A DNA stretch of 64,000 bases, taken from contig NZ_MWPH01000003.1 of NCBI RefSeq assembly GCF_002177135.1, positions 558,001 through 622,000 on the forward strand. The letters run 5' to 3'. The notes below the pieces were generated by a model. It ran no database searches. It saw nothing but the letters and a program-made list of their open reading frames with translations, and was not told the origin of the DNA. This document shows positions 1 to 64,000 of this stretch, piece after piece. Positions within the stretch are counted from its first letter, which is position 1, and every line of letters begins with the position of its first letter. The DNA comes from Natronolimnobius baerhuensis (GTDB lineage Archaea; Halobacteriota; Halobacteria; Halobacteriales; Natrialbaceae). Made by a program: the position numbers and the translations under genes.

Positions 1-1319
1 ACTACCGTATCCGGCCGGATACGCGCCAGCACTTGCTGCATTACCCGCAGCTGTCGATGGTCAAAACCCAGACGACCGAGCAGATCGGTTTCGACGACCG
101 CCCGGCGGCACAGAACTTCGTCGTCGCCGTGATGAGCTACGAAGGGTTCAACATCGAGGACGCGCTGGTCATGAACAAAGCCAGCGTCGAGCGTGCACTC
201 GCGCGCTCACACTTCTTCCGGACCTACGAGGGCGAGGAACGGCGCTACCCCGGTGGCCAGGAAGACCGCTTCGAGATCCCATCCCAGGACGTTCGTGGCG
301 CTCGCGGCGAGGAAGCGTACAACCACCTCGACGAGGACGGCCTCGTCAACCCAGAGACGCGTGTTGACGAAAACTCCGTCCTGCTCGGCAAGACGAGTCC
401 GCCACGATTCTTGGAGGAACCCGACGACATGGGTGGCCTCTCACCGCAGAAACGGCGCGAGACGTCAGTCACCATGCGCTCCGGCGAGAGCGGTGTCGTC
501 GACACCGTCACGCTGATGGAAGGTGAGGACGGCTCGAAGCTCTCGAAGGTCTCCGTGCGTGACGAGCGAATCCCCGAACTCGGGGACAAGTTCGCATCCC
601 GGCACGGCCAGAAGGGTGTCGTGGGCCACCTCGCGCCACAGGAGGACATGCCGTTCACTGAGGAGGGCGTCGTGCCTGACCTCGTGCTTAATCCACACGC
701 CCTGCCATCCCGGATGACCGTCGGCCACATCCTCGAGATGATCGGCGGGAAACTCGGAGCGATGGAAGGCCGTCGTGTTGACGGGACGCCGTTCCTCGGC
801 GAGGACGAAGATGAACTCCGCGACGGACTCGAGGATAACGGGTTCAACTCCGCGGGCAAGGAGACGATGTACTCCGGCGTAACTGGTGAGAAAATTGAGG
901 CCGAGATTTTCGTCGGCATCATTTTCTACCAGAAACTCTACCACATGGTCTCGAACAAACTGCACGCCCGTTCGCGCGGGCCGGTGCAGGTGCTGACGCG
1001 CCAGCCAACTGAGGGTCGTGCCCGCGAGGGTGGACTCCGTATCGGTGAGATGGAACGGGACGTCTTCATTGGTCACGGCGCAGCGATGACCCTGAAAGAA
1101 CGCCTGCTCGATGAATCCGACCGCGAGTATATCAATATTTGTGCACAGTGTGGGATGAGCGCGGTCGAGAACGTCGAACAACGCCGCGTCTACTGTCCGA
1201 ACTGTGACGAGGAGACGGACATCCACGAAATCGAGATGAGCTACGCGTTCAAGCTCCTGTTAGACGAGATGAAGGCTCTGGGTATCGCGCCGCGACTGGA
1301 ACTCGAAGACGCTGTCTAA
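1..1319 (+). CDS. rpoB1: RNA polymerase subunit B' (C-terminal part, gene cut by window start)
   Basis: Archaeal RNA polymerase second-largest subunit; haloarchaea split it into B'' and B', and this is B'. The frame is open from base 3, with no credible start inside the window, so about 439 C-terminal residues are visible. The conserved block [15 protein letters not shown] (near base 582), part of the hybrid-binding and active-centre region, is intact. Near the C-terminus a Cys4 zinc site is formed by CAQC and CPNC (about bases 1140-1210). The gene is followed seven bases later by rpoA1 on the same strand, the usual order of the haloarchaeal rpo operon. The protein acts in the core enzyme together with the A' and A'' products encoded next. 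Confidence 0.97.
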
Positions 1320-1326
1320 ACCACAC

Positions 1327-4257
1327 ATGCAAAACAGTACACCAAAAGAAATCGGATCAATCAACTTCGGGCTGATGGAGCCCGAAGAGTACCGGGAGAT
1401 GAGCGCGACGAAGATCATCACCGCCGACACCTACGACGACGACGGCTTCCCCATCGACATGGGGCTGATGGATCCCCGCCTCGGCGTCATCGACCCCGGT
1501 CTCGAGTGTAAGACCTGTGGGAAACACTCCGGGTCGTGTAACGGTCACTTCGGCCACATCGAACTGGCTGCACCCGTTATTCACGTTGGCTTTACGAAGC
1601 TTATCCGCAGACTGCTTCGAGGGACCTGTCGGGAGTGTTCCCGACTTCTCCTGACGGAAGACGAGCGCGACGAGTTCCGCGACGACATTACGGAATCGCG
1701 CAAACTCGGTCGCGATCTGAACGACGTCACAAAATCGGCGATTCGGCAGGCCCGAAAGAAGGATCGCTGTCCGTTCTGTGGCGAGATTCAGTACGATATC
1801 GACCACGAGAAACCAACCACCTACTACGAGGTCCAGCAGGTGCTCACGAGCGAGTTCTCCCAGCGTATCGCCGGAGCGATGCAGGGCGACGAGGAGGAGG
1901 GCATCGAGCGGACTACGCCGGACGAACTCGCAGAAGACACCGAGATCGACCTTACTCGTGTCAACGAGATTCTCTCGGGGTCGTTCCGCCCGCGTGAAAA
2001 TCAGCGCAAAGCCATCGAGAAGGCCCTCGATATCGACCTCACTGAGGAGGATACGAACAAACTGATGCCAAGCGACATCCGGGACTGGTTCGAAAATATC
2101 CCGGACGAAGATCTCGAGGTACTCGGCATCGATTCCGACCGCTCGAGGCCCGAGTGGATGATCCTCACTGTCCTGCCGGTGCCGCCGGTCACTGCGCGGC
2201 CGTCGATCACGCTCGATAACGGCCAGCGTTCCGAGGACGACCTCACGCACAAGCTGGTCGACATTATCCGTATCAACCAGCGGTTCATGGAGAACCGTGA
2301 GGCTGGTGCGCCACAGTTGATCATCGAGGACCTCTGGGAACTGCTGCAGTACCACGTCACCACCTTCATGGACAACGAGATTTCGGGCACGCCACCAGCG
2401 CGACACCGCTCTGGTCGCCCGCTCAAGACGCTCTCCCAGCGTCTCAAAGGGAAGGAAGGTCGCTTCCGTGGCTCGCTTTCGGGGAAGCGTGTCAACTTCT
2501 CCGCGCGTACCGTCATCTCGCCGGACCCGACACTCTCGCTGAACGAGGTCGGTGTGCCGGACCGCGTCGCAAAGGAGATGACCCAGACGATGAACGTCAC
2601 CGAGCGCAATCTCGAGGATGCGCGGCGGTTCGTCTCGAACGGCCCAGAGGGCCATCCCGGTGCGAACTACGTTCGACGACCGGATGGTCGTCGTCTGAAG
2701 GTCACCGAGAAAAACTGCGAGGCGCTTGCAGAGAAAGTCAAGGCCGGTTGGGAAGTCAACCGCCATCTCATCGACGGCGACATCATCATCTTCAACCGCC
2801 AGCCGTCGCTGCACCGGATGTCGATCATGGCCCACGAGGTCGTGGTCATGCCGTACAAGACGTTCCGGCTGAACACCGTTGTCTGTCCGCCGTACAACGC
2901 TGACTTCGACGGTGACGAGATGAACATGCACGCCCTCCAGAACGAGGAGGCCCGTGCGGAAGCCCGCGTCCTCATGCGCGTCCAGGAGCAGATTCTCTCG
3001 CCACGCTTCGGTGAGAACATCATCGGCGCGATTCAGGACCACATCTCGGGGACCTACCTGCTGACTCACGACAACCCACGATTCAACGAAACGCAGGCAC
3101 TCGACTTGCTTCGAGCGACCCGGATCGACGAACTGCCGGAACCAAGTGGAATCGACGACGAGGACGAACCGTTCTGGACCGGCCACGACGTCTTCTCCGA
3201 ACTGCTGCCCGACGACCTCGACCTCGAGTTCACGGGCACCGTCGGCGACGATGTTGTCATCGAAGACGGCCAACTCCTCGAGGGCACCATCGCCGAGGAC
3301 GAAGTCGGCGAATTCGGTGGCGAAATTGTCGATACGATCACGAAGGTCTACGGCAACACCCGCTCGCGCATCTTCATCAACGAGATTTCGACGCTTGCGA
3401 TGCGTGCAATCATGCACTTCGGGTTCTCGATTGGAATCGACGACGAGACGATTCCCCCAGAGGCCCGCCAGCGCATCGACGAAACCATCGAAGACGCAAA
3501 CGACCGCGTCGAAGAGCTGATCGAGGCCTACGAAGCAGGCGACCTCGAGTCCCTGCCAGGCCGAACCATCGACGAAACGCTCGAGATGAAGATCATGCAG
3601 ACGCTCTCGCGTGCGCGTGACAACGCTGGTAACATCGCAGATGAAAACTTCACCGATGACAACCCGGCCGTCGTCATGGCCAGTTCAGGTGCACGTGGGT
3701 CGATGTTGAACCTGACCCAGATGGCCGGCTGTGTCGGCCAGCAGGCAGTTCGCGGTGAGCGAATTAATCGTGGCTACGAGAACCGGACGCTCAGCCACTA
3801 TCAGGAGAACGACCTCTCGGCAGAGGCACACGGCTTCGTCGAGAACTCCTACACCTCCGGCCTGACCCCACGGGAGTTCTTCTTCCACGCGATGGGTGGC
3901 CGCGAGGGGCTTGTCGATACAGCAGTCCGTACCTCGAAGTCCGGGTACCTGCAGCGTCGGCTGATTAACGCGCTGTCGGAACTCGAGGCACAGTACGATG
4001 GAACGGTCCGAGACACCTCGGACACCATCGTTCAGTTCGAGTTCGGCGAGGACGGCACGTCGCCGGTCAAAGTGTCCTCAGGTGAGGAAAACACCATCGA
4101 CGTCCCCAACATCGCAGATCGCGTCCTCGACGAGGAGTTCGACTCCGAGCGAGACCGCGAAGAGTTCCTCGGCCGGAAAGAACGGACGACAAACCTCTCC
4201 GAGCACGCGGATGATCGTCTGACCGTCGACAGCCCGGAGGTGACCTCCGATGACTAA
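1327..4257 (+). CDS. rpoA1: RNA polymerase subunit A'
   Basis: Largest catalytic subunit of archaeal RNA polymerase, first half (976 residues, the usual haloarchaeal size). The N-terminal zinc region [11 protein letters not shown] with NGHFGH and a second Cys pair set (CRECSR, CPFC) are present. The catalytic magnesium loop [10 protein letters not shown] is intact near base 2900, preceded by the RQPSLHR motif. The C-terminal quarter carries the bridge-helix region ([19 protein letters not shown]). The start ATG lies seven bases after the rpoB1 stop. The 3' end overlaps rpoA2 by eight bases, which suggests coupled translation. The split between A' and A'' is normal for archaea, not a frameshift. 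Confidence 0.98.
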
Positions 4258-5446
4258 CGTCGAATACAACGTCACCGACGACATGATCGCCGTCGTCGAA
4301 GACACTGACCTCCCACGGCGACTCAAAGACAACGTCTACGAAGAACTCGAGGGCCGCGCCGACGCGACCGTCGAGGACGCAGACGACCTCGCAAAGGCCG
4401 TCGAACTTCGCTATCTCGATACGCGTGTCGATCCACTCGACCCCGTCGGTACCGTTTCGGCCCAGTCGATTGGTGAACCCGGAACGCAGCTGACGATGAA
4501 CACGTTCCACTATGCGGGTGTCGCAGAGATCGACGTGACCCAGGGGCTTCCCCGGCTTATCGAGCTGGTCGACGCCCGAAAGACGCCCGACACGCCGATG
4601 ATGACCGTCCATCTCGAGGACGAGTACGCCACGGAGCGAGAGATGGCCCACAAGGTCGTCTGGAACATCGAGGCAACGAAAATCCTCGCACTGGGTGACG
4701 TCTCGACGAACGTCGCCGACATGCGCGTCCAGATCTCGCTCAACCGCGACACACTCGAGGAGCGTATGATCACGCCCGAGGAAGTCGCAGAGATCATCGA
4801 GGACAACCTCTCGGTTAGTACGGTTCAGCAGGGTACCGAGATTCAGTTCGGTCCCGAGGAGCCGTCCTATCGCGACCTGCTCCAACTGGTCGAAGAACTG
4901 CGCGACATCACATTCAAGGGTATCGAGGAGGTTTCCCGCGTCGTTATCCGTCGCGAGGAAATGGACGAGGGACACGAGGAGTTCGTCCTCTACACTGAAG
5001 GGTCGGCCTTCGGCGATGTCCTCGAGATCGAGGGCGTCGACGCCTCCCGGACGACGTGTAACAACATCCACGAAATCCATCGTAACCTCGGTATCGAGGC
5101 TGCCCGTGAGGCCATCATCGAGGAGACCCACAACACGCTCGCCGAGCAGGGACTTGACGACGTCAACGTCCGACACCTGATGCTCGTCGCTGACATGATG
5201 ACCAACCGCGGCGAGATCGAGTCGATTGGCCGCCATGGTATCTCCGGGTCGAAAGACTCCGTACTCGCTCGTGCTGCGTTCGAGGTGACAGTCAACCACC
5301 TGCTCAACGCCGCAATTCACGGCGAGATCGACACCCTGCAGGGCGTTACCGAGAACGTCATCGTTGGCAAGCCGATCAAACTCGGCACCGGCGACGTCGA
5401 CCTGCGGATGGGCTCGACGACGCCCGGCGGCAGTCAGGCCGACTGA
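4250..5446 (+). CDS. rpoA2: RNA polymerase subunit A''
   Basis: C-terminal half of the largest RNA polymerase subunit (398 residues). It contains the trigger-loop region with [16 protein letters not shown] near base 4470, which moves in each nucleotide-addition cycle, and ends with the cleft/clamp segment including [19 protein letters not shown]. The ATG at 4250 sits inside the end of rpoA1, an overlap seen in many haloarchaea. It is followed by nusA after three bases. It assembles with A', B', B'' and the small subunits. Confidence 0.98.
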
Positions 5447-5449
5447 TCG

Positions 5450-5962
5450 ATGGGGGTTACCCTCGACGACGAGGCCCGACAGTATCTCGCTGCGTTCGAA
5501 GACGTGACGGGTGTGTCGGGTATCGACTGCATCGTCCAGTCCGCCACTGACGTCGACCTCGAGCCAGCCCACACCCAGGAGACAGCTGCTGGGGCTGCAA
5601 CCGCTGGCGATCACACTGGCGCCGATGACGATGACGACCAACTAATCGTCGTCGTCTCGAGTGACGCAATGGGTGAAGCAATCGGTCCCGGCGGTCGAAC
5701 GGTCAGGCGCTTCGAGGACGAACTCGGGATGTCGGTTCGGCTCGTTGCCGACGCAGACGACCCAGAGACGTTCGTCGCGAACACGCTCGCGCCCGCAGCG
5801 GTCTACAACGTCACGATCAGCGAAAACGACGATACCGTTGCCTACGTCGAAGTGGCAACCGAGGACCGTGGCGTCGCAATCGGGTCGAACGGACAGACAA
5901 TCGAGGCCGCACGACGACTCGCGCAGCGCCATTTCGGCATCGACGACGTGCAGTTGGTCTAA
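5450..5962 (+). CDS. nusA: NusA-like transcription factor with two KH domains
   Basis: Archaeal NusA homologue, an RNA-binding elongation/termination factor lacking the bacterial N- and C-terminal domains. Two KH folds are visible: the first carries a GPGG loop (GEAIGPGGRTVRRFEDEL), the second a GSNG loop (AIGSNGQTIEAARRLAQ). The protein has 170 residues, somewhat longer than the roughly 140 I remember for haloarchaeal NusA. The extra length is a Thr/Ala/Asp-rich stretch at about residues 30-62, before the first KH strand. The gene starts three bases after rpoA2 and is surely co-transcribed with it. It is followed by a 285-base gap before rps12. Confidence 0.93.
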   Translation: MGVTLDDEARQYLAAFEDVTGVSGIDCIVQSATDVDLEPAHTQETAAGAATAGDHTGADDDDDQLIVVVSSDAMGEAIGPGGRTVRRFEDELGMSVRLVADADDPETFVANTLAPAAVYNVTISENDDTVAYVEVATEDRGVAIGSNGQTIEAARRLAQRHFGIDDVQLV

Positions 5963-6215
5963 CTCGATTGCAATGCTGGCAGTTCCGCTCTCGACCGTCA
6001 GTCGCTTTGACGTTTATTTTAGCCAAGCAGTGATACCGCCAGACAAACGAGACTCGACGTTTTACCCTCTCTGTCGGTCGAAACGCTGTCCTGACTGGGA
6101 TCCGGTCGTTTGCGACGAGGTGATGAGCATCGCGCTCGAGCGACGAAACGCCACGAGAATCCTTCGTTGACCCCCCTCGAGCGCTCTCGAGGCGTAACGC
6201 CGAATCGAAACGGGT

Positions 6216-6225
6216 CGCTTAAGTG
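6216..6225 (+). promoter_or_regulatory. TATA-like element before rps12
   Basis: The sequence cgcttaagtg lies about 25-30 bases before the rps12 ATG at 6248, the distance expected for a TATA box serving a leaderless transcript. The 285-base gap after nusA (5963-6247) otherwise holds no reading frame I believe; other T-rich elements (gtttatttta near 6012) could be additional promoter parts. Inference from spacing and composition only. Confidence 0.4.
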
Positions 6226-6247
6226 CCTTCGACGGATAGCGACGCGC

Positions 6248-6676
6248 ATGGCAAACGGCAAATACGCCGCGCGCAAGCTCAAGAAAGACCGCCAGGAGCA
6301 GCGGTGGTCCGACTCGGACTATGCGCGCCGTGCCCGTGGACTTCGCGAGAAGTCCGACCCACTCGAGGGAGCGCCCCAGGGTCGAGGTATCGTTCTCGAA
6401 AAGGTCGGCATCGAAGCAAAGCAGCCAAACTCGGCAATTCGAAAGTGTGTCCGAGTGCAGCTGATCAAAAACGGAAAGCAAGTCACCGCGTTCTGTCCCG
6501 GTGACGGTGCCATTTCGTTCATCGACGAGCACGACGAAGTTACCATCGCCGGTATCGGTGGGGCGAAGGGTCGTGCAATGGGTGACCTCTCCGGTGTCAA
6601 CTACAAGGTTGACAAGGTCAACGGCGTCGCAATGAAAGAACTCGTTCGCGGAAACGCAGAGAAACCGGTGCGATAA
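6248..6676 (+). CDS. rps12: 30S ribosomal protein uS12
   Basis: Small-subunit ribosomal protein uS12 (142 residues), which lies at the decoding centre. The conserved segments [19 protein letters not shown] and the [19 protein letters not shown] region are intact. The ATG at 6248 was chosen because [16 protein letters not shown] is the known N-terminus of haloarchaeal uS12; longer in-frame extensions run through non-conserved, probably untranslated sequence. It is separated from rps7 by two bases. It begins its own transcript or is read from the rpo operon. Confidence 0.97.
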
Positions 6677-6678
6677 TC

Positions 6679-7287
6679 ATGGCGGCAGAAGACCAACCAG
6701 ACCCAGACGCCCCAGCCGGCGGCGCAGACGTGTCGGCACAGCTCTTTGGCGAGTGGGAACTCGGCGAACTCGAGTACGCCGACCCATCGACCGAGCGCTA
6801 CATCACGGTGACGCCAGTCGCACATACCGCTGGTCGCCACGCCAGAAAGCAGTTCCAGAAGTCCCAGATCTCGATTGTCGAGCGCTTCATCAACCGTCTC
6901 ATGCAGACGGAAGAGAACACGGGCAAGAAACAGCAGGCCCTCAGCGCTGTTCGTGACTCGTTCGAACTGATCCACGAGCGCACCGAGGAGAACCCAATTC
7001 AGGTTCTCGTCACCGCCGTCGAGAACTCGGCCCCACGAGAGGAGACCGTCCGCCTGAAATACGGTGGTATCTCGGTCCCGAAGGCCGTCGACGTCGCTCC
7101 ACAGCGCCGTGTCGACCAGGCTCTGAAGTTCCTCGCAGACGGTGTCTACAACGACTCGTTCAAGACGCCAACGTCCGTCCCGGAGGCCATCGCCTCCCAG
7201 CTGATTGGCGCAGCGAACTACGACGTCCAGACGTACGCCGTCAGCCAGAAAGAAGAAAAAGAGCGCGTCGCGGCAGCCGCACGCTAA
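6679..7287 (+). CDS. rps7: 30S ribosomal protein uS7
   Basis: Small-subunit ribosomal protein uS7 (202 residues), the assembly protein of the 30S head. The core FINRLMQTEENTGKKQQA and the RRVDQALKFLADGVY segment are clear. An acidic Asp/Pro-rich N-terminal extension is typical for halophiles. It starts two bases after the rps12 stop and is the last gene of the block; T-rich DNA follows. In many haloarchaea the aEF-2 gene follows closely, but here about 5 kb of other genes intervene. Confidence 0.97.
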   Translation: MAAEDQPDPDAPAGGADVSAQLFGEWELGELEYADPSTERYITVTPVAHTAGRHARKQFQKSQISIVERFINRLMQTEENTGKKQQALSAVRDSFELIHERTEENPIQVLVTAVENSAPREETVRLKYGGISVPKAVDVAPQRRVDQALKFLADGVYNDSFKTPTSVPEAIASQLIGAANYDVQTYAVSQKEEKERVAAAAR

Positions 7288-7299
7288 CGCTCGAGTCGA

Positions 7300-7322
7300 T
7301 TTTCTCTCGTTTCTTTCTTTTT
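7300..7322 (+). terminator. T-rich terminator after rps7
   Basis: Runs of T (tttctctcgtttctttcttt) begin 13 bases after the rps7 stop. Archaeal polymerase terminates at T-tracts without a required hairpin, so this is the likely end of the ribosomal transcript. The remaining 180 bases to the next gene hold no supported gene, only TATA-like catttaatacc near 7468. Confidence 0.5.
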
Positions 7323-7503
7323 CGCCCCGGTAGCGGTGGCTCTATCGCTCGGCTACACAATGACTTGTCCTGCTGTTCGCTACGCTGCAACCCGTTCGAG
7401 CGGCTGCTCTCGAATCTGTCTCGCGAGTTTCGACAGACAAATCGCACTACGGCGTCCATCTACCTACATTTAATACCCCGCGGTAACCGATACTAATAGA
7501 GAC

Positions 7504-8073
7504 GTGGTGTTGGAATCGACACAGCGGATACTCGTTGTCCATCGCGAGCGGCCGCTCTCCGTCATCGACTCTGAGCGCCTCTCCGTTCCGATTGCTATCG
7601 ATCAGGTGTCCTTCGATATCTCGATCCTCGAGCAACTCGAGAACTGCTATGACCTACTGGTCCTCGACTGGCACCTCGAGCAGCCGGACGCTCGCGGTGT
7701 CCTCGATGCCTTCCGCCAGACCGCGCCCGAGAGTTGGGTGCTCGCACTCGCCGCAGAAGTGCCCGACGATGATCCAGTTGACCGCGGCGTCGACGAAGTC
7801 CTCGTCGAACCAGTCGCTCCAACCGCCCTCGCTGGGACCCTCGAGCGCTTGCTTTTCCAGTGTGCCTACGAGCGAACGATGCACAACCTGTTCCGTCTCT
7901 CGACCGAACGCGCCGTCCTCGAGACCGAACTCGAGTCGGATGTGGCTGTCGGGGATCAGTATCAGTCCGTTGTACAGGAGCTACAGACCTGTCGTGAGCG
8001 TGCAGCGTCGATTCGTGCGGAACTGTCAGGAGACTCGTTCGACCAGACGCTTCGACAGCTGTTTAGTGAGTGA
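7504..8073 (+). CDS. HalX-type regulator with degenerate receiver domain
   Basis: Resembles haloarchaeal receiver-HalX proteins (189 residues). Residues 8-110 look like a CheY-like receiver with the strand LLVLDWHL and a candidate phospho-Asp at residue 55. The first strand ILVVHRERP lacks the acidic pair, and the usual Lys-Pro after strand five is replaced (EVLVEPVAP). Phosphorylation is therefore doubtful, and a pseudo-receiver is likely. The C-terminal 75 residues (YERTMHNLFRLSTERAVLE onwards) match the helical HalX domain, a probable output or dimerisation module. The GTG at 7504 sits about 30 bases behind a TATA-like element, so a leaderless start is plausible. No kinase gene is adjacent; the nearest is at 22917. 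Confidence 0.75.
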   Translation: MVLESTQRILVVHRERPLSVIDSERLSVPIAIDQVSFDISILEQLENCYDLLVLDWHLEQPDARGVLDAFRQTAPESWVLALAAEVPDDDPVDRGVDEVLVEPVAPTALAGTLERLLFQCAYERTMHNLFRLSTERAVLETELESDVAVGDQYQSVVQELQTCRERAASIRAELSGDSFDQTLRQLFSE

Positions 8074-8149
8074 TAAACGCAGTCGATAATCGATTCGTTC
8101 TTACAGGTGTACTGTGAGTCTCACTCGAGACTCGTTTTGCAGTAGCTAC

Positions 8150-8240
8150 AGCGCTAGCTATTTTTCGTTATATATAATATTACCGCCAATATTTATGATA
8201 TATTAAGATAGATTAATTTCTGATCGGCCACATTTTACAG
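8150..8240 (+). promoter_or_regulatory. AT-rich promoter region of the DUF7503-like peptide gene
   Basis: This 90-base stretch is made almost only of A and T (for example gttatatataatatt and gatatattaagatag), in sharp contrast to the GC-rich surroundings. It ends just before the ATG at 8248. Several TATA-like elements lie at the right distance for a leaderless transcript. The exact element cannot be chosen by eye. Confidence 0.5.
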
Positions 8241-8247
8241 TCGTACC

Positions 8248-8373
8248 ATGCAAGACATGACAGAATACCTCGCGAAACACCCACGAATGATTGGCGTGCT
8301 GTTCACAATTATGATTTTGTTGTCACAATCAGGGACCGCAGCGGCGAGCGCTTCTGCCTATTACGGGCCGTGA
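8248..8373 (+). CDS. 41-residue hydrophobic peptide, DUF7503-like
   Basis: Tiny membrane peptide: a polar N-terminus (MQDMTEYLAKHPR), one hydrophobic helix of about 17 residues (MIGVLFTIMILL…), then an Ala/Ser-rich tail ending AYYGP. It matches my memory of the haloarchaeal DUF7503 family, roughly 40-residue proteins with an EYLAxxPxMIGVLFT start. Function is unknown. It could be a single-pass membrane peptide or a signal-peptide-like molecule cleaved after the Ala-rich stretch. Its stop codon ends one base before the stop codon of the convergent CHAT protease gene. The preceding AT-rich block gives it its own promoter. Confidence is high that it is a gene and low on its role. Confidence 0.75.
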   Translation: MQDMTEYLAKHPRMIGVLFTIMILLSQSGTAAASASAYYGP

Positions 8374-8374
8374 A

Positions 8375-10456
8375 TTACAGGATGTCCATTTCTATCGTAT
8401 CACTCCAATATAGCTGATTTTCAAATAGAACTGGGAACCTGCCTATATCAAAAAACTCCCCTAGTTGTGATATATCGGTTGGGAACCAACCAGTCTGATC
8501 TGGAATAATGTAGTAATCTTCGATAGGGTCTATATCCGGAGTGAAGACTCCCCCATTTGATGATCTCACTTCGCCATATGCAATAATATTGGATTCATAC
8601 CCATCTTCCCCCTGCCTGACTAAGCAAATATCTGGCATTGCCGTTTCTGATTGTGCGATTGTTGCCCTGCCATCGCCGACAATAAGATACTGTTGTCCGA
8701 TAATATTCTCGATTCTTGCGACATCAAGTGCCGCGTATAGAGGAAATCCGCCATTTAGCAATTGGGCGATTACACTTCCCATCTTCACTGCACCACTATT
8801 GACAATATCTCCTAGTGTTACAATACCACCAATACTCCCCGCATCAATGAGATGGAGCCCTTGGTCGTGGGATTGACACGCATTCAGTAAAAACGCCTCT
8901 ACCCCCACTGAGTCCATAGTTGACGCGTCAAATTTCCCATCTGAACACTGGAATCCTTCCCTATCGATGTGGCCAATATAGTGAAAAAAGTCGCTCTCGG
9001 TGGCGAGTGTGTTCTTGAGTTCGGCCGTTGTGAAATCGTAATGAATGGACACATTGAACGGCAGTCGGTTGTGTGTTCCGTAGAACCCATTTACCGACTC
9101 AAGTTCGTCCTGCATCTCTGCATCATTACAGACGACTTCTATTTCAATGGGGTCTGGTCGTGGCGTTCGACCAATTCGATTGTAGTATGCCGAAACTGGT
9201 GTCGTACTATTGATGTCTGTGCCGTGTATACTCTGCCAGACTTGCGTAATTGTTGTTTGTGGAGGGTGGTCGGCAGTATCTGAATCAGATATCGGTGTCT
9301 CTTGATTTCCACGGATTGGACTTGCACTCCGGACAAAATCAGCACGAGTAAATGAGTCAATTGCTTCAACTGTCTCTTTGGTTGGCTCTGGTGTCTCTGT
9401 CTTTTCATCAATACTAATTATCGCAAGTTCGTCCGCCAAAAATGGAAGGAAATCAATGGTTTCGGCCACTGCGTTGACCTGTGTCTCGAGTCTCCAATTA
9501 GGATAGTACTCGTCAATAGAGGCTGAATCAACCTCGAGATAGGCCTGAACCCGCTCATGGAGCGGACGGCTATACATCTCCTCGAGATCAAACTCGAGAA
9601 GTGGTTCAATTGCTTTTCGTCTGTACAACGGAAGTGGTGTTGGTCCTTCAGTTCGAACGACGCAATCGAGAACGAAGATATGTTTTAATACCCGTTTGAC
9701 AGTGTTCTCGAATCCGTCCGGGCCACAGAGAGAGTACGTATACCCTGACTCAGTCATGATCTGTGGCTCGGAACCGGATCGAATGGTTGCACCCAGATAA
9801 TATGAAAGTGGTGTGACGACGAATATGTCCTGTAATTTCGGAGGCACAACTATCTCGATACCTGTCTCTAATTCTGTAAGTGTATCTGGAATTTCAAGTT
9901 CGTCGCCGACCTCAAGCATCGGAGGATGGCCACGGAGCGTCGGGTATGATCGTTCTGCAGAGGTTGTCTTTAACGCAGAACTAAATATCGAGACAGCCTC
10001 CATCACATCCGTTGGCTTGGTCGTCGTCGTAATCGTGTCTGCTGGTCGTCGATGAAATGATCGTGCACCAATCAGGCACTGTGTCTCCCCATCGAAGGAA
10101 ATATGCGTTTGTTCGTTATCTGAATAGATATATACGGAACTATTGATGTGTGCGTAGACTTTGAGTGACCCAGAAATGTCGAGATTGTAGGTTCCGTGAG
10201 GAAAATACGCGTGATCGTCTGATTGGACTTCTGCCTTCATCAACCCCTCTTTGTTGCGAACAAGAACGCGATTCATCGTTGGAAGTACGATTTCGTCCGT
10301 TACGATCTGTGCCGCCGTCCCGATTGGAAACGGAATGCCATGCTCTTCAACCGGTTCCGGCGACACCGCACGAGGCGTCTGCAGATGATAGCGCCGTCGC
10401 TCGATGGGGTCGATAATCTCGAGTCCGGTATCGGTGGCGTCGAATGTCGGTTTCAT
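8375..10456 (-). CDS. CHAT-domain cysteine protease
   Basis: Large protein (693 residues) whose C-terminal part is a CHAT domain, a caspase/separase-like clan CD protease. The catalytic His is in FHYIGHID (His496, the second of the two) and the catalytic Cys in LLNACQS (Cys527); the spacing and the following Gly-rich GSIGGIVTLGD fit the family. The N-terminal about 450 residues have no repeat or TPR pattern I can recognise and may be the sensor or substrate-recognition part. No signal peptide or membrane segment is seen, so it is probably cytoplasmic. The gene is AT-richer than its neighbours, with many ATA, AAT and TTA codons, which suggests acquisition. It lies 86 bases downstream of a DUF7504-like gene on the same strand, probably co-transcribed. 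It is convergent with the 41-residue peptide gene. Confidence 0.85.
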   Translation of the reverse strand: MKPTFDATDTGLEIIDPIERRRYHLQTPRAVSPEPVEEHGIPFPIGTAAQIVTDEIVLPTMNRVLVRNKEGLMKAEVQSDDHAYFPHGTYNLDISGSLKVYAHINSSVYIYSDNEQTHISFDGETQCLIGARSFHRRPADTITTTTKPTDVMEAVSIFSSALKTTSAERSYPTLRGHPPMLEVGDELEIPDTLTELETGIEIVVPPKLQDIFVVTPLSYYLGATIRSGSEPQIMTESGYTYSLCGPDGFENTVKRVLKHIFVLDCVVRTEGPTPLPLYRRKAIEPLLEFDLEEMYSRPLHERVQAYLEVDSASIDEYYPNWRLETQVNAVAETIDFLPFLADELAIISIDEKTETPEPTKETVEAIDSFTRADFVRSASPIRGNQETPISDSDTADHPPQTTITQVWQSIHGTDINSTTPVSAYYNRIGRTPRPDPIEIEVVCNDAEMQDELESVNGFYGTHNRLPFNVSIHYDFTTAELKNTLATESDFFHYIGHIDREGFQCSDGKFDASTMDSVGVEAFLLNACQSHDQGLHLIDAGSIGGIVTLGDIVNSGAVKMGSVIAQLLNGGFPLYAALDVARIENIIGQQYLIVGDGRATIAQSETAMPDICLVRQGEDGYESNIIAYGEVRSSNGGVFTPDIDPIEDYYIIPDQTGWFPTDISQLGEFFDIGRFPVLFENQLYWSDTIEMDIL

Positions 10457-10542
10457 TAGACGGGGTCCATCGGTCTGGTCGACGAGATGGCGTCAGTTAC
10501 GCTGAATCAGAACGCGACCAGTATGACTGTGTTGTCGCTGAG

Positions 10543-11322
10543 TCAGGAGCGTGAGATCCAGCCGGACTTTCGCCCCTCGTCCGTAAGTGACCAGCGCTCT
10601 TCGTAGCCGTCCGCCCGATCTTGTACTTCGAGGACGACATCGAATAGCGACGAAAGCACCGAGACGATGGTCGCATCGTGTTCGACCGGCAAATGGCAGT
10701 GAAACATGCCGTCGGCGGCTGTCGTTCGGCCGGTGATCAGATGCAGAAAGGTGAACACGGTTTCTCTGTCGGACGCCTCGAGGAGTGGCAACAGTGAGTC
10801 GATGCCGACGCGCAGTTCGGCGGGTTCGAGGCCGTCGGCGTCAGTGTCGAAGAATTCAATTGCACTCGAGATAGCGATGCCGACGTCTGCGAGGGAGTCA
10901 ACGGTAACGCGTGCTGGGGCAACGGTCGAAGAGTTGGTCGTTGCTGTCGGCGCGGTGGCTGTCTCGGGGTGGGGGGGTGTGGATGGCGTGTCCGGGTCGG
11001 TCTCGTCTGCGGTCGGTGGTGACTGGTGGGCGGTGGTGCCGCGTGCGGGGGCGTCGTACGTGATGTGTCGGAACGTTGCGGGCGTTGAGTCTGCTCCGGG
11101 TGTGGGCCAGACCGCCTGACCGGTTGTCGAGACGGCGATGCGCCGTCGCAGAGTGTCAACACTGGATTCGTCTCCGAACAGTCGGCGACAGATGTCTCGA
11201 CGGTGGTCTGGTTGAAGCGAGCCGACGACGAGGACGCTCGCGCCGTCGTGTTTTAGCTGACGCAGTTTCGTCGTGAACCCCCCGTCGGTCGACGTATCGC
11301 CGCTGACTGGACCCGAGAACAT
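10543..11322 (-). CDS. DUF7504-like protein, partner of the CHAT protease
   Basis: 259 residues from the ATG at 11322. A longer frame exists upstream but is not family-like. Residues about 18-65 (KLRQLKHDGASVLVVGSLQ, CRRLFGD, RRRIAVSTTG) look like a nucleotide-binding-fold strand-helix unit without an intact Walker motif. A Pro/Thr-rich linker of about 50 residues follows. The C-terminal half (SAIEFFD, GLEPAELRVGIDSLLPLLE, FTFLHLITGR, MFHCHLPVEHD) matches what I remember of haloarchaeal DUF7504, often beside DUF7503 genes. That half resembles the fold used by RecA-like gas-vesicle or KaiC-like sensor proteins, but this is a guess. It is upstream of and same-strand with the CHAT gene, so it is probably its regulator or scaffold. 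Confidence 0.65.
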   Translation of the reverse strand: MFSGPVSGDTSTDGGFTTKLRQLKHDGASVLVVGSLQPDHRRDICRRLFGDESSVDTLRRRIAVSTTGQAVWPTPGADSTPATFRHITYDAPARGTTAHQSPPTADETDPDTPSTPPHPETATAPTATTNSSTVAPARVTVDSLADVGIAISSAIEFFDTDADGLEPAELRVGIDSLLPLLEASDRETVFTFLHLITGRTTAADGMFHCHLPVEHDATIVSVLSSLFDVVLEVQDRADGYEERWSLTDEGRKSGWISRS

Positions 11323-11472
11323 CAGTTGTATGATCAGAAAAGATGGCGTAATAAACATTAAACGTTCGGGTCTCTTGTCAGCGCCTGATACTGGTTCCCA
11401 GACAGCGCCGATCACGCTCGAGCGTTCTCACGAACCCCCGTTTGTGTCTCCTGTCTTGAGACGCGCTGTGGA

Positions 11473-12228
11473 CTAGTCGGCGGCGACGCCACCGTTGCCG
11501 ACGTACGACCGTGTTGCATCGACGAGCACCTGTCGGTAGCTACTCGAGTCGGGTTCGCGCGCGAGTTCCCGGAATCGGTGTTTGAACCCCTCGAAATCGA
11601 CCTCCGGGGCGTCGAGTGTGGCCGTGTGTGCGAGGTCATACAGTCGGTGATCAGTCTCAACGAGGTCGTGGCGCTCGGCGAGTGCGAGCGCGAACGCGGC
11701 GTTCACTGCCGTAATATCTGGATCCGCGCTTGCAGAGAGTCGCTCGAGGCCCGGGCGGGAGGCTGGGTCTGGTCGGTCCGCGATGGCGGCTGCGAGACTG
11801 GACTCGAGATAGGAGAGCAGTTTTTCGCCGGGGCCGACGGCGAGCGTGATGTCGTCGGCGTAGATGTCTTTCATGTGGTTGGCGATCTGGTAGCAGTGTG
11901 AGAGTTTGCGCCGCTCGACGGACTTGCCTGCGAGTGCGAGGTAGAGGACTTCCTCAATCGACTGGGTGTGGGAGGGGTGGTTCTGTTCGTGGCGAGCCAT
12001 GTGTGAGAACTCGTGGAGGGCGAGCTCGCGGGCCATCGCACTCGAGGCGGCCTGGTGGGAGATGTTCAGGACGTGGTGGTCGTCGTAGTGGGCGGCCCAG
12101 GTTCGTTCATCGGGGTTGTCGCGGAGATGGACGTAGACAGGCAGCGAGAGATCGTGTTCTGTTTCGAAGAGGTCCCGAGCGCCGAGAAATGGAGTTGTTG
12201 GGCCGGGCCCCTGTACGCGTATATCCAT
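11473..12228 (-). CDS. DUF5781-like putative zinc metalloprotease
   Basis: 251-residue haloarchaeal protein that I match to DUF5781. It contains a clear HExxH zinc-protease signature (LHEFSHMARHE, about residues 72-82) followed by EEVLYLALAGKS, where a downstream Glu could be the third ligand. No signal peptide or membrane segment is present, so it is intracellular. It is divergently placed from the aEF-2 gene, whose start lies 226 bases away. I recall this family next to the elongation factor gene in several haloarchaea, but the function is unknown. Peptidase activity is inferred only from the motif. Confidence 0.75.
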   Translation of the reverse strand: MDIRVQGPGPTTPFLGARDLFETEHDLSLPVYVHLRDNPDERTWAAHYDDHHVLNISHQAASSAMARELALHEFSHMARHEQNHPSHTQSIEEVLYLALAGKSVERRKLSHCYQIANHMKDIYADDITLAVGPGEKLLSYLESSLAAAIADRPDPASRPGLERLSASADPDITAVNAAFALALAERHDLVETDHRLYDLAHTATLDAPEVDFEGFKHRFRELAREPDSSSYRQVLVDATRSYVGNGGVAAD

Positions 12229-12453
12229 GGGTAGCTATACCAGGGGTTGGGGCTGTATGTCTTTTACGCCGGGTTGCACTTGCAGCGAGGGGTGGGTAGG
12301 TGGGTTGGTGGGTTCGGAGACAGCGCTGCTCGTTCTGTGCGTGGTGTTGTCTCACGCAAACTGGATATTCCAGCGTTCGAACCGGATTCTGTGTCATTTT
12401 CGGCGGCGACGAAACACTACCCTTTTGACCCCGCTACCGGTAACAGGGTATAT

Positions 12454-14640
12454 ATGGGCCGACGCAAGAAGATCGTCCAAGAGTGTGAACGGTTGATGGA
12501 CGAACCGGAGAACATCCGGAACATCGCCATCGCCGCTCACGTTGACCACGGAAAAACAACGCTTTCTGACAACCTCCTCGCGGGTGCGGGCATGATCTCG
12601 GATGAGACTGCCGGCGAACAGCTCGCGATGGACACGGAAGAAGACGAGCAGGAACGTGGGATTACCATCGACGCGGCAAACGTTTCGATGACCCACGAGT
12701 ACGAAGACACCAACCACCTGATCAACCTGATCGATACGCCGGGCCACGTCGACTTCGGTGGCGACGTGACGCGTGCGATGCGTGCAGTCGACGGTGCGCT
12801 CGTCGTCGTCGACGCTGTCGAGGGTGCCATGCCACAGACCGAAACGGTCCTGCGCCAGGCACTCCGCGAGGGCGTCAAGCCGACCCTGTTCATTAACAAG
12901 GTCGACCGCCTGATTTCGGAACTCCAGGAAGGACCAGAGGAGATGCAACAGCGTCTCGTCTCGGTCATCAACGACGTCAACGAACTCATCCGCGGCATGA
13001 CCGAGGATATGGACGACGTCGAAGATTGGACCGTCTCCGTCGAAGGCGGTACCGTCGGCTTCGGTTCTGCACTCTACAAGTGGGGTGTCTCCATGCCATC
13101 GATGCAGCGAACCGGGATGGACTTCGCTGAGATCATGGAACTCGAGCGCTCCGATAAGCGCCAGGAACTTCACGAGAAGACGCCGCTGTCGGATGTCGTC
13201 CTCGACATGGTCTGTGAGCACTTCCCGAACCCAGTCGACGCACAGCCACGTCGTATCCCACGTGTCTGGCGTGGTGACGCTGACTCCGAACTCGCAGACA
13301 CGATGCGTCTCGTCGACGAAGACGGCGAGGTCGTCTTCATGGTCACCGACATCGGGATGGACCCACACGCCGGTGAAATCGCCTCCGGTCGTGTCTTCTC
13401 GGGGTCCCTCGAGAAGGGTCAGGAGCTGTACGTCTCCGGGACCGCGGGCAAGAACCGCGTCCAGTCCGTCGGGATCTACATGGGTGGCGAGCGCGAGGAA
13501 GTTGAAGAGGTTCCCGCAGGGAACATCGCGGCCGTCACCGGCCTGCGCGATGCCATCGCCGGCTCGACTGTCTCCTCCGTCGAGATGACGCCGTTCGAGT
13601 CCATCGAGCACATCTCGGAGCCAGTCATTACGAAGTCCGTCGAGGCACAGAACATGGACGACCTGCCAAAGCTCATCGAGACGCTGCGCCAGGTCTCCAA
13701 GGAAGACCCAACGATCCAGATTACGATTAACGAGGACACTGGCGAGCACCTCATTTCGGGTCAGGGTGAGCTTCACCTCGAGGTCATCACGCAGCGTATC
13801 GAGAAGAACCAGGGGATTCCAGTCAACACTGGTGAGCCAATCGTTGTCTACCGCGAGCAGCCCCAGGAAGCAAGTCCAGAGGTCGAGGGTATCTCCCCGA
13901 ACCGCCACAACCGCTTCTACATCTCTATCCAGCCGATGACGAAAGACCTCGTCGAGACCATCCAGCTCGGCGAAGCCTCGATGGACATGCCAGAGCAGGA
14001 ACGCCGTGAAGCCCTGCAGGATGCTGGGATGGAGAAGGATACGTCCCAGAACGTCGAGCACATCCACGGGACCAACATCCTCATCGACGACACGAAGGGT
14101 ATCCAGCACCTGAACGAGACGATGGAACTCGTCATCGAAGGGTTCGAGGATGCACTGGACAACGGCCCGCTCGCAAATGAGCCAGTCCAGGGGACGCTTA
14201 TCCGCCTGCACGATGCCCGACTCCACGAGGACACCATCCACCGTGGCCCGGCACAGGTCATCCCCGCCACGCGTGAGGCACTTCACAACTCCCTGATCGA
14301 GGGTCGCATCAAGATGCTCGAGCCGATGCAGGACGTCCGTATCGACGTGCCAAACGACCACATGGGTGCCGCCTCCGGCGAGATCCAGGGTCGTCGTGGC
14401 CGCGTCGACGACATGTACCAGGAGGGTGACCTCATGGTTGTCGAGGGTATCGCACCCGTCGACGAACTGATTGGCTTCGCAAGCGACATCCGCTCTGCGA
14501 CCGAGGGTCGTGCCTCCTGGAATACGGAGAACGCCGGCTTCGAGGTCATGTCCGACTCGCTCCAGCGCGAGAAGATCATGGAGATCCGCGAGCGCAAGGG
14601 CATGAAGCTCGAACTCCCAGAGCGCATCCAGTATATCTAA
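12454..14640 (+). CDS. fusA: Translation elongation factor aEF-2
   Basis: GTPase that translocates the ribosome (728 residues, the normal length). G1 is AHVDHGKTT, switch I has ERGITI, G3 DTPGHVDF and G4 NKVD. The tip loop of domain IV holds the diphthamide histidine in [11 protein letters not shown] (about His596), a hallmark of archaeal and eukaryal EF-2. The start at 12454 ([18 protein letters not shown]) was chosen because it is the conserved N-terminus; the in-frame extension back to 12247 is unlike the family. The gene stands alone, with a T-tract 27 bases after its stop. Confidence 0.98.
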
Positions 14641-15057
14641 GCAGTCGCCGTCTCGAGCGGTATCGCGTTTTTTCTTTCGAAACACTTGACAGCGCCAGCG
14701 ATATACGAAACAGAGACACGCCTGTGCGTAAGAAGTGAGTGTCAGTTCGACGCGTCGTCACTGCGCCGAAAATGGCTGGTGAATCACGCCAGCCATCGAC
14801 GATACGTTCACGTGTATTGCAAGCCCCGGCGCGTGGCCTGCATGTTGATTGATTCCAGTGTGACACATAATGCTATTCGAAGGAAAGCCGACTCTCACTC
14901 AGTGAGCTATGTCTTCGACTTAGAACCCTCTGTCTTATCGAATACTCATCTACTCGAGAGTGTCTATCTCGAGTACTGCTCTCGTCGTCTTTGACGCACT
15001 CTGTACGTGCAACGCGACTCGTTCTCGAGAATAGATACGATACGAAAACTGCGGTGA
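14641..15057. other. Gene-free gap between convergent aEF-2 and serS
   Basis: About 417 bases without a reading frame that I believe. It holds a T6 terminator near 14668. At 14772-14796 there is a perfect 8-base inverted repeat (ATGGCTGG … CCAGCCAT, 9-base loop). Lower-GC DNA makes up the rest. No tRNA or known RNA was recognised. A 102-codon open frame on the plus strand has unusual Cys/His/Arg composition and was judged spurious. Confidence 0.5.
14668..14677 (+). terminator. T-tract terminator after aEF-2
   Basis: Six consecutive T followed by C and three T begin 27 bases after the aEF-2 stop codon, a typical haloarchaeal transcription stop. Confidence 0.5.
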
Positions 15058-16437
15058 CTACTCGCGCTCGCCGGCACCGAGTGCTGCTTCGCCGACCTTC
15101 TCGTGGCCTTCGATGACTTCCTGATCGCCCATGTACGGTTGCAGGGCTTCGGGAATCGCGACGGTGCCGTCCTCGTTCTGGTAGTACTCGAGAATAGCAA
15201 CCATCACGCGTGGAATTGCAAGCCCTGAGGCGTTCAGGGTGTGCAGATACTCAGCGGATTCGTGGCGCTCGGGTCGGTAGCGCAGGCCGGCACGACGAGC
15301 CTGGAAGTCCTCGAAGTTCGACGCCGAGGAAACCTCGAGCCAGCGGCCGCCCTGTTCTGGGCCGTCGTCCATGTCGTCGCCGGGTGCCCAGACCTCGATA
15401 TCGTAAGTCTTCGCGCTCGCAAAGGTGAGATCGCCGGTACAGAGTTCGAGAATGCGGTAAGGAAGTCCGAGTTCCTGGAGGACGACTTCGGCTTCCTCGA
15501 GGAGGCCCTCGAGGCGGTCGTAGCTCTCGTCGGGTTCGACGAAGTTGACGAGTTCGACCTTGTTGAACTGGTGGACGCGGACGATGCCACGGGTTTCGGT
15601 GCCGTGCTCGCCGGCCTCGCGCCGGAAGTTTGGCGTGTAGGCCTGATGTTTGAGTGGGAGGTCGTCAGTGAGGAGAATGTCATCGGCGTACATGTTGGTG
15701 ACGGGAACCTCTGCAGTCGGGCAGAGCCAGAGGTCTTCGTCGTCGTACTCCTCGTCGTTGCTGCCGCCGAGTCGGTAGGCATCGTCGACGAACTTGGGGA
15801 ACTGGCCGGTGCCACGCATTGAGGCGCTCTTGACCGGAACGGGCGGGAAGACGTCGACGTAGTCTTGCTCGCGATGAATGTCCATCATGAACTGGACTAA
15901 GGCGTGCTCGAGTCGCGCGCCGTCGCCTTTGAGGAAGTAAAAGCCGGAGCCGGTCGTCTTGGCGGCGCGTTCCTCGTCGATGATGTCCATTTCCTCGCCG
16001 AGTTCGTAGTGGGGCGTCACGTCCTCGGGCACGTCACGCAGGTCGTCGAAGCCCCAGCGTCGATCTTCCTCGTTGTGGCGCTCGTCGACACCGAGTGGGA
16101 CGCTCTCGTGAGGGATCTGTGGAACCTCGAGCATGCGCTCTTGGAGTTCGTCCTGCAGGTCGGCCGCTTCGTCTTCGACCTCCTCGATCTGGTCTTTGAG
16201 CTCCTGTGATTGCTCGATTGCTTCGTCTTTTTCCTCCCGTTTGCCCTCAGAAACGAGTGTGCCGATTTTCTTGGTGATCTCGTTGCGCTCGTGGCGCAGT
16301 TCATCGCCGCGGGCTTTCAACTCACGCCAGCGTTCGTCAATCTCGAGAAGTTCGTCAAGGTCGACGTCGGCACCCCGGTTGTCCAGTGCGTCGCGTACCT
16401 CGTCGGCATTCTCGCGTACGTAGGTCCGATCAAGCAT
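15058..16437 (-). CDS. serS: Seryl-tRNA synthetase
   Basis: Class II aminoacyl-tRNA synthetase charging tRNA-Ser (459 residues). The N-terminal 110 residues form the long helical coiled-coil arm (ELKARGDELRHERNEITKKIG). Class II motif 2 is in TPNFRREAGEHGTETRGIVRVHQF and motif 3 in the C-terminal GLAIPRVMVAILEYYQ region. It is the common, not the methanogen-type, enzyme. The start at 16437 (MLDRTYVREN) is the conserved N-terminus. It is convergent with aEF-2 and divergent from the PhoU/TrkA-C gene. Confidence 0.97.
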   Translation of the reverse strand: MLDRTYVRENADEVRDALDNRGADVDLDELLEIDERWRELKARGDELRHERNEITKKIGTLVSEGKREEKDEAIEQSQELKDQIEEVEDEAADLQDELQERMLEVPQIPHESVPLGVDERHNEEDRRWGFDDLRDVPEDVTPHYELGEEMDIIDEERAAKTTGSGFYFLKGDGARLEHALVQFMMDIHREQDYVDVFPPVPVKSASMRGTGQFPKFVDDAYRLGGSNDEEYDDEDLWLCPTAEVPVTNMYADDILLTDDLPLKHQAYTPNFRREAGEHGTETRGIVRVHQFNKVELVNFVEPDESYDRLEGLLEEAEVVLQELGLPYRILELCTGDLTFASAKTYDIEVWAPGDDMDDGPEQGGRWLEVSSASNFEDFQARRAGLRYRPERHESAEYLHTLNASGLAIPRVMVAILEYYQNEDGTVAIPEALQPYMGDQEVIEGHEKVGEAALGAGERE

Positions 16438-16559
16438 TGCTCGAGGCTTCAGTACGGCCGTCCAAAACCGTATCGGAAGGTGACCGCGAGTGAGACCAGC
16501 GCGCGATGAGAGCCGGGACACGGGAAATGTTTTTTCGTGTCGGGGGAAGTGGGGTTCGT

Positions 16560-17768
16560 ATGGACCCGCTCGAGGGCGAAGCACCGTCGGCACCGATCAG
16601 GTACGAGCCCGTCAACGTCAAAGACGTGCTCGTCGAGATGAAAGACACCGCAGAGCTGTTGATCGACCTGTCGTACTCTGCCGTCTTGCACTCGAGCGAG
16701 GAGATCGCCCGCGAGGTGCTTCGCCTCGAGGGGCGGATGGACGAACTCGAGATGCGCGCGCGGATGGGCTTGATGATGGCCGTTCGCAGCCCGGACGACG
16801 CCGAGCAACTCGCGCCCGTCCTTGGGATCGTCACGGCGGCTGATGACATCAGCGACGCCGCAGGCGACATTGCGAAGGTCGTTCTCGAGGATATCGGCTT
16901 GCCGGAGGCGATGCGTGCAGCGCTGCCGGAGGCCGTCGAAACGCTCGTTCGCGGGGTTGTCGTCGGCGACTCCGAGTACGTCGACCGACCGCTTGCAGAG
17001 ATCGACCTCGAGTCAGAAACTGGCGTACGTGTCATCGCGCTTCGGCGCGGAGACGAGTGGTTGCTCAATCCCGGCCCGGAGACGGCAATTCGTGCGGACG
17101 ACGTGGCACTGCTGCGCGGGCCGGACGTCTCGATTAGTGAGGTCTACGAGACGCTGACTGGTGACCCCTACGAAGCGCCATCCGTCGAGGCGCCGGATAT
17201 CGAGGATCTCGAGCGCGCGGTCGACACGATTGTCCACATGAAGAACCTCTCGGAGTTGGCGGTCGACCTCGCCTACAGCGCCGTGTTGTTCGACAGCGAA
17301 CCGCTGGCCGAGGAGGTTCGCAATCTCGAGGTCGAAGTCGACGCGCTGGAGTCGCGCTTCGAGGCGTGGACGCTGCGTGCGGCGGCTGACGCGCCTGACC
17401 CGGTTGTGCTTCGCGGGCTAATTCACCTGGGCAGTGCCACGGAGGTCATCAGCGACGCGGCAATCGACATTAGCGAGGGTGTCCTGCGCGAAATCGACGT
17501 CCATCCGGTCGTCCAGATGGCCGTCGAAGAGAGCGACGAAATCATTACGCGCGTTGCAATCGAATCGGGCAGCGATCTCGATGGCGCTGCGATTGTCGGC
17601 GGCGTTCCGGATACGGAGACGACGATGTCGGTGATCGCAATTCGCCGTCCCGAAGAGGGCTGGTTGTTAGTTGGCGATGCCGACGCCGAAATCCGAAGCG
17701 GGGATGTCCTCATTGCAAAAGGAACGCGAACGGCTGCAGGCGCGTTCGACGATCTCTCACAGCCCTGA
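16560..17768 (+). CDS. Duplicated PhoU / TrkA-C regulatory protein
   Basis: 402 residues built as an internal duplication: helical PhoU-like unit (about 14-120), TrkA-C/RCK-C unit (about 130-195), then a second PhoU-like (about 210-310) and a second TrkA-C unit (about 320-395). The repeats show in paired motifs such as ELLIDLSYSAVLHSSEEIAREV with ELAVDLAYSAVLFDSEPLAEEV, and VIALRRGDEWLL with VIAIRRPEEGWLL. TrkA-C domains bind small ligands and gate ion transporters. Proteins of this type often sit beside MgtE genes in haloarchaea, as here. I infer a regulator of magnesium or potassium transport. It has no membrane segment. The start at 16560 is preferred over 16506 by domain fit. Confidence 0.85.
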   Translation: MDPLEGEAPSAPIRYEPVNVKDVLVEMKDTAELLIDLSYSAVLHSSEEIAREVLRLEGRMDELEMRARMGLMMAVRSPDDAEQLAPVLGIVTAADDISDAAGDIAKVVLEDIGLPEAMRAALPEAVETLVRGVVVGDSEYVDRPLAEIDLESETGVRVIALRRGDEWLLNPGPETAIRADDVALLRGPDVSISEVYETLTGDPYEAPSVEAPDIEDLERAVDTIVHMKNLSELAVDLAYSAVLFDSEPLAEEVRNLEVEVDALESRFEAWTLRAAADAPDPVVLRGLIHLGSATEVISDAAIDISEGVLREIDVHPVVQMAVEESDEIITRVAIESGSDLDGAAIVGGVPDTETTMSVIAIRRPEEGWLLVGDADAEIRSGDVLIAKGTRTAAGAFDDLSQP

Positions 17769-17800
17769 GAGACGGTTCGATTCGGTGCGTGTTCTGACGC

Positions 17801-18019
17801 TCACTCGAGTGAGGCGAGTACCGTCCCAACGAGTTCGAGGTAGCCAACTGTCGCGAGGGCAACGATGATGAGCGCAAGCGAAAGCGGCACGAGCGTCCGC
17901 AAACGCCATCGAAGCCGTGATCCTGAGGGGAGGTGTTCTCGAGCGCCAACGCGGATGGTGTGACGAAGCTGAATCAGTGCCTGTGCCATCGAGATGGCGA
18001 TAGTCAGTGTGCCAGTCAT
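17801..18019 (-). CDS. Small membrane protein of unknown function
   Basis: 72 residues with a basic middle (SRLRWRLRTL) and one C-terminal hydrophobic segment (VPLSLALIIVALATVGYLEL). It lies in the 430-base gap between the TrkA-C gene and the first MgtE half gene, on the MgtE strand. I do not recognise a family. Composition and the membrane segment favour a real gene, but it could be chance; overlapping frames on both strands are clearly shadows. Confidence 0.4.
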   Translation of the reverse strand: MTGTLTIAISMAQALIQLRHTIRVGAREHLPSGSRLRWRLRTLVPLSLALIIVALATVGYLELVGTVLASLE

Positions 18020-18197
18020 CGCTGTCCTTGCTGTGCCTGCAGTGGCTGGTGGTGGGAGCTGGTGGACGTGTTCGAAAGCCGGGTGCGTGCCATATCACGA
18101 CGGCCACGTCGTGACACTTGAAACTCAGTCAGACGCTCGACAGACGTGGCGCTGACGCTCCAGAATGTGGCCTCGAGAAGTCCTGAATCCCTCTGCG

Positions 18198-18779
18198 TTA
18201 GAAGTTGAGGACGGCTGCCGAGACGCCGATGAAGATGACCATGCCAAAGACGTCGACAACGTTGGTGACGATTGGAATCGTTGTGTCGTCGGGATCGATC
18301 CCCAGCCGGTAGGAGCCGTAGGTCGCGGCGAAACTGAAGACGATGGCGATCACGGCGACGGACATGCCACTGACCAGCGAGATGAACAGCAGCGTAGAGA
18401 GGGCAATCGGCGTATCGAAGATGAGTACGCCGAGTGCGTACGCGCCGATCCCAAGTGCGGTAAAGATCGTCGCTGCTAACGCCAAGATTGCGATGACGTT
18501 TGCCCACAGCACCCGATCCGTCGGATCGAGTTTTGTCGTCCCCAGGTGGAATCGAGTCGAGAGTCGGGAGCTCAAAATCGCGCCCAGATTCCCGCCCATA
18601 TCGACCATCGTCGGCACCATCACCGCAAGAATCGCGAACTCCCCTAACATCTCTTCGGCCTCCTCGAGCGTGATGCCGGCCCAGAGGACGATGATCGAGA
18701 GGACGATCAACAGTGGGAACATATTGCCGACGATTGATTTCCACTCCCACGTCCCGAGCGAGCCCTGTGGAACGACCAT
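18198..18779 (-). CDS. MgtE-type magnesium transporter, membrane half-protein 2
   Basis: 193 residues made only of the MgtE membrane domain (about five helices), without the cytosolic N and CBS domains. The diagnostic stretch VMVPTMVDMGGNLGAILSSRLSTRFHLG corresponds to the pore region and the conserved GGN. The C-terminal IPIVTNVVDVFGMVIF carries the Asp that lines the ion path in MgtE. Its ATG shares one base with the stop of the preceding half gene, so the two are translated together and probably form a heteromeric channel. Magnesium is the expected ion. Confidence 0.88.
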   Translation of the reverse strand: MVVPQGSLGTWEWKSIVGNMFPLLIVLSIIVLWAGITLEEAEEMLGEFAILAVMVPTMVDMGGNLGAILSSRLSTRFHLGTTKLDPTDRVLWANVIAILALAATIFTALGIGAYALGVLIFDTPIALSTLLFISLVSGMSVAVIAIVFSFAATYGSYRLGIDPDDTTIPIVTNVVDVFGMVIFIGVSAAVLNF

Positions 18780-19348
18780 TAGACGAGCACCTCCACGAGG
18801 CCAATCGAGAACAGCATGAACAGCATGCCGAAGATGTCACCCAGCGTCGTCACAATGGGGCCGACGAGATTGTCGGGATCGTAGCCGTGCTTGTAGCCGG
18901 CGAAGATCAGCGTGAGCAGGCCGAAGATGAGGATCACTGACGTGAGAACGCCCGCGATCAGCATGATACCGACGAGTTCGTACAGTGCAGCGACCTCCCA
19001 GCCGATGACGAGCAGTGCAAGCCAGGTGAGCACGCCGATGACAATCGAGATTCCAATTCCGTTTATAAACGACGCCAGCACCGCGTTGATAAGCCGTTCG
19101 TCCCGTTCGAACGTCGGCTCGATCAGTCCCTGGTGAAGCCCACTCGAGATCCGACCGCCGAGTGCGCCGTAGACGTTACCCCGCGTTGCGAGAAAGACGG
19201 GCACCATCACGAGTAACCCGGGAAATCGTTCGACGCTCTCGAGAATGCTCTCGAGGACGAGTCCAGCGAACAATCCGCCCCCGAGTGCGATCACCAACAC
19301 CGGGAGTGCTTCGCGATAGATCGACCACACGTCGCCCCGAACGCTCAT
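18779..19348 (-). CDS. MgtE-type magnesium transporter, membrane half-protein 1
   Basis: 189 residues, again only the MgtE membrane domain: VMVPVFLATRGNVYGALGGRISSGLHQG near the N-terminus and IVTTLGDIFGMLFML at the C-terminus. It is a paralogue of the next gene, with which it overlaps by one base. The pair probably assembles as one transporter without the magnesium-sensing gate, so regulation may come from the nearby TrkA-C protein. The ATG at 19348 faces the oppositely directed mgtE gene at 19689. Confidence 0.88.
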   Translation of the reverse strand: MSVRGDVWSIYREALPVLVIALGGGLFAGLVLESILESVERFPGLLVMVPVFLATRGNVYGALGGRISSGLHQGLIEPTFERDERLINAVLASFINGIGISIVIGVLTWLALLVIGWEVAALYELVGIMLIAGVLTSVILIFGLLTLIFAGYKHGYDPDNLVGPIVTTLGDIFGMLFMLFSIGLVEVLV

Positions 19349-19537
19349 ATCAGTGAATCACTCAGTCGCCTGTTAAACGTATGGGTCGCGTCCATCGATA
19401 TCGGCGGCGTCGTCTTTCGGTTTCGTTGGCACTCCCCACGACACTATCTCGCACGTTCGACCATACCATGGTAATTGAATTCGTTGTTAGTCCCAAAGGA
19501 GAAGTATTTTTAGACAGGACTAAACATCGGCTCGTGT

Positions 19538-19702
19538 ATGCTGTATTCCAACCACAGCAGTTCACTTCGCATCGATACGACCAGCAATGACGCACGCGAG
19601 CGACTGCCGACGCTCGAGGAAGTAGTGCTCGATCTTCTCGAGGGCGAATTTGCCGGCGTGATCCGCTCACACATTCGAGGTGAGGTGTATGGGGGCTGCT
19701 AG
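19538..19702 (+). CDS. Possible 54-residue upstream ORF before mgtE
   Basis: An ATG at 19538 follows a TATA-like tatttttag element (about 19505) at leaderless distance, and opens a 54-codon frame with sensible haloarchaeal composition (LPTLEEVVLDLLEGEFAGVI). It ends inside the next gene, 14 bases past its ATG. It may be a leader ORF translated before mgtE, or the relic of a longer mgtE N-terminus put out of frame. No family was recognised. Confidence 0.3.
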   Translation: MLYSNHSSSLRIDTTSNDARERLPTLEEVVLDLLEGEFAGVIRSHIRGEVYGGC

Positions 19703-20729
19703 CGACCCCGACCTCGAGTTTCACGCGGATCGTGTTGGCGAGGTGACTGACGACGAGTACGTTGCGGTCACGCAAGATACGTTCGTCGAGATGGCAATCG
19801 ACGAGTTCCGTCGGTTCGAACCGCTCGACGATGAAACGACTGTTTACTACCTGTACGTCACCGACAACGCTGATCGCCTCGTCGGCGTCATGTCGCTTCG
19901 GGAGTTGCTCAACGCGCCGGAGGACGACGTCGTCGAGGAGCACATGATAACCGATCTCGTCACGATCAACGCGGACGCCGACCCCGAACTGGCGGCCGAC
20001 GAAATGGCCGAGCGGGAGTTCCCGGCGCTGCCGGTCGTCGACGACGACGGCTACCTCGTCGGTGTGCTTCGAACCGACGACATGCTCGACGTTGTCGAGG
20101 AAGAGGCCACCGAAGACATCCTGAAAAGCGCCGGCTTCTCGTTCGCCGACGTCGAAGAATCCCGAAGTTCGGCGATCCTCGAGTCCTCGATTCCGCGGAT
20201 TCTCAGACTCAGACTCCCGTGGCTGATCGTCGCACTCGCCGGCGGGTTACTCGCCGGTGGGGTCATCGACTTCCACGAGGAAACGCTCGAGGGCGTCGTT
20301 GCGCTCGCTTTTTTCGTGCCAGTGATCATGGACATGGGCGGTAACGTCGGAACCCAGGCGTCGACGATTTTCGTCCGCGGACTGGCGCTTGGCCAGATCG
20401 ACGACCGAAACGCGATGAAGTACTTCGCACGGGAAGGACTCATCGGCTTGCTGATCGGCCTCATCATCGGCTCGATTGGTGCCAGTGCAGCCTACGTCTG
20501 GCAGCTGAACGAGCCGTTCGCGACCGAACTCGCAATCGTCGTCTTCGTCGGCCTCGTCGCCGTCTGTGTCGTCGCGTCGGTCGTCGGCTACGTCATCCCG
20601 TGGGTGATGAATAAGCTCGGCTTCGACCCTGCCGCGGCGTCTGACCCGCTGATAACGACCGTCAAAGACGTGACGGCGCTGTTGATCTACTTCGGACTCG
20701 CATCCGTGTTGCTGGGCGAGTTACTGTAG
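19689..20729 (+). CDS. mgtE: MgtE-family magnesium transporter with CBS pair, short N-terminus
   Basis: 346 residues: two CBS domains (about 15-150; DEYVAVTQDTFVEMAIDEF and ALPVVDDDGYLVGVLRTDD), a linker helix, then the five-helix MgtE membrane domain with VPVIMDMGGNVGTQASTIFVRGLALGQ and the ion-path Asp in ITTVKDVTALLIYF. Full MgtE proteins are about 410-450 residues and begin with an N domain that helps close the channel; it is absent here. The start ATG follows a good gaggtgaggtg ribosome-binding sequence. A 54-codon ORF overlaps the start. A T-tract follows the stop. Magnesium uptake or efflux is the expected role, gated by magnesium binding to the CBS domains. Confidence 0.9.
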   Translation: MGAASDPDLEFHADRVGEVTDDEYVAVTQDTFVEMAIDEFRRFEPLDDETTVYYLYVTDNADRLVGVMSLRELLNAPEDDVVEEHMITDLVTINADADPELAADEMAEREFPALPVVDDDGYLVGVLRTDDMLDVVEEEATEDILKSAGFSFADVEESRSSAILESSIPRILRLRLPWLIVALAGGLLAGGVIDFHEETLEGVVALAFFVPVIMDMGGNVGTQASTIFVRGLALGQIDDRNAMKYFAREGLIGLLIGLIIGSIGASAAYVWQLNEPFATELAIVVFVGLVAVCVVASVVGYVIPWVMNKLGFDPAAASDPLITTVKDVTALLIYFGLASVLLGELL

Positions 20730-20756
20730 CAACAGGGCGCTGCGAACGCACTGGCC

Positions 20757-20762
20757 TTTTTT
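20757..20762 (+). terminator. T-tract after mgtE
   Basis: Six consecutive T begin 27 bases after the mgtE stop; likely transcription stop. Confidence 0.45.
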
Positions 20763-20784
20763 CACGCTCGAGAGGGCACTCGAG

Positions 20785-20958
20785 GTGGTTGATCCAGCAC
20801 GGACGATTGTTTCGTACGCAGACGACCACGACTGTTCACAGATGGTGTTCGGCAGCCACGGCTGCGAAGGACTCGCGCGATTCCTGCTCGGTAGTGCCGC
20901 CGAAACTGTCGTCCGGCGCTCAGCCGTTCCAGTCACAATGGTCAGACCCGAGGCGTAA
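20785..20958 (+). pseudogene. Universal stress protein, C-terminal fragment
   Basis: A 57-codon frame encodes only the last third of a UspA-type protein: IVSYADDHDCSQMVFGSHG, then GLARFLLGSAAETVVRRS, then the final strand VPVTMVRPEA. The ATP-binding signature (G-2x-G-9x-G-S/T type) is partly kept in GSHGCEGLARFLLGS. The N-terminal about 85 residues, including the first strand, are missing. The upstream DNA is the mgtE tail with its terminator, so this is a decayed remnant rather than a short gene. Confidence 0.7.
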
Positions 20959-21360
20959 TCAGCCGACAAGCGCGAGCAGTCCCCACGCGAGGGCAATCCC
21001 TCCGAGCGAGAGCCCCAAATTCCCGCCCGCGTTCACAACAGCGAGCCGCCGATCACCGCGCTCCCAGAGTTGTACCGTTTCGACGGAAAACGACGAGAAC
21101 GTCGTAAACGCGCCACAGGCACCGATTCCAACCAACTGGATCGTCGACTCACCAGCGCCTGCGAAGATCGCGAGCGCGAAGACGAAACTGCCGATCACGT
21201 TCACCGCGAGCGTCGGCCACGGGAACCGCTCGCTCGAGAACTGCAGGTACACCAGATGGCGCAAGACTGCTCCAATCGCGCCGCCGAAGCCGACGAGATG
21301 AGCCGACTCGAGTTCGAGACCGATGGAGAGAGTTGCGACCGACTCGAGGGCACCACTCAT
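20959..21360 (-). CDS. crcB: Fluoride channel subunit CrcB/FluC, second copy
   Basis: 133 residues, four membrane helices. Family marks are GFGGAIGAVLRHL, the NVIGSFVFALA motif with the conserved Asn, and GACGAFTTFSSFSVETVQL with the Thr/Phe-box that lines the fluoride path. Fluc channels are antiparallel dimers; two adjacent, different genes usually make a heterodimer. Its ATG overlaps the stop of the upstream crcB gene by four bases (ATGA), so expression is coupled. It exports fluoride from the cytoplasm. Confidence 0.92.
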   Translation of the reverse strand: MSGALESVATLSIGLELESAHLVGFGGAIGAVLRHLVYLQFSSERFPWPTLAVNVIGSFVFALAIFAGAGESTIQLVGIGACGAFTTFSSFSVETVQLWERGDRRLAVVNAGGNLGLSLGGIALAWGLLALVG

Positions 21361-21782
21361 GCAGTCTCACCGCCTGTCGGCTGTGACCCCGTGGTGAGCC
21401 ATCGAACGAGTGCCCGACTTGCGAGGACGCCAGCGAAGCCAAGTCCGTAGTTGCTGGCGACAATGGCGACGAGCAACAGCGGTTCGGCGGGGCCAGCGTC
21501 GACTGCGGTCTGGACCGCAAACGTGCTGTAGGTCGTCAGCGAGGAGAGAAAGCCGGTCGTAAAGACGAGTCGCGACTTCCGCGAGAGGATGTCGACGTAC
21601 TCGGCTTCGTACGCAAAGAGGCCGAGCGCGAAGCTTCCGAGCACGTTCACGAGCAAGACGGCCTGAATATCCGAGAGCGCGCCGAGTGCGAGAAAGCGCA
21701 GATTCGCCCCGACGAAGCCGCCGATAGCGATCAATGCGAGCGTCTCGAGTCGGACGAGTGGGTGGGATGGGGGTGCTGCCAT
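21357..21782 (-). CDS. crcB: Fluoride channel subunit CrcB/FluC, first copy
   Basis: 141 residues from the ATG at 21782, with GGFVGANLRFLAL, LLVNVLGSFALGLFAYE and TTGFLSSLTTYSTFAVQTA as the Fluc signatures, and four membrane helices. The start was placed at 21782 because upstream of it lies a structured RNA that looks like a fluoride aptamer, ending nine bases before the ATG; an in-frame extension to 21953 would run through that RNA. Forms an operon with the second crcB. Confidence 0.92.
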   Translation of the reverse strand: MAAPPSHPLVRLETLALIAIGGFVGANLRFLALGALSDIQAVLLVNVLGSFALGLFAYEAEYVDILSRKSRLVFTTGFLSSLTTYSTFAVQTAVDAGPAEPLLLVAIVASNYGLGFAGVLASRALVRWLTTGSQPTGGETA

Positions 21783-21790
21783 GGGTTGAA

Positions 21791-21866
21791 GGCAGGGACC
21801 GTCAGCCACGCTCGAGGGGTGTCGGTCGCCGAGAGCGGCAGTTGGGTCAGGCGGGCCCCATCGCCC
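21791..21866 (-). promoter_or_regulatory. Fluoride riboswitch (crcB motif) candidate
   Basis: On the transcribed strand, just before the crcB pair, lie in order GGGCGATGGGGCCCGCC, AACTGCC, a hairpin, then GGCTGACGGTCCC. This mirrors the known Thermotoga fluoride aptamer order GGGCGAUGAGGCCCGCC, AACUGCC, GGCUGAUGGCCUC. The long-range stem GGGGCC with GGTCCC keeps pairing although both sides differ from the Thermotoga stem, so the change is covarying. The hairpin stem GCCGCTC pairs with GAGC and GGC. A TATA-like element (ttctcatat on the minus strand, about 21903-21911) would start the RNA near the aptamer 5' end. No Shine-Dalgarno lies between aptamer and ATG. Confidence 0.8.
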
Positions 21867-21978
21867 GAATACGTACTCGAGACTTCTCAGAGCGACCATA
21901 TGAGAATTTCGAAAGCCGATAGTGTCGTGGCGGGCCACGAGACCGAGACACACACGACAGTCGGAGGGAAAGACCCAA

Positions 21979-21997
21979 GTTTAGACTCCATCTAAAC
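21979..21997 (+). promoter_or_regulatory. Perfect inverted repeat before the CDF transporter gene
   Basis: GTTTAGA-CTCCA-TCTAAAC is a perfect 7-base palindrome with a 5-base centre, ending five bases before the start ATG at 22003. In a leaderless gene this position overlaps the transcription start, which is ideal for repression. The TTTAG/CTAAA arms recall sites of DtxR-type metal regulators in haloarchaea; the regulator itself is not in the window neighbourhood. Operator function is inferred. Confidence 0.55.
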
Positions 21998-22002
21998 CAG
22001 AT

Positions 22003-22905
22003 ATGGCCGACTCGGCGACCGGCAGACGCGGGTTTGTTCGCGCCTCGTGGGCGAATGTCCTCGGAAACGCGGTCAAAATCATCGTCGAGGGAGCGGTTGG
22101 ATTGGCATTCGGCAGCATGGCCCTGCTCGCGGACGCGGCGCACTCGATTGCGGATCTGGTTGCAAGCGTCGTCGTCCTCGTCTGGGGGCGCAGTTCCTTC
22201 GACGAACCGGACGACACCCACCCGCACGGGCACGACCGGATCGAACCCCTTACTGCGCTGTTCGTCGGCAGCGTCATCGCTGTTCTCGGGTTGAACCTCC
22301 TCTATGAATCCGCTCACGGACTCGCCTACGGGATCGATGTCACGTTCAGCCCGTTGTTACTCGGCGCGCTCGCGTTCGCAATCGCCGATATGTACCTCGT
22401 CTATCGCTACACCGAGTACATCAACGCTGACCTCGGGTCGACCGCACTCGATGCGCTGGCAACGGACTGTTTGAACGATATATTCACCTCGTTTGCCGCC
22501 GTCGTCGGCGTCCTTGGCGTCCTCTTTGGCATCCCGATGTTAGATCCAATCGCTGGCGGTCTCGTCAGTATCCTCGTCATCTATCAAGGGATTTCGATTG
22601 GCCGCGAGAACGTCGACTATCTCATCGGGGCTGCACCCGAGTCGGAGAAACGACACGAAATCACCGAGACGCTCCGTCGCGATCCCGCTGTCGAGGGCGT
22701 CCACGATCTCACGGTCTTCTATGATGGCACCGTCCTCGAGGTCGAGGTCCACGTCGAAGTCGACGGCGATATGCCGTTTCGGCAGGCCCACGATATCGAA
22801 TCCGACCTCGTCGATCAGTTACGGGACATCGAGGACGTCGGTGATGCACACGTCCATCTCGACCCGTCGGGTATCGGCGAGTGGAAAGACCAACGGGACG
22901 ACTGA
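22003..22905 (+). CDS. Cation diffusion facilitator family metal transporter
   Basis: 300-residue CDF protein: six membrane helices (about 15-200) and a C-terminal cytoplasmic ferredoxin-like domain (about 205-290). The metal site in helix 2 is HxxxD (ADAAHSIAD, His47/Asp51). In helix 5 it is DxxxD (TDCLNDIF) instead of the HxxxD of common zinc exporters, so the metal cannot be named safely; manganese or iron are possible besides zinc. It exports divalent metal using the proton gradient. A perfect inverted repeat in front of the ATG suggests metal-dependent control. Confidence 0.9.
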   Translation: MADSATGRRGFVRASWANVLGNAVKIIVEGAVGLAFGSMALLADAAHSIADLVASVVVLVWGRSSFDEPDDTHPHGHDRIEPLTALFVGSVIAVLGLNLLYESAHGLAYGIDVTFSPLLLGALAFAIADMYLVYRYTEYINADLGSTALDALATDCLNDIFTSFAAVVGVLGVLFGIPMLDPIAGGLVSILVIYQGISIGRENVDYLIGAAPESEKRHEITETLRRDPAVEGVHDLTVFYDGTVLEVEVHVEVDGDMPFRQAHDIESDLVDQLRDIEDVGDAHVHLDPSGIGEWKDQRDD

Positions 22906-22916
22906 CGGTTTCACGT

Positions 22917-24182
22917 CTACGTCTGCTCGAGCGTGCGCTGTTCGAGGGGTGGTGCTGTCGATGTGGTCGCTGATGCAGACTCACCGGACGCTCCGGGTTT
23001 TCTATCAGAATCGCTTGCATAGTCGTCCGTTCGGGTCGCCTCGTCATCCGCACTGCTCCGGCAACGCTGTGTCGACGCTCGAGGCAGTGTAATCGCGAAG
23101 ACGCTCCCCTCAGGGCTCGTCTCGACGAGGTCGACTGTGCCGCCGTATCTGTGTACCAGAATGCGGACGAGATAGAGACCGAGGCCGTGGTTGCTCGATT
23201 TGCGGTCGAACAGCGTCTCGCGTTCGCTTTCGGGAATTCCGGGGCCGTCGTCGGCGATGGTGACAGTGACAGTTTCCGGTGTCGTCTCGACGCTGAGATC
23301 GACGTGGGGGCACTCGTTGTCGTTGTGTTCGATTGCGTTCTCGAGGACGTTTGTGAAAATTCGCTTGAGCCCGTCGTTGCCGTCGACAGTGATCGAGGCA
23401 GGAATGGTGGCGTTGATCTCAGCGTTGTAGTTGGTTTGCATCGCTGACACGGTCTCTGTGAGCAGCGTCGAGAGGTCGACAACTGTTGACTGGTCCGATC
23501 TGGCGTTCGCCTCGAGCATCACGCGAACGTCGTCGATCACCGCCTGCAGTGACTCGGTTTCGCGATTGATCGTCTCGAGGCGGGCCTGTCGCCGGGTAGT
23601 CGGTGGCTCCTCGAGCAACAGGGAGGCGTGGCCGCCGATGATTTGGGCGCTGTTTAAGACCTCGTGTCGCAGCAGGTCGTTTAGGTACGCAAGCACCTGC
23701 CGTTCTTCGTCGAGTTGGTCGGCACGCACCGCTGCGGCCGTCGCTTCGACTTCGCGCTGGACGGCGCGGGCTTCGACGTAGCCAACGGCAAAGCCCCCAA
23801 CTGCACCTGCGGTGACGGCAAAGTGTGTCCATGCGAGGGCGACAACTGGGTCGTGCCAGGGGAAAATGAGCATCGTCGGCAGCGTCACAGCAAGCAGTCC
23901 GACTGCGCCGCCGAGACACCACGCAATCGGGCGAGCGTAGCGATCAGTGTCGATATCACTTTGCTCAAGGCGGTAGCCACCCCAGGCCAGTCCAAGCGTC
24001 GGCATGCCGACGGTTCCAAGCGTCAACAGGAGGGCGGGGACGTCAGCAGGTGAGAGAAAGCGGTACCACCAGCCAAGCAGTGCCAGCCCCGAGAGCAGGC
24101 TAAAGCCGATAACTAATCGGGGTGAACGGGCCTGTGACCGAAGCCGATGGCGTATCTTACGATTCATGCGAACATTGATCAC
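22917..24182 (-). CDS. Membrane-bound sensor histidine kinase
   Basis: 421 residues. About five hydrophobic segments fill residues 22-138, then a helical linker. The dimerisation helix carries the phospho-acceptor in LLRHEVLNSAQ (about His173). The ATPase domain has the N box NVLENAIEHND, the G1 box DDGPGIP and the G2 box NHGLGLYLV. The last 50 residues are Ser/Thr/Asp-rich. No receiver or cognate regulator gene is adjacent. Met-6 (24167) is an alternative start. The input could be a membrane signal, as no PAS domain is seen. Confidence 0.9.
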   Translation of the reverse strand: MINVRMNRKIRHRLRSQARSPRLVIGFSLLSGLALLGWWYRFLSPADVPALLLTLGTVGMPTLGLAWGGYRLEQSDIDTDRYARPIAWCLGGAVGLLAVTLPTMLIFPWHDPVVALAWTHFAVTAGAVGGFAVGYVEARAVQREVEATAAAVRADQLDEERQVLAYLNDLLRHEVLNSAQIIGGHASLLLEEPPTTRRQARLETINRETESLQAVIDDVRVMLEANARSDQSTVVDLSTLLTETVSAMQTNYNAEINATIPASITVDGNDGLKRIFTNVLENAIEHNDNECPHVDLSVETTPETVTVTIADDGPGIPESERETLFDRKSSNHGLGLYLVRILVHRYGGTVDLVETSPEGSVFAITLPRASTQRCRSSADDEATRTDDYASDSDRKPGASGESASATTSTAPPLEQRTLEQT

Positions 24183-24342
24183 ACGGGGACTGTTCTAATC
24201 TACAACTACCCTGGGGGGCTAAAAATCTTCATACGTCAGTGGTTCCGGTCCAAGTATGCCGAGAAACTCCTTTTCGCGCCTTCTATTGCAGATATTACTG
24301 TCTAAGAGGTGTTTTTATCCGGCTTGCCGACACGGTAGCTGT

Positions 24343-25269
24343 ATGGACACAGAGGTCGGATCCGTCCGCAACGTCACCACTGGCGACTGTTCGGACCTGT
24401 ACTACGTCGACACTGGCATGTACGAGACGCCCGGCTACGGCGCGGCATACATTCTCGATGCCGACCAGCCAGCGATTGTCGAGACCGGTATCGGCACGAA
24501 CCACGAGTTCCTTCTCGAGGCGCTTGCCGACCTCGAGATCGACCGCGAGGAGGTCGCCACAATCGCGGTGACACATATCCACCTGGATCACGCGGGCGGG
24601 GCTGGCTTCCTCGCGGAGGCCTGTCCCAACGCGTCGGTGTACGTGCCCGCAGCGGGTGCGAGTCTGCTGGCCGACCCCGGTCGCCTCGTCGCCGGAACGA
24701 AAGCCGCTGTCGGCGATCAGTGGGAGTTCTACGTCGAACCCGAGCCAATTGATGAGGACCGGATCGTCGAGATCGAAAACGGCGATACAATCGACCTTGG
24801 TGACCACAGCCTGTGCGTCCACGGCGCTCCCGGGCACGCGTTTCATCAGGTCGTCCTCGAGAACCCCGAAAACAACGCGGTCTTTACCGGCGACGCCGCC
24901 GGCATCTGGGTGCCCGACCGCGAGCGAATCGTCGAAACCTCCCCGCCCTCGGACTTCGATCTCGAGGGCTGTCTCGCTGACCTCGAGACGATTGCGGAAA
25001 TCGACCCCGACGTCTTGCTCTACACGCATTTCGGCCCGCGAGACGTGAGCGACGATCTCGAGGACGCTCTCGAGACGTACGCGGACACCCTCACAGCGTG
25101 GGTCGAGGCAGTCGAGGACACACACGCAGCACTCGAGGACGACGAGGCCGTTGTCTCCCAGTTCGCCGAGTCAGTTGACGCCGAACTGGTTGACGTGTGG
25201 GGAGCGCGGAAGGCTCGCGCCGAAGCAGTAATGAACGCTCGAGGCGTTCTCGACGCGCTCGGGGAGTGA
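24343..25269 (+). CDS. Metallo-beta-lactamase fold hydrolase
   Basis: 308 residues from the ATG at 24343, chosen because it follows the TATA-like gtttttatcc at leaderless distance and begins the conserved fold. The zinc ligands are HIHLDHAGG (HxHxDH), a His in GAPGHAFHQ, the Asp in VFTGDAAG and a final His in LLYTHFGP. The C-terminal 80 residues are helical and acidic. Such enzymes are glyoxalase II-like or thioesterase-like; the substrate cannot be told. It stands upstream of an acyl-CoA synthetase gene on the same strand, 103 bases apart, which may hint at thioester chemistry. Confidence 0.88.
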   Translation: MDTEVGSVRNVTTGDCSDLYYVDTGMYETPGYGAAYILDADQPAIVETGIGTNHEFLLEALADLEIDREEVATIAVTHIHLDHAGGAGFLAEACPNASVYVPAAGASLLADPGRLVAGTKAAVGDQWEFYVEPEPIDEDRIVEIENGDTIDLGDHSLCVHGAPGHAFHQVVLENPENNAVFTGDAAGIWVPDRERIVETSPPSDFDLEGCLADLETIAEIDPDVLLYTHFGPRDVSDDLEDALETYADTLTAWVEAVEDTHAALEDDEAVVSQFAESVDAELVDVWGARKARAEAVMNARGVLDALGE

Positions 25270-25372
25270 GACAACGCCGGGAGAGACGTTGCTGGACACT
25301 CCCGAATAAACATGGCCGGCGATGACTGTAGTTTCATCATGTTTTATCGTACGGGAGGTCGTCACATACCGT

Positions 25373-27412
25373 ATGAACTGGTTGGACGCCGAACGCGAGT
25401 ACGAGGACGAAGTAATCGGCGAGACGACCCTCGGACGCCTGTTCGAGGATGCCGCAGAGCGAAATGCCAACCGTCCGGCCCAGCAGTACAAAGGCGGCGT
25501 CGTGGATCGGTCACTGACCGAGTCGGTCATCCCCGCCGCAGCGCCGGGTGAGTTTCGCCCGCTCTCGTACGCCGAGATGCGCGATATCGTCCGCATGCTT
25601 GCGGCCGGCTTTCGCGACCTCGGCATCGAACGCGGCGACCGGGTTGGCCTCTTTGCCAACACCCGAATGGAGTGGGCCCAGTGTGACTTCGCACTGCTCA
25701 GTGCCGGCGCCGTCGTGACGACCGTCTATGCCGACTCCTCGCCGTCGAAGATCGAATACCTGCTCGACGACCCGAACGCCTCGGCCGTCATCGTCGAAGA
25801 CCAGCAGCGACTTGAGCACGTCCTCGAGATCGAAGACAATCTTGACCTCGAGTTCATCGTCTCGATGGATCGACTCGAGGGCGAGGTCACGGAGCGCGAG
25901 GACGTGTTGACGCTTGCTGACGTCTATGAACGTGGCGAGGAGACGTTCGACCTCGAGACGTACCAGGCGTGGGTCGACGCACCGGCGATGGACGATCTGG
26001 CGAGTCTGATCTACACGAGCGGGACGACGGGCAAGCCAAAGGGCGTCCAGCTCACCCACCGTAACTTCCGGGCGAACGTCAACCAGATCCGCAAGCGATT
26101 CGGGCCGCGACCGGAGAGAAGCGACGACGTGCCGGTCCTCGACGAGAACTCGCTTGCGGTTTCGTACCTGCCGCTGGCACACGTTTTCGAGCGAACGGCG
26201 GGACACTTCGTGATGTTTTCGTCGGGTGCCTGTGTCGCCTACGCCGAGAGCCCGGATACCCTACAGGAGGATTTCAGCCTCGTCCAGCCGTCGACATCGA
26301 CGAGTGTGCCACGCGTCTACGAGAAGATTTACGACCGGATTCGCGAGCAGGCAAGCGAGTCGGGAGCCAAACAGCGGATCTTCGAGTGGGCAACCGATGT
26401 CGGCGTGAAACACCACCAGGCCGACAACCCGGGTCCAATTCTGAACGCCAAGCGCGCGCTCGCGGACAAACTCGTCTTCTCGACCGTTCGGGAGGCGCTT
26501 GGCGGCGAGATCGAACTCCTGATCAGCGGCGGCGGCAGCCTCTCGGCCGAACTCTGTGCGCTCTATCACGCGATGGGGCTGCCGATCTACGAGGGTTACG
26601 GGCTGACTGAAACCGCTCCTGTGATTACCGTCAACCCACCCGAAGCGCCGAAAATCGGGACAATCGGACCGCCAGTTGTCGACGTCGATGTCGCAATCGA
26701 CGAAACTGCCGCCGACCAGTCGGCGTTCGAGGACGACCCCGGCGAGGTCGGCGAACTTCTCGTGAAGGGGCCGAACGTCACTCGCGGCTACTGGAACAAA
26801 CCCGGGGCGACGGAACGGGCGTTCACCGATGAGGTCCCAGGCGGCGGCTCAGACGCCGCTGCCGATTCCGACGCTGACGAGCCAACCGAACCCATGGGTG
26901 CTGACGGCGCCACTGCCGGCCAGTGGTTCCGAACCGGTGACATCGTCCACAAACGTCCCGACGGCTACCTCGAGTTCCGTGATCGGACGAAACAGATCCT
27001 CGTGCTCTCGACGGGTAAGAACGTCGCGCCCGCGCTAATCGAGGATCAGTTCGCGGCGAGCGAGATTATCGAGCAGGCGATGGTCGTCGGCGACAACGAG
27101 AAGTTCGTCGGTGCGTTGCTCGTGCCGAACACGGATCACATTCGCTCGTGGGCCGACACAAACGACATCGACCTGCCTGACGATCCACAGGCGATGTGTG
27201 ATGACGACCGCGTCCGCGAGTACATCCGCGAGGACGTCGACCGCGCGAACGAGGAGTTCGAAGACTACGAGCAAATCAAACGCTTCGAACTCGTTCCCCA
27301 GGAGTTCACCGAGGAGAACGAGATGCTCACACCGACGATGAAGAAAAAGCGCCGCGTCATCATGGACCGCTTTGCGGACCGGATCGACCACATCTACGAC
27401 GAGGACCGCTAA
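25373..27412 (+). CDS. Long-chain acyl-CoA synthetase (AMP-forming)
   Basis: 679-residue member of the ANL superfamily, FAA1/ACSL-like. It activates fatty acids with ATP and CoA. Signature motifs are the P-loop-like LIYTSGTTGKPKGVQLTH, EGYGLTETAPV, the hinge GYLEFRDRTKQILVLSTGKNV, and a C-terminal Lys region KKKRRVIMDRF. An Asp/Ala-rich insertion (about residues 480-510) precedes the GQWFRTGDIV motif. The start at 25373 (MNWLDAEREYED) is preferred; an upstream in-frame TTG/ATG adds non-family residues. Confidence 0.93.
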   Translation: MNWLDAEREYEDEVIGETTLGRLFEDAAERNANRPAQQYKGGVVDRSLTESVIPAAAPGEFRPLSYAEMRDIVRMLAAGFRDLGIERGDRVGLFANTRMEWAQCDFALLSAGAVVTTVYADSSPSKIEYLLDDPNASAVIVEDQQRLEHVLEIEDNLDLEFIVSMDRLEGEVTEREDVLTLADVYERGEETFDLETYQAWVDAPAMDDLASLIYTSGTTGKPKGVQLTHRNFRANVNQIRKRFGPRPERSDDVPVLDENSLAVSYLPLAHVFERTAGHFVMFSSGACVAYAESPDTLQEDFSLVQPSTSTSVPRVYEKIYDRIREQASESGAKQRIFEWATDVGVKHHQADNPGPILNAKRALADKLVFSTVREALGGEIELLISGGGSLSAELCALYHAMGLPIYEGYGLTETAPVITVNPPEAPKIGTIGPPVVDVDVAIDETAADQSAFEDDPGEVGELLVKGPNVTRGYWNKPGATERAFTDEVPGGGSDAAADSDADEPTEPMGADGATAGQWFRTGDIVHKRPDGYLEFRDRTKQILVLSTGKNVAPALIEDQFAASEIIEQAMVVGDNEKFVGALLVPNTDHIRSWADTNDIDLPDDPQAMCDDDRVREYIREDVDRANEEFEDYEQIKRFELVPQEFTEENEMLTPTMKKKRRVIMDRFADRIDHIYDEDR

Positions 27413-27420
27413 GGACTGCG

Positions 27421-27591
27421 CTACCGCGTTTCGTCGTCCGACTCGTCATCTCCCGGCGTCAGCGTCTCCGAAATCTCGAGTGGGCCTTCGATGATTCCCT
27501 CGACGAGGTCGTCAGCGCCGACAGTGTCTTCGACGAGCGATTCGACTGGGTCGTCATCGTCGGCCGGAGTGAGTCGGTCTGGGTCTGTCAT
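27421..27591 (-). CDS. Small acidic protein of unknown function
   Basis: 56 residues, very rich in Asp and Glu (MTDPDRLTPADDDDPVESL…), without Cys or membrane segment. It is convergent with the acyl-CoA synthetase gene, nine bases after its stop. Composition fits a real haloarchaeal small protein, but no family was recognised; coding could also be a by-chance open frame. Confidence 0.45.
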   Translation of the reverse strand: MTDPDRLTPADDDDPVESLVEDTVGADDLVEGIIEGPLEISETLTPGDDESDDETR

Positions 27592-27669
27592 CACCCATAG
27601 CTTTGGCTGCGACACGGTTGACTGTTGGGTTCACATAGTTTGGGTCTCGAGGCGAGTCGGTGTCTCCAC

Positions 27670-27680
27670 AAAAGTTATAC
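27670..27680 (+). promoter_or_regulatory. TATA-like element of the 27703 gene
   Basis: The sequence aaaagttatac lies 23-33 bases before the ATG at 27703, the spacing of a leaderless haloarchaeal promoter. Confidence 0.5.
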
Positions 27681-27702
27681 CACCATCAGCGAGTGCTCGG
27701 GC

Positions 27703-27966
27703 ATGGTCCGCCACCGTTTTTCGTACGCCCGGACGACCGAAGCCGCCATCTTTCCTGGCACGACCGTCCGATACCACTACCGAACCGGCGACTCGCTCGC
27801 GACCGTCGTCGAGCGAACCGACCGATTCGTGACGTTCATCGGCCCCGACTGCGACGGTCGCTTCACCCACGATCAGATCGACCGCCTGATCGATGACGAC
27901 CGCCTCGAGGTCGTCCTCGACGACGAGTATCACGTCCCTGACGACGAGCGGCCCGTCCTCGAGTGA
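27703..27966 (+). CDS. Conserved small haloarchaeal protein
   Basis: 87 residues, mainly beta-strand pattern: PGTTVRYHYRTGDSLATVVERTDRFVTFIG, then a helical DQIDRLIDDDRLEVVLDDEY stretch. No Cys, signal or membrane segment. A TATA-like box at leaderless distance supports the start. The family is not recognised. It is convergent with the DUF2391 gene, 10 bases away. Confidence 0.65.
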   Translation: MVRHRFSYARTTEAAIFPGTTVRYHYRTGDSLATVVERTDRFVTFIGPDCDGRFTHDQIDRLIDDDRLEVVLDDEYHVPDDERPVLE

Positions 27967-27976
27967 CCGCTCGAGG

Positions 27977-28549
27977 TCAGTGTTCGCCGGGCAGAATATC
28001 CCCAAGCGAGCCACCGATTGCCATCGCGGTGAAGATCACCGACACCTGACAGAGATCAACCCAGGGATCGGCCCACGTGACGCGCCCCCATAGCGTCATC
28101 ATCCCTGCGGCGGTCACGAAGGCGATGGCGAGCACCCAGACGGGGCGGCGCGGAACCACGCCGAAGTAAGGGTCGGTCACCCGCACATCGCGAAAGTCCG
28201 CGACGTAGAGGATGCCGACGACCAGCGCGACCGCGAGCGCGATGTTCACACCGAAGTACGCTGGCGTCGCCGCGAGAAACTCGCCGATCTCGAGAACGCC
28301 ATCTTCGACGAGTAGCGGCATCCCGATGACGACGCTGCCGACGAACGCCTCCGCTTTATCTTTGCCCGTAAACTCGGTGATCACTCGGCTGACAGTGCCG
28401 TTACTCGAGAGGCGGGCGGCGAGGCGCTTTGTTCGACGAACCTCTCGCTGCTCGTCTGCGTCGTCGACCGTCTCTTCTAAGGTCTCGAGTTGCTCGTACA
28501 GATCATCGATTGTTGCTCGCTCCTCGGACGAGTCGCCCGATTTCGTCAT
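27977..28549 (-). CDS. DUF2391 family integral membrane protein
   Basis: 190 residues. A cytoplasmic coiled-coil-like N-terminus (about 10-45) is followed by four hydrophobic segments with GSVVIGMPLLVEDGVLEIG, TPAYFGVNIALAVALVVGILYVAD, VWVLAIAFVTAAGMMTLWG and the C-terminal VSVIFTAMAIGGSLGDIL. I match it to DUF2391 (TIGR02587-type) membrane proteins, whose function is unknown. It stands alone, divergent from the aldehyde ferredoxin oxidoreductase gene. Confidence 0.8.
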   Translation of the reverse strand: MTKSGDSSEERATIDDLYEQLETLEETVDDADEQREVRRTKRLAARLSSNGTVSRVITEFTGKDKAEAFVGSVVIGMPLLVEDGVLEIGEFLAATPAYFGVNIALAVALVVGILYVADFRDVRVTDPYFGVVPRRPVWVLAIAFVTAAGMMTLWGRVTWADPWVDLCQVSVIFTAMAIGGSLGDILPGEH

Positions 28550-28690
28550 ACGTCCCGTGGCTGGCAGACTGGCTTAAAGCCGGTTTTTTCGTTCGGTCCG
28601 AAGAATGTGGCGTCGGAACCAGACCGGTGAGTCATCGACGTGAGTGGTGTAACCGGTAGTTTTAGCGCTCTCCGTCTCACACTATCGACC

Positions 28691-30391
28691 ATGAAACACG
28701 TCCGCGGACCGCTGTGTACGATTGACGTCGGTGATCGAACGACGGAGACGGACGCTATCGACGACATCCTCGAGTCCTCACTCGGTGGCCGCGCACTGGG
28801 TACGCGTCTCGCACACGACCGAATTCCGTTCGACGTCGACCCGCTCGGTCCCGAGAACCGACTCTACTTCGCGACGGGGCCGCTCCAGCATTCAAGAATG
28901 AGTTTTACCGGGCGGATGTCCGCAACTGGCGTCTCGCCGCAGACGGATGGCCTGCTCTCTTCGAACGCGGGTGGCTTCCTCTCGAGGAATTTCACCGGAA
29001 CCGGCTACAGTGCTGTCGAGATCACCGGCGCGAGCGACGAGTTGGTGATCGTCCACGTCACCGACACCGGCGTCGAGTTCGAACCTGTCCCGGACCTCGA
29101 GGAAGCCACCGTCTCAGAGACCTGTGACTACATCGACGACGAACACGACCTCGGGGCAGAGCACACGGTCGTCGTCGGCCCCGCAGGCGAAAACCGGGTT
29201 CGCTACGCCTCGATGATGACCTCGCGCGAACGGGCGTTTGGCCGGGGTGGCCTCGGCGCGGTTCTGGGGTCGAAGAACGTCAAGGCGATCACGTTCGACG
29301 GGGACTCGACCCACGACGTCGAGATTCCGTCGCTACAGATGGAGGTCCACGGCGAGGCTGCCCAGTCCGACCACATTATGCGGGACCAGGGGACGACCTC
29401 GGTCGCCGAGTACGCGAATCAGGTCGAGGCGCTGCCCACACACTACTTCTCGGAACTCTCCTTCGAGGGGATCGACGGCGTCAGCGGCGACCGCGTCGAG
29501 GAGAAAAAGTATCAGAAAGGGACCTGCTCGGCCTGTGCCTTTGCGTGCAAACTGCCAACTCGAGACGAGGACTCCGGCCTCGAGACCGAAGGCCCTGAGT
29601 ACGAGACGCTGATGGCCTTTGGCCCGAACTCGGGCGTCGACGACATCGTCGACGTGATGCACTCGAACAAACTCTGTGACGAACTCGGTCTCGATACCAT
29701 TTCGGCAGGCGACTCCGTTGCGGCGTATCTCGCGAGTGAAGACGAGTTCGGCAACGCCGATCTGATTCATGAACTGGTCGAGAAAATCGCCTACCGCGAG
29801 GGGATCGGTGACCAGCTCGCGGAGGGCGTCGCCCGCTTCCACGACGACCTTGGCGTCGAAAACTGGTCAGTCAAGGGCATGGAGTTTTCCGCCCACGACG
29901 GCCGCACGCTCAACGGTCAGGGACTCGCCTTCGCCACGTCCAATCGCGGCGCAGACCACATGTACGCCGAGTTCTACCCCTACGAGTACCCACTCGTCGA
30001 CGCCGACGACGCCTTCCAGAAGGAGGGTCTCGAGGGCAAACCACCCAAACTCGTCGAACTCGAGAACATCAATGTGATCAAAGACAGCGCCGTGTTGTGT
30101 AAGTTCTCGCGGGATTTCGTCACCCCTGATCGCCTCGAGACACTGCTCGATGCCGACTACGAGGACCTGCTCGCACTCGGCGGCGAAATCGTCTCGCTCG
30201 AGCGTCACTTCAACAATCAGCGCGGCTTCGACCGGAGCGACGATACGCTCCCCTACGAGGACCAGATTCCAGGCTTCGAGGATGGCCTCGATGCGTACTA
30301 CGACGAACGCGGCTGGAACAGCGATGGCACCGTTCCCGAAGTCGCACTCGAGCAGGGCGAGGACGGTTCTGGGACGGCAACAGCCGAGTAA
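28691..30391 (+). CDS. Aldehyde ferredoxin oxidoreductase family protein
   Basis: 566-residue tungsten/molybdopterin enzyme of the AOR family. The N-terminal domain shows the pterin-binding fold (LGGRALGTRLAHDRI and the SRERAFGRGGLGAVLGSKNVKAI block). The 4Fe-4S ligands are CSACAFAC (CxxCxxxC, about base 29524) plus a distal Cys in SAVLCKFSRDF. The family oxidises aldehydes to acids and passes electrons to ferredoxin; the substrate is not known here. No ferredoxin or cofactor gene is adjacent. The start ATG at 28691 begins the conserved N-terminus. Confidence 0.92.
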   Translation: MKHVRGPLCTIDVGDRTTETDAIDDILESSLGGRALGTRLAHDRIPFDVDPLGPENRLYFATGPLQHSRMSFTGRMSATGVSPQTDGLLSSNAGGFLSRNFTGTGYSAVEITGASDELVIVHVTDTGVEFEPVPDLEEATVSETCDYIDDEHDLGAEHTVVVGPAGENRVRYASMMTSRERAFGRGGLGAVLGSKNVKAITFDGDSTHDVEIPSLQMEVHGEAAQSDHIMRDQGTTSVAEYANQVEALPTHYFSELSFEGIDGVSGDRVEEKKYQKGTCSACAFACKLPTRDEDSGLETEGPEYETLMAFGPNSGVDDIVDVMHSNKLCDELGLDTISAGDSVAAYLASEDEFGNADLIHELVEKIAYREGIGDQLAEGVARFHDDLGVENWSVKGMEFSAHDGRTLNGQGLAFATSNRGADHMYAEFYPYEYPLVDADDAFQKEGLEGKPPKLVELENINVIKDSAVLCKFSRDFVTPDRLETLLDADYEDLLALGGEIVSLERHFNNQRGFDRSDDTLPYEDQIPGFEDGLDAYYDERGWNSDGTVPEVALEQGEDGSGTATAE

Positions 30392-30435
30392 TCAAGGGGA
30401 CTTCCAGTCAGCGACGGTGTGTCGCGACGTGGTGT

Positions 30436-30840
30436 TTACTTTTCAATCGAGTGCGTGACGTCCGTCAATGCCTCGGGCTCGAGTGGTTTTTCCATGCAGG
30501 CGTCGACTTTCGCTTCGACATCGGTCAACTTGAGATCGGCCCCCTGTTGTGAGCCGGAGAGGACGATGACGGGAATGTCTTTGACGTCCCCGTTCATTGC
30601 GGCAAGCACTTCCTCACCGTCCATCTGCCGAAGGTGCAAATCGAGCAATATCAGATCTGGCCGCGGTGCATCAGCGTATTCGCCACGCTGGTGTACGAAG
30701 TCAAGTGCGTCAGCGCCGTCAGTAACGACGTGTAGCGTCGGCTCCATCTCGGCCTCCTTGAGGAGTTCTTTTGTGAGCCGAACATCACCCGGATTGTCTT
30801 CTACTAAAAGTATTTCGGCTACGTGCTTTGGAAGCCCCAT
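30436..30840 (-). CDS. Single-domain response regulator (Rcp1-like)
   Basis: 134-residue stand-alone receiver. The acidic pair Glu14-Asp15 is in ILLVEDNPGD, the phospho-acceptor Asp67 in LILLDLHLRQMDG, a Ser/Thr position in VIVLSGSQ and the conserved Lys118 in CMEKPLEP, so it is fully competent, unlike the receiver at 7504. Haloarchaea use such Rcp1/CheY-like proteins with soluble multi-PAS kinases, but none is adjacent. Met at 30846 is an alternative start. Confidence 0.92.
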   Translation of the reverse strand: MGLPKHVAEILLVEDNPGDVRLTKELLKEAEMEPTLHVVTDGADALDFVHQRGEYADAPRPDLILLDLHLRQMDGEEVLAAMNGDVKDIPVIVLSGSQQGADLKLTDVEAKVDACMEKPLEPEALTDVTHSIEK

Positions 30841-30929
30841 TATCACTCCGGATGCGATTGACGGGTTTAAGGGTTCTGTCGCCCCAGAATCTAACTCATC
30901 ACGTCTTGAGTGTTTGGTATTACCATGAA

Positions 30930-31295
30930 TTATTCTTCCCAGTCATGCAATTCCTCGTCAGCATCGTCATCGGTCTCGCCTCGAGTCCTGTCGTCCTCGT
31001 CGGTTTGCGATGCCAGTCGCGTGTCATCGGCCCGTGAGGGGTGAATCTCGAAGACAGTCCCGCTCTCGTCTTCCTCGTCGCCACGATACGGGTCCTCGTC
31101 CGGATCGTAGAACAACTCGCTGCGCTCGAACAGGTAGATGAAAAAGCCAAACAGCGGGACAAGAAATGTAATCGCCGTCCACTTCATTCGCGGCTCGAGG
31201 CCCACTCGACCGGCGTCGTAGTAGGTAAACGCCGTCAGCGCGAGATGCCAGGCGAGCGGAATCCCGATGATAGCCGCCAGCAGGAGCCTGCTCAT
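30930..31295 (-). CDS. Membrane protein with PLDc_N-type domain
   Basis: 121 residues: two hydrophobic helices (LLLAAIIGIPLAWHLALTAF and MKWTAITFLVPLFGFFIYLF), the second followed by ERSEL, the pattern of the phospholipase-D N-terminal membrane domain without the nuclease. The C-terminal 60 residues are a highly acidic cytoplasmic tail. The start at 31295 (MSRLLLAAI) avoids an improbable polar extension. Function unknown. Confidence 0.75.
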   Translation of the reverse strand: MSRLLLAAIIGIPLAWHLALTAFTYYDAGRVGLEPRMKWTAITFLVPLFGFFIYLFERSELFYDPDEDPYRGDEEDESGTVFEIHPSRADDTRLASQTDEDDRTRGETDDDADEELHDWEE

Positions 31296-31363
31296 ACAGG
31301 TACTATGGCTCGAGGCTACTAAACTGACGGCCTCTTTGCGGTTTCGCCCGTCCAACAGCCCGT

Positions 31364-32500
31364 TCAGTTGACGTTGAACTCAATCGCCGCTCCTTGACCA
31401 AAGCCGACACACAGCGTCGCCAGTCCGAGGCCGCCGCCGCGCTTTGTGAGTTCGTGAATCAGCGTCACAGGCAGGCGTGCGCCCGACGCTCCCAGCGGGT
31501 GCCCGATTGCGATTGCGCCGCCGTTGACGTTGAACGTCTCGGGATCGACACCGAGTTCGTCGCGCGAGTAGATCGCCTGACTCGCGAAGGCCTCGTTAAG
31601 TTCCACGAGGTCGTACTCCTCGATATCGCGGCCGTTGCGCTCGAGCAGGCCGCGCGTCGCCGGAACCGGGCCAATGCCCATGACAGTCGGATCGACGCCG
31701 GCGACGTTGTTCATCCCGACTTCGGCGAGAATCTCGAGGTCGTGTTCGTCGGCGAAGGCTTCGCTGGTGACGAGCAACGCGGATGCACCGTCGGAAATTT
31801 GAGAGGCGTTGCCGGGCGTGACGGTGCCGTCGGATTTGAAGACTGTGGGGAGGTCAGCAAGCTTTTCGGCCGTAGTGCCGGGGCGCAGGCCCTCGTCTTC
31901 GGAGACGGTACCGTCCTCAGTTTCGATTGGGACGATTTCGTCGTCGAACCGGCCCGATTCGGTGGCGTCGACGGCGCGCTGTTGGCTCCGTGCGGCGTAC
32001 TCGTCCTGTTGCTCGCGCGTGATGTCGTATTCTTCGGCGACCTTCTCGGCGGTCATGCCCATCTGGAGTTCGCCGACGTTGTACAGGTCGGCCATTCCTG
32101 GATGGACGCTACCCATGTTATCGCCCATCTGGACGCGACTCATGTTCTCGACGCCGCCGGCGATGATGGCGTCTCGGTTGCCGGCCGCGATAGCGTCTGC
32201 GGCGGACATGATGGACTGCATCGAGGACGCACACCAGCGGTTGATCGTCGTCGCGGGCACGTTCTCTCCGAGTTCCGAAAGGAGCGCAATGACGCGGGCG
32301 ACATTGTTTCCCTGCTCGCTGCGTTGCTGCGCACAGCCCCACATCAGATCGTCGATTTCCTCGCCTGAGAGGCCTGTTTCTGCGAGAATCTCGTCAATCA
32401 GCGGCACCGACAGATCCTCGCTGCGGACGTCCGCAAACGCGCCGTCTTCTTTCCCCTGTGGCGTTCGCACTGCTTTCACGACGACTGGCGTCTGTGTCAT
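31364..32500 (-). CDS. Acetyl-CoA acyltransferase (thiolase)
   Basis: 378-residue thiolase. The acylated Cys90 is in [11 protein letters not shown], the catalytic His in [15 protein letters not shown] and the second active Cys in [11 protein letters not shown]. It either cleaves 3-ketoacyl-CoA in fatty acid degradation or condenses acetyl-CoA; the family cannot be divided by eye. No HMG-CoA synthase or other beta-oxidation gene is adjacent, but the acyl-CoA synthetase at 25373 is nearby. Full length and intact. Confidence 0.94.
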
Positions 32501-32636
32501 ACGCTATCAACGCCCCTCAGGAACTTAAAATCGGCAGAACTCGAGCGGATGCACGCGGAGTTTACGGATCGGGTCCGACAGGAGAACGACGCCCTCGAGA
32601 ACAACCCTTATCTCGCGCGTGTTGGAATAGGCGGCC

Positions 32637-33323
32637 ATGGACGAGGATGGACTGAACGCGGACCCCGCTCTCGAGGACGACCCAGCGCCGACGGACGACG
32701 CTGCTACCGCTGGCGATGACACGACGGACGAGGACGCTGCGACTGACGGGGCGATGCCCGGCGTGCCGGATCCTGAGCCCGAAGACTCCGACGTCCCCGA
32801 AGACGTCCAGAAATACGCGCGCTTCAAAAAGATGGACGGCGCGCAGTACGACCGCGTCAACGATTTCCTGCGTGACCGAACCTACGTGACCGCCCGCGAG
32901 TGGGCCATCGCCCGACTCTGTTCGGACTTCCGGACCGAAACCGGCGTCGAGATGACCAAAATCGGCGAGAATCTGCCCGAACTCGTGCCCTTCATGACCG
33001 ACACCTACACGCCGCAGGCGGTCAATCAGGCCCGCTCGTCGTTCGAGGACAAAGTCCGAAAAGCCGGTGCAACCTTCCTCTACGGCGCGATGTGTGACTT
33101 CTTCACCGCCGAGGAACTCGATGACGTGATGTACGAATCGACCGAAGTTGCGAAATTCTTGCTGGAGGTCGAAGGCGTCGACCTCTCCGTTGAGGAAGAA
33201 CTCGAGGCCGAAGAGCGAATCTCGAGCGTGATGCGTGAGGTGCGCGAAGCCAGCGAGGAGTTACGTGAGGCGGACGATCTCGGCGTCGATGACGACGGCG
33301 AGACAGCCGACGGGGACGAGTAG
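32637..33323 (+). CDS. DUF5806-like conserved haloarchaeal protein
   Basis: 228 residues. An Asp/Ala-rich disordered N-terminus (about 1-55) precedes a compact helical domain (KYARFKKMDGAQYDRVNDFLRDRTYVTAREWAIARLCSDF … FMTDTYTPQAVNQARSSFE … FLYGAMCDFF) and an acidic tail. I match it to DUF5806; function unknown. The REWAIARLCSDFRTETG helix pair could be a DNA-binding fold, but this is conjecture. Confidence 0.8.
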   Translation: MDEDGLNADPALEDDPAPTDDAATAGDDTTDEDAATDGAMPGVPDPEPEDSDVPEDVQKYARFKKMDGAQYDRVNDFLRDRTYVTAREWAIARLCSDFRTETGVEMTKIGENLPELVPFMTDTYTPQAVNQARSSFEDKVRKAGATFLYGAMCDFFTAEELDDVMYESTEVAKFLLEVEGVDLSVEEELEAEERISSVMREVREASEELREADDLGVDDDGETADGDE

Positions 33324-33359
33324 TCGGCGACTGTTGGTTGCAACGTGTGCGGTCGTTCG

Positions 33360-34004
33360 CTACGCTTCGCCCTTGCTGTCGCCTCTCCAGGCGCGAACGT
33401 CCGATTCCTCGAGAAACAGCGATGGATTGCCGTGTGAAAATGTGACCCACTCTTCGGCGTCGGGCGCGTCATCGGCCTCCGTTTCGGGTGTCTCGTCGGG
33501 TGCGCTGTCGGTCTCTGTTTCGGCTGCGCCATCGTCGCCCGCAGTCGACGGACGGGCGCTTACGTGAACCAGGAGTTCTTCCTCCTCGAGTGCGGTTTCG
33601 AACACTGATTGGGCGGCCGACAGCGAGTACGTCAGCGGCAGACAGATCGCCTGCTGGTTCGTCGTATCGCGTTCGACGACGAGCGCAAATCGCCTGTCTT
33701 CGCGTGGCTCTTCGACGTCCGTTGCGCGATAGTAGACCTCCGCTTCGTCGAAGGTGACGGTCTCGTCGGCCACGAGCGTCTCGAGCAGGCCATACTCGGT
33801 CTCTGAGACCTGGACGGCCAGCCCGAACCGTTCGCTTCGTTCGCTTGGAAAGACACTCAGCGGTTCGACGACGACGGTGTTCCAGTCGGTTTCGCGGTAC
33901 TCGTCGGCGATTGCGCGAGCGTCTCCGAGGAGGTCAGTCCAGCGTGGGTCGGTGATCGGCGCATCGTCGGTGATCGACGACTCCGAGTCCGTTCGGCGCG
34001 TCAT
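33360..34004 (-). CDS. DUF7529-like haloarchaeal protein
   Basis: 214 residues from the ATG at 34004. The first 150 residues alternate strands and helices (DLLGDARAIADEYRETDWNTVVVEP … RFALVVERDTTNQQAICLPLTY). A Thr/Asp/Glu-rich linker follows, then the end WVTFSHGNPSLFL. This agrees with my memory of DUF7529. No catalytic motif is visible. Convergent with the DUF5806-like gene. Confidence 0.65.
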   Translation of the reverse strand: MTRRTDSESSITDDAPITDPRWTDLLGDARAIADEYRETDWNTVVVEPLSVFPSERSERFGLAVQVSETEYGLLETLVADETVTFDEAEVYYRATDVEEPREDRRFALVVERDTTNQQAICLPLTYSLSAAQSVFETALEEEELLVHVSARPSTAGDDGAAETETDSAPDETPETEADDAPDAEEWVTFSHGNPSLFLEESDVRAWRGDSKGEA

Positions 34005-34089
34005 ACCCCTCTCTGATGAGACCAAGCCCGAAAACAGTATGCCCGGCGGCAGCGCTCGACAGTTGCTCGTCACCGTGGCTCCGTTAGCG

Positions 34090-34824
34090 CTAATCCGCAC
34101 GTAACGAGTCGACTGACACGATGTGTGTCTCACTCTCGTCTCCGATGAGCGCCGCCTCGAGTGTCTCTCTGAGATGGTCGTGGTCAACCTCAGCGTCACC
34201 GCTAGCGTCGGCGATGGTGCCGACAGTCGCCGGTCGAAATGGAACCTCGAGATCGGCGTACACTGACTCGAGCACCGTCGCGAGGACCTGGCGCGAGTCG
34301 ACGAGGACGATGCCGGCGGTGATCGCGGCGTCGTTGCGCACGCGCTGGGCGATGCCGACGAGCTTTTGTTGCGAATCCGCGGCGTCGGTCGCTTTCGGCC
34401 GCGCCGACAGCGAGTGCGCGCCCGGACAGAACGACCCGTCGGGTTCGCCACGCTCGAGGTCGATACCCGCCTCCGAGAGCCCAGACACGACGGCTCTCGT
34501 TACTCGCTCGTAGCGCTCGTCCGTCCCGCGCCGAAAATCCGCGACGGGTTCGGCGCGGGCGAACGCGAGCGTCGTCTCGCCGTCGTAGGCGACTGCTCGG
34601 CCGCCGACATTGCGCTCGACGGGTGTAAACCCCGCCTCGAGTGCCCTCTTGCGAGCGCGTTCGTAGCCCGAACTGTGGCGATCTCGTCTCCCGAATGCGA
34701 CCTGTCGGTGAGGGGTCCAGACGCGAATCGCGGGTTCGCCGGCCGCGGCGATCTCGAGCAGGCGCTCGCTCGCCGTCCGGTCGGCGTCGATTGTTCGCGC
34801 GCATCCGCGGACCACCCGAACCAT
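34090..34824 (-). CDS. Lipoate-protein ligase A family protein
   Basis: 244 residues of the biotin/lipoate ligase fold. It contains AIRVWTPHRQVAFGRRD, the Gly-rich loop RNVGGRAVAYDGETTLAFA and the conserved Lys in QKLVGIAQRVRNDAAITAGIVLVD, which holds the acyl-adenylate. It would attach lipoate or an octanoyl/related acyl group to carrier proteins of 2-oxoacid dehydrogenase or glycine cleavage complexes. The neighbouring gene at 34891 is divergently transcribed. Substrate not shown by sequence. Confidence 0.85.
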   Translation of the reverse strand: MVRVVRGCARTIDADRTASERLLEIAAAGEPAIRVWTPHRQVAFGRRDRHSSGYERARKRALEAGFTPVERNVGGRAVAYDGETTLAFARAEPVADFRRGTDERYERVTRAVVSGLSEAGIDLERGEPDGSFCPGAHSLSARPKATDAADSQQKLVGIAQRVRNDAAITAGIVLVDSRQVLATVLESVYADLEVPFRPATVGTIADASGDAEVDHDHLRETLEAALIGDESETHIVSVDSLRAD

Positions 34825-34890
34825 GGGCTGTCTTCGGGTCGATGCGCCTAAACGCTCCCGCTGCCCATCCGCAAGCGAGGATCGAACCCG

Positions 34891-35778
34891 ATGGATGCCA
34901 TCACGCTGTCACAGGCTGTGCTCTCGCAGTACGCGCGTTTCTCGCTGTATAACTCGCCGTACCCTGCCCACGATGCGGGCTGTGCAATCGATCTGTATCC
35001 CGGCACGCTGCGTGACGGCCGAACGACGACCGCACCGAGCCCCATCTCTGGGGTCGTCCGCGAGACGAAAACGGTTCGTGCGCCGTCGAAACCCTACGCG
35101 CCCGACCACGACCATCTGATTCTGCTCGAGCCGACCGATCCTGCAGACGTCGCGGTCGCCGACTCGCTTGAGGAGCTAACCATCCGAATTCTTCATGTTG
35201 ACCCAACCGTTGAGGCCGGCGACGCCGTTTCCCGCGGCGACTCGCTCGGACGACTCGTCCGCGCCGGCTTCTTCGCCCCGTGGGTTGACAACCACCTCCA
35301 TGTCGGCATCCGCGGCCCCGACCAGAACCCCTACCGCGCGTCGGGGTCGCTCCCACTCGAGGTTGGGGTCGATCTCTACCCGCTCGAGTGGGACGGCACG
35401 GGAACAGTCGTCGAGACTGGTGAGACGTACGCGGTTCTCGACGCGCCCGAGAACTCGCAGCCCGACGGCACGTTCGTGGGAATTGCCAGCGACGCGGGCG
35501 GCGTTCTCGACGGCGGCGTGCCACACTACGACGGCGGCGGACTCCTTGGCGGTCCCGACGCCAGCACGGTCTCGCTCAACGGCGACCGTCTCGGCACTGG
35601 TGACGGCCGCACAATCGACTGGGACGACGTGACCGTGACGGCCAACGGCGAGCCGATCACCGGACTCTCGTTTTTCTGCGCTCGAGACGACAATTTCGGG
35701 GCGAAACTGATCTGTCCCGAGCGCTCGCTCGAGTGTGGCGAGGACGTCCGCGTTCGTGTTCGACCGACGGCAGAGTAA
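34891..35778 (+). CDS. M23-like barrel protein, probably non-catalytic
   Basis: 295 residues without signal peptide. Residues 28-150 follow the order of the M23/duplicated-hybrid-motif barrel: GCAIDLYPG, a PISGVV strand, HDHLILLEP, then VEAGDAVSRGDSLGRLV and the HxH motif in DNHLHVGIR. The first zinc His, normally four residues before the Asp of AIDL, is Gly here, so the metal site looks incomplete. The remaining 130 residues are strand-rich and unknown. Haloarchaea have no peptidoglycan, so a classical endopeptidase role is unlikely. The lipoyl/barrel-like fold beside a lipoate ligase gene may be coincidence. Confidence 0.6.
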   Translation: MDAITLSQAVLSQYARFSLYNSPYPAHDAGCAIDLYPGTLRDGRTTTAPSPISGVVRETKTVRAPSKPYAPDHDHLILLEPTDPADVAVADSLEELTIRILHVDPTVEAGDAVSRGDSLGRLVRAGFFAPWVDNHLHVGIRGPDQNPYRASGSLPLEVGVDLYPLEWDGTGTVVETGETYAVLDAPENSQPDGTFVGIASDAGGVLDGGVPHYDGGGLLGGPDASTVSLNGDRLGTGDGRTIDWDDVTVTANGEPITGLSFFCARDDNFGAKLICPERSLECGEDVRVRVRPTAE

Positions 35779-35786
35779 TCGACGAA

Positions 35787-37211
35787 TCAGTCGTCTTGGA
35801 GCGTCTCGCCGTCGACGACCCGACCCCAGAACAGCGGCGTCTCCGTGGGTTGGTCGCGAATGTAAAAGAGGAACGGCCGGTCGACGGTCATCTCGACGTG
35901 ATCTGCGGGCGCGGACTCAGTCATGATGACGGCTGTCGCCGCTGCGGCTTCGGTGCCGTCCTCGTCGACCGCAACGAAGCTCTGGTGGACGATATCGTCA
36001 ATAAACAGCCCGCCGCCGTCGCCCTCGAGCATGCCGCTGAAGTCCGCACCACTGCCGAAGGCGCGTTCCATTCCCAGTTCCTGCATCGTCTCGACGAGGC
36101 TCATCTTCGATTCTATCTCGAATTTCGGCAGTGCGAGGTCGACCTGCGGACGAGACGTCTCCTCGAGCAGTTGGCCGAGGTGGTCGGTCGAGACCGATTC
36201 TTCGAACGCCTCGAACTCGCCTGCGGCGGGGAGGATGACGACCATACTCGTCTCGCCGTTCGCGTAGGGGAGTTCGACGAGCTGGTGGTCGTCCACTTCG
36301 GCGTAGCGCAACTCGGTCGACTGGTGCATCATGTCGATCTCGGTCTCCTCGCCATCCAGTCCGATGAACGTCGCTGGCTCGGTGTTTTCGGGGTCGAAGT
36401 CGTGCTCCCAGGCCGCGAGGAAGTAGATCGCGTTCGTGAGCACGAGTCTGGTCGCGGCATCGACCGATCCCTCTGGCAGGAGGTCCTCGATTCGGTCGTT
36501 CGTCTGTGCTTCGACCCAGGCGTTGATCTCCTCGCGAGCGTCGTCTGGACTGCCCGAGAAGTCGACCAGTCGCTCGCCGGCCCCGTAATAGGCCGCGAGC
36601 AACTCGAGGAAGTCGCCGTTGAGTGCCAGTCCCTCGTCGGGCCAGACCGCGTTCGCACTCGAGAGTTCGAAGCCGAGGTCGTCCTCGCTCGCCTCGTCTG
36701 CCATCCAGTCGGGCGTCTCGACTGTCGCCCCATCTTCGTTGCGCCGCTCGAATTCGGCCTCGAGCGTGCCGAAGGCGGCGTGGAGGTCCTCACCCTCGAG
36801 TTCGTAGCGAAGGGCGTTGGCCATCTCGTCGGCTGTCTCACCGCGCGCGCCGGCGTAGGTCATCGCCAGCGCGACGGAGATGCTGTAGGGTGAGACGAAG
36901 AGATTCGACTCGGGGTCGGCTTCACGCAGGTGCTCGAGGAGGGCCAGCGAGAAGTCGATGTTGCCCCGCACTTGGGTAGCGAGTGCGGCGGTGTCGATAT
37001 TCGGATCTGTGACGGGATCGACCTGCGGAAAGTCGAAGTCGGCGTCGCCGTCGAACGCGGACGATGGCTCGCCGTCGTCAGGTTGGTCCGAGTCGTCAGT
37101 GGGGGAGCCGTTACCATTCCCATCGCTCGACCCGTCGTCGCTCAGACAGCCGGCCGCCCCTGCCAGCAGGGCACCGGTCAGCGCGAGGACGGTTCGTCGG
37201 TCTGCAGTCAT
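35787..37211 (-). CDS. Serpin, secreted lipoprotein
   Basis: 474 residues, a full serpin. The N-terminus MTADRRTVLALTG…AAGC has a twin-Arg start and a lipobox Cys (about residue 22), so it is probably Tat-exported and anchored. An Asp/Ser/Gly-rich linker precedes the serpin fold, with NAIYFLAAWEHDF, the breach/shutter regions and the C-terminal DRPFLFYIRD. The reactive loop hinge DEDGTEAAAATA is of the inhibitory type. Counting from it, P1-P1' would be Ser-Ala in MTESAPADH. It likely inhibits serine (subtilisin-like halolysin) or cysteine proteases outside the cell. Target unknown. Confidence 0.93.
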   Translation of the reverse strand: MTADRRTVLALTGALLAGAAGCLSDDGSSDGNGNGSPTDDSDQPDDGEPSSAFDGDADFDFPQVDPVTDPNIDTAALATQVRGNIDFSLALLEHLREADPESNLFVSPYSISVALAMTYAGARGETADEMANALRYELEGEDLHAAFGTLEAEFERRNEDGATVETPDWMADEASEDDLGFELSSANAVWPDEGLALNGDFLELLAAYYGAGERLVDFSGSPDDAREEINAWVEAQTNDRIEDLLPEGSVDAATRLVLTNAIYFLAAWEHDFDPENTEPATFIGLDGEETEIDMMHQSTELRYAEVDDHQLVELPYANGETSMVVILPAAGEFEAFEESVSTDHLGQLLEETSRPQVDLALPKFEIESKMSLVETMQELGMERAFGSGADFSGMLEGDGGGLFIDDIVHQSFVAVDEDGTEAAAATAVIMTESAPADHVEMTVDRPFLFYIRDQPTETPLFWGRVVDGETLQDD

Positions 37212-37349
37212 ACCGGATAGTCCGTGAAGTGGTCATATACCGTTTCTGTAGGGTAAAATCGTTCTTTGACCGTGCGCTGCCGGGAAAACGGTCGTCAACT
37301 GACGAGCCGTGTACGAGGGATAAAGGGGCTTGCTGGTGGATGAACGGCC

Positions 37350-37844
37350 ATGACAGACGATGCGGACGATGCAGATGCCACTGATCCCGCAGCCTACGAC
37401 GATATCGCCGAATTCGTCCAGTACTTTATCGACGAACACCAGGAGTTCCTCTCGTGGATCGGCACGACAGTCGACGACGTCGACAACGGAACGATGACGC
37501 TCTCGGTGCCCTACGACGAGAAACTGACCAACACGCGACCAAACGCTGACGCAAATCAGCGCGCAGACATCCACGGCGGCATCGCCGCGACGCTCATCGA
37601 CACCGCCGGCGGACTCGCCCTTCGGACGGAACTCGAGCAGCCACTCGCGGGCAGCATCGCGACGATCAATTTGAACGTCAACTACCTCCGGCCGGCGACG
37701 GGCGATCTCACGGCGACAGCAACCGTGATCCGCGCGGGCTCGAGCGTCGGCGTCAGCGAGGTCACGGTCACGAGTGAGTCACCCGACGGCGACATCCGCG
37801 AGGTTGCAACGGGACAGGGAGCGTATCGGATCTTCCGCGCCTAG
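37350..37844 (+). CDS. PaaI-type hotdog thioesterase
   Basis: 164 residues. An acidic N-terminal extension precedes a hotdog fold with the central helix preceded by DIHGGIAATLIDTAGGLAL, where the Asp is the expected catalytic residue, and strands INLNVNYLRPATGDLTATATVIRAG. It hydrolyses acyl-CoA (often aryl- or medium-chain). It stands alone between the serpin and nos cluster. Confidence 0.88.
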   Translation: MTDDADDADATDPAAYDDIAEFVQYFIDEHQEFLSWIGTTVDDVDNGTMTLSVPYDEKLTNTRPNADANQRADIHGGIAATLIDTAGGLALRTELEQPLAGSIATINLNVNYLRPATGDLTATATVIRAGSSVGVSEVTVTSESPDGDIREVATGQGAYRIFRA

Positions 37845-38004
37845 CGTCCGTTCGGTGACGGTGTGTCTCCATCTGTCGATACTGCACCCGCAGTGTGCGT
37901 CACTGCCGTGACCCTCTGACGCACTCGAAATATATTATTTCTTATATAGAATCCTTCTCGAGATAGCATATAAAGGATCGGCCGAACTGGTTCTGGTGGG
38001 TTAC

Positions 38005-38040
38005 TTCCAAATGGGAATATGAAGCGTTCCTATTAGGGTA
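38005..38040 (+). promoter_or_regulatory. Tandem dyad elements upstream of nosZ
   Basis: TTCCAAATGGGAA (38005-38017) is a perfect TTCC-N5-GGAA dyad. 22 bases later TTCCTATTAGGGT (38027-38039) repeats the left arm and most of the right. Two turns of the helix apart, they would place a regulator twice on the same DNA face. They lie about 75-110 bases before the nosZ ATG, so upstream-activator sites are more likely than repressor sites. Inference from symmetry. Confidence 0.4.
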
Positions 38041-38115
38041 TCCTCCCAATTCGCATCTGTACCGAGCACCGAGGCGTTCGAACGGTGTGATACCAAACAT
38101 ATCGATCAAAGGACA

Positions 38116-40014
38116 ATGACTGACACACACGACACTGCTGGGGGGAACTCGACACGCACCGCCGTCGAAGACGACCGCGACCCGCTATTTGCACGCATTC
38201 CGAGACGCGACTTCATGAAAGCCGGTGCGGCGGCCGGGGCGATAGGATCGCTAGCCGGGTGTACGAACTTACTTGACGAGGGTGAGACCACCGCGGCAGC
38301 GGACGTCGACGCGTCGGTCCCACCCGGCGAACTCGACGAGTACTACGCGTTCCTCTCTGGCGGCCACTCCGGCGATATCCGAGTGTACGGCGTCCCGTCG
38401 ATGCGCCAGATTATGCGAATCCCCGTGTTCAACGTCGAGAGTGCACGCGGCTATGGCTTCGACGACGAAACACACGAAATGCTCCAGGAGGCAGGCGGCT
38501 ACACCTGGGGAGATACGCACCACCCGCGCGTCAGCCAGACAGACAACCAGTACGACGGCGAGTGGCTCTTCGTCAACGACAAAGCGAACGGCCGGATGGC
38601 CCGCATCGACCTCGAGTACTTCGAGACGGACGCGATCATCGACCTGCCGAACCAGCAGGGAACCCACGGTGCCTGTGCGCTGATGCCCGACACCCGACTC
38701 ATCTTCGGCGTCGGCGAACTACGTGTGCCGATTCCTAACGACGGGCGCGATCTCGAGGATCCGAGCGAGTACGGTTCGACGCTGTCGGCGATGTCGGCGG
38801 ACCCGTTCGACCACGAGTGGGACGTTCGCGTCGACTGCAACCTCGACAACGGTGACTCCGGGAAGTACGGCGAGTGGTTCTTTACGACCAGCTACAACAC
38901 CGAGGAGGCCGTCACCGAGTCGGAGATGACCGCGTCTGACACGGACTACGTGGTCGCGTTCAACATCCCGCGAATCGAGGACGCGGTCGATGCCGGCGAG
39001 TTCGAGGAAATCAACGGCGTCCCCGTCGTCGACGGCACTGAAGATAGCCCGCTGAACGACGGCGACGAGCCGCTCGTTCGATACATCGACGTGCCGACGA
39101 ACCCCCACGGCGTGAGCGTCACGCCCGACGGCGAGTACGCGATTGCCTCCGGGAAACTCGATCCGACCTGTACGATCATCGAGGTCGATCAGCTCAACGA
39201 GGTCGACGACGCCAACGACGCAATCGCCGGCCGAGTCAACGTCGGCAACGGGCCGCTGCACACCGCCTACGACGGTCGCGGACACGGGTATACGACCCTC
39301 TTCGTCGACTCACAGGTCGTCAAGTGGGATATCGAGGCCGCCGTCGACGCCGAGATGGGCTCGGCTGACCCCGTCATCGAAAAGCACGACGTCCACTACA
39401 GCCCCGGCCACCTGATCGCCGCTGAATCCTACACTGGCGACCCGCAGGGCGACTGGCTGATCGTCCTCAACAAACTCTCGAAGGACCGATTCCTTCCGGT
39501 TGGGCCGGTCTTCCCCGAAAACGACCAGCTGTTCTACATCGGCGACGACGACGCCGGGATGGAACTCGTCAAGGACACGCCCGCCTACCCCGAACCGCAC
39601 GACGCCTCTATCGTCCGCGCCGACCGACTCGATCCCGCGTCGGTGTACGACCCCGACGACCTCGCACTCGAGTTCATTTCGCCGGACGACGAGGACAACT
39701 TCATCGAGCGAGACGGCGACCGGGTCCACGTCGAGATGTACAACGCGCGAAACACCTTCGGACTCGAGGACATCGTGGTCCAGGAGGGCGACGAAGTGAC
39801 CATCCGCTCGACGAACATCGAGCAAGAAGAGGACATCCTCCACTCCGTTGCCATCCCACAGCACAACGTCAACATCAAGCTGGCACCGCAGGAAACCCGT
39901 GAGGTGACGTTTACGGCCGACGAGCCCGGCGTCTACTGGATCTACTGTGCGTACTTCTGTAGCGCACTCCACCTCGAGATGCGCTCGCGGCTGCTGGTCG
40001 AACCGGCTGACTAA
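38116..40014 (+). CDS. nosZ: Nitrous oxide reductase NosZ
   Basis: 632 residues. Reduces N2O to N2, the last step of denitrification. The N-terminus carries a twin-Arg signal (RIPRRDFMKAG) followed by LAGC, so it is Tat-exported and possibly lipid-anchored. The seven-bladed propeller contributes CuZ histidines, for example DTHHPR, GTHGACAL, NPHGVS and HDVHYSPGH. The C-terminal cupredoxin domain has the CuA site CAYFCSALHLEM (CxxxCxxxHxxM). First gene of the nos cluster; the start ATG at 38116 lies 271 bases after the thioesterase gene. Confidence 0.97.
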   Translation: MTDTHDTAGGNSTRTAVEDDRDPLFARIPRRDFMKAGAAAGAIGSLAGCTNLLDEGETTAAADVDASVPPGELDEYYAFLSGGHSGDIRVYGVPSMRQIMRIPVFNVESARGYGFDDETHEMLQEAGGYTWGDTHHPRVSQTDNQYDGEWLFVNDKANGRMARIDLEYFETDAIIDLPNQQGTHGACALMPDTRLIFGVGELRVPIPNDGRDLEDPSEYGSTLSAMSADPFDHEWDVRVDCNLDNGDSGKYGEWFFTTSYNTEEAVTESEMTASDTDYVVAFNIPRIEDAVDAGEFEEINGVPVVDGTEDSPLNDGDEPLVRYIDVPTNPHGVSVTPDGEYAIASGKLDPTCTIIEVDQLNEVDDANDAIAGRVNVGNGPLHTAYDGRGHGYTTLFVDSQVVKWDIEAAVDAEMGSADPVIEKHDVHYSPGHLIAAESYTGDPQGDWLIVLNKLSKDRFLPVGPVFPENDQLFYIGDDDAGMELVKDTPAYPEPHDASIVRADRLDPASVYDPDDLALEFISPDDEDNFIERDGDRVHVEMYNARNTFGLEDIVVQEGDEVTIRSTNIEQEEDILHSVAIPQHNVNIKLAPQETREVTFTADEPGVYWIYCAYFCSALHLEMRSRLLVEPAD

Positions 40015-40040
40015 CACCCGCGTTCCCACCTTGTTCCGCC

Positions 40041-40823
40041 ATGTCACAACTCACCAAACTCGCTGAACTCCGTCGCGCGCTCCCGCTCGCAGCGGCGGCG
40101 CTGCTACTCGTCGCAATCGCGCTCCCGATGTGGCGGATCACGCTCGAGGCACCCCAGTACCCCGACGGCCTGTTCGTCGAACTGTACGCCTATCCACGCC
40201 TCGAGGGCGACGTCGCCGAAACGCAGGGACTCAACCGGTACGTCGGGTTCTACTATCCGGATCCGGTTTTCCTCGAGCCGAACTACGACGTCCATCCGAA
40301 CGCAATCGAGGTGCCCGAGTGGTCCGTCGGCCCGCTCGCGTTCGTCGCCGTCGCAGCCGCTGGCGTGTTCGTTGCGCTTGCACCGACCGTCCGAAAGCTG
40401 AAGCTCGGACTGACCTGCCAACTCGCCGGTACGCTTGCCGTGTTCGTCACGATGTTCGCGGCCATCCAGTACCGGCTCTACCAGGCCGGCCATACGCTCG
40501 ATCCCGACGCGCCGATGCGCGGAATCGACGGCTTCACGCCGCCGCTACTGGGCACCTACGAAATCGCGAACATCAGCGGCCTCGCCTGGTTCGGCCCCGG
40601 CGGCTACCTCACGCTCGTTGCGCTTGCGCTGCTCGTAGTCGCGTTCCTGTCTCGCGATTCGGAGGCCACCCTCGGGGACGTCCCGGCGCTCGTCCGCGAG
40701 CGACTGGATCGCCTCACGGGCGACGCACACGAAGAGCCTGTCAGCAGCACCGACCCGCCATCCTCGTCGCGGCCCGACCAGACGCCGTCGCCGACAGATT
40801 CCGAGGTGAGCCGCGATGACTGA
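40041..40823 (+). CDS. Nos-cluster membrane protein (NosB-like)
   Basis: 260 residues with four to five hydrophobic segments: an N-terminal one (LPLAAAALLLVAIALPMW), a large extracytoplasmic loop, then AVAAAGVFVALA, a segment around LAGTLAVFVTMFAAI and YLTLVALALLVVAFL. A Pro/Ser-rich acidic tail follows. A protein of this type between nosZ and nosD is usual in archaeal and some Gram-positive nos clusters. It may take part in electron delivery from menaquinol or in metal assembly; no Cys-based cofactor site is visible. It overlaps the nosD start by eight bases. Confidence 0.75.
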   Translation: MSQLTKLAELRRALPLAAAALLLVAIALPMWRITLEAPQYPDGLFVELYAYPRLEGDVAETQGLNRYVGFYYPDPVFLEPNYDVHPNAIEVPEWSVGPLAFVAVAAAGVFVALAPTVRKLKLGLTCQLAGTLAVFVTMFAAIQYRLYQAGHTLDPDAPMRGIDGFTPPLLGTYEIANISGLAWFGPGGYLTLVALALLVVAFLSRDSEATLGDVPALVRERLDRLTGDAHEEPVSSTDPPSSSRPDQTPSPTDSEVSRDD

Positions 40824-42231
40824 CCGCGAATCCTGGCTCCTCGTCGCCGCCGTCGCGGTCCTCCTTGTCGCACTCGGTGCAGCCGTCGTCGCGGCCGACG
40901 GCCCTGCAAGCGGTACCGCGGACGCGACTATCGAGGGCTGGACACCCGACGTGGACGACCCGCGCGACGTGACGGCACCTGACGAATCGGGCGTCGCAAC
41001 GCTCGAGGACCAAGCGTACGACTCCGTACAGGCTGCCGTCGACGACGCCGAACCCGGCGATACGATCACGCTCGAGGGCCGGTTCGACGAGCACGTAACG
41101 GTCGAGACGTCGGATCTCACGCTCGAGGCGGCCGACAGCGCCGTCGGGAGCGAGACCGGCACCGAGGCCGCGCTGCTCGACGGGAGCGGTGAGGGCACCG
41201 TCCTCGAGATAACGGCAGCGAACGTCACCGTCGACGGGCTCTGGGTCCGCGAGTCCGGCCCTGACCGAAGCACCGAGGACGCTGGCATCTACGTCAACGG
41301 CTCCGACGCGACGCTGTCTGACGTGCGGATCACCGAGTCGACGTTCGGTATCTGGATCACCGAAGCGACGAACGTCACCGTCGAGGACGCCGCCATCGCA
41401 GGGCGCGAAGAGATCGGCGAGTCCCAGCGGGGCAACGGAATCCATCTCGACCGTGCCGACGGCGCGCAACTGCTGGACAACGAGATTACGACCGTCCGCG
41501 ACGGGATTTACTTCTCGTGGTCCGAGGACGTTCGCGCCGACGGCAACCACCTGTGGGACCTCCGCTACGGCGTCCACTACATGTACTCCGATCACAACCA
41601 TCTCGAGGGCAACGTCGCCTTCGACAACGACGTCGGCTTCGCGTTGATGGTCTCACAGGACCTGACGATTGTCGACAACGTCGTCGTGAACAACGACGGG
41701 CCGAGCGGGCAGGGGATCCTCGTCAAGGACGTCGACAACTCCGAAATTCGAGACAACGCCGTCGTCGCCAACCGCAACGGGCTCTACGTCTACAACGCCC
41801 ACGGGAACGAGATCATCGACAACCTCGTCCTCGAGAACGGCGTCGGAATCCACTTTACGGCCGGCAGCACCGACGAGCGCGTCGTCGGCAACAGCGTCAT
41901 CGAGAACGGCGAGCAGGCCTACGCCTCGACGACCTCGCAACTGGCCTGGAACGACACCGACGGCGGCAACTACTGGTCGGACGCCCGCGCGAGCGACCTC
42001 GACGGCGACGGCACCAGCGCGGTCCGCCACCAGCCCGCAGGCACCGTCGAGCAACTCGTCCGTGAGCAGCCCCAGGCCGCCGTCTTCGCCGAAAGCCCGG
42101 CGTTCGATGCCGTCCGCATGGCCGAGAGTTCGTTCCCGATCCTCGAGTCACCCGGCGTCGTCGACCACCGACCGCTCGCCGAACCACCACACGACAACTG
42201 GAGAGAGTACTATGCAGATCACGATTACTGA
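40816..42231 (+). CDS. nosD: Copper-site maturation protein NosD
   Basis: 471 residues. An N-terminal hydrophobic signal-like segment (LLVAAVAVLLVALGAAVVAADG) precedes a right-handed parallel beta-helix built from repeated NxI/V…DN units (for example DNEITTVRDGIYFS, DNVVVNNDGPS, DNLVLENGVGIHF), the CASH/PbH1 pattern. NosD is periplasmic in bacteria and, with the ABC transporter NosFY, helps build the CuZ centre of NosZ. Its last 20 bases overlap nosF. Confidence 0.94.
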   Translation: MTDRESWLLVAAVAVLLVALGAAVVAADGPASGTADATIEGWTPDVDDPRDVTAPDESGVATLEDQAYDSVQAAVDDAEPGDTITLEGRFDEHVTVETSDLTLEAADSAVGSETGTEAALLDGSGEGTVLEITAANVTVDGLWVRESGPDRSTEDAGIYVNGSDATLSDVRITESTFGIWITEATNVTVEDAAIAGREEIGESQRGNGIHLDRADGAQLLDNEITTVRDGIYFSWSEDVRADGNHLWDLRYGVHYMYSDHNHLEGNVAFDNDVGFALMVSQDLTIVDNVVVNNDGPSGQGILVKDVDNSEIRDNAVVANRNGLYVYNAHGNEIIDNLVLENGVGIHFTAGSTDERVVGNSVIENGEQAYASTTSQLAWNDTDGGNYWSDARASDLDGDGTSAVRHQPAGTVEQLVREQPQAAVFAESPAFDAVRMAESSFPILESPGVVDHRPLAEPPHDNWREYYADHDY

Positions 42232-43162
42232 CGTACACAAGCGCTACGGCGACGTCGTCGCACTCGAGGGACCCTCGTTCGAGATTCCATCGGGGTCGAC
42301 GTTCGGCGTCCTCGGGACGAACGGAGCGGGAAAGACGACACTGTTCGGGTTGCTGGTCGGTCACGACCGCCCCGATGCGGGTCGGATCGAAGTCGGCGGC
42401 ATCGACGTTGCCGAAGCCGGACATAGCGTCCGCGAGCGCGTCGCCTTCCTGCCCGAACACGCCGGCTTCCCGCCGGCGATGACCGGTCGGGAAGTGCTCG
42501 ACGTCCACGCCCGCGTCCGGGGGCTCGAAGCGCGCGACCGACGGATCGAGGACGCCCTCGAGACGGTCGGTCTGGCCGATGCGGCCGACCGCGCGGTCTC
42601 GGGCTACTCCAACGGGATGGGCCGGCGACTCGGGCTCGCAGCGGCGCTGATTCCCGACCCGCCCGTCCTCGTTCTCGACGAGCCGACGGCCGGACTCGAC
42701 CCGCGCGGCGTCGCCACGTTCCACCGGACGATTGAGCGGATCGGCCGCGAAACCGACGCAACCGTCGTCCTCTCCTCGCACGTGCTGAGCGAGGTCGAAC
42801 GCCTCTGTGACGAGGTCGCCATCCTCGAGAATGGCAGTTTGCGCGCGGTCGGCTCCGTGACGGAACTGCGCGAGGAGACCGCCGACGGCCGCGTCACCGT
42901 GTCGCTGTCCCCAGCGGCTGACGCTTCCCGTGCAGACCTGCTCGAGGCCGTCCAGGGCCGCGGCGCAGTGACCGAGACGAGCGAAGGCTTCGAGGTCGTC
43001 TGCGAGCGCGACGCCGCGGTCGCCCTCTGTGGCGACCTCGAGTCCGACCTCGTCGAGCGCTTCGAAGTGACAGAGCCGGGTCTCGAGGCGGCGTTCCACG
43101 AGGCACTTCGCGACGAAAGTGACGCCCCTTCGACCGACACGGCGACGGAGGTGAGGGCATAA
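42212..43162 (+). CDS. nosF: ABC transporter ATPase NosF
   Basis: 316 residues. Walker A GTNGAGKTT, signature loop SGYSNGMGRR (a divergent SGGQ form usual in this family), Walker B VLVLDEPTAGLD and the H-loop SSHVLSEVE are present. The C-terminal 90 residues form an accessory domain. It powers NosDFY in copper-sulphide cluster assembly. The ATG at 42212 was chosen because it begins the conserved strand MQITITDVHKRYGD; the stop shares one base with the nosY ATG. Confidence 0.95.
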   Translation: MQITITDVHKRYGDVVALEGPSFEIPSGSTFGVLGTNGAGKTTLFGLLVGHDRPDAGRIEVGGIDVAEAGHSVRERVAFLPEHAGFPPAMTGREVLDVHARVRGLEARDRRIEDALETVGLADAADRAVSGYSNGMGRRLGLAAALIPDPPVLVLDEPTAGLDPRGVATFHRTIERIGRETDATVVLSSHVLSEVERLCDEVAILENGSLRAVGSVTELREETADGRVTVSLSPAADASRADLLEAVQGRGAVTETSEGFEVVCERDAAVALCGDLESDLVERFEVTEPGLEAAFHEALRDESDAPSTDTATEVRA

Positions 43163-44106
43163 TGTCGCCACCCGAGACTGACGCCGACCGCGGCCGAGAC
43201 GCGCCCGAAGCCAGACCGGACGGCGGCTACAGCACCGCGGTCGGAACTGAGGCCGTCGAGGCAACCGACCTCGACTCGAGCGAGTCGGGCGAGTCCGGCG
43301 TCTGGTACCGCCAACTGTTGGTCGTCGCCGAGACGGAGTACCGCCTCGCGGTTCGCAGCCGGTGGGCGGTCGCGCTGATCGCCATCTTCGCCGCGTTCGC
43401 GCTCGGGCTGACGACCTTCAGCGGCGCGAGCGTGAGCCCGGCTGGCTTCGAGCGGACCGTCGCCAGTCTGGCCGTCCTCGCGGTCTACCTCGTGCCGCTG
43501 GTCGCGCTCGCGTTCGGCTACGACGTCGTCGTCGGCCGCGAGGAAAGCGGCTGGCTCCAGACGTTGTTCTCGCTGCCGGTGGATCGCGCCTGGATCGTCG
43601 TCGGCGCGTCGCTGGGACGGGCCATCGTTCTCGCGAGCGCGACGATCATCGGCTTCGGGATCGCCGGCGGCTTCCTGCTCCTCGAGTTCGGCCTGGCCGG
43701 GTTCGACGCCTACGTGGCCTTCCTGCTCGCGACCGTCGGCCTCGCGCTCGCGTTCCTCGCGCTTGCCGTCCTCGTCTCGACGCTGGCCCGCGAGAAAACG
43801 CACGCGCTCGGCATCTCCCTGCTCGCGTGGGCGTGGTTCGTCCTCGTCCACGACCTGCTCGCACTCGGCGTCATTTCTGCCCTCGAGCTGTCGGACGCGG
43901 CCGTCTCGGTGATGCTACTCGCGAACCCGACCGGCGTCTTCCGGGCGCTCGTGCTCGGGACGCTCGGCGCGGCCGGCGACGCCGGCTTTGCCTCCGTCCT
44001 TGCCGACGCCGGCCTGTCGACGCCGGTGCTCATCGCCGTCTTCGTCGGCTGGATCGTCGTGCCCATCGCCCTCGCCGCGCTCGCAATTCGGAGGCGACGA
44101 CTATGA
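43162..44106 (+). CDS. nosY: ABC transporter permease NosY
   Basis: 314 residues with a 45-residue acidic N-terminus and about six hydrophobic helices (for example WAVALIAIFAAFALGLTTF, ILAVYLVPLVALAFGYDVVVGREESGW, FLLATVGLALAFLALAVLV and the C-terminal VLIAVFVGWIVVPIALAAL). The GREESGWLQTLFSLPV stretch is the coupling helix typical of NosY-type permeases. It works with NosF and NosD. Overlaps nosL by four bases (ATGA). Confidence 0.93.
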   Translation: MSPPETDADRGRDAPEARPDGGYSTAVGTEAVEATDLDSSESGESGVWYRQLLVVAETEYRLAVRSRWAVALIAIFAAFALGLTTFSGASVSPAGFERTVASLAVLAVYLVPLVALAFGYDVVVGREESGWLQTLFSLPVDRAWIVVGASLGRAIVLASATIIGFGIAGGFLLLEFGLAGFDAYVAFLLATVGLALAFLALAVLVSTLAREKTHALGISLLAWAWFVLVHDLLALGVISALELSDAAVSVMLLANPTGVFRALVLGTLGAAGDAGFASVLADAGLSTPVLIAVFVGWIVVPIALAALAIRRRRL

Positions 44107-44708
44107 CGCGCCACACTGGCGACGAACGCGCCGAACACGCCATCTCGAGTGGTCACTCACACTCGAGGCGGCGGATACTGACCGGACTCGGCGGCGTCGC
44201 GGCCGTCGCGCTCGCGGGCTGTCTCGAGGACGACGAGACCGATGCCGACGCGCCCGCGGAGCCGGTTGCCTTGACCGACGGCCAGTCCTGTGACGTCTGC
44301 GGGATGGTGATCGCAGACCACTACGGCCCCGCCGGTCAGCTGTTCTACGCCGACGGCGAACCCGACGACCGCGACGGGCCGGCGTGGTTCGACAGCCTCG
44401 CCGAACTGCTCGTCTACCACAACGAACGCGTCCAGCGCGGCTGGGAGCTTCGCGAGGCGTTCGTCACCGACTACTCGAGCGTCGACTACGACCTCCTCGA
44501 GCGCGAGGGGACGACGTACGTCTCGAGTCACGTCGAGGCGGCGGCGTTCGCGGACGCGACGGCTCTCTCCTATGTCGTCGACAGCGGGATTGAGGGGGCG
44601 ATGGGCGAGGATCTGCTCCCCTTTGCCGACGAGGACGACGCCGCTGCGCTCGTCGACGAGTACGGTGGCGAGGTTCGGTCGTGGGACGAACTGACTCCCT
44701 CGGCGTGA
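44103..44708 (+). CDS. nosL: Copper chaperone lipoprotein NosL
   Basis: 201 residues. The N-terminus contains the twin-Arg/lipobox sequence RRRILTGLGGVAAVALAGC, so it is exported and lipid-anchored. The mature part has the CDVCGM motif, whose Cys and Met bind Cu(I), and later a WFDSLAELLVYH stretch. NosL supplies copper to apo-NosZ. It is the last gene of the cluster; the two genes downstream are on the other strand. Confidence 0.94.
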   Translation: MTRHTGDERAEHAISSGHSHSRRRILTGLGGVAAVALAGCLEDDETDADAPAEPVALTDGQSCDVCGMVIADHYGPAGQLFYADGEPDDRDGPAWFDSLAELLVYHNERVQRGWELREAFVTDYSSVDYDLLEREGTTYVSSHVEAAAFADATALSYVVDSGIEGAMGEDLLPFADEDDAAALVDEYGGEVRSWDELTPSA

Positions 44709-44734
44709 CCGTGCTTTTCAGGCGATTCCTGGGC

Positions 44735-44911
44735 CTACAGCTGTGAGTTCGACTGCGAGCCGTCGCCTCGAGTTGTCGACGACTCCGTGTCTCGAGCGCT
44801 GCGCCAGAGTCGACTATAGAGGAAACAGCCAATCGCCGCAACGACCAGCAAGTAGCTATAGATCACGAGTTCGATATAGTCGGGAAGTGGCGGAACCGAC
44901 GCGGGGTCCAT
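44735..44911 (-). CDS. Small single-span membrane protein
   Basis: 58 residues from the ATG at 44911. Polar start (MDPASVPPLPD), one membrane helix (YIELVIYSYLLVVAAIGCFLYSRLW), then a basic/Ser-rich tail. It is divergent to nothing and convergent with nosL. Family not recognised; it may assist a membrane redox complex near the nos cluster, but this is only proximity. Confidence 0.55.
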   Translation of the reverse strand: MDPASVPPLPDYIELVIYSYLLVVAAIGCFLYSRLWRSARDTESSTTRGDGSQSNSQL

Positions 44912-45005
44912 ATCATGTGGAACGTTCACATGGAATATACATCTTGCCCTGTATTCGTTCACGATATATACAGACCCACGTGAGTGTCGCGAGTCCAAGA
45001 GGACC

Positions 45006-45173
45006 CTAGAATTTACCGGACGAGACCATCCAGTAGCGGATCACGAGATAGACGATGATGACCCCGAACGTGATCGCAAACAGCGTATCGCCGGCCATCG
45101 CCGCCGAAATCAAGGCTGCACCTGAGAGGATCATGCCGATAACGTACATCAGTTGTATGCGGCGCTCGTTCAT
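45006..45173 (-). CDS. Small two-span membrane protein
   Basis: 55 residues: MNERRIQLM start, two hydrophobic stretches (VIGMILSGAALISAAMAG and FAITFGVIIVYLVIRYW), short polar ends. It lies on the same strand as the 58-residue membrane protein, 94 bases away. I do not know its family, though similar two-helix proteins are common in haloarchaea. Good codon use and membrane pattern support the call. Confidence 0.6.
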   Translation of the reverse strand: MNERRIQLMYVIGMILSGAALISAAMAGDTLFAITFGVIIVYLVIRYWMVSSGKF

Positions 45174-45347
45174 CGACGCTCACCACCCACCACTGCAGGG
45201 ACTGTCATAGCTACCTCTTCGAAGGAATCGATAAAAGTCCTCCTTCCTCGGCCTTGGGTCGGCTGCCGCCCGATGGGTGCACGCGAGAACAGACTCGAGT
45301 GCCCCTGTGACTTCGTTGGCCCCAGGTGCCCCGCCTCGAGTCTGCCC

Positions 45348-45521
45348 TCAGACGACTTGCAGATGGTCTTCGTGCAGTTCGTCCTCGGTGAGGTCCTGAT
45401 CGTGGAACTCCCGCATGTGTTTCTGTGCCAGTTCGACCGCCTCCGTTTCGTCTTCCGATTGGATGATAAATCGGCAGGTGTCCGAGACCGATTCACAATC
45501 GAGTTTGTGTGCCTTCGACAT
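45348..45521 (-). CDS. DUF1059 family small protein
   Basis: 57 residues: MSKAHKLDCESVSDTC…, ending LTEDELHEDHLQVV. The Cys9/Cys16 pattern and ELAQKHMREFHDQ helix identify DUF1059, a small family of unknown function found in bacteria and archaea. The start at 45521 is the conserved N-terminus. Next upstream on the same strand is the AhpD-like gene, 13 bases away, so they are probably one operon. Confidence 0.85.
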   Translation of the reverse strand: MSKAHKLDCESVSDTCRFIIQSEDETEAVELAQKHMREFHDQDLTEDELHEDHLQVV

Positions 45522-45534
45522 GGTGCTCACGTGA

Positions 45535-45948
45535 TTAGTCGTCGCCTGCGGCCGACTGCGATTGCAGGTGGGTCGCGATCTGTTCGGTTTCGTCTTTGAA
45601 GACCTCGAGGTCGTAGTCTTGGGCCTGGATGAGGGCGCTGTAGCGTGGTGTGTAACTCGCGAGGAACGAGAGTTCCGCGAGTTCTGCCTCGGTTGCGCCG
45701 TGTAGTTGGGCCGCGCCTCTGTGGAAGTGTCTGCAGTACTCACAGCCGATTGCTGCGGCCACCGCGAGCCCGACTAACTCGCGGGTCTTCGGGTCAATCG
45801 CCGTCTCGCCGAAGAGGAACCGCTTCAGGTTCGGCCACTCGTTTTGCAAGGCGTCCTCCGGGAGCGCGTCCAAATACCCCGGCATGATCCCGAACGTCTC
45901 CTCGATGTCTGTCACCGTCTCGTCGTACGGTTGCTGTTGTGTCGCCAT
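45535..45948 (-). CDS. Carboxymuconolactone decarboxylase / AhpD-like protein
   Basis: 137 residues, all-helical. The AhpD redox motif CEYCRHFHRGAA (CxxC…H) is intact, and DPKTRELVGLAVAAAIGC is the typical preceding helix. Such proteins often have thiol peroxidase-support or alkylhydroperoxidase activity. Co-directional with DUF1059. Confidence 0.88.
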   Translation of the reverse strand: MATQQQPYDETVTDIEETFGIMPGYLDALPEDALQNEWPNLKRFLFGETAIDPKTRELVGLAVAAAIGCEYCRHFHRGAAQLHGATEAELAELSFLASYTPRYSALIQAQDYDLEVFKDETEQIATHLQSQSAAGDD

Positions 45949-46191
45949 TGGTTCTCCCCCGACTCCCCGTAGAACGGGTCGTCATACTTAGTAGCGTGGC
46001 TATTGCTACCAAGTAACAGTACCTACGACAATAGATTACTTAATGATTTTCGGCGAATTATATTCATATCCAGATCGGAGCGTCCACTTTCTCGGCCAGT
46101 CAGGACTCCTGTTTCGTCGCCGCTGGCAACACGTATTATCCCATTCTCGAGATGATATCTGGACTATGTGATGGGTGTGCCTGCGGACATC

Positions 46192-46389
46192 TCATCTGTA
46201 GTGCGTGACAACACGAGGGAAGACAACGTAGAACGCAACCGCAAGACCGATTCCGCTTCCAATGGCAGGGGCAAGCGTTTCTGGCCACGACTGCCCAAAC
46301 CCGACAACTCCTGTCACTACTCCTCCCCCGAATGCAAGGCAAAATCCTAGAATGGCCACTCGAGATGGTGGCTGAAAAATACTATCCAT
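46192..46389 (-). CDS. Small membrane protein of unknown function
   Basis: 65 residues from the ATG at 46389: two Gly/Ala-rich hydrophobic helices (VAILGFCLAFGGGVVTGVVGF and LAPAIGSGIGLAVAFYVVF) joined by a short loop. The surrounding DNA (45949-46590) is AT-richer than the genome average and holds no other gene. No family recognised. Confidence 0.5.
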   Translation of the reverse strand: MDSIFQPPSRVAILGFCLAFGGGVVTGVVGFGQSWPETLAPAIGSGIGLAVAFYVVFPRVVTHYR

Positions 46390-46590
46390 AGATGAGCCGA
46401 GTCGTCGCCCAGTATAAATATATGGCACCCAACTCATATATTCGGCGGCTCATTTTGCCACCTGTACTTACGCTTCCTGCGGTCACAACGCAAGGGTTGG
46501 TGATTGTTCTATAGTAACAACTGCAACGAGTACCACACTGATCGCCGATCCGTCTGGTGCACAGATGTGCAGTGAGTGTCAGTGGCTACG

Positions 46591-47175
46591 CTATTCGCCG
46601 CCGAACGCCACCTCGTCGCTGGTCGTCACCTCACCGAACAGCCAGTCTGCGTGCTCGAGGGCGTACTCGTGGTGGTCGTCTTCGATTGCGCCGATGCAGT
46701 CCTCGAGCAACAGCGGGCGGAAATCGCGCAGGCCGGCACTGCCCGCGCTGTGGAGCACGCAGACGTTCGCGAGCGTGCCACAGAACAGCAGATCGCGGAT
46801 GCCTCGAGCGCGTAACCAGCCCTCGAGTTCGGTCTTCTGAAACGCGTCGTACGTGTGTTTTTCGACGACGTGATCGGCCTCCTCGACGGGCAGTTCCTCG
46901 ACGACCTCGGCCTCCCACGAGCCCTCGAGGACGTGTTCGCCCCACTGCTCGAACTCGTCGTAGTAGTAGGCGTCCTCGAACTGCTCGGGCGGGTGGACGT
47001 CGCGGGTGTAGATAACGGATGCGCCGGCGTCGGTTGCTTGCGCGACCAACTCACCGATTGGCTCGATGACGTCTTCGCTGCCCGGCGCGTACAGCGCCCC
47101 GTCCGGATGACAGAAGCCGTTTTGCATGTCGACAACGACGACTGCGGTTCGGTCGGCCTCGAGCTCGAGTGTCAT
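46591..47175 (-). CDS. Isochorismatase-like cysteine hydrolase
   Basis: 194 residues. Catalytic triad: Asp in VVVVDMQNGF, Lys in VVEKHTYDAF and Cys in LANVCVLHSA. It is a nicotinamidase/isochorismatase-fold enzyme; nicotinamidase is a plausible function because a nicotinate phosphoribosyltransferase gene (50562) lies 3.4 kb away, and both would feed NAD salvage. The start at 47175 begins the conserved strand. Confidence 0.88.
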   Translation of the reverse strand: MTLELEADRTAVVVVDMQNGFCHPDGALYAPGSEDVIEPIGELVAQATDAGASVIYTRDVHPPEQFEDAYYYDEFEQWGEHVLEGSWEAEVVEELPVEEADHVVEKHTYDAFQKTELEGWLRARGIRDLLFCGTLANVCVLHSAGSAGLRDFRPLLLEDCIGAIEDDHHEYALEHADWLFGEVTTSDEVAFGGE

Positions 47176-47312
47176 ACGCGGGGCTACGAACGCGGGTGTG
47201 AAAACGTTCGCGACGGCGGCTGTGCTCGCCGGCCATTGCCAGACTGCGCCGCTCACCGTTCGACCAGCGGTCTTTTTGCAGCCGCGTCCGTACGCTGGCC
47301 TGTTCAGACCGA

Positions 47313-48947
47313 ATGACTCAGACGCGCACCCGTCTTCTCAGTGTCCTCGTTGTCGTCGTCGTTCTCGCCATCATCGGTGTCACAGCAGCCGGCATGGTGC
47401 CCGGCCTGCTGTCCGACGGCCCGGCCCCCGACAACGAGTCCGACGCCGAGTCGACATCCGACGACACCGCCTCCGACGCCCCTCCCGAGGACCGCCCTGA
47501 CGACCCCTCGACCACCGAGACGATTGGCTACGTTGACGGCTACTGGTACGACGATGACCTCGCGGTTGACGACCAGGACGACGCCGTTGTCGACGAAGCC
47601 GACCTCGAGTCGGTGATCTACCGCTCGATGGCTCGCGTCGAAGTTATCCGCGAGTTGCCGTTCGAAGACGAGGTTCCAGTCGACGTCATCTCTCGCGAGG
47701 AGTTTCACGAAGACAGTGACGACCTCTTCGTCGACGTGACCGCCGACGAGCGCCTGCAGGAAAACGCCAACTACGAGACGCTGTTTATGGTCGAACGCGA
47801 CGAGGACGCCGTCGACGCCATCGAAGCGATGTACGGCGGCACCGTCGGCGGCTACTACGACCCCGCAACCGACGAGGTCGTCATCGTCTCCGACAACCCG
47901 GAGACGCCCGAACTCGACGAAGTGATTCTCGGTCACGAACTGCTTCACGCCCTGCAGGACCAGCACTTCGACCTCTCGACGTTCGACCGCGAAACCATCG
48001 ATCAGGACAACGCCAAGAACGGCCTCATCGAAGGCGATGCGGTCTGGGTCGAAACCGAGTACGAACAGCGCTGTGGGGACGAATGGGCCTGTCTCCCGCC
48101 GACCGGCGACGCCGCCGAGCCACCCGAGCCGAACTGGGGCGTCTACCTCACCGTGTTCCAGCCCTACGAGGACGGCCCCGACTACCTCGAGTCCCTGTTA
48201 GACCAGGGCGGCTGGGACGCCGTCAACGACGCCTACGACGACCCGCCTGCGAGCAGTTCCGAAGTGATCCGCCCCGGCGACGAGCGCGCCCCGGCCGATA
48301 TCGCCGTCGAGGACCGCTCGAGCGACGACTGGCAGCAACTCGAGGTCAACGGCGGGGTGGCGAACGAAACCGTCGGCGAGGCCGGCATGGTCGCGATGTT
48401 CGGCGCTGGCGCACTCGAGACGGGCGAGCCAACGGTGATCGACCAGTCCGCACTCGTCGGCTTCGACCCCAGCCTCGAGTACGATCACGCCGTAACTGAC
48501 GGCTGGGCTGGCGACGAACTCGTCACCTACGTCAGCGATGATGGTCTCGCGGCCGAGGACCCGCTCGACGCCGTTTCCCACACCGGCTCCGTCTGGGAAA
48601 CCCGCTGGACCTCGAGCGAGGACGCCGAGCAGTTCTACGAGGGCTATCTCTACCTGCTCGAGGGCTACGGCGCAGAACCCGTCGAGGACCGACAGGACAC
48701 CTACGAAATCGAGGGCGACGCCTACCCTGGGGCGTACTATCTCGAGCATAGCGACGACGGCGACGGCGAGACGGTGACCATCGTCCGCGCGCCGTCGGTT
48801 GACGCACTCGAAGACATCGACGAGGGCGCTGCACCCGCGAGCGAGGATGCACTTACGGCCGGTCTGCTTTCACCTGTTGAGCCTGCCTCGCTGACACTGG
48901 CGGCCGTCTCATCTCACACGGGCGATGCTGGCGGCCTGCACCCGTGA
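47313..48947 (+). CDS. Hvo_1808 family surface protein, paralogue 1
   Basis: 544 residues. An N-terminal hydrophobic signal anchor (LLSVLVVVVVLAIIGVTAAGMV) precedes an Asp/Glu/Ser-rich linker and a large outside domain. A zinc-protease-like HExxH is present in ILGHELLHALQDQHF (about residues 210-224), with a candidate downstream Glu in NGLIEGDAVWVETEY. Matches the Hvo_1808 surface protein family. A second copy follows 63 bases later, so tandem duplication is likely. Peptidase function is inferred from the motif. Confidence 0.82.
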   Translation: MTQTRTRLLSVLVVVVVLAIIGVTAAGMVPGLLSDGPAPDNESDAESTSDDTASDAPPEDRPDDPSTTETIGYVDGYWYDDDLAVDDQDDAVVDEADLESVIYRSMARVEVIRELPFEDEVPVDVISREEFHEDSDDLFVDVTADERLQENANYETLFMVERDEDAVDAIEAMYGGTVGGYYDPATDEVVIVSDNPETPELDEVILGHELLHALQDQHFDLSTFDRETIDQDNAKNGLIEGDAVWVETEYEQRCGDEWACLPPTGDAAEPPEPNWGVYLTVFQPYEDGPDYLESLLDQGGWDAVNDAYDDPPASSSEVIRPGDERAPADIAVEDRSSDDWQQLEVNGGVANETVGEAGMVAMFGAGALETGEPTVIDQSALVGFDPSLEYDHAVTDGWAGDELVTYVSDDGLAAEDPLDAVSHTGSVWETRWTSSEDAEQFYEGYLYLLEGYGAEPVEDRQDTYEIEGDAYPGAYYLEHSDDGDGETVTIVRAPSVDALEDIDEGAAPASEDALTAGLLSPVEPASLTLAAVSSHTGDAGGLHP

Positions 48948-49010
48948 CGTCGGTGTTCTGCCAGCCGCCGGAGCGATGGACCTTTCCTCACCCCGTCGAA
49001 TGCACCGGGT

Positions 49011-50531
49011 ATGACGCGACTCAGGCTTTTCGCAGTCGTCTTTCTCGTCGTCCTCGCGGGCTGTTCGGTACCCGGCGCGCTCGACGAGTTCGACGACGAC
49101 CGCGAGGCCGGCCACATCGGCACCTACGCGTACGACGATGTTTTCGAGTTCGACGGCAGTGAGGGGCTGACCGAATCCGAACTCGAGGCCGTCAAATACC
49201 GGGCAATGACGCGGATCGAAGTCATCCGCGGGCTGCAGTTCGATCATGACGTCGATCTCGAGGTGATCGACAGAAGCGAGTATCGCACCCAGCGCGGCGA
49301 GAGCCCGCCAGCCTCGGCGTTCGAGAACGAACTCTGGCGCGGGATGTTCGTCGTCGACGGCGAGACGGACGTCAATCAGGCGCGCGATACGCTCTACGGT
49401 GGGGCGGTACAGGGATACTACACCAACAACCGCATCGTCATCATTACGGACGACACTGACGAGATTCGCGTCAATCGCGACACGCTCGTCCACGAACTCG
49501 TCCACGCACTCCAGGATCAGCGATTCGGCCTCGAGCGGACGGGCGAGACGCTCGACGCCCAGCGCGCGGAAACGGGTCTGATCGAAGGCGAGGCGAACTA
49601 TCTGCCACACCTGTACGCCGAGCGCTGTGACGACGACTGGCAGTGTCTCCCCGAAATCGGCGCGCCGGCAGATGCCGAACTCGAGGCAGACGATGAGGTT
49701 GATCCGGACGAGAGCGGTGACGACGCCGACGCCAGTGCTGACGCGGGTGACCTCGAGAGCCAGCCGTTCAACGTCGGCCTGTTCCTCTCGATTTACGCGC
49801 CCTACTCCGAGGGGCCAGCGTTCGTCGAGGCGCTTCACGACCGTGAGTCCGACTGGGGCGGCGTCGACCGCGCCTACGACGACCGACCGGCGAGTACCTC
49901 ACAGGTGATCCATCCCGAGCGGTATCCCGACGATGAACCGGTCACCGTGACGATTCCGGACCGCTCGAGCGACGAGTGGGAGCCGGCAACTATCGGGGAT
50001 GGGATGGCACAAACTGAGACGGTCGGCGAGGCCACGATCTTCGGTGCGCTCTGGACGAACGGCGCAATCGACCGGCCGCTGACGGAGGGTGCAACGACGC
50101 TCTCGCCGTACAACTATTCGGCCCCAGAAACCGACGGCTGGGCTGGCGATACGTTCCAGGTGTATCACGATACCGCCGACGAGAACCGGACTGGCCACGT
50201 CTGGGAACTCGCCTGGGAGAGCGCTGCCGACGCCGACGAGTTCGCCGGCGCCTACCGAACTGTGCTCGAGACCAACGACGCCGAGCGGGTCGACGACGCG
50301 ACCGGCGAGACGTATCGAATCGCCGACGGCGATGCCTTCGCGGGTGCGTACCGGCTTGCTGTCAGCGACGACACCGTCACGATCATCGGCGCGCCCACTG
50401 TCGATGATCTCGAGTCGATTCACGCCAGCGACTCGGTGGCCACGGCTGCGCTAGCTGGTGATCACAGCCACCCATCGGCCGCCCCGGCGACGGCCGCAAC
50501 CTCGATGGCGTCATCGATGGCAGACGGGTAG
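49011..50531 (+). CDS. Hvo_1808 family surface lipoprotein, paralogue 2
   Basis: 506 residues, clear paralogue of the preceding gene: RLFAVVFLVVLAGC gives a Sec signal with lipobox Cys, then VHELVHALQDQRFGL (HExxH) and TGLIEGEANYLPHLYAERC (downstream Glu). The C-terminal half shares GWAGD, HTGSVW/HVWELAWES and GAYRLAV-like elements with paralogue 1. It differs in anchoring (lipid rather than membrane helix). A T6 tract follows the stop. Confidence 0.82.
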   Translation: MTRLRLFAVVFLVVLAGCSVPGALDEFDDDREAGHIGTYAYDDVFEFDGSEGLTESELEAVKYRAMTRIEVIRGLQFDHDVDLEVIDRSEYRTQRGESPPASAFENELWRGMFVVDGETDVNQARDTLYGGAVQGYYTNNRIVIITDDTDEIRVNRDTLVHELVHALQDQRFGLERTGETLDAQRAETGLIEGEANYLPHLYAERCDDDWQCLPEIGAPADAELEADDEVDPDESGDDADASADAGDLESQPFNVGLFLSIYAPYSEGPAFVEALHDRESDWGGVDRAYDDRPASTSQVIHPERYPDDEPVTVTIPDRSSDEWEPATIGDGMAQTETVGEATIFGALWTNGAIDRPLTEGATTLSPYNYSAPETDGWAGDTFQVYHDTADENRTGHVWELAWESAADADEFAGAYRTVLETNDAERVDDATGETYRIADGDAFAGAYRLAVSDDTVTIIGAPTVDDLESIHASDSVATAALAGDHSHPSAAPATAATSMASSMADG

Positions 50532-50532
50532 C

Positions 50533-50538
50533 TTTTTT
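50533..50538 (+). terminator. T-tract after the Hvo_1808 pair
   Basis: Six T in a row directly after the stop codon of the second paralogue and before the nicotinate phosphoribosyltransferase gene. Confidence 0.45.
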
Positions 50539-50561
50539 GCGTCAGGCGGAAAGTCGCCCGT

Positions 50562-51722
50562 ATGTCACCACCGTTCGATACCGTCCCTGACGACGCAATT
50601 CTCGAGGGGCGTGCGACGGACGCCTACTTCGAGCGCACCCGGACGACGCTCGAGCACACCGGCAAGAATCCCCACGTGGTCGCCGAAGTAACTGCCGACC
50701 AGTTCCCAACGGGCGCGTTCGAGGTTTTCACGGGTATCAAAGACGTGGCGACGCTGTTCGAAGGCCGCGACGTCGATATCGACGCGCTCCCGGACGGGCA
50801 ACTGTTCGACGGCGGCCCCGTCATGCGAATCGAAGGGTCGTATCTCGAGTTTGCCGAACTCGAGACGTCACTGCTTGGCTTTCTCTCACAGCCGAGTGGC
50901 TTCGCGACGGCCGCACTCGAGGCGCGACTGGCCGCGCCCGACTCACAGGTGCTGTCGTTCGGTGCGCGCCACGTCCACCCCGCAATCGCCCCAACGGTCG
51001 AACGCGCCGCGTTGCTCGCCGGATTGGATGGCTTCTCACACATCGCCGCGGGCGAGGTGCTCGAGCGCGAACCGGGCGGGACGATGCCCCACGCGCTCAT
51101 GTTCTGCTTCGGTGAGGGGAATCAGGCAGAGGCCTGGACGGCCTTCGACGAGGCCGTTCCCGCAGACGTCCCCCGAATCGCACTCACCGACACCTTCTGG
51201 GACGAAAAAAGCGAGAGTCTGCTGGCCGCTGAGACGCTCGGCGACGACTTAGACGGCGTCCGCATCGACACCACCGGCTCCCGCCGCGGCGACTTCAGAC
51301 ACATCGCTCGAGAGGTCCGCTGGGAACTCGACGCGCGCGGCCACGAGGACGTCGATATCTTCTGTAGCGGCGGCCTCGAGCCCGAGACGATCCGCGAACT
51401 GCGCGACGTCGCCGACGGCTTCGGCGTCGGCAGTCACATCACCGGCGCACCATCCGTCGACTTCAGCCTCGATATCGTCGAACTAGATGGCGAACCGGTC
51501 TCCAAGCGCGGCAAACTCTCCGGCGTCAAAGAGGTCTATCGAACCGCAGACGGCGGTCACCACGTCGCACTGGCGAATCAAGAGGGGCCCGACGATGGGG
51601 AGGCACTGCTCGAGCCACTCATTCGCGGCGGCGAAATCGTCCGGGAGTTTGATCTCGAGGACGCAACTGAACGTTGTCTGGCTGACGCTGACGCGGTTGG
51701 ATTCAACGAATCAACGGATTGA
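50562..51722 (+). CDS. Nicotinate phosphoribosyltransferase
   Basis: 386 residues. Makes nicotinate mononucleotide from nicotinate and PRPP in NAD salvage. Characteristic features are TDAYFERTRTTLE near the N-terminus, the LSFGARHVHPAI region and the phosphate-binding IFCSGGLEPETIRELRD with GVGSHITGAP. It is the archaeal, shorter type. Stands alone with the small membrane gene 26 bases downstream. Confidence 0.93.
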   Translation: MSPPFDTVPDDAILEGRATDAYFERTRTTLEHTGKNPHVVAEVTADQFPTGAFEVFTGIKDVATLFEGRDVDIDALPDGQLFDGGPVMRIEGSYLEFAELETSLLGFLSQPSGFATAALEARLAAPDSQVLSFGARHVHPAIAPTVERAALLAGLDGFSHIAAGEVLEREPGGTMPHALMFCFGEGNQAEAWTAFDEAVPADVPRIALTDTFWDEKSESLLAAETLGDDLDGVRIDTTGSRRGDFRHIAREVRWELDARGHEDVDIFCSGGLEPETIRELRDVADGFGVGSHITGAPSVDFSLDIVELDGEPVSKRGKLSGVKEVYRTADGGHHVALANQEGPDDGEALLEPLIRGGEIVREFDLEDATERCLADADAVGFNESTD

Positions 51723-51747
51723 ACACTCTGGACTCAATCGATCCGAT

Positions 51748-52002
51748 ATGGAATCCGCCGCTCCGTCGGACACACGGCCATCCCGGACCGACATCGCGAA
51801 CCGGCTAACACTCCAACTGTTTGGCATCGGCCTTCTCGCTGTCTTGATCAGTGCGTTGGTCCCAGTTCTTCTCGGTCCGGTCGGCCCACTTGGGATGGTC
51901 CTCCTCTTGTTCCCGTACGGTCTCATCCTCTGGCTCGTCGTTCACGCTGTCTTCGCTGCGCTCGAGGATTTAATCCAGTTGAAACTCGCCGAACAATCCT
52001 GA
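51748..52002 (+). CDS. Small two-span membrane protein
   Basis: 84 residues: Ser/Arg-rich N-terminus, two long hydrophobic helices (LTLQLFGIGLLAVLISALVP and LGMVLLLFPYGLILWLVV), then a short amphipathic end. Same strand as and close to the nicotinate phosphoribosyltransferase gene. Family not recognised. Confidence 0.65.
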   Translation: MESAAPSDTRPSRTDIANRLTLQLFGIGLLAVLISALVPVLLGPVGPLGMVLLLFPYGLILWLVVHAVFAALEDLIQLKLAEQS

Positions 52003-52141
52003 CTCGAGTCGTCACTTCGCGTCCTCAAGGATGCTGCTACAGTGGTGTAACCGACACCGTCTGTGCTATCGCATGTTCTCGACGAACGATGCCCCCATCG
52101 TTCGTCTATACTGAGTCGGACTCCCCCAGCCCCTGTTTGTC

Positions 52142-52741
52142 TTAGACTTCTTCGATACTGCCGTCGGCCGCGCGCTCGCGGAAGACCTGCCCTTCGAACA
52201 GCGTGACGACGACGTCGTCGTCTTGCCAGGCTCCTGGCGCGAGTTTCGCCTTCCGGCAGGTGCGATCCAGATACTCGCGTGCGCTCCAGTTGTTCTCGAC
52301 TGGCACCGTCGGATAGAGCCACCCGCCCTCGCCGCCGTCGATGGCGACGCCGTGAGTTCCGACCTCGAGGTCGGCCAATGGGTCGTCCGTCAGGATGACG
52401 TTTCTGACGGTACAGACCGAGACGGTGAGATTCGACAGTTCAGAGGGACTCACTTCGGAGCCACAGGAGTCTTCGCTCGCGGCTTCGATTGCCGCGTCGA
52501 CGATGACGTGGCCGAGTTGGTCGTCCGAACGGTAGCCACCAGCACACCCGCGCAGGCTGCCCCGCCCGCGCGTTGACTCGAGGCGGACGAACGCGCCCGT
52601 CCGCTCGTAGAAGGCTTCCCGCATGCTGCCTGGTTGTTCTCGTTGCCCGTGTTGTACGTAAGATTCGAGGGATTCACGCGCGAGTTCGACCGCACGTGCC
52701 CCGTCTTCATAGGAGAGGTCGACGCCCTGTCGCTGGGACAT
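52142..52741 (-). CDS. AMMECR1 domain protein
   Basis: 199 residues. The signature LRGCAGGYR (family LRGCIG) is near residue 65, with SVCTVRNVILTDDPLADLEVGTHGVAI and LYPTVPVENNWSAREYLDRTCRKAKLA. AMMECR1 is found in archaea and eukaryotes; the archaeal protein is in some genomes next to MEMO-like proteins, but not here. Role unknown. The start was placed at 52741 (MSQRQGVDL). Confidence 0.9.
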   Translation of the reverse strand: MSQRQGVDLSYEDGARAVELARESLESYVQHGQREQPGSMREAFYERTGAFVRLESTRGRGSLRGCAGGYRSDDQLGHVIVDAAIEAASEDSCGSEVSPSELSNLTVSVCTVRNVILTDDPLADLEVGTHGVAIDGGEGGWLYPTVPVENNWSAREYLDRTCRKAKLAPGAWQDDDVVVTLFEGQVFRERAADGSIEEV

Positions 52742-52817
52742 ACAACAGTACATAGCAATGCCGCTCCTAAAACGCTTCCATTCGTTTCGAGAGCCAAACC
52801 ACCCTCATAATCGGGGA

Positions 52818-52829
52818 ACTTATTCACCT
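52818..52829 (+). promoter_or_regulatory. TATA-like element of RNase P RNA
   Basis: The sequence aacttattcacc, with a purine-rich ggggaa in front, lies about 22-27 bases before the predicted 5' end of the RNase P RNA. Confidence 0.45.
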
Positions 52830-52843
52830 TCAGCCACTACAGT

Positions 52844-53430
52844 TGGTGGGAGAGAGAGCCTGGCTGCCGCGGCGAACGTGTCGGCGACGACGCGTTCGTT
52901 TGCTGATGGCATCCCATCGGATTGCCCAACGCTCATACAGTGGCCCATCTCATTGAGATGCGCCACGTACGCGAGGAAAGTCCCCCCACCTGTTCGGGCA
53001 GGTGACCGGACGCAAGTCCGGAGTGGGAGACCACTGGCTCTGGAACAGAAACGACACGTCTTGGCCTGACCGATGATGCGTGCGAACCCAACCGAGAGGA
53101 CGGGGAGTGAACCCGCAGAGGGACACGCAGTCGTTCAGACTGTCAAGCAAGTGTGGTCGATATCGTGGTTCAAACCCACGAGTCACGAACGCGGTTCGAC
53201 ACGTCTCCGATGTGAGAACGTCGGGACATGAGACGACGGAAGTCGTCGACCACAGTCGGCGTGACTGGCCACACTTCGACGGCCAAGGATCGATGGAACG
53301 GCGAATCCTCACCGGTGCAAGTCCATGCCGTGGTAGCCCGAACACCCCACGGCTCGCTGTGAGCCGTGGACGGCGTGGACGCTTAGCCAAATGCCGGGAT
53401 GAACAGAAGGGGGCTTACTCCTCTCACCCA
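52844..53430 (+). ncRNA. rnpB: RNase P RNA
   Basis: Catalytic RNA that trims tRNA 5' ends. Conserved region I is seen as gcgaggaaagtcc (about 52970), the central GAACAGAAACGACAC block near 53043, the ggtgcaagtcc element near 53314 and conserved region V as aacagaagggggctta (near 53403). A P3-like hairpin (gtggc … gccac around 52939-52965) precedes region I. P2 can be formed by catccc (about 52910) with gggatg (about 53396). The outermost stem P1 pairs ggtgggag (52845-52852) with ctctcacc (53421-53428), which sets the ends. About 60 bases of extra sequence between P1 and P2 fold as a gcgaacg/cgttcg hairpin. The ends are therefore less sure than the core. Confidence 0.9.
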
Positions 53431-53562
53431 GTTTTACGTGTATAGCACACGCCCTACTGCCGCCTATACTATGAGTCACGTCTATCGATTCTCCGCGCAG
53501 CACTCGCCCCAAATATATTTGGAACGAGGCTTTTGCACCCATAGTCTACTATACGGATACGA

Positions 53563-53892
53563 ATGGAAACCGACGATATCTTCACCCTCCTCTCGAACGC
53601 GGATCGGCGTTGCGTCCTCGAGACACTGTATGAACGCGGTCCAATGACAGTTGACGAACTCGCCACCGAACTCGCATCCACCCCATCTGGGGCATCTGCT
53701 GACGTTGACCAACACGTTGCAGTTTCCCGTGCGAAAATCAGTCTCATCCACCAGCACTTGCCGCAGCTAGCCGACTACAGCGTTATCGACTATGCCGGTC
53801 CCGATGGCTCCGTCTCGCTCGAGAAAATCGACGAACTCGAGGACTACCTTGACGCCGGAGTGGCGCAGTCCCCGCTCGCAGCGATGCAGTAA
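53563..53892 (+). CDS. Winged-helix DNA-binding protein (DUF7344-like)
   Basis: 109 residues. The N-terminal helix-turn-helix is FTLLSNADRRCVLETLYERGPMTVDELATELA, the start of the haloarchaeal DUF7344/ArsR-like winged-helix domain. It continues with SLIHQHLPQLADYSVIDYAG, the wing and the recognition end. A linker with no Cys lies between. It is a probable transcription regulator. Convergent with the HalOD1 gene, 12 bases between stops. Confidence 0.85.
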   Translation: METDDIFTLLSNADRRCVLETLYERGPMTVDELATELASTPSGASADVDQHVAVSRAKISLIHQHLPQLADYSVIDYAGPDGSVSLEKIDELEDYLDAGVAQSPLAAMQ

Positions 53893-53904
53893 CGACGAAA
53901 ACGG

Positions 53905-54198
53905 CTACTCGGTCGCCGAGACGATAATGCGGTCGCCACCCTCGATAGCAATGTGGTAGTCGGCATAGAAAAAGGCCATCTCGAGGCCGGCTCCCTCGCG
54001 CTGGCGGTCGAACAGCGTATTGAGGGCGTCCGGATCGATGCTGTCATACAGCGGTGGCAATTCGATGGGATCCGTTCCAGTGGCTGTGGCAACGGCGTCG
54101 ATAACGGCTTCAGTAACCGACTGTTCGTCTGCAATATCGTATCGTACAAGAGTTCCTGCGGTGCCCGTTGATCCAGTCTGAGTGAGTGCAGATTCCAT
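53905..54198 (-). CDS. HalOD1 output domain protein
   Basis: 97 residues from the ATG at 54198. The HalOD1 domain, a haloarchaeal signalling output domain, is seen in SVTEAVIDAVATATGTDPIELPPLYDSIDPDALNTLF … AFFYADYHIAIEGGDRIIVS. It stands without receiver or sensor, as many do. A TATA-like gttatata element lies 30-40 bases before the start. Confidence 0.88.
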   Translation of the reverse strand: MESALTQTGSTGTAGTLVRYDIADEQSVTEAVIDAVATATGTDPIELPPLYDSIDPDALNTLFDRQREGAGLEMAFFYADYHIAIEGGDRIIVSATE

Positions 54199-54230
54199 AC
54201 GGCTTCTGCCTGAAAGGCAACATCCTTGTA

Positions 54231-54240
54231 TATAACGGTA
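54231..54240 (-). promoter_or_regulatory. TATA-like element of the HalOD1 gene
   Basis: On the minus strand the sequence reads gttatataca, roughly 35 bases upstream of the ATG at 54198; spacing fits a short-leader transcript. Confidence 0.5.
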
Positions 54241-54432
54241 CCTAAATCCGCGCATCTAACACATTAATAATTATAATAGTGGCGGTTGCCCAGCTCTATT
54301 CCACTTTTTTGAAGCGGTTAGTGGCAGTGTACAGGACCTTCGTTTTGCGGATTCAATTTTGCTCTCGAGATTGTTTTCTATTTATAAGTGTCCTCGTTGC
54401 TAACTGTCCTCCTGTTGTTGTCATGTTAGAAC

Positions 54433-54564
54433 TGTTCCAGGCGTGCAGCGTAATCGCATCTAGGCTGCAACTTATCTGCTCAAATCTCCGCGTCAGAGTT
54501 GCCTTTAGCACAGATTCTTCGCTTCGCTCGGCGTTGTTGTGTCGGTGAAAACGTCCTGACGGAG
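54433..54564 (+). repeat. Repeat unit A ending in tRNA-Arg 3' sequence
   Basis: Begins tgttccaggcgtgc and ends acgtcctgacggag. It is an imperfect direct copy of the unit at 54682-54816: both share gctgcaactt, ctgctcaaatctccgcgtc and the agcac-gat/ggact-cgct block. The last 13 bases equal the acceptor-strand end of the tRNA-Arg gene at 54804-54876 read on the plus strand. Confidence 0.75.
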
Positions 54565-54651
54565 TCTTACGCGAACGCAGTGAGCGTAAGGCACGTCAGG
54601 ACCGAACCAAAAGCGAGTGCTGAACAACGTGAAGCACTCGCGATAAGTGAG

Positions 54652-54674
54652 CGTCCTGACGGAGATTTGAACTC
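54652..54674 (+). repeat. Duplicate of tRNA-Arg 3' end
   Basis: 23 bases, cgtcctgacggagatt then tgaactc, are identical to 54804-54826, which is the discriminator, acceptor 3' strand and T-arm of tRNA-Arg (minus-strand gene). This is the length of a typical att site of integrative elements that use tRNA 3' ends. Confidence 0.75.
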
Positions 54675-54681
54675 GCCAAGA

Positions 54682-54816
54682 TGTTCCGGGCGTGCGGCGC
54701 AAAGCGCCGTTCCGGGCTGCAACTTGTCTGCTCAAATCTCCGCGTCGGAGTTTCCTTCAGCACGGACTGCTCGCTACGCTCGCAGTATTGTGCTGAAGAG
54801 AAACGTCCTGACGGAG
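54682..54816 (+). repeat. Repeat unit B running into the tRNA-Arg gene
   Basis: Second copy of the unit beginning tgttccgggcgtgcgg. It also carries ctgctcaaatctcc, the inverse of the T-arm sequence, and ends in the real tRNA-Arg 3' end. Similar arrangement but about one in six bases differ from unit A, so the duplication is not recent. Confidence 0.7.
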
Positions 54817-54876
54817 ATTTGAACTCCGGTCCCTGGCTCCGCAAGCCAAGAGGATAGTCCACTACCCTACCAGGAC
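54804..54876 (-). tRNA. tRNA-Arg (anticodon GCG)
   Basis: 73-base cloverleaf on the minus strand: acceptor GTCCTGG pairs with TCAGGAC (last pair G-U), discriminator G. The anticodon loop is TTGCGGA with anticodon GCG, which reads CGC and CGU. The T-arm GGAG-TTCAAAT-CTCC is standard. CCA is not encoded. Its 3' end is duplicated twice in the adjacent 250 bases, a mark of past integration events. Confidence 0.9.
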
Positions 54877-55168
54877 TCATCTATTCGTAACCGGGGGACT
54901 ATTAAAGCACTTTCGAAAGGGCTTCCCACTGAGGGTTGGGGGCGACAGCCATGGGTCACGTGGGCATGCGATCACTCGAGGCCTCCAGAGCTATCCTCGA
55001 GATGTACTCTCCACCACAGGCGCGGTTTTATATACGAAGGCGGGACCAACGGAGGCATGACCGCGACTGGTGATGGGTGTGGCGACGCCCGACTGCGACG
55101 CTCGAGGGGGGTGCGTTCACGCCGAATGGGCAATGTTTATGCGCGGGCTACCCATGCACGAGCATAGA

Positions 55169-56623
55169 ATGAGCGACATCGAGGGCGTATATGAGGACCT
55201 CGAGGCCGACGTTTCTCTCGAGGAGTTTCGCGAGGCCGTCGAGGAGAAAGTCGAGCAGATGGGGGGACTCGCGGATGAGGAGACAGCGGCGATGCTCATC
55301 GCTCACGAGGTCGGCGAGAGCGAGGTTGGTGGCATCGCGGATATCGAACCCGGCATGGAGGAAGCAAAGTTCGTCGCCAAGGTACTCTCGATTGGCGAGG
55401 TTCGGACCTTTGACCGCGACGGTGAGGACGAAGATGGCCGCGTCGTCAACGTCGAAGTCGCAGACGAAACTGGCTCCGTGCGAGCGGCCTTTTGGGACGA
55501 ACACGCCGAAGCCGCCATCGAGGAACTCGAGGAGGGACAGGTTCTGCGGGTCAAGGGCCGCCCCAAGGAGGGCTTCAGCGGCGTCGAGATCAGCGTCGAT
55601 CAGGTCGAACCGGATCCGGATACGGAGATCGACGAGGTGCAGGTGTCGGATACCCATACCGTCGAGAGTCTCTCGCTTGGACTGTCGAACGTGAATCTCG
55701 TGGGACTCGTCCTCGACACCGGCACCGTCCGAACCTTCGACCGTGATGACGGCTCCGAGGGCAAGGTGTCGAATCTCGTCCTCGGCGATTCGACCGGGCG
55801 CGTGCGCGTCACGCTGTGGGATGAGCAGGCAGAGCTCGCGACCGAGTTCGACCCCGGTGTCACCGCGGAAGTCGTCGATGGCTACGTCAAAGAACGCGAT
55901 GGCTCCCTCGAACTCCACGTTGGCAACCGTGGCGCAGTCGAAGAAGTCGACGAGGACATCGAGTACGTTCCTGAAAGCACACCTATCGAAGACATCGAGA
56001 TCGGACAGACGGTCGACCTTGCGGGTGTCGTCCGCTCTGCAGATCCAAAACGCACGTTCGACCGGGATGACGGCTCCGAAGGACAGGTTCGGAATATTCG
56101 CGTCCAGGATGCAACCGGAGACATCCGCGTCGCAATGTGGGGTGAAAAAGCCGATATCGATATCGGACCCGGCGACGAGGTCGCCCTCGGTGACGTCGAG
56201 ATCCAGGACGGTTGGCAGGACGATCTCGAGGCTTCTGCGGGCTGGCAGTCGACGATTACGGTCCTCGAGTCCGAGGCTGACGCGGCCTCGAGCGGAAACG
56301 ACGACGCCAGTCCTGGCAGCAACAACGCAGGGCTGTCCGCGTTCGCTGGCGATACTGCCGATTCCAGCGACGAAGCCGACGATTCGGCGACCACTGATTC
56401 TGATGGCGAGTCCGACTCTGCTGCCAGCGATGACGACGCCCCTGCTGACGGCGCGGAAACCGAGTTCACCGGCGTCGTCGTGCAGGCTGGGGACCCGGTC
56501 GTTCTCGATGACGGCGAAACGACGATGAGCGTCGCGACCGACGCGGATGTCGGTCTTGGCGAGGAAGTGACCGCTCGTGGGGTCGTCCGTGAGGGCCGTC
56601 TCGAGGCAAATAACGTGTTCTGA
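55169..56623 (+). CDS. rpa2: Replication protein A-like single-strand DNA-binding protein
   Basis: 484 residues. After a short helical N-terminus (SLEEFREAVEEKVEQMGG), three OB folds are seen with the repeated phrase VRTFDRD…G.V.N: EVRTFDRDGEDEDGRVVNVEV, TVRTFDRDDGSEGKVSNLVL and KRTFDRDDGSEGQVRNIRV. Each is followed by G.VR…W.E. An acidic Ser/Asp linker and a short final strand domain follow. The gene order with histone and histone deacetylase matches my memory of Haloferax (rpa2-hstA-hdaI). Binds and protects single-stranded DNA. TATA-like caatgtttatg lies 25 bases before the ATG. Confidence 0.9.
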   Translation: MSDIEGVYEDLEADVSLEEFREAVEEKVEQMGGLADEETAAMLIAHEVGESEVGGIADIEPGMEEAKFVAKVLSIGEVRTFDRDGEDEDGRVVNVEVADETGSVRAAFWDEHAEAAIEELEEGQVLRVKGRPKEGFSGVEISVDQVEPDPDTEIDEVQVSDTHTVESLSLGLSNVNLVGLVLDTGTVRTFDRDDGSEGKVSNLVLGDSTGRVRVTLWDEQAELATEFDPGVTAEVVDGYVKERDGSLELHVGNRGAVEEVDEDIEYVPESTPIEDIEIGQTVDLAGVVRSADPKRTFDRDDGSEGQVRNIRVQDATGDIRVAMWGEKADIDIGPGDEVALGDVEIQDGWQDDLEASAGWQSTITVLESEADAASSGNDDASPGSNNAGLSAFAGDTADSSDEADDSATTDSDGESDSAASDDDAPADGAETEFTGVVVQAGDPVVLDDGETTMSVATDADVGLGEEVTARGVVREGRLEANNVF

Positions 56624-56687
56624 GCGGCCGAAACACCCTCGAGCGCCTAGGAAAAGCGTTAAGGGCGTTTACTTCGCCTAGCATGAT

Positions 56688-57125
56688 ATGAACGTCGAAC
56701 TCCCGTTTGCCCCGGTTGATACGATCATCCGGCGGAACGCGGGCGATCTTCGGGTGAGTGCCAGTGCGTCGAAGGCACTCGCATCACGGATTCAAGAACG
56801 TGGTAGTGAACTCGCAGTCGATGCCGCCGAGGAGGCGACTGCGGATGGCCGAAAGACGCTGATGGCGCAGGATTTCGGCGTCGGAGCGGTCGTCGACAAG
56901 GACGATCTCGAGTTGCCGGTCGCACCCGTCGACCGGATTGCTCGACTGGATATCGACGATCAATATCGCGTCTCGATGGACGCCCGTGTGGCCCTTGCGG
57001 ACATTCTCGAGGATTATGCGGACAACGTTGCCAGAGCGGCGGCGATCCTCGCTCACCACGCGGATCGACGGACCATTACTGACGACGACATCGAGACGTA
57101 CTTCTCGCTATTTGAGAGAAAGTGA
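56688..57125 (+). CDS. hstA: Archaeal histone, two-fold doublet
   Basis: 145 residues with two histone folds in one chain: ELPFAPVDTIIRRNAGDLRVSASASKALASRIQ and ELPVAPVDRIARLDIDDQYRVSMDARVALADILE, each followed by helices 2-3 with TLMAQDF or TITDDDIETY. The doublet form is the haloarchaeal rule. It is acidic, unlike other histones, so strong wrapping at high salt is doubtful and a regulatory role is possible. The stop is one base before the deacetylase ATG, in effect coupled. Confidence 0.95.
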   Translation: MNVELPFAPVDTIIRRNAGDLRVSASASKALASRIQERGSELAVDAAEEATADGRKTLMAQDFGVGAVVDKDDLELPVAPVDRIARLDIDDQYRVSMDARVALADILEDYADNVARAAAILAHHADRRTITDDDIETYFSLFERK

Positions 57126-57126
57126 C

Positions 57127-58137
57127 ATGCAATTTGGTTACAGCGAGGTCTGTCTCGAGCACGACCCTGGGCCACGACATCCAGAGACACCCGACCGATT
57201 GCGTGCGATTCGTGAGCGACTGAAGCGCAAACACGGGGTCGAGTACGTCGATGCCGGTCCTGCTGACCTCGAGACAATTGCTGCCGTCCACGACCGTGAG
57301 TACGTCGAGTCAGTCGAGGAGTTCTGTGCTGATGGGGGCGGGGACTGGGATCCTGATACGTCCGCTGTCGAAGCAACTTGGGACGCGATTCAACACAGCA
57401 CCGGACTCGCCTGTTGGGCAGTTGATGCCGCACTCGAGGGTGCATCTGGACGGCAGACGCCGTTTTCGCTCGGCCGTCCGCCGGGCCATCATGCCGTCTA
57501 CGACGACGCGATGGGGTTTTGCTTTGCGAACAATGCCGCGATTGCGGCCCAGCATGCACTCGACAGCGACGACTTCGACGTTGAGCGCGTCGCAATCGTC
57601 GACTGGGACGTCCACCATGGTAACGGGACGCAGGATATCTTCTACGACCGTGATGACGTCGTTTTCGTCTCGCTACACGAGCAGGGGCTGTATCCGGGCA
57701 CTGGCGACGTGGACGAGACCGGCGAGGGTGCGGGCACGGGAGCGACGATGAACTTCCCACTGCCAGCCGGCACTGGGGATGCCGCCTACCTCGCCGCGGT
57801 CGATGGACCGATTACGACCGTCCTCGAGGACGCCGATATCGATCTCCTGCTGGTCAGTGCGGGGTTCGACGCTCATCGCCACGACCCAATCTCTCGGATT
57901 CGACTCTCGACGGAGGCATACGCCTTGCTGACCGACCGACTCCGTGCGGTCGCAGACGAGTGTAACGCCGGACTGGCGTTCGTGCTCGAGGGTGGCTACA
58001 GCCTCGATGTCCTCGCAGACAGCGTCGCGATGGTCCACGAGACGTTCGACGGTCGGGAGCCAATCGAACCGAATGGCGACTTCAGCGACGACGCCGCTGC
58101 GGTCATCGAGGACGTGGCCGATGCTCACGGGCTATAG
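57127..58137 (+). CDS. hdaI: Histone deacetylase family protein
   Basis: 336 residues of the class I/II zinc deacetylase fold. Active-site marks: GRPPGHHA (catalytic His pair), DWDVHHGNGT (zinc Asp and His), AGFDAHRHDP (second zinc Asp) and LEGGYSLD (active-site Gly-Gly-Tyr). It would remove acetyl groups from lysines of proteins, or act on polyamines. It follows the histone gene directly, supporting a chromatin or lysine-acetylation role; HdaI is essential in Haloferax as I recall. Confidence 0.94.
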   Translation: MQFGYSEVCLEHDPGPRHPETPDRLRAIRERLKRKHGVEYVDAGPADLETIAAVHDREYVESVEEFCADGGGDWDPDTSAVEATWDAIQHSTGLACWAVDAALEGASGRQTPFSLGRPPGHHAVYDDAMGFCFANNAAIAAQHALDSDDFDVERVAIVDWDVHHGNGTQDIFYDRDDVVFVSLHEQGLYPGTGDVDETGEGAGTGATMNFPLPAGTGDAAYLAAVDGPITTVLEDADIDLLLVSAGFDAHRHDPISRIRLSTEAYALLTDRLRAVADECNAGLAFVLEGGYSLDVLADSVAMVHETFDGREPIEPNGDFSDDAAAVIEDVADAHGL

Positions 58138-58199
58138 TACCAGTTCGACCCGTCGTAGGCCACACTTGTCGCCGAGTGGTGGTGCTCGCTATACTGCTC

Positions 58200-59600
58200 T
58201 CATGGCCGCGGCTCGAAGTACTGTCTCAGTTCCGGCCCAAACTCTGCGAGCAACGCTGTGATTTCGTCGCCCACGAGCACGTCGTAGTCGTCTTTAAGGG
58301 CCGTCTCGACGTGTGCGCCGAGTCCAACATCGAAGAGTCGCTCGCTCTCGAGGAACCCACGCGCGGTCGTGAAATTTCGTTCGCGTTCGGCGACGTAGCG
58401 CCCGCCCTCAATGAACGGGCCGTAGGTGTCTGGATCGTCTGCGTAGGCACTGTAGAACCCTTTCGCGTGGCCTGTGACGTGGACTGGTGGACCTTGATGG
58501 CGTTCGACACCGGGCTGTTCGGCAACGGTGAGTTCCGCGAAGATCACGGCTGTTTCGTCGGCGAACGTCGTCCCGCGGAATACGTCGAAATCGCGGTCGT
58601 CGAGCCCTTGTGTCACTCCTGAGAGCGACTTATAGAGTTGTGGGTAGAGTTGATCCTCGACCACATTTGGGGCTTCGAAACGCACAGCGACCGGAATCGT
58701 TCCGCGGCGCTCGAGGTGGGCGCGAAGTTCGGATTCAGAGAGTGGTTCGGGATCGTCGGCTTCGAAGTACTCGAGTGCGGGTTGATCGAGAACCGCGCGA
58801 GCGTAGTGCTGGAAGCGCGCAACGTTCGCAGCCGAGCAAACGGCGGCGACGTTTCGTTCGGGATCAGTTGGGTCAATGACGACGAGCGGGTCCGTAAAGG
58901 TCTCCTGTCCGTGGTCTTCGGGATCGAGTTTGACCGGTGGCTGCCACTCGGTAGCGGCCTCGAGCAACTCGCGGAAGCCACCGTACTCGACGACGAGCAG
59001 TTCGGTGAGGTAGCCGCTAAAGCCACGCGTCCGGAGGTCACTGCCGTAGGATCCAATGCCTTTCAGGAACTGCTTCGTCAGGCGCACGTCGGCCGCGAGG
59101 TCGTCGTCCAGTCGGGCCTCGAGATACTGCGTGTGGAAGGGGGTGCGGTCGACCGCCGACCGGATCTCTGTCGCAGACTCGAGACGAAAGCAGGGGACAA
59201 CGTCGATGTCGAACCCCTCGACGGTGCCTTTGACGTAGGGATGTTCGGCGTACTCCTCGTGGCCTTCGGGCAGCGTTTCGTGGCCGACCGCGAGCCCGTA
59301 GCGCTCGAGCGTCTCGCGGTTGAGTTCCGGCGGGAAGCGAACGAAAATGTCGATGTCGCGGTCGCCGCTGATCCAGGTGTCTCTGGCCGTCGAGCCCGCC
59401 TGCAGGACGTCAGCACCGGAATCGAGGTCGGTTGCAGCGTCCTCGGCCCGTGCGGCGAGTCGGTCGGCCACTGTCCGCAAGCGCTCGCGCTCGTCGGGGC
59501 TGGGATCGACTCGCTCACGGACCGTCTCGAGGACGGCCTCGAGGTCGCCGTCTGTGTCGCCTGCGTTGCGGTCGTCCGGATCGGCTTCCTCGTCGCTCAT
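58200..59600 (-). CDS. cca: CCA-adding enzyme (class I tRNA nucleotidyltransferase)
   Basis: 466 residues. The polymerase-beta type active site is LQAGSTARDTWISGDRDIDIFV, with the Asp pair in DxD spacing. The archaeal central and tail domains follow (LTKQFLKGIGSYGSDLRTRGFSGYLTELLVVEYG). It adds CCA to tRNA 3' ends, needed because neither tRNA in this window encodes CCA. It lies next to the tRNA-Asn gene but on the opposite strand. Confidence 0.95.
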   Translation of the reverse strand: MSDEEADPDDRNAGDTDGDLEAVLETVRERVDPSPDERERLRTVADRLAARAEDAATDLDSGADVLQAGSTARDTWISGDRDIDIFVRFPPELNRETLERYGLAVGHETLPEGHEEYAEHPYVKGTVEGFDIDVVPCFRLESATEIRSAVDRTPFHTQYLEARLDDDLAADVRLTKQFLKGIGSYGSDLRTRGFSGYLTELLVVEYGGFRELLEAATEWQPPVKLDPEDHGQETFTDPLVVIDPTDPERNVAAVCSAANVARFQHYARAVLDQPALEYFEADDPEPLSESELRAHLERRGTIPVAVRFEAPNVVEDQLYPQLYKSLSGVTQGLDDRDFDVFRGTTFADETAVIFAELTVAEQPGVERHQGPPVHVTGHAKGFYSAYADDPDTYGPFIEGGRYVAERERNFTTARGFLESERLFDVGLGAHVETALKDDYDVLVGDEITALLAEFGPELRQYFEPRP

Positions 59601-59712
59601 TGGGTGTCTTTACTCGAGCCGTGGGTGAAAGGGTATCGAACCGCAGGAAGCGACGGCCTCTCGAAACGGAAAACGAAAGCCCTATCAAATGCACCGCCCA
59701 ATCAAAGAATGA

Positions 59713-59816
59713 GCCGAAGTAGCTCAGATGGTAGAGCACCTCGCTGTTACGGTGACACAGGTTTCCTGGTCGCCGCAGATACGAGGTTGTCCCAGGTTCG
59801 AGTCCTGGCTTTGGCG
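59713..59816 (+). tRNA. tRNA-Asn (anticodon GTT) with 31-base intron
   Basis: Acceptor GCCGAAG pairs with CTTTGGC (one G-U), discriminator G. D arm GCTC … GAGC, anticodon stem CCTCG/CGAGG, loop C-T-G-T-T-A | intron | A, T arm CCAGG/CCTGG. The intron (59750-59780) interrupts after position 37. A textbook bulge-helix-bulge is present: bulges TAC and ATA (three bases each), central four-pair helix CTGT with GCAG, intron helix GGTG with CGCC. The splicing endonuclease is expected to cut TA|C and AT|A. CCA is not encoded. Confidence 0.93.
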
Positions 59817-59924
59817 CTGTTTTCTCGAACACTACTCGTAAAGAGCGGTCGTTCCGAGCGAATTCAGGGTTTGGGAATGTGGAGTATCGGTTGTGCGTCT
59901 CTTCCTCGAGAACTCACAGACGAC

Positions 59925-60434
59925 CTATGTGCTCCGTTGTGTCTCCGGGAGCTGTCCGACCGCGTCCAGCGGCACCAGCGAGTAGTCGACGGTGTCGACA
60001 CCCTCGACCGCGCGGAGTTGGCCGACGAACTGCGAAATCTCCTCGAGGTCGCCCTCGAGGACGAAGACGTCGAGACAGAACCCGGGCTGTGAGTCGGTGA
60101 TCGTTGCCTTTGTCACCGGATCCGCAGCGTCGTCACCATCGTCTCGAGTGCGAGCGGTGCCGACGTGACTGTGGTCGTTCGAGATGATCGCCGTCTCGTG
60201 TTCGTGGCGAATGTCCGTCACGCGGCGCTCGACGGATTGGTTCGCGAACTCGTAGAGAACAGTAACGGTGCTTGCGAGGCGGCGATCCTCGAGTCGGTCG
60301 TCGTCGAACTCCGAGAGCAGGGTGCGGGCGCTTTCGCGGACGACTTCGCTGCGGGCGGTGTAGTCGTGATCGTCGGCGACGGCGTCGAGTCGCTCGAGAA
60401 GTTCGGCCGGCATCGAGACGCTGACGACGGGCAT
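59925..60434 (-). CDS. nikR: Nickel-responsive regulator NikR-like
   Basis: 169 residues. An N-terminal ribbon-helix-helix (VVSVSMPAELLERLDAVADD) is followed by an ACT-like sensor domain. The nickel ligands of NikR all appear to be present: His in DIRHEHE, the HxH pair in NDHSHVG and the Cys in GFCLDVFVLEG. An acidic insertion of about 23 residues (DDGDDAADPV…) separates HxH from the Cys, which is not usual. The start at 60434 was chosen by the family N-terminus. Divergent from two CobW-type GTPase genes, so it probably controls them. Confidence 0.82.
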   Translation of the reverse strand: MPVVSVSMPAELLERLDAVADDHDYTARSEVVRESARTLLSEFDDDRLEDRRLASTVTVLYEFANQSVERRVTDIRHEHETAIISNDHSHVGTARTRDDGDDAADPVTKATITDSQPGFCLDVFVLEGDLEEISQFVGQLRAVEGVDTVDYSLVPLDAVGQLPETQRST

Positions 60435-60468
60435 AGTATGAAAATGGACACTTGAGATAATAATATTT

Positions 60469-60499
60469 GTTATGAACTGCACAGCGAGAACGTAATAAC
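60469..60499 (+). promoter_or_regulatory. Candidate NikR site between nikR and the GTPase genes
   Basis: Half sites GTTAT (60469-60473) and ATAAC (60495-60499) form an inverted repeat with 21 bases between, the widely spaced type bound by NikR tetramers. It lies in the 103-base divergent promoter region. The arms are short and AT-rich, so chance is possible. Confidence 0.35.
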
Positions 60500-60537
60500 C
60501 AACATTAACAAGACGCGGGTACGTATTCACAACCGAT

Positions 60538-61740
60538 ATGGACGAGAGTCGAATCCCTGTGACAGTTCTGAGCGGTAGTCTCGGTGCGGGCAAAACCACC
60601 GTACTCAATCACGTATTGACCGCGGACCACGGCTTAGAGGTCGCCGTCGTCGTCAACGATATGGGTGAGGTGAACGTCGACGCCGAACACGTTACCCAGC
60701 AGTCCGACCTCGGCGGCGAGGAGGAGGTCATCGAGATGTCGAACGGCTGTATCTGCTGTCGCCTGCGTGGCGACATGTTAGACGAAGTCGGCCGACTCGC
60801 CGAGCGCCGAGAGTTCGACTATCTGTTGGTCGAATCCTCCGGTATCTCCGAGCCGATTCCCGTCGCCCAGACGTTCGCGATGGGCTTCGAGGACGCCGAG
60901 TTCGACCCGACCGACACCTACGCACTGGATACGATGGTGACGGTGGTCAACGCCCACAGCTTCTGGGAGTCCTTTGACTCCGGCAGCGCCCTTACGGAGC
61001 AAGAACTCGAGGGCGACTCCGGCCGTGTCCCCGAGGAGGTCCTGCTCGACCAGATCGAGTTCTGTGACGTACTCCTGCTCAACAAGTGCGACCTCGTCCC
61101 AGACGATGACCTCGCAGAGATCGAGGCCGTTCTCGAGCGCCTCCAGCCGCGCGCGGAGATCATCCGCACGGAGTTCGGGAACATCGAGCCGGACCAAATC
61201 CTCGGCACCGGTGAGTTCGACTTCCAGCGCGCACAAGACTCGGCTGGCTGGAAACACGAACTTCAGCACGACCACCATCACGACCCACAGGAGGAACACG
61301 GCGTCACCTCCTTCGTCTACCAGCGCCGCCGCCCCTTCCACCCCGAGCGCATCGCTACCCTGCTGTCGGACCTGCCGGACGAAGTCGTCCGCGCGAAAGG
61401 CTTCTTCTGGAGCGCCGGTCGCGAAGATGTCGCGATGGGCGTCGACAAAGCCGGCACTTCGGTCCGGGCCGGGCCTTCCGGGACGTGGCTCGCAAACCTG
61501 CCGAAAGCCGAGCGCGAGCAGTACTTCGCCGCCCGCCCCGGGCTCAGAGACGACTGGCACGAGGAGTACGGCGACCGAATGACCCGGCTGGTGTTCATCG
61601 CCCGCGAGTTCAACGAGGAGGGACTGATCGAGCGACTTGACGACTGCGTGCTCACCGACGCTGAGATGGACGACGATTGGGGGTCCTACCTCGACCCGTT
61701 CGAACCGGAAGACCAACGTGAACTCGCACTCTCCCAGTAA
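60538..61740 (+). CDS. CobW/G3E family GTPase, first copy
   Basis: 400 residues. Walker A GSLGAGKTT, the CxCC metal motif in NGCICCRL, switch DEVGRL…VESSGISEP and NKCD guanine-specificity motif (base changed from NKxD) define COG0523. A short His-rich stretch (HDHHHDP, about residues 242-250) precedes the C-terminal CobW_C domain RRRPFHPERIATLL. These proteins deliver metal (zinc, cobalt, nickel) to target proteins. Divergent from nikR; the second copy follows after four bases. Confidence 0.93.
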   Translation: MDESRIPVTVLSGSLGAGKTTVLNHVLTADHGLEVAVVVNDMGEVNVDAEHVTQQSDLGGEEEVIEMSNGCICCRLRGDMLDEVGRLAERREFDYLLVESSGISEPIPVAQTFAMGFEDAEFDPTDTYALDTMVTVVNAHSFWESFDSGSALTEQELEGDSGRVPEEVLLDQIEFCDVLLLNKCDLVPDDDLAEIEAVLERLQPRAEIIRTEFGNIEPDQILGTGEFDFQRAQDSAGWKHELQHDHHHDPQEEHGVTSFVYQRRRPFHPERIATLLSDLPDEVVRAKGFFWSAGREDVAMGVDKAGTSVRAGPSGTWLANLPKAEREQYFAARPGLRDDWHEEYGDRMTRLVFIAREFNEEGLIERLDDCVLTDAEMDDDWGSYLDPFEPEDQRELALSQ

Positions 61741-61744
61741 CCAG

Positions 61745-63028
61745 ATGTCTGTTCCGGTCACCGTCCTCAGCGGCGAACTCGGCGCGGGGAAGACGACGCT
61801 GCTCTCGGGACTCCTCGAGTCCGGCGAGCGAGATATTGCCGTGTTGGTCAACGATGTCGGCGCGGTCAACGTCGACGCCGACCTCGTGGAAGCGCGCACC
61901 GATCTCGAGACCGGCGAGGAGGTCGTCGCCCTCGAGAACGGCTGTATCTGCTGTAGCCTGGGCAACGAACTCTCGCAGGCGGTGATCCAACTCTGGAAGG
62001 AACACGAGTTCGATCACCTCGTCGTCGAGGCCTCCGGCGTCAGCGAACCCGAGCCGATTGCTCGTCAGTTCGTCCGCGGACCCGCCGGCGGCCCGTACGA
62101 TCTCGAGGCCGTCGTGACGGTGGTCGACGCGCGGCGATTTTACGACCGCTTTGCCGACGCCGACGCGGACGGACCCGAGATACAGGGGGCCGACGACTCC
62201 GGCACGCGCCCGCTCGCGGATCTGGTCCTCGAGCAAGTCGAGTTCTGCGACCTGCTGGTGGTCAACAAGTACGATCTCGTCGACGACGACGAACGCGAGC
62301 GCGTCGTCGCCTTACTCGAGACGCTCCAGCCTCGCGCCGAAATCGTGACGACGGAGTACGGCGCGCTTGAGCCCGACGAACTGTTGGGAGTCGAGCGATT
62401 CGATCTCGAAGAAGCCGCCGAGTCGGCGGGCTGGAAGCAGGTGATCGAGGCAGAGGAACACGAGCACGATGGCCACGACCACGATCACGGTGACCACCAC
62501 GACCACACGGACAGTGATCACGATCACGACCACGACCACGACCACGACCACGATCATCACGACCACGTCCACCCGCCCGAGCGCTACGGCATCGCCGTCG
62601 ACACCTACCACCGTCGCCGGCCGTTCCACCCCGAACGCCTCGAGGCGTTCCTGTCGGACCTCCCCGACGGCCTCGTGCGCGCGAAAGGCCTCTGTTGGAT
62701 CGCCGGTCGCGAGAAACAGGCCATCACGATGAGCTACGCCGGTGACGAGACCGCACTCGAGGTGACGGGCCGGTGGATCGCCAGTTTCTCCGAGGAGCGC
62801 CAGGAGCTGTACCGGCAGGGCCAACCCGACCTCCCCTGGGACGACGAATGGGGCGACCGAGAGACGCGACTGGCGCTGATCGGGCGCAACATCGATCTCG
62901 AGGCGCTTGCAGCGCGCCTTGATGAGTGTCTGCTCACCGACGCCGAGATGGACGAGGATTGGCCCGCCTACGAGAACCGTGCGCCGACTGGAATGGGCGA
63001 GAGCGCTGTGGTCTCGAGTGAGCGCTAA
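61745..63028 (+). CDS. CobW/G3E family GTPase with long His/Asp-rich loop
   Basis: 427 residues, paralogue of the preceding gene. Walker A GELGAGKTT, CxCC in NGCICCSL, NKYD. A long His/Asp repeat (about residues 238-280, encoded by cacgac/catgac repeats near 62458-62571) holds some 20 His and can bind several metal ions. The C-terminal CobW_C has HRRRPFHPERLEAFL. The start at 61745 begins the GTPase; coupled to the upstream gene. Cytoplasmic metal chaperone, probably nickel or cobalt because of the NikR neighbour. Confidence 0.93.
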   Translation: MSVPVTVLSGELGAGKTTLLSGLLESGERDIAVLVNDVGAVNVDADLVEARTDLETGEEVVALENGCICCSLGNELSQAVIQLWKEHEFDHLVVEASGVSEPEPIARQFVRGPAGGPYDLEAVVTVVDARRFYDRFADADADGPEIQGADDSGTRPLADLVLEQVEFCDLLVVNKYDLVDDDERERVVALLETLQPRAEIVTTEYGALEPDELLGVERFDLEEAAESAGWKQVIEAEEHEHDGHDHDHGDHHDHTDSDHDHDHDHDHDHDHHDHVHPPERYGIAVDTYHRRRPFHPERLEAFLSDLPDGLVRAKGLCWIAGREKQAITMSYAGDETALEVTGRWIASFSEERQELYRQGQPDLPWDDEWGDRETRLALIGRNIDLEALAARLDECLLTDAEMDEDWPAYENRAPTGMGESAVVSSER

Positions 63029-63058
63029 GCAGACGTAATCACTGGGGCGAGATACAAA

Positions 63059-64000
63059 CTACGCTGGCTCCGGGTACGCTTGCCGCCAGAGTCCGTGCAC
63101 GACGAGTGCGAGAAACGGCAGTCCAAAGACGACGTAGGGCAGGGCACCCACTAGTGGCCACGGCCCGGCCGCGAAGACGACGGCACCGACGAGTACGCCG
63201 CCGAGGGGGACGACTGCAGCCGTCGCAAGCCGCCGGTTGAGTGGCTCCAACTCGAGTGTCGTCTCCCGAACCGGCAACTCGAACGCGGCGACGAACGCCT
63301 CGGCGTCCGTCACCGGGCCGACCTCTCGCATCGCCGCGTCGTCGCCCCAGCCCATCTGGGCCTCGAGCGTTCGCGTGTCATACATCCGGTCGGGATACCG
63401 AGTGTGAACGACGCTGATATCGCGGACTTCGTGTAGCGGCAGCGCCCACTGTGGCTCTTCAACCCACGTATCGTACGCGACGATCTGGTCGTCGTACCGG
63501 CGATACTCGAGCGGGGCGTACTCGAGGATGTGTTCGGTCGTTTTGATCGTCAGAAAGCCCACGAGCGCCGCGAACGCGAGGAGACTGATGCCGACCGTCA
63601 GCGCGACCGCGGCCCCGCCGCTGGCGGTGCCTCCTAACACCCCGAGGGAAACGACCCACGCGAGCAGGACGATCCCGGTGTAGAACGGGGCCGGTTTGAT
63701 CAGCGTGCGGAGAACGCCGGTCAGAACCACCGTCCGCGTGTGCGTCCCAACTCGAGCGTCCGGTTCGCCCTCGGGGATAGCCAGCGCCTCGAGGGGTTCG
63801 CCCTCGTCGTCTGGACCAGAGAGCCAGCCGGTGAGTCGCCCGCCACCGCCGTTGGTCGCGCGAAACGCCGACCAGTCGACGAGCAGTTTCACGGCGACGA
63901 ACGCGCCGAGGACGACGGCACCGCTGGCTTCCGCGACGACGAACAGGACGAAAATCAGGAAGAACGCCTGTCGCGCCGGGGTTTCGATGACGGCGTACGG
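63059..64000 (-). CDS. Membrane protein (5' end cut by window end), DUF6498-like
   Basis: The frame stays open to the last base, so the start lies beyond the window; an internal GTG at 63892 is not needed as a start. At least 313 residues are seen: hydrophobic segments in the 63895-63975 part, then around FYTGIVLLAWVVSLGVLGG, VALTVGISLLAFAALVGFL, a soluble strand-rich domain (EYRRYDDQIVAYDTWVEE…), and two C-terminal helices. The protein may belong to DUF6498-containing haloarchaeal membrane proteins, but I am not sure. No function can be given. Confidence 0.6.
   Translation of the reverse strand, partial: PYAVIETPARQAFFLIFVLFVVAEASGAVVLGAFVAVKLLVDWSAFRATNGGGGRLTGWLSGPDDEGEPLEALAIPEGEPDARVGTHTRTVVLTGVLRTLIKPAPFYTGIVLLAWVVSLGVLGGTASGGAAVALTVGISLLAFAALVGFLTIKTTEHILEYAPLEYRRYDDQIVAYDTWVEEPQWALPLHEVRDISVVHTRYPDRMYDTRTLEAQMGWGDDAAMREVGPVTDAEAFVAAFELPVRETTLELEPLNRRLATAAVVPLGGVLVGAVVFAAGPWPLVGALPYVVFGLPFLALVVHGLWRQAYPEPA

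Follow-up and report, generated by a model that had tools for sequence, protein, structure and literature searches.

In bacteria, CHAT and caspase-like proteases serve as effectors of defence systems such as the type III-E Craspase and the gasdermin systems. In Craspase (Cas7-11-Csx29 with Csx30) and in bacterial protease-gasdermin operons, a caspase-like protease is encoded beside a dedicated protein partner. In this study, we analysed a window of 64,000 nucleotides from the haloarchaeon Natronolimnobius baerhuensis, in which a gene for a CHAT-family cysteine protease (8375-10456, minus strand, 693 aa) converges on a gene for a micro-protein of the DUF7503 family (8248-8373, plus strand, 41 aa, MQDMTEYLAKHPRMIGVLFTIMILLSQSGTAAASASAYYGP), with a single base between the two stop codons. 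A DUF7504 gene (10543-11322, minus strand, 259 aa) lies 86 bases from the protease gene. The open reading frames confirm the positions and both spacings that the original prediction had given for these three genes; for DUF7504 an alternative GTG start lies upstream at 11415, and the ATG at 11322 is favoured by homologues.

The protease consists of an N-terminal part (residues 1-350), a CHAT domain (about 400-605) and a strand-rich C-terminal tail. Its AlphaFold2 model (pLDDT 88.4, pTM 0.88) matched SAVED-CHAT (8tl0, E 4.7e-8) and separase (1.4e-6) in Foldseek. In VIA it matched gingipain RgpB (Z 18.9), SAVED-CHAT (Z 18.6; rmsd 2.6, 170 aligned), separase (Z about 15) and Csx29 (Z 13.8, for the CHAT domain only). 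The window protein itself gave no match in Pfam, NCBIfam or PADLOC; PF12770, which is one detection model and not the definition of CHAT, was not found above its cut-off in the Pfam scan and gave weak matches in 10 of 61 relatives, the strongest at E 1.7e-4. A profile built from these 61 relatives matched none of the PDB chains by sequence. With the sequence searches empty, the window protein is classed as a divergent CHAT protein because of its fold and its catalytic dyad. The predicted general base His496 (codon 8969-8971, minus strand, motif HYIGHI) and the predicted nucleophile Cys527 (codon 8876-8878, minus strand, motif LNACQS) stand in the His...Cys order of clan CD and are invariant, in 61 of 61 relatives and in 169 haloarchaeal relatives, namely all 155 proteins of the crown clade that carries the DUF7503 pair and all 14 of a solo clade. 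The proposed CHAT protease with a conserved dyad is thus borne out, and, judged by its model, the product of 8375-10456 is a CHAT/clan CD cysteine protease with a caspase-hemoglobinase fold and predicted proteolytic activity. Position 550 is D, E or N in 142 of the 155 pair-clade proteins and mostly K or Q in the solo clade; a P1 specificity read from a separase-like S1 acid at this position was considered and dropped, because the register with separase is uncertain. The family is mostly annotated as hypothetical.

The protease and the micro-protein form a convergent pair that is close to obligate, and their association goes far beyond chance. Among the best 150 DUF7503 genes in Natrialbaceae, 145 directly face a CHAT gene. 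Where a listed CHAT gene lies within 1 kb of DUF7503, 115 of 116 pairs are convergent, with gaps of 5-345 bases, and at further DUF7503 loci 30 of 33 are convergent within 700 bases. Across several haloarchaeal families, one DUF7503 gene directly faces CHAT at 72 of 80 named loci; the remaining ones include one with a degraded match in the same slot and one whose DUF7503 is displaced and lies on the opposite strand. The gap has no fixed length and ranges overall from an overlap to 345 bases. The pair is kept in paralogues with unrelated flanks (CHAT and DUF7504 aside, no gene cluster is shared by more than 20 of 87 loci), and 10 CHAT-negative genomes of the order lack DUF7503 too. Exceptions are an orphan DUF7503 gene (locus L055), two that lie 4.5 kb (L060) and 1.5 kb (L050) from CHAT, and a few pair-clade CHAT genes without a recognisable partner, e.g. 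at L151, where the sequence is partly masked. No peptide accompanies the older solo clade and the more distant relatives, and the pairing is therefore a property of one large clade. The original prediction had proposed a non-random module with the peptide as a dedicated partner of the protease, and these counts agree with it. The adjacency of the three families, which it proposed to count, holds strongly for CHAT and DUF7503 and only in part for DUF7504, which is optional and present beside about 40% of the copies.

DUF7504 in the window is a clear member of PF24336 (174.2 bits; gathering score 27 bits), a Pfam family of which only some copies per genome are CHAT-linked. In close DUF7504-CHAT pairs, both genes lie on the same strand with DUF7504 upstream (61 of 61). 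The top Foldseek matches of its AlphaFold2 model (pLDDT 85.4) are KaiC proteins (E 8.8e-7), and the fold is KaiC-like. A Walker A motif (GxxxxGK[ST]) was found in none of 34 relatives, and DUF7504 is therefore a pseudo-ATPase rather than a KaiC ATPase. Elsewhere, DUF7504 is fused to a HalOD1 signalling domain.

The 41-residue peptide is likewise a clear member of its family (PF24335, 77.2 bits, E 7e-22; gathering score 27 bits), for which the Pfam entry gives neither function nor partner. It starts with a basic edge (KHPR), followed by one hydrophobic helix and a C-terminal tail that ends in Gly-Pro (SASAYYGP, 8347-8370, plus strand). In an alignment of 131 sequences, a Pro and an Arg/Lys position are conserved in all 131, and 112 sequences end in GP; the other 19 end in IS, GI, GT, IR, GL or TY. 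Over 532 peptide pairs there is an excess at codon position 3. The tail is conserved at the protein level, and the four codons of Gly and the four of Pro are all in use for the last two residues. Its sequence varies between lineages and so does not readily suggest one rule of binding; of two paralogous pairs in one genome, one has the tail SASAYYGP and the other GSTSQLGP. The gene is preceded by an AT-rich promoter-like region and short leader (8175-8247, plus strand) with a TATATTAAGATAGATTAATTT box about 30-50 bases before the ATG, and in an alignment of 133 upstream regions the positions -40, -38 and -36 carry more than 1 bit of information. A promoter motif common to CHAT/DUF7504 and DUF7503 was not seen; judged by eye, the upstream regions differ.

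Of the new findings, the most revealing concerns the Gly-Pro tail, which can outlast the membrane helix and multiply without it. In Haloplanus, the slot facing CHAT is occupied in some cases by DUF7503 and in others by a protein that lacks the helix and repeats the tail 2-14 times in tandem. Among 12 Haloplanus genomes, 8 have arrays of 4-14 tails; a 2-tail form also occurs, and three close relatives keep an ordinary DUF7503 in the same slot. The stop codons of partner and protease overlap there, and the array genes retain an upstream region similar to the promoter-like region of DUF7503. Repeat drift may account for some of the arrays, although reading frame, repeat unit and the final GP have been maintained. 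The Halococcus partner is also helix-less and ends in ...YSGP, decayed DUF7503 copies in Natrinema have a degraded core and a GGLFTGP tail that is kept, and divergent ...PGP peptides occur at loci without a Pfam match above cut-off. A search of 342 genomes of the order found clear repeat-array partners in Haloplanus only. DUF7503 is thus linked to CHAT, and helix-less, array and divergent forms that Pfam misses at its cut-off are added to it. The helix-less forms argue against a simple membrane toxin of the type I toxin-antitoxin kind.

CHAT probably recognises the Gly-Pro tail, as a substrate or as a regulatory ligand. We consider it reasonably probable that CHAT and tail-bearing DUF7503 form a two-part haloarchaeal proteolysis module, in which DUF7503 is the cognate substrate or regulatory ligand and DUF7504 is optional. 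A soluble CHAT cysteine protease would work with a dedicated convergent micro-protein, whose single predicted membrane helix is followed by a short C-terminal tail rich in Gly, Ser and Asn. Most likely, the protease would recognise this tail, which the helix would position at the membrane; CHAT would bind there and probably cleave. The helix is dispensable in some lineages, where a soluble protein with as many as 14 tandem tails stands in for it. DUF7504, where present, would probably be a regulatory input that is co-transcribed with the protease. Beyond the observed fold, dyad, pairing and orientation, tail conservation and tail amplification, we infer a physical interaction, cleavage, a location at the membrane and an involvement in regulated proteolysis or cell fate.

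Alternatively, DUF7503 might be a securin-like inhibitor, the tail acting as a pseudo-substrate in the CHAT cleft and the helix tethering the protease to the membrane, to be released by a signal. Separase is among the closest folds to CHAT, the separate and strongly conserved promoter region of DUF7503 would suit steady expression, and multivalent arrays could sequester several proteases. However, the solo-clade proteases and the decayed Natrinema copies lack an intact cognate peptide, which would be costly for an essential brake unless the peptide of a paralogue substitutes, and we regard an inhibitor as unlikely. Potentially, DUF7503 might also be the precursor of an exported peptide, with a signal peptide cut after Ala-Ala, an 8-10 residue ...GP tail as the mature signal and CHAT as the intracellular processor or receptor. 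The layout resembles n, h and c regions, in which AAA or VAA precedes a variable tail of small residues, and the tandem arrays look like multi-copy peptide precursors. This is quite improbable, as conservation of the hydrophobic segment far exceeds what is usual in signal peptides (Phe in 130, Gln in 126 and Gly in 126 of 131 sequences), and neither the arrays nor the Halococcus form has a signal peptide.

The distribution of the pair bears on a further alternative. The CHAT family is present in 117 of 117 Natrialbaceae genomes and throughout most of the order; copies also occur on haloarchaeal megaplasmids. In the window, the pair lies at a position (S12-S7/DUF5781-EF2) that is common to other Natrialbaceae loci, and this S7-EF2 site is therefore ancestral in the family; the insertion into a housekeeping neighbourhood that had been suggested earlier is not supported, and as a recent event it is rejected on this synteny. 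A HalX-domain response-regulator-like gene (7504-8073, plus strand; PF08663, 26.8 bits) lies upstream of DUF7503 and co-directional with it, has a tblastn match in about half of the loci at this site, and is at most an accessory to the module. The original prediction had also pointed to a defence effector. In a defence or abortive-infection reading, CHAT would be unleashed by infection, and the cut peptide would then damage the membrane. Bacterial CHAT and caspase-like proteases behave in this way, and a tiny hydrophobic partner could be lytic. However, the family has neither the patchy distribution nor the mobile context of defence systems, none of the three proteins matched a PADLOC model even at E values as high as 1, no relatives were found in IMG/VR viral contigs, and Haloplanus swaps the hydrophobic peptide for soluble arrays; we therefore consider a defence role very unlikely. 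An RNA-level coupling, in which overlapping convergent transcripts regulate each other while the peptide either is incidental or delays translation termination through its Gly-Pro-stop end, would fit the short or overlapping 3' ends found almost everywhere, but is extremely improbable given amino-acid conservation of the whole peptide, free codons for the last Gly and Pro, variable gaps and tandem protein tails.

The data point to CHAT and the tiny-protein gene as an ancient, previously undescribed protease-partner pair in nearly all haloarchaea; a literature search found no paper on DUF7503 or DUF7504, and none joining 'CHAT domain' with haloarchaea or Haloferax. Haloferax volcanii shows caspase-like (LEVDase) activity (PMC3615174). 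Both DUF7503 and DUF7504 are present in this species, and its sister species in Haloferax have the complete pair. The CHAT family is a direct candidate for this activity, which was measured in haloarchaea without a gene. A tentative and somewhat doubtful extension would be an ancestral, near-universal haloarchaeal system of regulated proteolysis, with CHAT controlled by or acting on a membrane micro-protein via the Gly-Pro tail, or in some lineages a soluble multivalent array, and accounting for at least part of the caspase-like activity of haloarchaea. The protease and its almost constant 41-residue partner, whose tail is kept alone or amplified, offer a compact natural system for partner choice by CHAT proteases in genetically tractable archaea, where the idea is testable in H. 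volcanii, and two Pfam families of unknown function gain a context. The catalytic-domain fold and the His/Cys order of the model are like those of SAVED-CHAT (8tl0), separase (5fby, 5fc2), gingipain RgpB (1cvr, 4ief) and the TPR-CHAT protein Csx29 (8eex). Haloarchaeal CHAT differs from these clan CD proteases in that Pfam recognises neither a SAVED nor a TPR part in it (scans of the protein gave no TPR or Cas family) and that no CRISPR or CBASS context was seen; the 350 residues at its N-terminus are its own and are strongly conserved among haloarchaea, and its partner is a micro-protein. Unlike Craspase and the gasdermin systems, it is not RNA-guided as far as seen, and its partner is not gasdermin-like in size. 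As in Craspase and the protease-gasdermin operons, the protease is encoded beside a dedicated partner; here, however, this partner is about 41 aa long, convergent instead of in an operon, and near-universal in haloarchaea.

The open reading frames checked in the window agree with the three genes predicted from the sequence alone, namely a 41-residue peptide (8248-8373, +) that belongs to Pfam DUF7503, a convergent CHAT-like protease (8375-10456, -) and a DUF7504 gene upstream of the latter (10543-11322, -). The large protein had no match in Pfam, NCBIfam or PADLOC, and therefore its identity needed separate proof. His496 and Cys527, the dyad named in the original prediction, are retained without exception in an alignment of 61 sequences from related genomes (29-89% identity), and 10 of these 61 relatives weakly match CHAT (PF12770). 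A Foldseek comparison of the AlphaFold2 model (pLDDT 88.4, pTM 0.88) ranks SAVED-CHAT, separase and gingipain highest (VIA Z-scores: RgpB 18.9, SAVED-CHAT 18.6, separase ~15, Csx29 13.8, caspases 12-13). Since dyad, weak family matches and modeled fold agree, the assignment of a CHAT catalytic domain is sound, with protease activity as a prediction.

All 117 Natrialbaceae genomes encode a CHAT protein and DUF7504, and 114 encode DUF7503. Among the best 150 DUF7503 genes, a CHAT gene within 1 kb was listed for 116, 115 of them convergent with gaps of 5-345 bases; of the remaining loci, 30 of 33 inspected are also convergent, within 700 bases, so that at least 145 of the best 150 oppose a CHAT gene. 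At L050 and L060 the convergent CHAT gene lies 1.5 and 4.5 kb away, respectively, and L055 has none nearby. A single DUF7503 gene directly opposite CHAT was found in 72 of 80 named loci (many haloarchaeal genera, regions up to 22 kb), and a degraded match in one (L110). The proposed adjacency of protease and peptide is thus borne out. In ten Halobacteriales genomes without a CHAT match, DUF7503 was likewise not found (10/10). At one named locus only, in Natronomonas (L172, 2996-6628), DUF7503 is displaced onto the CHAT strand, with a response-regulator/PAS gene intervening.

For DUF7504, the proposed three-gene module holds in part: the gene is directly upstream of CHAT on the same strand in 61/61 close pairs (and for 42 of 47 DUF7504 ORFs in examined loci), but is present in just 80 of 195 CHAT rows. 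As genomes also carry additional DUF7504 genes elsewhere, it is an optional member. A role as signaling input is plausible, because DUF7504 has a KaiC-like fold without Walker A and fusions with an N-terminal HalOD1 domain lie directly upstream of CHAT (L178 and L181, Pfam-tested; L183 similar).

The peptide of the window contains a single hydrophobic segment, which scores 1.97 on the Kyte-Doolittle scale across 15 residues. Across 131 distinct DUF7503 peptides, the Pro of an H/N-P-R motif is invariant and always followed by Arg or Lys; Phe (130/131), Gln and Gly (126/131 each) are nearly so, and Gly-Pro forms the C-terminus of 112. Every one of the four Gly and four Pro codons occurs at this terminus and substitutions are biased toward third codon positions, which shows selection on the protein. 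The AT-rich, promoter-like region and short leader before the gene (8175-8247) are unusually conserved, and many second-type DUF7503 copies carry CCATTGG-type repeats there.

Inspection of CHAT genes without a DUF7503 match revealed helix-less partners. In Haloplanus ruber, which has no DUF7503 above cut-off elsewhere in its genome, the convergent slot overlaps the CHAT stop and encodes MSKRDSGTVAAADKTRQSNV and, after it, 13 copies of TADGNSGGISGP[YFS], built from a 39-base repeat. Such arrays occur in 8 of 12 Haloplanus genomes (4, 5, 7, 7, 10, 13 and 14 tails, and one array masked in part; for example L182, 12034-12681, -, opposite the CHAT stop codon), and a ninth (L230, matching the MAG L171) has two tails. 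The remaining three have ordinary DUF7503 ending in SNGGGISGP, GNSGAISGP or SNGAATSGP, and share an N-terminal MSE[ST]DSGTVA with some array forms. Array versus ordinary DUF7503 requires about three changes on the tree of their CHAT proteins. The tandem 39-base repeats at L219-L227 encode 4-14 DUF7503-like tails in place of DUF7503, and copy number varies among close Haloplanus species. The Halococcus peptide, 41 residues long and likewise without the helix, ends in CTYSGP. In Natrinema (L016, L028 and L034, just before position 1486), the hydrophobic core has decayed beside intact CHAT genes and a GGLFTGP end is kept. In the same convergent position, two loci have PGP-ending peptides that score below Pfam detection or lie outside it, and one of these peptides has a relative ending in SGP (divergent peptides: L128, 1742-1879, +, Halorussus plasmid; L105, 10934-11104, -; L216). 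Judged from these sequences, the Pfam definition of DUF7503 is too narrow, and the tail, which all these forms keep, is the most persistent part of the peptide.

The CHAT tree (173 proteins) comprises one large clade, in which 125 of 155 rows come with the peptide, a solo clade of 14 (L079, L190-L199, L203-L205) and four distant proteins. Pairing is a trait of one CHAT clade rather than of CHAT generally, since the solo clade keeps the dyad without peptide or DUF7504. The third CHAT copy of the window genome belongs here (L079, ~4999-7236, C1 1.05 Mb). The distant relatives, from another family of the phylum (L206-L209), lack the peptide, and each of the two predicted dyad residues, His and Cys, is kept by only three of the four. 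In about a dozen rows a tandem second CHAT lies beyond the peptide, which faces the first copy (L089, L093, L107, L111, L113-L115, L117-L119, L121, L123, L124). The window module is flanked by S12-S7 and DUF5781-EF2. It had been taken as an insertion into this housekeeping neighborhood; because the other S7-linked Natrialbaceae loci examined use the same site, it is ancestral there rather than inserted. In 74 of 88 cases the CHAT gene is lower in G+C than the flanking DNA, and the mean difference is 5 points.

In the simplest reading, the tail would be recognized by the CHAT protease. The helix would place the tail at the membrane, and multivalency in solution could replace it. The tail might be cut as a substrate, activate by clustering or block the cleft; substrate or ligand is favored over inhibitor, as decayed partners adjoin intact CHAT genes. 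The defense role originally suggested gains no support from distribution or context. In Haloferax volcanii, where DUF7503 and DUF7504 are present (control rows), caspase activity was measured without an assigned gene (PMC3615174), and we hypothesize that the CHAT family is behind it. No tested feature assigns the CHAT-DUF7503 pair to Craspase, SAVED-CHAT or the gasdermin systems. Its likeness is to CHAT and caspase-like proteases with a dedicated partner, in that a protease is combined with a partner of its own.
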